Origin: Litomosoides sigmodontis
Taxonomy: Eukaryota; Nematoda; Chromadorea; Rhabditida; Onchocercidae
Length of the DNA stretch: 64,000 bases
Direction: 5' to 3'
Assembly: GCA_963070105.1 (NCBI GenBank)
Contig: OY718807.1
Coordinates: 3,755,001 to 3,819,000, forward strand
Positions within the stretch are counted from its first letter, which is position 1. Each line of letters begins with the position of its first letter. This document shows, one piece after another, positions 1 to 64,000 of this stretch. Under the pieces are notes generated by a model, which saw nothing but the letters and a program-made list of their open reading frames with translations, did no database searches and was not told the origin of the DNA. A program made the position numbers and the translations under genes.

Positions 1-176
1 ATAGTACGCTTCAACACGATAATTCGATTGTTGAACTATCAAAGCATTCTTCATGCCATGTATCTATCAGTTCTGAAATTACTATACATCTGAAAGTTAT
101 TTTGAGTTCCTTTTTAGTTCCCTTCCTACGCCCGCATCGCACCAATCATCATTTAGTGCAGCAGTTTGAAACGCGA

Positions 177-2262
<2,086 letters not shown>

Positions 2263-2342
2263 TCCATGAACAAATTTTAAACTTCACTTTAAAATTTTCA
2301 TAAACAGTAGCTCCAGCAAACTTGACAGTCTCCAAGCGAAAT

Positions 2343-14365
<12,023 letters not shown>

Positions 14366-15618
14366 CCAGACTGCGCCTGCACCAGCAGAGCTCTATCCCG
14401 AACGATATACTTCTATCCTTCGCTTCTTTCTGCTACGCACACAAATCAGCAACACCCTGCAATTACAGATCGATGGCATGGCAGTAGTAGCAACAACAAA
14501 CAGCATTATCATCACTTTTCCTCTTCTGTACTCATCGATAATATGGACAGTGGCCAGTTTAGTTAAGTCGTTTCATTGGACAGTATTCGGTGAAAGCGTC
14601 CAGAATGACTCATTGCCAAACGTGTGAAAAACATATACTTAAAATAATTAAAATGAAAATGGTTCCCTTGCAAGTATCTCGAATAATCAAACGAGCAACT
14701 GCAATATTACATTGTCTTAATCACATCGATTCCTCACTGCTTAAAGTGACAGAGAGAGAGAGAGAGAGTCGGCTGAAAGCCTCTCAAAATTTTACTTTTC
14801 TCAGAAACTGCTATTCAGAATTCTCTATTTTTCCCAAACTCATTTGTGTAATAATTAAAAACAACAATAATGTCATGACGTAATGATAATGATAATGCTA
14901 GTGATGAATAATAATAATGAAAATAATTAATTAATAATAATAATTATTATTAATAATGATAATAATAATATAATAATATAACAAACAATAACAATAGTAA
15001 TATTAAATGATAATAAAGATGATAATAATAATGATAATGATAATAATGAATAATGGCAGGTAACGATAATTAACAGTAAATTATAGCCAATGGAAAATAA
15101 TAAGATTAATAAATAATAAAAATGTTGTGAAAAAAAAACCTTACAATTTAGTGGTAAATGTTGCGACGATTGCAACGTCATATGGGAAGAGATGAGGGAG
15201 GATAGCAGCGACGTTGAATTCCGGCTAATCGCATCAATCCGCGAACGGTCTGTACGTGTGCAATCACTTTGACAACGTGAGAGGAACAACAATTAAACAC
15301 AAAAAGTCGAGGATAACCAATTTTATGAAAACTTTTCCAAAATTGCAAATGTTATTTCAGCAAAAAAAATTGAAATGACAGAATGAGTAGAGAAAAAAGG
15401 CGAAGAGAGAGAGGGAGAGAGATAGAGAGGTAGGGTGGCGTTGTGTATCAACGGCGACAGCAGTACCGCAAGGGGGGTGGTGGAGGGGTTGGTTCGCTTC
15501 AGGATACTTCACCATCACTATCACCATCGCCATCAACACGATAAGCAGATAGAAAGAAGCAAGTGCTGCTCCCTTCGCACATAAATTAAATGTGTTCTAT
15601 CGTTGCCGGTTCACACGC

Positions 15619-15726
<108 letters not shown>

Positions 15727-18700
15727 GTATATATATTCATATACGTACATACACGCACATATGTTGTATACATACATATATGTGTGTAGCACGCATCGCT
15801 AGGAGCAGGCGTACCCACACAGTTCAAAATTTGATGAGAGAATATGACAGCTATATGAGTGGTTAGCGACGGCGGTGGTAGTAGGTTGGTATGGTATGGT
15901 ATTAGTTGGAAAAGGAAGGTCGCGAGGTGGGTCGTGGAGATGAGGTGGATTTCTGGTGGGGGGAAGTCGATCGATAGATCGTAGTAGTGGGAGGGGGAGG
16001 AGGAGGAGGAGGAAGAGGTAGGGATTCTGTAGGCCTGATTTGCGGACAATGTCAATTTGCTGTGTGGTTCGGGTGAGGAGTACCGTCGCGTGAGTATGGT
16101 TGCTGACTCAGCCGAAATCACTTGAAAGTTGCCACACTAATCGGAAAGCTAATTTTATTTACAGCTTTACAACTCCAACTGAGTGAGTCTAACTTAGAGC
16201 GGCAAGCAGCAGTACACACACTTCACTCTCGGCTTCCTTTCATCTCAACTCCTTTCAGGCACGAAGAGGAGGAGGAAAGAGGGAAGAGAGTAACTGCGCT
16301 CTCTGTGGTACTTACTATTTTTACTACCAAAGAAATGTTAATATATCACTTGGAGGAATTTAACTTTGTTTAAGTTCACTGACAATCACAATTACTTTTA
16401 CATATTAGATTGATGTAGGAAATGCACTTTTGAATTTATGCGACGTTCAGGTTTTTGCATAGCGCGACAACTTCCTCAATGGGCACGTGAACCGTAGCAA
16501 TCGGGCAGGCTATCTTTGTTAGATTGCGGCAGAGAGAGCTGCGTGTTGAAAATTGACCGAGCCGTGCCGTGCAAGCTATGGGTGGTCGGCGAGATGTAAG
16601 TAAATACGCTGGATGAGACAAAACTTGTTTGTCCAATCCGCTCGACTTCTGAAATTCTCGTTGTGTTGCAATATTTGATCGAGCACTGTCTTGTAGAATT
16701 GAGTTGAACTCTTCTCGTTCGATGCTTCTAGCGGCATGTGCAACAAGCACACTTCACTGATGAAAGTGCTTCTAAAGAATTTAGCATTTATTTTAGTGTC
16801 CAAATTCGGTTTTGCTGCAATGTTTGTTCTCCGTTTTACATTCTAATCTCAAATCGAGAAGGAAGACATTTTTGGCCACTGGTCGGTCAGTCACTCCGTG
16901 AGGTCATCCATCCCATGTATTCCGCTTTCTCACTGAAATGCAAACGATCGATCGTAGTAGGATGGATAATGTCCAAATTCTTCAGCAATTTTTTGTATTT
17001 GTTAAGAAGCACGATTTTAATCATCAGACCGAAGTGACCGACCATCAGAGGTGGACGGACAACCCATTTGGTTGTCATCCGTCCATCTCTGATGATAGGT
17101 TACTGCTTCCTTCCTCCTCGATTCCATCATAGAAACTACTGGTCGTAATTCATTTTAGTTTGCGTTCTGTGCAGTTCTACTAAAATTAGTGCAACGACGA
17201 ATGACCTAAGATAAAGTATGAAAATAATCAAATTTATCTAAGGTTGTATTTGAATTTCAAACAAGTTTGAAACAATAAATGTTGGAATAATTCCACTTAA
17301 ATAATGAATAAATTAAGCACCTATTGTAGATTTCATCTTATTAGTGAAATTTTACAACATTATAGGAGTTATAATTTTTCACTGAGATGCATTTAACACG
17401 TGAGCACGTGATAATAATTTGATAAACTAACGTTGTACGGTAACGTCCCTGAGTGTTCGATATAAATAAGGGAAAAAACGAACGATAAAAACAAAATAAA
17501 GTGTGTATGTGTGTGTGTCCCATAACAGTTTCGCGTGTATCGTTGGTCATTCATTCATCAATAGGTCAGTGACTGCTAACGAAAATTATTACAACGAAAG
17601 GTCAGGTTGATGGAGATATTCTCCTAACTTTCCATTCCTTCCAAACGATAAAAAACGTCCACCTTCCGGATGATGAATGACCGGCTGGACTATGTGCTGT
17701 GCAAGCGCATTAGGACAGAGCAAAGAAAGCAAACAGTGACCGCTTAGATTTCGCATAACTAACTCATTACGAATGCCAAACATCATTGTATTTATAAGGA
17801 ATCTCAAATGCTGTCAACCTTCAACACAACACATTTTCATTCCTTCTTCCATTGTTCGCCATTTGCCAGCAGTATGCAATAATTGATCTGTACATCTGCG
17901 CACACTCATAGCCATCAATTCATATTAATTAATTAATTATTTTATTACACTAGTAGAAATTTTTCCAATTTTTAAATTTAAAACTGCCTACTTTTGCAAC
18001 TCTCAAACAGCAATATTACACAACGACATAATCTAGCTACTATTGCTGATTGATAAAATAAAAATAAAATAAAATTTCTATATTTAATGAGGTAATATTG
18101 TTTGATGAAACAGTTGAAAATGCCAAAATGATTTCAAATCAAAGATAAATTCAGTTTGATCAACACTCGACAATAACATTTTTAGTGTATGTTTGAAGTA
18201 AAATTTTAGTAAATTTATTTCTCAACAAAGCTGCTAGTTAATTAAAATGCAAAAAAAACGAGTAGTAAATATTGTGAACATTAATTAAATGGACGGGATT
18301 GAATGCTTTATTGCGGTATTGGATTTATTGAGGTATTGAAGAACAATAAATCCTGAAGAAATTATAAACCATCAAATAATTACGATGACATTTGCGCATT
18401 TGCTCATCGCGAAGAAAAGCATTTTCAAGGACATTAAAGTCATAAAAGGTATAGGTAAAAAAAGAACCGGGAAAAAGTGGAAATTTGCAGAATTAAACGG
18501 AGAAATTTTCAAGGATAAAAGAGAAATTTTAAAAAAAAGCAAAAAAATGAACATTACCTTCCTCTTCTCTCCTCTCTCTCTCTCTCTCTCTGTCTCACTC
18601 TTTCTCCAAAATTTAAATGAAAGTGTGGCTAATGGAGAATGGAAAAGCAAACAGATGAGAGAAAGGAAGGAGGTTTTTGTGGGTGACTCCTGCTGTACTG

Positions 18701-19076
18701 AGTGATACAGAATTAACATTCATAGAGATTCAAGGATGAAGGGAGGCATTTATGAGTAACAGCTAACTGCAAAGTAGTGAAAGAGCGCAAATTGTAACTT
18801 GTGGTATTGGCGGTAGTTGATGTAATTTTAACAAACGTGTAAACGATCCTCATCATCGTAGCGTATAGTGGGAGGAGGACGACCTCATCCATATCGAAGA
18901 GAGGAGAGGAAGCATTGGGAAGTCTCGAAATAAATTGCCATTAAGATTCACTTTTATTATTTTTCTCCGTTTTTTTTCCATTGATCTATTTGGCCGTTTG
19001 TCGATCCGTTCAACAACGGCCATTTTTATGGGTCTCCCCAGAGATTCACAACTGCAGTCCTTTTCCTCCTCGAACC

Positions 19077-19135
19077 ATCCATCCGTCCATCCATCCGTCC
19101 ATCCATCCGTCCACCCAGCCAACCATCCATCCATT
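19077..19135. repeat. CATC/CGTC tetranucleotide repeat
   Basis: Tandem CATC units interspersed with CGTC, about 59 bp. Confidence 0.9.
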
Positions 19136-20315
19136 TAACCTTTTTTTTTCACTCTTTCAAAACGATGTAATATGTCCCATCCTCTTTTAATCTTTTATCT
19201 TTTAATTCTTTAAAAGTGAAGCCTTTTAATTCATCCATCTTTTAATTCTTTCAATTTTTTCACTCTCAAAAATTACAACAACTGAAGAAGAGGAGATTAG
19301 ATGAAACTTTCACTTCAAATTTTGTCTCCCATTTTATTAATAGTACAATGAAATATTTTCACTTGAACATCTTACCACAATAACAAAAAAAAACTTCAAT
19401 TTTTTTCATCAATTCAAAAAAATACTTAAAACCTTGAGAAAAAGTAATAAAATTTGGCAGGTGTTATTTTTAAAAGAAATTATCTCTCTCTCTCTCTGAG
19501 TGTTTGTGTGTGTCTGTGTGTTACTGTAGAAGTTATGATAGCAAAAAATAGATCAAATTTAAAACATTCAAAAATAAGCACAGTATAAATTGAAACTTTT
19601 AGTTTAAATTAAAAAAAATAAAAAAGAAGCTGACAATGTCTTCTCCAACATTGCATGCTATTTGAACAAATAAATAACTAAATATCCATCATTTCTTAAT
19701 GAACTAATTATTTATTGCGTTGCATGTTTTAAATTAGATCGATGCGAAAGAAAGACATTGAAATGACCTGAAATAACGATTATTACCGTGAACTCAATGT
19801 ACGCATTACTTATCTACCTATCTGAATGATCGTTGTTCCTCTACTCCATGCAACACCTAATTTCTCGTCCTCGCGGTACTGCAAAAAAGGAATAAAAAAA
19901 AAAAAAGTTCTCAACAATTGCCGAAGCACAAAACCGCAGAAAATGATGAGATTCTGAAAGCACCAAAGAAGGCAATCAGATAATCAATCAATCAATTAAT
20001 TAATTAATTATTGGAAGGAGTAAATTACTTACATCCGTTTGGTGATAATGCTGATATTTATGTACAAAAGTTAATTTTTGTTAAATTTTAAAAATGAAAG
20101 AGATCAATTCACAGCAGGGAGTGGAGGGGAGTGATTTAGCAGTAGCACTGTCATATCGCAATGACCTCATTTATCGTTTACAGTCAGTCCCTTTTCTTTG
20201 TTCCACTTTTACTGAAAAATCGCAATATTGCCTTTTTCTTTTTTTATTGCTTTTAACGCCCTAATTATTCATTTTTTGGAAATAAACAGCTCCTTCTCAC
20301 ATTAACTTATACACA

Positions 20316-20380
20316 GAACGAACAAACGAACGAACGAACGAACGAACGAACGAACGAACGAATGAATGAATGAATGAATG
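20316..20380. repeat. GAAC then GAAT tetranucleotide repeat
   Basis: About 11 GAAC units followed by five GAAT units. One base distinguishes the two adjoining blocks, so it looks like a point variant that spread along the array. Confidence 0.95.
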
Positions 20381-21430
20381 ACATTTGAAATTTTTCAATG
20401 TTTTTTTCCGAAATTTACATCAAATGTAGCAAACGATCATCACATTAGCTGCAATTTGACGGCGATAATTGCCACAGCAAAATAAAGTGACCATAGACAG
20501 TATCGATTCTGCGAACATCTAAGAATTTATCACGGAACAAAGGGAAAATAGCTGGTATAAGCTGTGATAACTGTACAGATATTTGACTATTTGATTTGAT
20601 CACATCGATTATTCATTCTTCCATTGATTTATCAATCAAATTTTAATTTTAAATGGTCAATTTGAATTTTCGTTTGTTTCAATAAATGCTGTTAAAAATG
20701 GGTCAATGTATAAATGCATGATACAAAACGATAGTGACAGTGCAGAAGTATTAGTCTGAATCAGAAGATCGTCAGATGCAAATGCAGGAACCAGTTTTTC
20801 GTCCCATCAACAGAATTCAGAATTCCTGTAATATGCTGAATGTTTTCTCCACCGCAGGAACTGTGGAAGCGAAAGATGTCATGATTCTTTCTACTGGATC
20901 ATTGAATCCACCGATGACGTTACAAAATTGAAAGTTTCAGAATTTTTCTATCAAGAAGATCAGATAATTTCATTAATTTCCTCACACGGTTATGAACAGC
21001 TATTTAAAGCTCTGCAGCAGTAACTCTGATTAATGAAGATTAAATTGTAAAAATTTAAATCTTTTGACTTTGCAATCGATTGTAATCGGTTTATCCTGCA
21101 TAAAATCGCGCTAAAGTTACTTCAAATTGCACGCTGCTAACAAACTTATTCATCATATCCTCTGACGTAGCGTTCGTAACCCTACGTGTAAAAGATAATT
21201 AATTATAAAAACGAGTAGAATTAAAGGAAATATTAAATTTTAACTTCAATGGAAAAAATATAAGAGATACATGTGCTTTCCTACTGATGTAAAACTCTTC
21301 CATGCGAAAGGAACAATTTATCAATAATAAGCGCTTTAAAAGGTGTCAAAAAGTCAGCGAATGAATTCACGCCCAATAGCTTAAACGAGGGAATTAATAA
21401 TAATAATAATAACTAATGATAACAATTAAT

Positions 21431-21910
21431 AATAATAATAAATAATAATAAATAATAATAAATAATAATAAATAATAATAAATAATAATAAATAATAATA
21501 AATAATAATAAATAATAATAAATAATAATAAATAATAATAAATAATAATAAATAATAATAAATAATAATAAATAATAATAAACAATAATAAATAATAATA
21601 AATAATAATAAATAATAATAAATAATAATAAATAATAATAAATAATAATAAATAATAATAAATAATAATAAATAATAATAAATAATAATAAATAATAATA
21701 AATAATAATAAATAATAATAAATAATAATAAATAATAATAAATAATAATAAATAATAATAAATAATAATAAATAATAATAAATAATAATAAATAATAATA
21801 AATAATAATAAATAATAATAAATAATAATAAATAATAATAAATAATAATAAATAATAATAAATAATAATAAATAATAATAAATAATAATAAATAATAATA
21901 AATAATAATA
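21431..21910. repeat. 10-bp tandem array, variant AATAATAATA
   Basis: Forty-eight nearly perfect copies of a 10-mer in strict register, with one substituted unit at 21581-21590 (C for T). Adenine and thymine only apart from that base. Confidence 0.98.
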
Positions 21911-22480
21911 ATTAATAATAATTAATAGTAATTAATAATAATTAATAATAATTAATAATAATTAATAATAATTAATAATAATTAATAATAATTAATAATA
22001 ATTAATAATAATTATTAATAATTAATAATAATTAATAATAATTAATAATAATTAATAATAATTAATAATAATTAATAATAATTAATAATAATTAATAATA
22101 ATTAATAATAATTAATAATAATTAATAATAATTAATAATAATTAATAATAATTAATAATAATTAATAATAATTAATAATAATTAATAATAATTAATAATA
22201 ATTAATAATAATTAATAATAATTAATAATAATTAATAATAATTAATAATAATTAATAATAATTAATAATAATTAATAATAATTAATAATAATTAATAATA
22301 ATTAATAATAATTAATAATAATTAATAATAATTAATAATAATTAATAATAATTAATAATAATTAATAATAATTAATAATAATTAATAATAATTAATAATA
22401 ATTAATAATAATTAATAATAATTAATAATAATTAATAATAATTAATAATAATTAATAATAATTAATAATAATTAATAATA
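21911..22480. repeat. 10-bp tandem array, variant ATTAATAATA
   Basis: Fifty-seven copies of a 10-mer that differs from the preceding block by one A-to-T change. Only two deviant units are visible (21921-21930 and 22011-22020). It continues the register of the left block exactly. Confidence 0.98.
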
Positions 22481-24314
22481 GAAGCAGAATAAAAACTAAT
22501 TCATAAATAATGAATGTGAAAGTAAATATTGGTATTAACTTTGATATGCATTCCACTTCTAGCTTCAGTTCCTGCTTCAGAAGCTTCTGTGACGAGAATT
22601 CCACGAAGTCAGATGCCATCAGTGTGCCCATCATCAAAACGCTACTGTAAACTGTCGTTTGTCATCATCTGCCCTGTCCACCCCAACATTTCGGATTATT
22701 TCACGTGCTCGTTGAAATGCATTTGTGCATCAGTGAAGCCACTGATATTCAGTTCTGCTTGCTCTTGCCATAACGAACTACTTGTTGAACATTTCTGATT
22801 TGCAATTTCATCAGTTCCGAAGCATTCATTTTTTTGCGATTTGATATTTTATGTTTCCGGCGTTTAGCAACAATTCTACCGCGTTTGTAATTCTCCCCGC
22901 AACGTCTACACAATAAGTTGCAGCAAAAAATACTTAATTTCATTTTTGCCGCTGTCGCTTTGCTTCTCAGTGAATTCACTAGTTGACAAATTTAATGTAT
23001 TTTTGTTAGTTTAAAGTGGAGATAATTGGTATTTTAAACTTTGTTGTTTGATATTGAAATGCAGTCTGAAAGATTTGGTTGCTTCGCATTTGTGCTGTTG
23101 CGCTAATTTTAGAAAATTGAAGAGAAAGCAGAGTGATGTGAATTATTGTAGGAATGGGAATATCAATGATCTCTGTGAAGGAGCTGAGGAGGATAAACCA
23201 TACGGGAAGCAGTGATTGATCGTCGGAGATGGACAATGACCAGTTAGGAAGAACTGTTAAAATTCTCCTTTACCAAACGCATAAGAGGCTGAGAAAGTTG
23301 ATATTTATCCATCCTACTACAATCGATCATTTGCACTTCATCAGTGAGGAAGTTCAATAAATGGACGACGACCTCTTAAGGTGACCGATAAACAAAGAAC
23401 TAGCCGTTTTGAAGTGCTCATTGCCACAATCCCTGCTCTGACTGTAACAAAGACCCAGTCAAGCCAAAGTGAAATTCGCAACAAAACTTCACAAGCGCAT
23501 TTGCTGCATTAGTACGACAGAAATTCCATTGAATGCCATCGACTCCTTTCTTCGAGGACTTAAATGCTGACATTTCATAATAGAACATTTTTCACTTCCA
23601 AATTTGTCAGTTTATACTACAGCACTATTGGGAAACTTGTATGGAAACATAAGTGGTGGGAATGTTACAAATATCCAAAACAAAACTCGAAGTTGGAAAT
23701 TTTCGACGAATCTCTGCCCATCCATCTCTCCCCCCAAAGCATGTAAAGCAATGAAAAGAAGTAGCACATAAGTTTCAAAGGTTTCAAATTGAAAAATTCC
23801 TTCCCGTGAGATATAAAATTTAGCTTGACAATTCCAAAAAAAAAAAAATTTTTTTTAATTTGGTTGTATTTTCGGTTCTCGCTTATTTCATTCCTCAATA
23901 AAATTAACTTAATTTCAAATTCTCCTTTCCTCAAAATGAATGGATAAAATTGCGAAAATAGAGAAAAAAAGGGAGGAGAATACTCGTAGAGTTATCCTGC
24001 CACTAATATCCTACAAATCCATTTTCTTTTCGAATTTTTCTTTTCCACAAGCAATTGCAATTAACTGTTAAATTCAAATTTCTTATATATACTTTTACCG
24101 CAATGAGTTGTCACTTATTCTACTGTCCCATTACGTTCGATCCGTACGTTTTTCCCGTGCGTTTCAATAAAACACGTAATGTTGGCAGTGTAATGATGAC
24201 TGATTCAAGCAGAAATTCATAATTTTTATTGCAAATTCTTTTCTTAAATAGTACTAAATAGTAGAACGTACCAATTTGTATAAAGCTACGATAATCAAAC
24301 AAAAAAGGAAACAA

Positions 24315-27025
24315 TCAAGCAGTGGCAACAAGTTGCACCTCGCGATCATACAGTTTCTGTACGGGACGGAAATTCTTGATTACGCTTCCTGATCTGTCGC
24401 GCAAAGCTCGAAAGAGTGAAAGCTGAAAGAGAGATGCAATTACAGCACCTCTGGAAATTCCATTAAACATTTCAAAAGTACTAAATCTTCCAAACAACTG
24501 CTTAAAGGATGTGGGTGAGATTAAAGCGCAATCAAAATTATTAGGGAAAAGCAATACTGCCTGCACATCATCATTTATAACTGATGAGCAATTTGCGATA
24601 AACAGCTATCGTCCTTAATTCAGAAATGAATCTTTAACCTTTCAGTTGAAATAAAGAGGAAAATATGCAATGTAACAAATATACAATTTAGGAAAGAAAT
24701 TAAAACAATACTATTTTTGGAGCTCACATTTTCAACAAACGAAAAAAGAACTTCATAACAGGGCGAAAAAGAATGAAAAAGTAAAATTTAAAAAAGAAAG
24801 AAAGTGGTAGTAAAAAGCACCTGAAATTTGGTGATAACAATAGGTTCAGTGAAAATAGTCCATGTAACAACCTCAGAGCACGGTGGTGTAGTCAATGATC
24901 CCGTATATCGCCAAAATGACTTCCTGTTTTTTGGCAACTTATCATTCAATACAATGTCCTGTATTGGCTGACTTTTTGCTGCAAAAGAAGGAAGTAAATT
25001 TTCTTTTAAGTTGGAAAAATTTTCAATGAATTCATCGACAGCTTTTTAATTACTTTTAGTAAAATACAATTTCACAAGACTCCAATGCAACCATTCATCC
25101 GTAGGGTTGCTATGTAATTAATTAACCCTTAAAGATCCATCCTACAATTTTTAAATGCTTTATAAGGTATTCCCTTCCGATAATAATTTATTACAAGGCT
25201 AAAATATAAGGAATTGCTGAGAAAGAAACAACATCAGTTCAAATAAAAAAGAAGCTGATTAATTTATGAACATGAATAATGCAATGGATATTAAATGTTT
25301 GGAATGAAATTTTGAATTTTGAAGCCTTAAATTTAAATATTTTATATTTCAGCCTTGCTGTTTAAAAAATTTTTCCTTTAGGGGTCTCTTGACTACGAAT
25401 GAAAATTTAAAAAAAGAAAAATTAAAATTTTCAGGAGAAAATTATTTGCAAATTTTTTGAGAAAGCCGAAATGCCTTTATACTTGTAAAGAAAGTGTGAA
25501 GAGGTGATGGTTAAAAAACGTTACAGAAATATTACTATTTGCTAGGAAATTGAAGTGTGACTTGTTCATTTCTAGAAGTCTCAAAAGTATAATGAAGATT
25601 GCTTTGCTCTAATCGATCCAATCGCAGTAAACACTTTGATGTTATCCGACAGCCGGAACATCCGAAATTATTTCGAAATTATTCATTCGATTACTTTTAA
25701 AAGGAATAGATTCTCTTCTTTGACAACCTGGATTGATTAATTCATTAAGAACGGTGCATTCTTGCAACAAAGCTGTGTCATCAAAACCAAGCACAAAGAA
25801 AACACCGATAACGGCTAATTTCTTAGGATTTGTAAGACCTTCGTGGACAAGATGTAGCTCAACCGGATAATGTAGACCGGCTAAAGTGTGCTCAGATCCT
25901 GAAGAAAACATTTAGTCCTACATACAGATAGATAGATATTTGTAAGTTTTTTGTCTGTTGAAAACAAATTTAATTAAATTTTCTCAGATGAAAACTTCAT
26001 CATCTGCTATAACTTTCCACATTTATGGAGGATAATTTAAAGTAAAATTATTAACGCTTACCTTCATTATCTTGCAATCCCCAGTGGAAATGGTACTGTA
26101 CCAAACGATAAGTTTGATCAAGACCACCACCTTGTATTTTTGGCCTATCATTTTCAAAGTGTGGCTTCACTTGTACTAAAAACAAGACAGTATTGATCTA
26201 GAAAGAAGTTTGGTTTTTTTCTTTCTGATTACGTTAAAAATGTGTAATGCGATATTTGAGAGAAATCTATGTAAGATAATTCAATTTTAGAAGTATTTTA
26301 AAGGTGTGCACCAAAATTATTTCATCTAAAAGCTCCTTCCTCCACTTCTAATATCCTTTTTACTTCACTTCACTCACTCAGCAATGAAACCGAATGAAAA
26401 ACTCAATTATAGACCGAACTGAACAGCAAAGCATTTATTTAGTGATCAAACATTAGGTGTACATAATTCCATGACAACGGTTTTAAACGTCAACCTAATG
26501 AATGATAACGAACTTGTACGTCAAGCAAAATTCTGTGTCAAATTGCCCTTTGCTAAGAGAAAAAAAATTACCGGAATGCCCATTATTGACAATTTCACCT
26601 TTCAATTTCATATCATAATTCAGGAACTGAAATGGTTCCATAGTACTATGTTTCATCGAACATAAATCCAAATTTATCGGTGACTGATTACGACCATTAG
26701 CATTTGGCCAATTTTTTGGGCCTGAAATAGCCGAAAAAATGGTAAAAAAATTTACAGAAAAAAATGAAACGGTACACCGAGGATTTCTGATCAGCAGAGG
26801 AGTGGTGAATTGAAATATACGAATAAATAAAAATGTATTAAAAGAAAATAAATGAAATTTGAAATGAATTCCTTTTTCCCCCTTTTTAACTGTTACTACC
26901 AAACAGTAACTATAAGCATTCGTTAACATATCCATAAAATTTCATAATCAAAAAAGAAAAGGGATTAACTTGCAAGAAAAAAAAAAACCCACCACATTCA
27001 CCATCTTCATTGTAGTCCCAGTTCG
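24315..27025 (-). CDS. Alpha carbonic anhydrase (5' end not found)
   Basis: Alpha-class carbonic anhydrase, the zinc enzyme that interconverts CO2 and bicarbonate. Six exons join with matching phases: 27025-26993, 26721-26572, 26175-26062, 25898-25695, 24978-24821, 24422-24315 (TGA). Motifs in order are [38 protein letters not shown] (first two zinc histidines), [16 protein letters not shown] (third zinc histidine), [22 protein letters not shown] (family signature with the gating Thr) and FRALRD...NFRPVQKL. All zinc ligands and the Thr/Glu network are present, so activity is expected. The first visible exon starts in phase 1 just before NWDY, where secreted nematode enzymes have their signal-peptide exon. 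That exon lies upstream and I could not place it. The protein ends soon after the fold (VQLVATA), with no GPI or membrane anchor. Confidence 0.95.
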
Positions 27026-28868
27026 CTGAAATAGATTGGTAATTAATTTTTGTAATAAATAATTAAAATTTCTATGCTATCTCCATTGACAGACGTAATA
27101 CATTATGTATACATATGTAAATCAGCGCAATTTGTAATTCTCTTCTACCAACGTTTAAATTGTATTAAATTTAAAATTCATACAAGCATTTCATAGGTAT
27201 AATTTTATGACGAAAAAAAACTAACCAGAATACATGACGTACGTTAGAGTGCCACTAATAAATTATGACAGAAATGACAACTTTTCTCTCCTCTCCTCTC
27301 TCTCTCTCTCCCTCGAATTCACTGAAAATGGTTCAGTGAGAAGTTGTAATAAATTAATTACGCATATATAATGTATATGTGTGTATGCGTGAAAATTTCA
27401 TCCCAAACCTTTTGCAAAAATATTTTTAGCAAAAGTGGAAGGAATGCTTGAAATAAGCAGTTCGATGAGGAAGCATACACAACAGCAGATAGAGAGATAA
27501 AATATCCACGCATGATAAACAAGTAAACGTAAAGAAATTTTCGATTAAAAAAAAATGTTGAAAATAAGCGAAATAACGCCGCCCTCCTTCCTCTCTCGGC
27601 AATATGCTAAAAATGTTTTGAGTGCGAAGTGATAATTCCACTGATTTTGCATTACTTAATTAAATGCGTTCTGGGAAGAGATGGATTTATTTGATCAGCT
27701 AATGAGAGAGGGAAGAAATTTGATTTTGAAATTACTGCTGCAAAAGAACTGACAAGGGGTGAGAGAGTTAACTTCGAAGATTTGTTAAATGAGAAAGAGC
27801 AGCAATATGAATGTGTCATTGTGAAAGAAAGAGAAGACATACATTCGGTGAAAGATGATGGAATAGGAAAAACAAACAAATAAACAAACAAACAAACGAA
27901 CGAACAAAACAATACAGCCGATAAAGAGAAGCAAAGAAATTTAGGGTGAGAGATTAAAAACTGGGAAGAGATGCGATGCGATGCCACGACATGGCATGGC
28001 GTGCCATGGAATTCCTCACATCATCTCCAAATTTGAAATCACTGAACTCAGTTCAATTCAATCCAATTCCACCAACAACAACAGCTAAATAGAGAGTGAG
28101 GCAAGAGGGATGCGAATGAGCGAGAGAATAAACACACTGCCAACTGACTGCGAGCGATGATAATATTTTGCAATTCTTATCATCACAATATACCGCCCAC
28201 GTTAAATTTAAAAGAAAAAAAGAGAAAGGAAACCTGTGAATGGATAAATTAATGAAGTTGAGATGTGCGATGATGCGAGTGGTGACAGCAATCAGTGATT
28301 GCATTGGAGAATTTGCATTGCAGGTAAGTGACAGGGTGACAGGAAGGGGTGAGCTTAGGCTAAAGGCTTAGGCTAAAAGGTACACGTTTACGAACGTGCG
28401 GTGCAGCTGCTAACCGTGGTGACTGCTGCTGTAGGCGGTAGTGGTCAGTAAACAAACCTCAAACCACTCCTACCGCTCACTGATAGATTATTGATTGCTT
28501 GATGAATAAATCATCGCATTGCTTCTTTCCTCGTCATGCCTTTGACATTCATCGCCGCTAACGGGTAGAGGCAAATTCACAATACATTTCTTAAATTTTA
28601 ATCAAAGCATTTTTTTTCTTTTTCACAATTTTTATGTTTCTCCAGCTCAGTAGAGGCGCAAACGACAAGTTGGTTGGCTGGCTGGTTGATTAATTGTATT
28701 GAAGGAATGGCAATTCGTCGTCTACGATAGCACTAAGATGACGAGTGAACGAATGAGTGGATGATGGGTTGGCTATCAAATGATCGCTTCATTTCCTGTC
28801 ATAATCCGCAATTCCATTCTAATTCACGAAGTACGGACAGTGCAGCTTCAAATATATTATACGCATGT

Positions 28869-28918
<50 letters not shown>

Positions 28919-29927
28919 GCACGCATAGAATTCGTTTTCGATTCGCAGAAATTGTGATTGAACTTCCATTAATTGCTTCATTTATGGTAATTAAATTGAA
29001 TTTTAATTTTCAACCATTTCGATTTTCACTTCTTTCATCGATGAAAATGAAAGCGCAATTCGTTGCCAAAAGGAATTCATTCCAATGTGTGCTGCCTCAA
29101 TTGTAATTTCGGTGTTTGTATTTCCGTGACATCGAATTGTCTCAAATTTCTTCCCTTCTCTTCCAATTCACACCTCAACTTAACTTGCCTTAAAAACCAC
29201 TATGTTTCCCTCCTACTCAGATATTCTCCTCCTTTCCTCTGACCTCTTCTATTTGGATCTTTATCAATTTAAATTAACTTAGACGGAGTGTTATTTACGT
29301 CTTACTGTCGTAATGCTATTTAACTCAGTAAATGTACGTCTTTATAAAACGAAATTATATTAGCCTTTAGGATTAAATTATCTTCAATTTGCTGAATTAA
29401 CCTCAAAAAAGAACGCAATATGCAAGAATACCATAATGAAAATGAATGTTCTTCGAAAAATCTATCACAGGAAATTCCTGTGTGATAACATGAAAGATGA
29501 GTAGTGAAAGTTAGGTGAAGAAGGGTTATTTGGGAAGTTAGATAAGTAATTTCAATGTAAAGAATAATACAGAAGTGACACGCAAAATTGTACTGCATGT
29601 TTATGTAACGAATCCGATAACGACACGTGTTCTTTGTGCAGCTGCGACGAACCAATTGATAATAGTGAAAGTTCACACGGACAGGAAAGAAGTAAACCAA
29701 ATATTAAGTGTATGAATGGAAGATACTGATTACTCTCTCATTTGTTGGTTCATTCCCAAAACAAAAGCATAAGACGAAGTTTACTAGGAAAATTATTAAA
29801 AAGAATTAATGCTTATACAAAAAAATTTCTCTTTGTATAGTTGCTTATTTGAATGTAACATTCGTTCCCAGAAATTTTTTCATTTCCAGATTCTCGAAAG
29901 GAGTTCAAATTAAAAGAAATTTTGTAT
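27026..29927. other. Stretch with no resolved gene, 5' of carbonic anhydrase
   Basis: Should contain the missing first exon of the carbonic anhydrase. A minus-strand hydrophobic open stretch near 27840-27960 ends at a GTATGT donor in the right phase, but it lacks an ATG and overlaps CAAA simple repeats. A plus-strand ATG exon with a strong GTAAGT donor is possible at 28237-28323. A CA repeat lies at 28868-28914. Confidence 0.5.
28868..28914. repeat. (AC)n microsatellite
   Basis: About 47 bp of AC dinucleotide. Confidence 0.97.
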
Positions 29928-30285
29928 TTATATTGGGCTCATAATAATAACAATGCATCCATGACGAATTCTTTCGTCGATGATTTGAGAAAGTGTTGGA
30001 ATAATTTGTTCCTTGCATTGGACACATTTGCCACAATGGCCACAAAATGGCCATAAATTATTCTTTGTAGGAACTTCATCATACCCAAAGCTTTTGTTAC
30101 TTTTTATCTTATGTTTTTTTTTAGCAACCCTTGATGTTTTTCCTTTTTTTCTAGATTCTAAAGTGAATTCGAACTTAGGCTCAATCTTCTACATGAGTTA
30201 ATAACGTCTTTCTCTTCTTTAGTTTCGAGCTTTCATTTTTGGAAGACATTCCACAATAGCAATAATACCCTACATTTATGGACAT
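29928..30285 (-). pseudogene. Possible small Cys-motif ORF with a one-base frameshift
   Basis: From an ATG at 30285 the minus strand reads MSINVGYYCYCG, then a Lys-rich segment ending TLLTHVED and a TGA at 30181-30183. Removing one T from the GATTGAG at the junction would let the reading run on as EPKFEFTLESRKKGK and then through a basic region to LWPFCGHCGKCVQCK. That part holds a C-x2-C-x2-C-x2-C cluster, and the frame stops at 29928-29930. The Cys cluster, together with YCYCG, suggests metal binding. Alternatives are an unspotted intron (a GTAGGG donor at about 30273 and a TAG acceptor near 30191), a sequencing error, or chance, since open frames of 85 codons do occur by chance here. It sits 320 bp downstream of the Btz gene on the same strand. 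I do not recognise the protein. Confidence 0.3.
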
Positions 30286-30607
30286 TAGTTCAACAACCTA
30301 GTTCTGACTACGATAAAAATTATATCCAAACTTCAATTTCAGATGGTTTTACTCACTAAAAGAGATTTTGAAACTTTATCAAAGCAATACAGCAAATTCG
30401 ATCTTACATAATTTGATGCTTTGCATTTCATTTCTCATACATATCTCTGTGGAATAATAAAATCGATTACATGTAAGAAAATTTTTGCTGATATTGCATT
30501 AAATGCAATAGTCGTCTCAAAAAATTAAGCATTAGAAGCATAAACTTCAACAAAGTGATAAAAAATAACGAACGTAACACGAATAGACAAGCGAAAATGA
30601 AAGTAAT

Positions 30608-33600
30608 CTACAACTGGACATTTACAACCTGAGCTTCCTCACTTCCTTCGCATTCAAACATATCGTGTTTCCATACTTCATCAGTCGGATTCCTTTCAGA
30701 GCGCTTTTTATGATGTAATGCATAATTATCATCGTTAAGAACATCATCACTTCTCCGCACCTTAATTCACTATTATTATTAACACATACGTACAAAAAAT
30801 GGCGACCTAACAGTAACTATAATTATCCACAAGTTAAATTTCCTTTTTATCAACTGTTAAAAATTTTTTCTACGACAGAAAACAGCGATATTTTATTCCA
30901 AGTAGCTCTACATTCAACATTCAATTTTCGTGGAATCAAAAATTTTAGAAGGATGAATGTAAATGGAGCGGATTTTGGTCTATTAATTTCAGCAACTGAG
31001 ATCATGACGTACAAAGTGAAGTAACTGCAGTGATAAAACAAATTAATTCAATATGATTCAAGAATAGAAAATATGAGCCTACAACTTTATATTTTAAATG
31101 CTACGTTTGTCAAAGAATTAAAAGCAAAAAATCTGGTTGGAAATTGATAAACTTATACGAAATACCTTTCGCACGTTCCTCCAACCAACTGGTAGTGACT
31201 GCCAACCGCTGTCACCAGAAATAGAATATCTTGATCGCGATGTGCGTGCTGGCTTTGTAGCTCGATCATCGTGCTGCAAAATCAACCATGGATGAACCGA
31301 AAAGTGTAAGAAAAATATTGTGGGAGGCAGAATCTTGTAAGAAATATTCTTATAGTATTAAATTTAAATCTCTCTCTCTTTCTCTCTCTCTATTATGACC
31401 TTTTTCAATTGTCTCTTATAATTTAAGGAAATGAAATATGTAGCTAAACTCCAATGGGACCTTTCATTACTCAATGATTACATGGTCCTAAAGGCATGAA
31501 ATGAAATTTTGAATTTCATCAATGTTTATTGCTAATATACTGCATTTAGTCTTTTGCGCAGAAAATATTACCGTAAAGTAAGAGCGTCCTGTAGGAACTT
31601 TACATGGATCGAAGAGATTCATCACCGGCTTTTCTTCATCGTTTGTTGATTTATTTTGCTCAGCAGTTCGCTGATAAGATTGCCGGCCATTACGTCCTGC
31701 AAAAATATAAATGATCTTCCGGTATGTTTTCTGACTAAATAATGAATCTATTGTTGAAGAAGATGACGAATGATATCTAACATCTGCAACAAATTATTGG
31801 AAAGAAGAATACAGATTATCTAACAACAGTCACATAAAGCACGCTTTTATTCCGACCGCTAGAATCGTCTAGTATTGTGTGAAATTTAAGTTTACCATCT
31901 ATTACATGAAACAGTGAGACGCAATTCCTAGAGTCCGGATTTTCTCTATGAAACTGAACATTTTTTGAGCATGAAAAAGAATAAAGAGAACCAACCGATA
32001 TGTGTACGAGGATCGGCCATGTCGCTTCCTCCAATGCCGCGTCGTAGCGGATACATCGGAGTTCGACGATAGTCCATTCTGTAAATAATATTTATTTCTA
32101 ATCAATATTCGTCGCACATATACACATGAAGCCACAATATTTGGCCAAAACGACTCCCTTTCAGCAACGTTAGCAAAAAAACAAAAACAAGCAACCATCT
32201 GATTTGGACTTTCCCTCTCAAACAAGTGACATCATACACACCGAAATGTTAGCAATCGTCCCACTTACCCTTGCCTCATTCCAAATCCACTGAAATATAA
32301 AAAAATGGTACGAACGATGACAAATCAACAGATCCAGTAGAAAATCTTAATTTCTTTTTTTCGCAATATATCCATATGTGTGCAAATAAAACCCACTTGT
32401 TTCGTGAGCTCCAAAATCTTCTCCTATCCATTACGCCAGCAAATTGGCGATTCTGCGTTCTTTCAGGATGATTCTAAAAAGCTCTCGAAACTATTTAGAT
32501 AAAGAATAAATTTTCTGGACAAATAAGTGCATTCAACATACAACCCATATCCTTTTTTAGAACGATAGTTTTGAGATTTTGAAATGAATGCCAGATGAGC
32601 GTGTTTTATATTAGAAGATCTTTACATTATTCAAATAAGCCACTTTTTCGATGGAGTGAGCTTGAGTTGGACTTCAACAGAAGAATCAAAATGCAGGTTA
32701 CACATATAGATCATTTCATAAATAAATGACCGTATGTAATAATAATGAACCATTTCGGCACATAGTTTACTGTGCTTTGATATTTATTCCATCGTTAGTA
32801 CTACTGTTAGAAAGGAAAATAAAAGGTTATATAGTGACTACAAAAAGAGCAGGAAGTAATGTTTTTACCTCCAAAGTTTTCAATTCTCAAATTTCAATTA
32901 TAGAAATCTCCATTTCTAATATTATATCTTGTAAGCTTCATTACGATATTCTAAAAACAACTTTTACATCATCGCAAGAAAAACAAAAAGCAAATATTGC
33001 AAAGCAATATGGGTATGAAAAATAATTCACCTGAATGCCATCTTTTCCTTTGTTTCCTGAAAAATTCCGAGAGTTTGCGATTAAATATTAGTATGCCATT
33101 AAAATCACAAAAAACTCTAGTCTAGAGGTACAAAACACCAAAACATCTGTAGTAAAAACAAGTAATCAGCATTTCTTAGACTCTTTTGGGCCTGCCTTCT
33201 TCCGACAACGGTTCTTGAACTCATGAAAATCCACAGATTAAATACTAAACACTCGCTATCCTGTCATTACGGTAGAAGTAGCAATTTAGTACTTGAACCG
33301 TACAAAACCTCATGTTTCGAATACAATGGCTGAATCTAACTAGCAGTTCTTCAAAAGCTTTTGTGCATCAGTCCTAATCCTTGTTACTACAAAACATGCA
33401 TGTGCAAATAATTCATGTAGAAACAGAAAGGTATTGTAAAAAACGAAAAAGAACCTGATTTTGATTGCTGTTCCTTTTGACTTAGTGCCAATATGTCAAG
33501 TTCGTTGACCGGTAACGGTTTCGATTTCCGGAACGGTGAGGAGCGGTGGATCGTTCTCTTAGGGGGTACAACTTTAGAGGAATTAGTAGCAGTCTTCGTT

Positions 33601-33728
33601 GGAGTGTTACCACGACCGCTGCTCCTTTTGTAACGGAGCCGCTCCTGCCGACTACTTGAACTATCTCCTAATGAACGTCTCGACTTCTCCCCCCTAGATA
33701 CAGCTGAAGACCGACTCCCCGACCCCAT
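30608..33728 (-). CDS. btz: Btz/CASC3 (Barentsz, MLN51)-like exon-junction-complex protein
   Basis: Eight exons join in phase to a 288-residue protein: 33728-33455, 33056-33031, 32473-32397, 32289-32269, 32078-31996, 31696-31572, 31273-31166, 30760-30608 (TAG). The N-terminus is Ser/Arg/Lys-rich (MGSGSRSSAVSRGEKSRR). The Btz (SELOR) landmarks follow: VPTGRSYFT-HDDR across an intron, and VWKHDMFE at about 30650-30676. These match the two elements by which Barentsz/CASC3 grips eIF4AIII and RNA in the exon junction complex. The protein is much shorter than human CASC3 (about 700 residues) and has almost no C-terminal tail. It would gain one if the CAG|GTTGTA at 30629/30628 is used as a donor. 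Two exons are tiny (26 and 21 nt). Family assignment rests on the split motif and spacing. The last exon uses an unusual AATTAAG acceptor. Confidence 0.75.
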
Positions 33729-36700
33729 GCTTAACCTTTCATGCGTATCGCTTCAACGCACGATATTCAACGCAACAAGCAAAAGAACCCCGATGCAACA
33801 AGTTCGTTCCACCCAATTCATCTTCATTTCCCCGACTTGGAAAAAGTTCCATTTTAGATGGTTGGATGGGATTATCTACGATTGAAATGGAGTGTGTCAT
33901 TTGGAAACGAAAAATTCGCAACTGAATGAACTAGGTCACGCAATGGACCTTAATATGCATTTCTGCGGAGAACTCCGAAATTTGTGCTTTCATGCTTTTG
34001 TTTGCCAACCGCATTCAACCAATTAATTTGGGATTTTTTGAGTACATTTTTGAAATTCAATACAAAAGGGTTGTGCGAGGTTATTGTCTCTATTGTCTGT
34101 GCGGGGTTTTATTCCTAATAAAGTGAATTTTAAAAATTTAAGACATATGTTGGATCACTAATTTCTACTAATCAGGTTTTTGTCTTATTGTTCTGGAAGA
34201 GAGATTTATGATCCCACTCAGCTGATCCAATTCATAAATCAGTTACTTCTAGTAAAGAGATTTTAATGTGAGCTTGATTTGTTAGATTTTTTGTTTTCGT
34301 AAATATGCTTTCTAAAAGTGCATGGAATTGAAAAGGTTATTTTATAAAAAAAGAGGCAGGAAGTATAGAGTTATTACAACAACAAAAAGGGAAGAAGAAC
34401 ACTGATCTTAAAATGAAATTTATGAAGTCTTAAAATCCCTTCAAATTGTTACGAATTTAAAATTGTTACGAATGAAGCTCATTTGAAATCATTGAGTATC
34501 ACAGGTGCCTCCAGCTAATAATACAAACTGGGGTATTGTCGAAATTACAGGAAATGGAATTCCTAGTGTTGCTCTTCCACGCTACTCGATATGCTAGTGT
34601 TACTTGTGTTAATTATTTACTTTTAATTATTTCATTCTGTTCTGTATGTGACAGTTCCCTCTTAAATGAATGGACAGGAAGGACTTGAACGAAAAGCACG
34701 TGGAAGAATGTGTGCGATGATTTTGATGAACAGAAATAACCAAAAGTAGGTACTTCAATATTTTTATCAGTGGTAGTTTAAAGGTCACTTATGTTGAAAT
34801 TTTAAATGATCAAGTTGTGCTAACAGAGACATACAATTAGCTTGAAACATTCCGACCGATTCATAAATTTATTGTTTCAAAATTCATTTTAAATTGTATG
34901 CCACTGAAACTTGTAAGCAATTGCTGTCTAATTTTAACAATGAATATCATCTACCTCTAATCACTAAATGAATAACCGAAAGAGTAACTGTAATTAAGAT
35001 AAAGTGAAGATGTTATCGGTGGAATCCTGGAGTAAGTACATTATGACTGGCTAAATATGATGAATAATTTAATAAATTTATGCATTCATTCTTTCTTCGT
35101 GGTTATTAGTTTAAATGGTTCACAAATTATTCAGAGGATACTGTGAATTATTGTTGTTAACTACCGTACCGTATCTTACGATAATCATCGTTCGCTCAAC
35201 AATTGACAATTTACTCAGCTCATTTAGCGCATAATTATTGCCATTGCTGAATATGTGATGCGACGAGTGTTAAAATAGCAATAAATAAAATGTGAGGAAC
35301 TTTTATTTGTTTGTAAATTAAAGAAGAAAAGAAGAACAGATAGGATCTTTCATCTTCTCGCCTATTTCAATTTGGCAAATTGATTTTTTTTTAATTTAAC
35401 AAAATAACTAGCTAATGGAATAAATGTTGACGTTTGCAGTAGAAGAAAAAAAAAATAATTCCTTTCATTAGAATATCTCTCCCAAACAAAACTCAAAATT
35501 AATCATCTTAATGGATTATCATTGTGATTAACCTACTGCTCTTATCAGCTCTTTAACTTTCAATTTATGATGGATCGTCCGTTATTAAAAAATTTGAAAA
35601 ATGTGAATACTTTAGAATTAGTTATATTAAATTCAGTAAAAGAAATAAGTAATAAAAAAAGCATTTTATCTAACAATATTAGAATACTAAATTTCAAAAA
35701 TGAAAAAGTAAAATTCAACAAACATTCGGTTAAAATGTAGCTTTACAATCAACTAGTTTCTAATAACTTCATTAGTGATAACTCTACCTGATAACTCTCT
35801 GATAACTTCCTCATAACTTTATTTGTCACTACTTCTTGAGTAGATGAAGCTTTTAGCGTATTAATCTTTTTAAAGGCTGCAGCTACTGACCCTACTACTT
35901 ATGAAACTAAACAAAACAATTCAAAAGCTGCGAAGAAATAGGTGCATTGAAATTTGATATTATTACGAGCATTTATGATCTCCTCAGATATCATTTGTAA
36001 AATTCACTTTTATAAAATAAATTTTTGATTAGCTTATGCATTTCTCTTTCTTCCAACATTTTCTCAATTAATTTGACATTTCAAGTAGTTCTCATACAAA
36101 ATTATTCGTAAAATGAGATATTTTAAAACTTTGCTAGTAAATGCAATGACCGTTGCGGCAAGCCTCGCATCTTTCACATTTCTTGCAGCTTATTTTCTTT
36201 AAAACAAAAAAAAATTGTGTTTTCAAATTCTTAAAAAAAAATTTACATAAAAAAGAGCGGAAAAAGCGCATGGACTTTTCCTTATCTTTTTCGACTTCCA
36301 TTTCCTTTGCTCATATTTGCAAGGTTTTTTTTTTTTAATTTTAGGTAATAAAGAAGGAGGAAATTATCGCGAAGGCAAAGTAAAATTTGCAGCCAACACA
36401 TTCCCCTTCACGTCAACAGAATGATGAAAAGCGAATTTCAAATAACTTTTTTTTGCGTCACCTAAATTTGATAAGCTTAAGCTTCTCATTGCCACGGAAA
36501 TTCGATGTTAATCGTCTCACATATATTTTCATCGCGTTGATAAATGAGGATTTTTTATTTTAGCTATCAAACATAAAAGTAAATTAAGCATTTCTAGTTG
36601 ATCGTGTTCATTGTGAATGAAACTTTCTAAGTTATAATAATAGCCCAATGCAATTACAACTGTTTAATTAAAAAATTAATGCCAAAAGATTTCATTACTT

Positions 36701-37120
36701 TCAGTCGCAATTACTTTGGTGCATATTGAAGTTATAAAATCAAAATTATTGATTTCACATTCGTTCATCTCTTGCAGTCAGCTTTCCACTTCCTCCCATT
36801 TCCTTTTTTCCTTACCGATTATCTTTCAAGCCGAATAATAACACTTCAGCTACTCAATGAAAAGCAATAAACGCTCCGTGGAAAATGCAACCTATTCATT
36901 TATTTGTTTCAAAAAATTTAAGTTTTACAAAACTAATTTTTTTTATTCCAATAATTTTGCTTTTTACTCATTATTATCAGTGTTTTATTTAGGACACAAG
37001 CAGGCTAAATTTAACACTTTGATATGTTTAAGTTTTTTTTCACAAATGAGAACTTTTCTTTGCTTAATAATAACAATAATTAATAGTATAATAATAGTAT
37101 AATAATAGTAATAATAATTA

Positions 37121-38062
<942 letters not shown>

Positions 38063-38612
38063 GAAGAGGAAGAAGAAGAAATATTAACGATAATTAATGG
38101 CAACGAATGACGATGATGATAGGTAAGTGGTGAAAATAGCGAAAAGGATGCTAACAATTCCCTTTTTATTAAATTCACATAAAGGATGGCTGTCGGTCAA
38201 ATCGTTTCAGCAAATAAGCATTGGATGTGTCGGAGCGATATGAGGAAAAGCGGAATTAGACGTAATTCACTCATTTCATCATTGTTTTTGTTAAATATTT
38301 CACCGATACATTCTGACGTAGTTTGTCAGTCAATCAAATTTTCTTATATATTTAATGGCTAATATCAAAGCAATTGCTTCACTGCCTTTTCCTTTTTACG
38401 CTTTGAAAGTTGCTTACTTTGATTGGAGTTGAAATTCATTTTGGCTGAAGAAATTTAAATTTGAATGTTTTGTGGGGTGGAATTTTAGCATTTAATGTTG
38501 TTAATTATTGCTACGCAAGCTTGTTCTCCTTCATTTATTTTTTTTAATTCATTTAAATATGAAAATTTTACAATTAAAAAAATGTTTATTGCAAATTACA
38601 TTTATTAACCTT

Positions 38613-38616
<4 letters not shown>

Positions 38617-38643
<27 letters not shown>

Positions 38644-38645
38644 GT
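38617..38645. repeat. (GT)n microsatellite
   Basis: About 28 bp of GT dinucleotide. Confidence 0.95.
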
Positions 38646-39850
38646 CTGGGAAGTGTTGTAGTATAGTAATTTTAAGGTTTACATTTTAAAGTTCATTAAA
38701 AGTTATTTAATTCTAAAGTAAATGTTATTTGGCGTAAAGTTCACACACAGCCCTATCTCTGGTGGACTTCATAAAATAAAAATATTTTGAAAAGTTAGTG
38801 TTTTAAGTGCTGGGCAGCTATCAAATCTTTTGGCTACTTTTTGTCTTATCTTTTTACCATCATAGAAATTGCCACGGGAAAGTCTGTAAAATGATATTTT
38901 CGAAATTTAAGAGAATTCAATTGCAGTAAGTTTTGTAGATGAATTAGACTGTCTGTTATACTTTCACTTACAAGTAAGTCCTTTGTTCATTCCACAATGA
39001 TAGGAGTGTGTATGAAATTTCGAAATTATCCGAATTATCGCTTGAAATTATTTCGGTTTGGGAAATTACGACATGAATTTTTACACTTCGAAAGTGAGCT
39101 GCAAATGGCATCGTTTAGAATTTGCAATAAATCTTTATTATATTAGCGATATTTGTAGCGAACTTCCTTCCACTTCCATCTATCATCGACTGCACCTTTC
39201 TTTTGTTTTCTTGCGGTTTCAAAATTACTCTTGCAAGGCTTTAAAAGTTATAGAAACATTTTTTCCCACTTTCCTTTCTGAGAACATAACGTGTTAAATA
39301 ATTAATGGTTTGTAATTTGGTAGAAAAATAAATTAAAAATGTTTTTTTCGTAAGATGACGATCTTTTCCGGAAAATTTCAAGTAGAAATTTATTTTTGTG
39401 TTCTGGCAAAATTACCATTGAAAACTGGCAGTGATAGTGAGAGGAATTTGATAAAGAAAAGCTTTGAGGAGCAAATGTTCCAAAAAGTTATTTTTAAATA
39501 GCCGAAAATCAAAAATTCATTCGACACTTTCTGGTGGCAAATTGTGTTTGGTAGTTCTAAACTTATTGAAACTTCAAGCATTTCCATTATCAAAAAATAA
39601 CTCTTACCTCTTCTCTCTTGAAAGCTTAAAACTGACATTGATTTCATAAGGTCAAGTGTTCCTGTTAAGAATTTCTTCGAATGATAAGTGCATTGAATAA
39701 GGGACGTATTGAGGTTTAGATCGGAAGAAGCACTGTAATAACTGACGACTGAATAAGCTTGACAAGTAATATCTTTTTCATTGCCGATTTTACACCCCAC
39801 TGAACTTTTTTTTAAAAAAAAACAATTTAAGATAAACCAATCATACGTGG

Positions 39851-39859
39851 AAATTTCAG
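39851..39859 (+). promoter_or_regulatory. Probable spliced-leader acceptor of the peptide gene
   Basis: The sequence aaatttcag, a consensus nematode 3' splice site, lies 7 nt before the first ATG with no upstream exon evident. This is the usual spacing for SL trans-splicing. It is inference from position and motif. Confidence 0.55.
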
Positions 39860-39866
39860 GCTTCAT

Positions 39867-40413
39867 ATGCTTTTAGCAATGAAAGTGACATATACGCTGT
39901 TTATCATATTTGGTGAGACATTTTTTTCCAATTGTTTTTCCGTTTCTTTAGTGCATTTCTTTAAAACATAATTTCTTTTTAACTAACTTGTAATTTTCCT
40001 TAACTTGTCATAAAATTTTTCTAAAAAAAGAAAAACGAAAATTCTTTTAGAGATATTTCCTTTTTTTGGATTTTTGATTTTAGGGACATTTTTTGATTAT
40101 CTGAGAAATTATTCAACCGTCACGTTAAATTTACCTAACAGCTGCACATGCAATCATAATCACAAACTAAAAACGCAAATTTCATTCATTTGCAGTTATT
40201 TTATGGACATCAGTGGTGCCACAAAATATTGACAAACTTAGCAAAATGGAAGTTTCTATGACGAAAACACCGAGATACAAACGATGGACAAGATTGGAGC
40301 CAAGCGTACGCTTCTATAGTAAACGATGGACTAGACTGGAGCCAAGCGTACGTTTCCTTGATAAACGATGGACAATATTGGAACCGAGCGTACGTTTCTT
40401 TTATAAACGATGA
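39867..40413 (+). CDS. Predicted neuropeptide-like precursor, three KR-flanked 12-residue repeats
   Basis: A two-exon gene of 87 residues: 39867-39912 and 40196-40413 (TGA). Exon 1 encodes MLLAMKVTYTLFIIF and ends at G|GTGAGA. Exon 2 follows TTCATTTGCAG and continues VILWTSVVPQ, so the joined start is a typical secretory signal peptide (about residues 1-25). A short spacer ends in TPRYKR. Three peptides then follow, each bounded by Lys-Arg: WTRLEPSVRFYS (46-57), WTRLEPSVRFLD (60-71) and WTILEPSVRFFY (74-85), and the protein stops right after the last KR. Dibasic KR is the normal prohormone convertase site. No Gly precedes it, so C-terminal amidation is not expected. Start could also be the second ATG (39879). 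Repeat differences are mostly synonymous in this frame. I know no described family with this core, but I could not search. Tissue and receptor are unknown. Confidence 0.8.
40279..40404 (+). repeat. 42-bp coding tandem repeat, three copies
   Basis: Units at 40279-40320, 40321-40362 and 40363-40404, followed by the first 8 bases of a fourth. The period is 14 codons (KR plus a 12-residue peptide), so the frame is kept. It lies within the peptide precursor. Confidence 0.97.
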
Positions 40414-41536
40414 GAACACATTGAAGTGAAAGGAAATCACAAAAGGAAATCACACGCATTCTCAGCTTATCAAATTCTTGCCCACTTCTTTTATTTTTTC
40501 TTGGTATTAACAACAACAACAAATATCTGTGATTTCGCTTCTCAATTTGTAAATTTCATTTAAAGGAGAAAAAAGAAAGACAAACAGCAAAAATTAATTG
40601 CACCCGAAGAAGTGCAATGTATGCAAAACAGTTCCTCATTTATCACTCAACTCTTCCTCTCTTCATTTTTTTTTCATTTTCGAAATTTCCACTGTTTCCG
40701 GTAGTGATAGCTAAACATTCACTTAATTTTTCTAAGCGAACCATCTTTTTGCTATCATTGCTTTAACAGCCAAATACAATCTTTCACTTACTTATCCAAT
40801 AACTTAATCGTTTGAAAAATCCTTCAATGACCTTTTCAAGACATTGTTTGTTGGAAAATTTTCATGTTATTATTCAATGATCGATTAAAATGAAATTTTG
40901 TAGGAATAGAATAGCAATAAAAAGGAATAAAATACAACAGTCGCAACACGTGGAAAACGTCAAATTTCACAGAAAAAAAATGCATTATTTGGAAAGTAGT
41001 TGTTTTCCTCCTAAATTAACTTTCAGCCTCTCACTTTTTTGTCATTTGCAAATAGCATGAATCGATCGGATGCTAACGTTTAGATGAATGCTAACAGAAC
41101 TGAAACGCTATTGAAACCAACGTACTTAACTTTTGTCATTTTAAATTAACCAAAATTACCAACAATAAAGCATTTTATATTAATTGATAGTGAACAAAAA
41201 AAAACGACTATCAAATTCAATACCTCAAATTATTCTCATTGAAGGAACTTTTAGAAAGTTTCATTGAAACATTTCAACGCATTCTTTGATGATCAAAAAT
41301 TAAGCAGCAAATTTTTCAATGTATTTGAAACAAACAATTATTGTTTTTATTTTTTACGTAACTGTGTGATTGTACAATTGGAAATAAAAATATATATATA
41401 TACACATATGTAAGACAATTCGGACCAAACAACACCTCTTGCGCTTATCCTTTAATTGTAATAACTAACGCGGAAAATGAATTACAACGAAAATATCTCA
41501 TTATAAGAAATGAATGATAAAGTTTTGATAATTAAA

Positions 41537-42993
41537 TTAACATTGCAAAGATGGTGATAATTGCGGTGCCAAAATGTGATTGTAATTGCTAAGACGTAGC
41601 GGTTTCCTTGTTCCAGTTGTTGTTAGCCATTGATAGCATTTAAATATCACAAATAAAAACCAAACATTGAAGGTAATTGATAGAAGTAAACCGATTAGCG
41701 ATGAAATTGCAAGCAATGCACTTGCTAAAAAAAGAACCTTAATTTTAAATGTTAAATGATTAAATAAATATTTCAACGTATATGCCTCATTTTGGAACTC
41801 ACTCTACCCTATTGCTACTGTGTTAAAGTTTCAGGATAGATGATTTCAAAGAATTAAAAACTTACAATTTTGAAGTACCTCGTTGGTTCGTGACAAATTG
41901 AGAATGTCCGCTATTGAAATAACAATTTTCGCCGAAAATTCGCTATCGTTTATTAATCCAACCAATGTGAAAATGAATAAAATAATTAATGCCAAACACC
42001 ATGCTAGCTGAAAGATCGATAGTGCGATCAGATTATCAGGTCACTGACACGTAACATTTCACTTCGTATGGGTTCGTATACATCACTTCTACGACATTTG
42101 CAGATATTTTTAGACTCAATCTGTTGGAGGAGAAGTGAGAAAGATTATCCAATTGGACAATTCGAAGCAGAAGAAGAAGCATTTCCAAATTAACTCTAAC
42201 TTGTAGGGCATTTGTGCTACTTTCTCTGCTAATGTTTACAGTCATTTTTTAATAGTAAGTTAAATAAACTTTTTCACAAATTACAAGAATTAGTGTCTTT
42301 CAAATTCGAACCTAAAATGCGTAGAATTTAAAGATCTGAAAAAAGAGTAGCTAACAGTGAAGTAAACGTAAGGCTTCAAAAAATTAGGCCGTCCACGCAA
42401 CACTCCATAAAGTAGCGATATAATTGAAACTAAGTCGATGAGAATGAGGCAGAAATCGAAACAGAAATGACGTGATGCTCGATTGACGCCAAACCAAAAT
42501 AACGCTCCATTAATTAATGTTGCCAGCAATGCTAGCGTACCGGCCGTAATTGTGCCGTGCTGAAGTTTCAGGGTAAATTATTGGAAGAGATACGGGTAGG
42601 TTTGAATCGAATTCAAAATTTTCCTCATGGAATGCAATTTTCATTTCATTGACCTCTTCCAATAGGTGCTAAAAATGGAATGTCACGGAGAAAGAAGACA
42701 TGAAGGTATACATGTATATTTCTATAAATTTAATTTTAAAACAATATTTAAAAAATTCCACATGTACTTACAGCTAATGAGGAAATATTTTAAATTCAAA
42801 TAAATTAAACCAATCAGCTCAGTAAGCAAACGGTGCTAATTATGATGATAATTATTCACTTTAATTGTGAAATGCGTGAATTTAAAAGTTTTCATTTTGA
42901 TGGATTATAATCTGACCAGTGTTTTTGACTGTCAAAAATCGTTCTAAGAACCTTTATGTGAAGCAATCCGCAGCAACAACGATCCGATGTCAT
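41537..42993 (-). CDS. LAPTM4/DUF7027-like four-pass membrane protein
   Basis: Four exons join with matching phases to 191 residues: 42993-42952, 42559-42356, 42007-41866, 41724-41537 (TAA). The N-terminus MTSDRCCCGLLHIK-HGTITAG has the Cys cluster, His and Gly-Thr-Ile that open LAPTM4-type and nematode DUF7027 proteins. Hydrophobic segments follow: TLALLATLINGALFWFG, FCLILIDLVSIISLLYG, WCLALIILFIFTLVGLI and SALLAISSLIGLLLSI running on to FNVWFLFVIFKCYQWL, giving four membrane passes. The tail is short and polar (APQLSPSLQC). LAPTM4 proteins sit in late endosomes and lysosomes; that location is known for the family, not shown here. A possible extra 5' exon (ATGTGGAAAG before GTAAGTTA, near 43464-43473) would add a few residues in frame. 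No sorting motif is obvious. Confidence 0.75.
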
Positions 42994-45900
42994 GCTTAAT
43001 GCTTATCAATGAGGCCAGCTTGCAAGTCGATGTTTATCAATGAGACCAATTACTCCTTTGCTAATATTCCCATCTGCAAGGAAAGAAAATTTGAAAGTTG
43101 TGGAAAAGCATTTGTTAGCTAATAATTGCAAAAAAGAGATATTAAACGATTTAAGGCAACAATTCTGATTGCATTCATAATTGATAATTGTCATTTCTGA
43201 TAAAATTTGACAAATTTTTGCGGGAACTATTAGCTGATATACGAAATTTAACAAATTTCATTTTTAAAAGATGCAAATTAGTTTTGCTTCTTCGGGCACA
43301 TTTAATAAGCTATTAATTGTATTAACATTTAACTGAATTCAACTGAGCCCATTTAATGCCTAATTTTAAAAATTTGACAAAACAGAGGAGAGGTAGGTGG
43401 AAAAATAACTAGTGAAAGTAATCATTGAATTAGGAAATCGTCGAATTAGATAGTATAACTTACCTTTCCACATGCTTAATAAGAGGGGTATGGTGTAAAT
43501 GAGGAATTTAGAGGAAAAGCTAAAATAATGAAAAGTTATAAGCTATTGATTTCTATGAGCTATTACATCGTGCAAGTAAACTGATCTGTTAGCACTTTTA
43601 CTCAATAATTTCCACAGAATGCAAGCTACTCTTATCGTTTGTACATGCTTCGCTGATCATTAGTGATCTGATCAACTGGGAATGCCTCATCTAAATTAAT
43701 CGATTAAATTTTACAATCTGAAAATTAGCTGTTGAAAATTGTTTTCTTCATAGCATACTAATCACTATTGAATTATAACAACAGCAACAACTTTCAGTCA
43801 TCTCATTATCTTAATCAGCGTATTACCAGTACGCAAATGCTATCAGTGTTATCAGTACGTGAAATTATTGTGCTTAAATTGTAGAGTTATTTTAGAAAAG
43901 ATGAAACTTTGCCTTAGCATATTTAAAATCTTTGTTTTTTAACTGAAAGGAAGAGAAGAGATAGAGGAAGTGGGGAAGGAAATTTGCATTTGGTGGGTTG
44001 CTTATCAGTTGAGATGGGGGAACGAAAGGGAAATGGAATTGGAATGTTTGGAAAAATTTTATTTTCAAATCAAAAATTTTAATTAACTAATGCATATATT
44101 ATACAGCTATAAATTCTTTCTTCTTCCTTCTCCTCCTACGTTCCCATACTTTGGCGAAGTTTGTCTCTCCGAAAACTTTCAATGCTTTTTTTTTAACGAA
44201 TCAATTATTACAATCATAATTTGCAGGATAGAAGCAATCAATACAATCAATAATTCAGTGAACACAAAATTTTCAAATTAAATTTCCGCTAAAGATATTT
44301 GTGCCATTATCGTCCACAGGAAGAAAAACGTTGAAACCTGATATTAGCAAACAATAGGATATAATACATTTCAGATCTTTAAGGGAGAGAGAGAGAGAGA
44401 AAGAGAGGGAACAAGCTTTAAACAACTGTAATAATAACCAAATGAAATGAAATGAAAATGAAATAGCTGAACGGATCTAGCAACGTCTTGCAGGTGTTCT
44501 CTTCTTGCAATGGATCGTTTTACGGAGAGTGAGGTGGTAAAATGGATCGCTTCCGATATTTGAATAAAACATAAATAGTGAGAATTGTACATGGAAGTTT
44601 ATTGCTAAGAGTTCTCCACCTTTTGCACCTGTTGCATCTGTCTGATCAAAACTTCGCTTCTAAAAAGCAAACAGTGAATGACAATTTTCTTCGAGCATTC
44701 AAAAGTTTCCATAATTAAAAATTTTGTTGTTTCACAGCTTAGGAAGCTCGACGCATAGTTCAGGGAATATTCGATTCTAATAAGTTAAGAAATTTTAAGT
44801 GACGTTTAGGAATAATTTGCAAGTTGAAATATTCGTAACTTGCAACTTTGTAAGTAGTGGAATGAGTCATTAGGGACATATTTTAAATTGTTTCCAATGA
44901 AATTTGATGCTAAAGAATTTACAATGAATGAAAATTTCCCAGAAAATTATTACAGTTAATGTTTAAACTTTTAATTGAAATTATTCACATTTCTGAATTC
45001 AAACAATACACAAAAGTTGCATGATTATATTACTTAGTAAAGAAAACAGCTAATTTTGAAATCAGTAAAAACATGTTATGAATTTCTAACGTATGTAGTT
45101 AGCTATTGGCGCAATTATCTCAGATGAATTTTGTTGGAAAAAAAAGAACGCTTATGAATGAAACCGTTCATCTATTTTGCATAAATATAAATGACTTGTG
45201 GAAGAAGAAATACGAGGGTCATCTATGATTGTAAGTCAGCAAACACCACTCAATTATTACAACTGGTTCTGAGCGCAAAAATTTGAAACAAATTTGAGAT
45301 TACAATTAATTTATAATTCAAGTTGTTGTAAATTGAATTGATGACTCATGTGAAATCTTTTGTGATAACTGTTCAACGACAATTTATTCGATGATGCCTT
45401 AACGAGTAAATGGATCCGGATGGTGCAGATGCGGATGCATTAGCAGAAGTTTCAAGGAGCACCGAAAATGCTGATTGATTCCTGTTTTGGCACCTTCAAC
45501 CGGTTAATGAAACTCCCAGGACACTAACTTGCTGTTAGATGATGTGCTTCTTTAATGGCCAATTTTAAATTGAGAATTTGCATTGTTTTGCTTTTACTAT
45601 TACTATTACTAAGTTATTTACACAGACAGACCAATTGATTTCTGTTAGCTTTGCTAACTTTCCATTGACCAGAAGTTTCTGCAACGCTCCGCGACAAATT
45701 GCACATTTGCGCCTTGTAAACTTGCGCTTTCATGATTTAGCTCATTTCATTTAGTGCGTTATCCCTAAATTAACTAACCTATTTAACAATTATTATATCA
45801 TATCAATTCATTTGCACTTTAAAAATTCATTTGTGTTTTTTCTTATGAAAATTTTCACTTGACCAATGGAACAGGATGATAATAAAGGAAGCACTGCGCA

Positions 45901-48900
45901 CAAATAATTTTTTAATTCAAAAATTTTCCGCACTAAATTGAATTCTAATTTTATTTGATGAAATTGATTGCAGAGATTCGAAGTAGTAACTTGAAAATTG
46001 AAAGAAAAAATCGTTACGGGTTGTTTGAAATTTGTTTAGCCACGTGGGTTGGATTGACGTGTAAGTAAATTTTCATTTCAATCGGTCCACAAACATGTAA
46101 TGCGATCGGCGCAGCAAGCGCATTTGCACAAGCAACCCTACTCCTCGGACATCTGAACCTACGACTGATCATCATTTCTTGTGCAACAACAATGAAGTAA
46201 GTGCTTTGACAACAGTGACAGCTACTAAATTCAACTTTGCCCAATTGCTTCAAAAGTTGAAAAGTGAAATGTAAAAATTGTTAAACTATCGGAGTAGAAT
46301 GTTTGGACATGTAAGGTCATTGTGGGAGTGACAGGACATGCTAAATTATGATTGAATGATACTAGAAATTATTCGCATTATCGACTTGATCTCTAGATTA
46401 TACTTGTGTTCGTGCAAGAATTTCAAATGAACTTTCATTTTTTCTTCAACTTTTATTTTCAACTTTTTTTCAACTTCCGTCGTTTCACCGCTGACTGCTG
46501 CAGTGATGTTTGCTTTTTAATTCTCTTTCATTTTAAATATTTCCGAAATTTACACAACATTGGTTGCATTACCTCAAAATCAACCGTCTGCGCATTTTCG
46601 AGTTATTCTGAAGTATGGCGTAACATGCCTGCATAGTATTCCGCAAGAGGCATTAAATAATTCAACGATTGCAAACGTCGTCGTCGTCGTAGATGTAAGC
46701 AGGTAGGAGCAGTAACAATGGATGGATGATCATCAGAACTAATACAAAGGTAAAATGTCCTCTGGAAACAATTATCGTGCACCTGGCATGTATGTGAGTT
46801 TTTTTTTCCTGTTCAAATCAGTTTAATTTTTAAAAATTATAAAGAAAATTTTGCTTATTCCACGATAATTGAATAATTCATTAATTGCAAATGTCACGCT
46901 TCTAAACCATAAATTGTTTTTTTTCTTATACACAACACGTCATTAGCGTGCCCATAATTGCAGCTGCAATTGCAGCCGTCCACGGCTCTCAGCACTGTGA
47001 CAATTGCGCCACTGCATGACAATTCTTGCATTCAAACTCCATTATCACAATCAATTATTTACTAAGGAATAAACACTTCTTTTCTGATATGCATGCGTTG
47101 CGTGCCTTGTATGTATCTATGCGTGTATGCGTGTGCGCGTGCGTGTGCGTGTGTTGTGTGTTGTGTGTTTTCAGTTGCATTTTCCGTCCTTATAAAATGT
47201 TATTGTCACACATTCCATACATTTCTCTTCATTCCTACAACCATTCCATTCAAATGGACTGACATGTAACATGCATATATATGTGGTATATCTATAGCTT
47301 TACACATATGTATTTGACGTAGACACACGCACGCACAAACAGGTATGCCTGTGTAAAAAGGAATAATAGACTTATCAGATATAAGCCAAGGAAGTTTTTT
47401 GAAAAAGTTAAAATTTCCATCAACTTCTTCAATCTCTCTCTCTCTCTCTCTCTCTTTCTTGCTTGTATCCTGCTTTTTTCATTCTGCTCAATTCCGCCTC
47501 TGCTTTTTCACATTGTTCAATTGCGCCTCTCTCGCTCATTTGTTAAAGTGTAAACGACATATATATGGCATTTAGTGAAGTGTTCGGATGGGTGGAAATT
47601 ATCCGTGGAAAAATGAGATAGACTGATTGATAGATGCAATAATTTCAATTATATCATTGCTAATTTCATAAATTTGAAAATGCAACGCTAACTATCCAAC
47701 GTTTAGACTAAATATTAGAGTTGATTTTTCCGCCGAAATGCACACGTGCATGATTGCGGTGCACGATGTGTGATCAGTCAGGCAGATCAATGGATCATAA
47801 ATGATTTGCATCAAATAGACTATGTCATTTACACTAATCCTCCTCCATGTATGTTTTAACTGAAATTGCTACAGTTCATCATGAAATGAGCGTTTACAGT
47901 CAAGTTACCTTGCAACCTTATCATCAATTAAACGCACCTGAAAGGAAGGATCTGATAAGGCCTGTTTTTCTTTGAACTCAACTAAACTTATTATTCGCTG
48001 ATGTCTGATAGTTTTAAAGAAAACGAAAAGCTACCCTATGAATCGCTCTGTAACAAATTCTTGCAATGAATTCTTCAATTAACCTTTTCACTCTCGTTCA
48101 CTTTAGCAACAACTAATCGGGTAGGGTCAGTCGCTCTCGTCTCTCAGATGTGCCATTTCAACCGGTCATGCATGCCATGCTAGCACTTACCAGTTGCAAG
48201 ACCCGAAAGAGACCGGAAACTGACAGATGGATGGATGGATATTCTTGTGAACGAACCTGTTTTGTTCGATGAAATGCGTGTGTATGGGAGCAGGGAGCAG
48301 CTGAAGTGCACTGTGCAACAATGTTTTAAAACGTCGTTGTTGAGAAGTTTTTCAACGACGTACAACAATCGGAGAAAGAGCCGAAGGACCGACCGGAAGT
48401 TCCCTCTGTTCATCAAACATCTGTCCAGAAGGTGCCTCCCCCTCCTCCTCCTCCTCCTCCCCCTCCTCCCCCTCCTCCCCCTCCTCCCCCTCCTCCTTCT
48501 CCTCTCATTTCCTTCCTATCGGACGGATGCTGTTTTCTTCTACCTGCGGCAAACAGCCCACCACCATTTCTCCTCTTTTTCCTGTTTTTCATGCAATTTA
48601 TACTTCTACACGTACTGCAACTATGCTTATAATGTCAGCTGTACCACCGCATTCTCCTACGATTCTTTAGCACTATAAGCAGTAGCAGTAGTAACAGTTA
48701 AGCAAGCGTACGTGTAAACACGCTATCCACATCTTCTCTTTGTGCACTTGGCGTGATCGCCGACTGTTCCATTAAGCGATTAAGTGTAACTTCGAAACTG
48801 TTGAATATTTGAAGTGCTACTACCACTCTCTCCTCTTTCACGATGTCCTCGCATCTTAGCTATTATATTCGATAGCTTGTAATTTCAATTCTCAGAAACG

Positions 48901-51701
48901 TCTACCAGTGAAAGATTCCAGATATTGTCACGTGGACACCGATATGTTCCATATAAAATACTTCTTATCCATCCATCCCGTGCTTTTTACATACAAGAGC
49001 TGAGGGACACTTCACAATTCAACAATGCTGTCAGATAATGCAAAAAAGTGGCTTGTTGATGAAGTCATATGCGTGAAAAAAAAATCACACGTTTAGTTGA
49101 GGTAAGGAATACGTGAGGAGCAGTTAAATTCGTGGTAGTTCCTCTCGCGGCTCATTTCTTCCAATTCAATGATGGCTTATTTTCATAAGCATAGGGCATA
49201 GGGATTGCATCGAAAGCAGAATTGTGCTGAGGGATTTCATTTCAGGTGATTGAGGAAGTCAATTAATTCATTTTTCCCAATTGTCTTTTGCTCCTGAGAA
49301 AGGAAAATAATTAGCTAGACTGACTAACCGCAAGATGAAGATCTCCACCGATTTTTCTCTTTTTTACCGCCATCATCATATTTGATGAGGTGCATTTCAG
49401 TTCTAAAGCTTATAAAATCAGTAGTGCTGCTGAGAGGATGAAAGATTGTTGTTGATGGAAGAAGAGAAATTCCATTTCGAGTTAAATGATTGGAACTACC
49501 TTAGGAGATTATTAATTATACTTGGAAGAAAAGCAATTAAAAATGTACCAGGAAAGTATGTGGCACAAAGGAAGCGAAAGCGCAGTAATACGAGTGATAA
49601 ATTGTTAAATACTTCAGAAGGTGATACAATACGCCCCAGCTGCTGCAACCCGCAAACCAACCAACAACCATCCATCCCTGTTTTAACCCTTTCCGCCTAG
49701 CTTACTATGCATTCATCATTTACATCATACATCATACGTTTGTGTAGTCATCTTTAAACAGATCTCTTCACTTTCCCCACCATTATCAACCATTTTCTAC
49801 GGACGACATTCGTCATGCAAACCAACCTATCATTTGTCAAATGCGCCGCTTCCTGGAAGTTAAATTGATGTGATTATTTTAGGACACTCATTCATTCATC
49901 CCTCCTCCTCCTCCCTTTTACTCACACAATCACTTCCTTCCTCCTACTCCACCCGCAATCAGCGTCAGATGCGGAGAAGTCAGAAATCAGATTTGTAAAC
50001 AGCGTTGTTTATTATAATATTGGCAATTTCAATTAAGCTTAATATTTCCACTCACCCTATCTTGCGTTATCACCCCCGCTTTCCTCTCTGCCTCCCTCCC
50101 TCTCTCTCTCTCCCTCTCTCCTTCTCTCCCTCTATCACTCTCAACATTTTGTCATTATTTGGTAAAATTTCACACTGTTATTCTTCACCCATCACAGCAT
50201 ATCAGCTGATAAAATCCTATCCTTCCAGTCCTTTCTAGGAATCATTTTCAGCTGAATTGAAATGTAAATTAGTCACCGATATCGATCGCTATTCGCTGTT
50301 TGGATTGATGCAATGCTACATTTTGTTGCACCGTCCGTTCCTGTACAATTACATTACAATACAGAAGGATCACAATGAATTAACAGTTTCAATTTCGGGT
50401 AATCCTGGTCGACCCACATGTTCCCCCGTACTTCAGTGATTAACGTCAATCCCATTTGCCTTCATTTTTTTCCTGAAAATTGAAGCAATCTACAGATATT
50501 AGCATAAATAATCTTCCGCTTCTGCACATAAATAAAATTTTAATTGATTGTTAAAATTTTTCGCCACCTGCACATGCACCAACGCCATGAAAACTGTCAT
50601 CACTGTCGTTCGCCATCAGCCGCCACTATCAACATTATCATAACCTGAATCATCATTGTTATTAACAAATATGTTCATCAACTCTTCAATGTTATCATTA
50701 TCACTAGTGCAATCGCTGTGAGCTTCCTTATCTCTTACCGATAGCCTACATCTGCTTCATCTCATTATTTTTTGAAATTTTTTTTTTGCTACACAGTTGT
50801 TTTTCTTCCTCAATTTTTTAATTGAGAGAGAATTGAGAACATTTCATGTGTGCTTCCAAATAAGTACATAATTAATCATATTAATAATTTAATATTTTGA
50901 AAAATTTTAAACGCGTGACAAGCGGTATGCCTGAAGAGTAATGGTAAAACTAATTAATTAATCAACCAATTAACTCAGTGAAACAATAAATATTAATTAA
51001 TTAATTCCTCAAATTTTTTTTCCCTTCTGTTTACATAAATTAATTTTAGATAACTTTACAAATTTACTGTGAGATTTTAGTGAAACAGTGCAGTAGTGCA
51101 AAATAGGTAGTTGTTGTGTTGTAAGAATAATTTTATAGTTGCATGAATAAGTAAGTATTAACAGTGCTGATTGATAAATGTCGGAATTTGGGCCCACCCA
51201 CGTAAACAGGTCCTTTTTTTTGTACCAAAAAGCAGAGAGTGCCTTCTGCGTGCTCTGTTAAAGTAAAACAGTGAGTGTTATTGTATTGGAATGTTGTATG
51301 AGCAAGGAACAGTCACACCGCGCTGTTGTGGCGATGGCAATTACGAGAGGAAAATGGGGTACAGGCCTTTCGGTGGTACACGTAGCGGCGATTTGGAAAG
51401 GAATGAAGTAGTAGTGAGTGGGAGAAGGAACGCAAAACGGAAGCCTTTTTGAAGTGGGAAGAAATTTGCTAGTCAAATCGATACCTTCCTTTCTCGCAAT
51501 CACACAACGCAATCAGATCAATCATTCATGGCTCGAATACAATCGTCAAACGATCAACGTGTACTACCGAACCGAACCCAACCATCGAAAACAAACACCC
51601 TGGAAGTTAGTGAAGGGAACTCAGTCGACCGGCCAACTTTCATGACAATGTCAACAGCAACAGCAGTAGCAGTAATGTAGCAAAACCTAATATGCTAGAC
51701 C

Positions 51702-51736
<35 letters not shown>

Positions 51737-53819
51737 TCTCCATGATAATATCAGCAATTCCCGCGAATTTCCGGTTTCTTCACGCTCGAAAGGAAAATAA
51801 TAAGAAAATTTTGATGGAAGAAATACTCCCTCTCTCTCTTTATCATTTAATATATCATCATTATGAAACGAACTAACTGAATTCATTTTCTTCATGTCTC
51901 ATTTACTTGGTGATTGAGTGATTGTTTCGGACGGATGGAATATCATTTCATTTTATTGAAATGACCAACTGTTGAATTACTTTCCTTCCTCTCTCTTTCT
52001 CTCTCCTCTCTCTCTCTCTCTCTTCATTGTGTTTCCCAACAATGACATGACGAAGAGAAGAAGTGCTTTTGTTCATCAAATAAACTCATTCCTCTCCTAC
52101 TTCACTTTTTCTGGATGCGAAATTTAGTCTGACAATGATATGATGATGATGGTGATGATGATCTATCTGAGTGTTGTTCCATTTTGCACTTCACTTTTAA
52201 CACATTCCACTCTGCCTATCCAAGACCGAAAATTTACTCCAATCAGAAAATGGACATACTTTTTGGAAGAGACGATCAATCAAACTTGAAAAACCTGGCA
52301 GTCTTACTGATTCACTTCCTCTAACAGTGATAGTGTGATGGATCAATTGAATTTACAGAATGAAACAATCAATGAGAAGTGATTTTTGAAATTTCAAAAT
52401 ATATAAATTCCTTATTTCGCATAACACTTAGCATCACATCGAATAATTCATTCGTCGCTAGCGCTCTGTTACTTCCATTGATAATTGAACATTTTCCGTT
52501 AAATTTCTCCGCAAACGAATAACTTTTGTTGCATTAAAAAAATATATATTTATAAAATTTCACGCATTGGTGAATTTCCCAACTTTTTATGTCGCAATAG
52601 GAATGCTAATTTGATAATTCCACGTTACACTCTCGTTGAAAGGTTTTTTTTTCGTTTTATGTTTGTACTGCTAGGAATGACGAACGGTACATTCAATGAA
52701 GGTCTGTCTGTCTCTCTCCCTCTCACCCTCTCTCTCTTTCTTTGGAAGAAGACGAAATTCGATGTAAAAGTAAACTTTATACTATGCATGAAGTTCTGTT
52801 AATGTTATTTTGTGGGAAATGTGCTCTATCTTATTGAATTTGAGTCCTGTCATTTGATATGCAAATTTCTGCCAGACTATATGGTGCCAGGTATGAGCTT
52901 ACAGATCAGTAAAAATAATTCTTTTCTCTCGCACCGCAACAGCGCGTTCCATTAATGAATGTTCCGGTCGAGAAAGTGTAATGAAATCTGCTTTTTTTTG
53001 ACGGTAAAGAATTCAAAATTGATTTTGTATCTTTTTTTTTTTTGTTACCATCCATCTTCCAACCATTCCATTAAAATTTCTTCGTCATCATTTCCAGTTT
53101 TCCAAACTTCTTTGTTGTCATGTCCAGCTATACATCAATTTTTTCTATATCTTTTCACAGATTTCACATTCTCTGAGGTTTTTTTTTCCTTTCTGCTTCA
53201 AAGCTTCAGAAGGTTGAATGTTTCAGGCGGAAGTCCAACCACTGAGGTTATTGTTACTCTTATTATGTGTTGAGATACGGCTCACTCCATTCTGGCCTTC
53301 ACTTATCTGCTCAGTGTCAAATCCATCCAGGTTGCTGAAGTTGCTCAGCTTTCTTAGCTTTCTTTACATTTTTCGAATCGATGCTGCACCTGTAATTAAT
53401 TGTGAATACAAAATTGAACTGTTAATTAATTAATTTGTAATTTCGAATGTTAGGAATGTGTCCGTTCTCATGCCAGTAATTGATTTTATCTCAACATTTA
53501 CTCTTAGCAAAAATTTCTATCAGTAATGATGCATATAAGTCTTAACTCCATTAGCGGTATTAATAATTGTGCAAAGTTCGAGTACAGTTTCTCATTTTCA
53601 ATTTCATTAATTTCGATTATATTCAGGAAATTTTCCCCTCACCCATTAATAAATTTTTGGCATTTCATAAGTATGGAACTATCGATTATGTCTTTCCGAT
53701 ACAATTCTTTGCTTTTTTTTCTTTTGTTACTTTATTCATTCAAGCAATAATTGAAATTGATAATATTGCGAATTTCAATTTTTATTTTTGAATTTTCATT
53801 ACAATCGTCATCGTCTGCA
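42994..53819. other. 10.8 kb stretch with no resolved gene
   Basis: No conserved protein domain seen. It holds many CT/GA tracts (44390, 47432, 50098, 51706, 51991, 52709), a GT/GC repeat near 47113-47170 and a CCT repeat at 48436-48500. Coding-like segments that I could not assemble are at 46040-46203 and 49449-49700 (84-codon plus-strand frame, MEEEKFHFELNDW...). No tRNA or rRNA is visible. Confidence 0.5.
48436..48500. repeat. CCT/CCCCCT repeat
   Basis: About 65 bp of pyrimidine-only CCTCCC units. Yields poly-Leu and poly-Pro shadow frames. Confidence 0.95.
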
Positions 53820-53828
53820 AATTTACAG
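53820..53828 (+). promoter_or_regulatory. gap-1: Probable spliced-leader or cis 3' splice site of the RasGAP gene
   Basis: The sequence aatttacag lies 17 nt before an in-frame ATG. With no upstream coding exon found, this fits an SL acceptor with a short 5' UTR. A cis acceptor for an unseen upstream exon (phase 1) remains possible. Confidence 0.5.
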
Positions 53829-53845
53829 GTAATACTTGTTATGTA

Positions 53846-64000
<10,155 letters not shown>

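Follow-up and report, generated by a model that had tools for sequence, protein, structure and literature searches.

The locus at 39867 to 40413 in a 64,000-nucleotide stretch of the Litomosoides sigmodontis genome (the window) raises the question of what is made by a small, intron-split gene that ends in three tandem repeats. A preliminary description had proposed a precursor of unamidated peptides spaced by Lys-Arg (KR) pairs. The reading of the gene, its constraint, its relatives in other nematodes, and its likeness to known peptide families are considered here in turn.

Gene structure and repeat units

In the spliced reading of the window, the two exons (Table 1) give an 87-residue protein. 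Translation of both exons gives the order MLLAMKVTYTLFIIFVILWTSVVPQNIDKLSKMEVSMTKTPRYKR-WTRLEPSVRFYS-KR-WTRLEPSVRFLD-KR-WTILEPSVRFFY-KR-stop. The splice sites are a donor, G/GTGAGA, after 39912 and an acceptor, TTTGCAG/TT, before 40196. KR flanks both sides of all three units, and there is no Cys anywhere in the protein. The computed MH+ values of the predicted free peptides are 1540.791 (WTRLEPSVRFYS), 1518.806 (WTRLEPSVRFLD), and 1557.810 (WTILEPSVRFFY).

Most of the gene model put forward in the preliminary description was found to be exact on re-reading, namely the exon and intron coordinates, the phase-1 intron, the three KR-bounded 12-residue units, and the stop after the last KR. The TTTCAG upstream of the ATG had been offered as a sign of trans-splicing. 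It is present and is consistent with trans-splicing. As evidence it is weak, because an ATG lies no more than 20 nt away at 14 of the 35 TTTCAG sites on the + strand. The expectation that the gene could easily be missed did not hold. The protein database contains the identical 87-residue protein, P0002, an unnamed product of Litomosoides sigmodontis (family Onchocercidae). The gene is thus already annotated, with no function given.

Table 1. Features of the putative peptide precursor gene, in positions of the window.
Feature	Position	Strand	Basis
TTTCAG, possible SL trans-splice acceptor, 7 nt before ATG	39854-39859	+	Read in the sequence; weak
Exon 1: ATG (39867) and first part of the hydrophobic leader, MLLAMKVTYTLFIIF, plus base 1 of codon 16	39867-39912	+	Sequence; deposited P0002 is the same protein
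Phase-1 intron, 283 nt, GTGAGA...TTTGCAG	39913-40195	+	Sequence; junction-spanning protein stretch conserved in filarial orthologs
Exon 2: leader end, spacer, three peptide units, stop	40196-40413	+	Spliced reading
Predicted signal peptide core TLFIIFVILWTSVV, residues 10-23, interrupted by the intron	39894-40218	+	Mean Kyte-Doolittle 2.59 over 14 residues
Spacer peptide PQNIDKLSKMEVSMTKTPRY	40219-40278	+	Partly conserved among filariae
Lys-Arg site 1	40279-40284	+	Translation
Predicted peptide 1, WTRLEPSVRFYS	40285-40320	+	Translation; mass computed
Lys-Arg site 2	40321-40326	+	Translation
Predicted peptide 2, WTRLEPSVRFLD	40327-40362	+	Translation; mass computed
Lys-Arg site 3	40363-40368	+	Translation
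Predicted peptide 3, WTILEPSVRFFY, Arg3 to Ile	40369-40404	+	Translation; mass computed
Lys-Arg site 4, then directly stop TGA (40411-40413)	40405-40413	+	Translation; KR end also in P0003, P0004, P0005, P0006, and P0010

Each unit spans 42 nt; the starts lie at 40279, 40321, and 40363, and any two units differ at seven sites. Their core, in three Lys-Arg-bounded copies, is WTxLEPSVRF. Within the 12 codons for KR and the core, five of the six variable sites are synonymous, against 24% of the possible changes (binomial 0.004). All four variable sites in the last two codons are replacements, and the peptides end in YS, LD, and FY. Since the changes in the core are mostly synonymous and those at the end are all replacements, in L. 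sigmodontis, at any rate, the core is under constraint and the final two residues are free of it. Every unit (40279-40404) also carries a donor-like site, AGC/GTACG(T/C). A fourth, decayed unit 3' of the stop was rejected, as its score of 8.0 lies below the shuffled mean of 9.6 (p 0.97).

A degenerate pattern for the 10 core codons matched three times in 65,877,608 bases (7 contigs), each time in this gene at 40279-40404. In the same bases there were no matches on the reverse strand and none to a backwards-pattern control. The repeat part of the gene has one match in the L. sigmodontis genome (65.9 Mb). Paralogs elsewhere in this genome were rejected on these grounds. A PDB sequence search with the repeat part alone gave nothing useful. 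Pfam and NCBIfam, given 1, 10, and 10 proteins, returned matches only below the curated cut-offs, and the Rfam and tRNA scans returned nothing relevant.

Other features are present in the window. A TAA trinucleotide array (37065-38061, about 332 copies, 98% matches) ends 1.8 kb upstream of the gene and keeps several frames open on both strands. There is also a AATTAATAAT array (21392-22480, about 109 copies, 98% matches). An open frame on the - strand (26498-26941) matches eukaryotic carbonic anhydrase (PF00194) over residues 74-126, with an E of 1.8e-9 that is above the curated cut-off.

Relatives in filariae and other nematodes

In a first protein search, 10 of 34 candidates had E <= 10, all of them from filariae or Thelazia. 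KR-spaced copies are found in Dirofilaria immitis, in Thelazia, and in four other filariae, Onchocerca flexuosa, Acanthocheilonema viteae, Loa loa, and Wuchereria bancrofti (a partial model). These four have two-unit arrays of WTRLEPSVRFFD, each unit after KR or KK, with a KR end. Thelazia callipaeda has three copies. Gongylonema shares its infraorder with the filariae and Thelazia and belongs to a different superfamily. Its only copy is followed by the tail AGINNPLLY, and the 50-residue model may be incomplete. Because Gongylonema is single-copy, the tandem array probably arose in the ancestor of Thelazia and the filariae.

Four of the models have deviant ends (P0007, P0008, P0009, and P0011). 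P0007 of B. pahangi and P0008 of D. immitis leave the repeat after LEPS of unit 2, where the window has the donor-like AGC/GTACGT. These ends may be model errors or real changes. P0009 of D. immitis and Bm1163 of B. malayi (P0011) continue past RF as LISDEA and LTNDEA, which could be FDKR-stop read one base off, as a model error or a real change. A literature match for Bm1163 was rejected, as Bm1_16300 is a different gene.

A first profile was built from six of the 10 proteins, leaving out P0007, P0008, P0009, and P0011 for their odd ends. It matched 19 of 5660 candidates. Nine of these matches lie beyond filariae and Thelazia, all of them weak (E 0.09 to 8), and they carry KKWTRLEPS[IV]RF or RKWTPLEPSVRF. 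Six of the nine are named, from Gongylonema, Enterobius, Ascaris, Anisakis, Meloidogyne, and Mesorhabditis. A second profile from six chosen proteins, five of those nine and Thelazia, matched 71 of 6508 candidates at E <= 10. Organism names were obtained for 55 of the 71, every one of them the name of a nematode. Lineages were looked up for three organisms, and the others were placed by name. This nematode-only naming is not built in by the search. Those reached include Ascaris, Anisakis, Enterobius, Meloidogyne, Globodera, Steinernema, hookworms, Pristionchus, Caenorhabditis, and Panagrellus.

The E value is at or below 0.001 for 37 of the 71 matches (six are the profile rows themselves) and above it for 34. 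All five Caenorhabditis matches (E 0.07 to 4; four named species and one numbered) and all three Pristionchus matches (E 0.15 to 1) are above this value; they were counted as members for their core, their basic pair, and a small size with a hydrophobic N-terminus. Among the 16 matches beyond the 55, 15 have the core after KK. The other, P0069, has one RK-WLRMEPSIRF but looks unrelated in the rest of its sequence, and was judged a non-member. It is excluded from the 56-protein and 71-protein counts below and included in the 72-protein counts. No second-profile match is listed under the name C. elegans, and none is named from the Trichinella/Trichuris group or Strongyloides. Since names are shortened, clusters hold several sequences, and C. 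remanei is already at E 4, a relative in C. elegans may have been concealed or have fallen below the limit.

The 55 named matches and Bm1163 make up 56 named proteins from 50 species. Positions W1, E5, P6, S7, R9, and F10 of the core are invariant in all 56. Part of this invariance comes from the search itself, which asks for matching five-residue words and a high core score and so would not pick up members whose core has changed. S, T, or N stands at position 2 and I or V at position 8; 49 of the proteins have R at position 3, and 48 have L at position 4. Directly ahead of W1 stands KK in 42, KR in 12, and RK in two. A basic pair precedes the Trp in 81 of 81 core copies from 72 proteins, P0069 included. 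Mean identity is 85% in the core vs 19% in the part before it (210 pairs; 21 genera chosen from 35 seen). One copy is present in 49 of the named proteins, two in five, and three in two. Only filariae or Thelazia have more than one, and the others have one copy each of [KR][KR]-WxxxEPS[IV]RF.

A strongly hydrophobic 14-residue stretch is found in the first part of 57 of 71 proteins, that of L. sigmodontis included, by a hydropathy count that has no control set. The 14 below the cut-off include the partial W. bancrofti model and several truncated-looking proteins, but also full-looking ones, P0013 and P0015 among them. Two Ancylostoma members are named in a source after nematode fatty acid retinoid binding proteins; Pfam found no domain in P0035, the one of them that was scanned. 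Three members, P0030, P0041, and P0053, are named just secreted protein. The S. carpocapsae member is P0033.

The preliminary description had staked its reading on conservation of the KR-spaced core in related species, and the core is conserved in filariae, Thelazia, and wider nematodes. What that first reading did not see is that the core is shared far beyond filariae, usually in a single copy.

C-terminal ends and comparison with known peptides

The region behind the core takes several forms in the 56 named proteins. One residue then KR or RK is found in 30, one residue then the protein end in eight, a Gly-bearing tail in seven, a further tandem unit in nine (P0007 and P0008, with a broken second unit, were assigned to this class by hand), and something different in two. 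The core is at the very C-terminus, with no cleavage site after it, in Meloidogyne, Globodera, Heterodera, and Steinernema. Ascarids, oxyurids, Gongylonema, and Pristionchus have a tail after the core with no adjoining basic pair. Gly-bearing tails (RFIGGSNPYF, RFAGGSNNAWFV) replace the basic pair or stop in P0015, P0016, P0012, P0014, P0059, P0062, and P0068. Judged by sequence, the Gly-bearing tail is a second form of the C-terminal end, seen in ascarids, Gongylonema, Enterobius, and Pristionchus. The computed MH+ values are 1552.791 for WTRLEPSVRFFD of the other filariae, 1437.764 for WSRLEPSIRFF of strongylids and Panagrolaimus, and 1480.781 for WSRREPSIRFF of Caenorhabditis.

In 48 core copies a basic pair follows within two residues, and none of the 48 has a Gly before that pair. 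RFG[KR] is found in 0 of 72 proteins, and no protein ends in RFG. These counts, and the KR around all three units, bear out the proposal of a KR-spaced precursor of unamidated peptides. The family resembles FLP precursors in having KR-spaced units that contain VRF. It differs in that RFG never precedes a basic residue in the 72 proteins, and the RF is internal, followed by one or two residues or a longer tail. Membership in the FLPs fails because no copy has the amidation Gly before the following basic pair.

Likeness to NLP precursors, which include unamidated ones, is seen in the short precursor, the hydrophobic leader, the dibasic sites, and the short conserved, sometimes repeated peptide. 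Basic pairs bound a short peptide here, and its motif is conserved between species. In allatostatin C, two Cys enclose a peptide ring. The allatostatin C motif with its Cys ring is given in PMC8764417; C-x(3-6)-C is found in three of the 72 proteins, never within the core, and an allatostatin C-like identity was rejected. The same source names nlp-85 to nlp-98 and prints the motifs of several new families. WxxxEPS[IV]RF fits none of the motifs printed in its section 3.6, and the present proteins have no amidation Gly ahead of a following basic pair. The RPamides (nlp-2/-22/-23/-46/-85/-86/-87) were rejected, as RPG is found in 0 of 72 proteins. One of them, nlp-85, is described there as a filarid-specific RPamide gene, A(A/V/T)MISGRGFRPG (PMC8764417). 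It too is a neuropeptide-like gene of filariae, whereas the present family has no RPG and is not filarid-specific. The nlp-97 motif, NPYSW, is given for nematode clades 8, 9, 10, and 12 (PMC8764417), which is a similarly wide spread, but NPYSW is found in 0 of 72 present proteins. NPY alone is found in three of the 72, two of them ascarid tails behind the core. The AP-x-TSA motif of that source does not fit the family.

Further genes, nlp-99 to nlp-118, were added from Steinernema carpocapsae, with the sequences in supplements (main text of PMC9881375). NLP-99, newly named and with a C. elegans homolog, was considered; it is called the somatostatin/allatostatin C ortholog in the later abstract of PMC13082328 and was taken on that description as not the EPSVRF family. 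The core forms (EPSVRF, EPSIRF, and variants) were looked for in the open full texts of 5.39 million papers, and none of the papers listed is on nematodes, judged by title. Since the nlp-99 to nlp-118 sequences sit in those supplements, the EPSVRF family may already bear an nlp number.

Proposed function and its alternatives

Nematode neuropeptide precursors are secreted, cut after basic pairs, and trimmed. In the present precursor, the hydrophobic leader is predicted to direct the protein into the secretory pathway. By analogy with nematode neuropeptide processing, a KPC-2/EGL-3-type convertase would cut after the basic pairs and an EGL-21-type carboxypeptidase would trim them. Entries on EGL-3 and EGL-21 stand in the reference list of the FLP review PMC4058706. 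The freed peptides would then act through a receptor, which would most likely be G-protein-coupled. The basic pair before the Trp is kept in all copies and the C-terminal end varies between clades, so the receptor may read the free N-terminal Trp and the core, with no need of an amidated C-terminus. The last one or two residues would matter little, given this varying end, which agrees with the loose YS, LD, and FY ends of the three peptides.

The peptide-precursor reading is well supported in silico. It is probable that the 87-residue precursor, with its three Lys-Arg-bounded copies of WTxLEPSVRF, is secreted and cut as predicted to give three unamidated signalling peptides. The comparison shows the gene to be the tandem-copied filarial member of a nematode family. 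The many tandem arrays in the window (36 rows) might suggest a chance open frame across a 42-nt repeat. Orthologs in other filariae and Thelazia, the synonymous bias in the core, and the lack of any genome-wide control match led to the rejection of chance, whose probability is negligible. A small secreted protein that works whole or outside the nervous system, be it antimicrobial, cuticular, or host-released, is a more serious alternative, though an unlikely one. In it, the KR pairs would be incidental or would serve as maturation cuts only. The plant-parasitic forms and Steinernema, in which nothing after the core could be cut, might work in this way, and the names carried by P0030, P0041, P0053, and the two Ancylostoma members point in the same direction. 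Against it, the basic pair is always kept before the Trp, filariae repeat the core and KR as a unit, as expected of a peptide precursor, and the part before the core is barely conserved, which is a misfit for a functional whole protein. Free-living Caenorhabditis and Panagrellus also have members, so a host-directed role is not the general function of the family.

A diverged FLP precursor that lost its amidation glycine would explain the VRF in KR-spaced units, and P0016 of Anisakis reads RFGG, though with no basic residue behind. This origin is very improbable, as EPS[IV]RF is found in 50 species with no Gly before the following basic pair, RFG then K or R is never seen, and W1 and EPS are constrained as much as RF. 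Whether the gene is the filarial member of an already named nlp gene is a label question that is compatible with the peptide-precursor reading. The presence of the core in the five Caenorhabditis species and of P0033 in S. carpocapsae, the source of names up to nlp-118 (PMC9881375), makes such an identity a real possibility, if somewhat short of an even chance. It is opposed by the literature search for the core strings and by the misfit of the PMC8764417 motifs that were compared (RPG, the Cys ring, NPYSW, and AP-x-TSA).

The precursor of unamidated peptides therefore stays the preferred reading. The finding is larger than first reported, in that the sequences point to a likely signalling-peptide family throughout Rhabditida, with the filarial gene as its tandem-copied form. 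The most likely reading is that unamidated secreted peptides of this family are widespread among roundworms and that tandem copying took place in the filaria/Thelazia line. We more tentatively suggest an uncatalogued family of unamidated hormones, W[ST]RLEPS[IV]RF, across the order Rhabditida. Its receptor would read a precisely cut N-terminal Trp and leave the C-terminal end free (one aromatic before KR or stop, or a GGxNPxF-like tail), and its array would descend from one filaria/Thelazia ancestor.

If true, an unamidated peptide would here be recognised through its N-terminal part, in contrast to the RFamide logic of the FLPs. Between filariae, Caenorhabditis, and plant-parasitic nematodes the ten-residue core hardly changes, which suggests a conserved receptor. 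Such a receptor would be common to parasites of people, livestock, and crops. As several Caenorhabditis have a single-copy version, the function and receptor of these peptides could be tested in laboratory worms.
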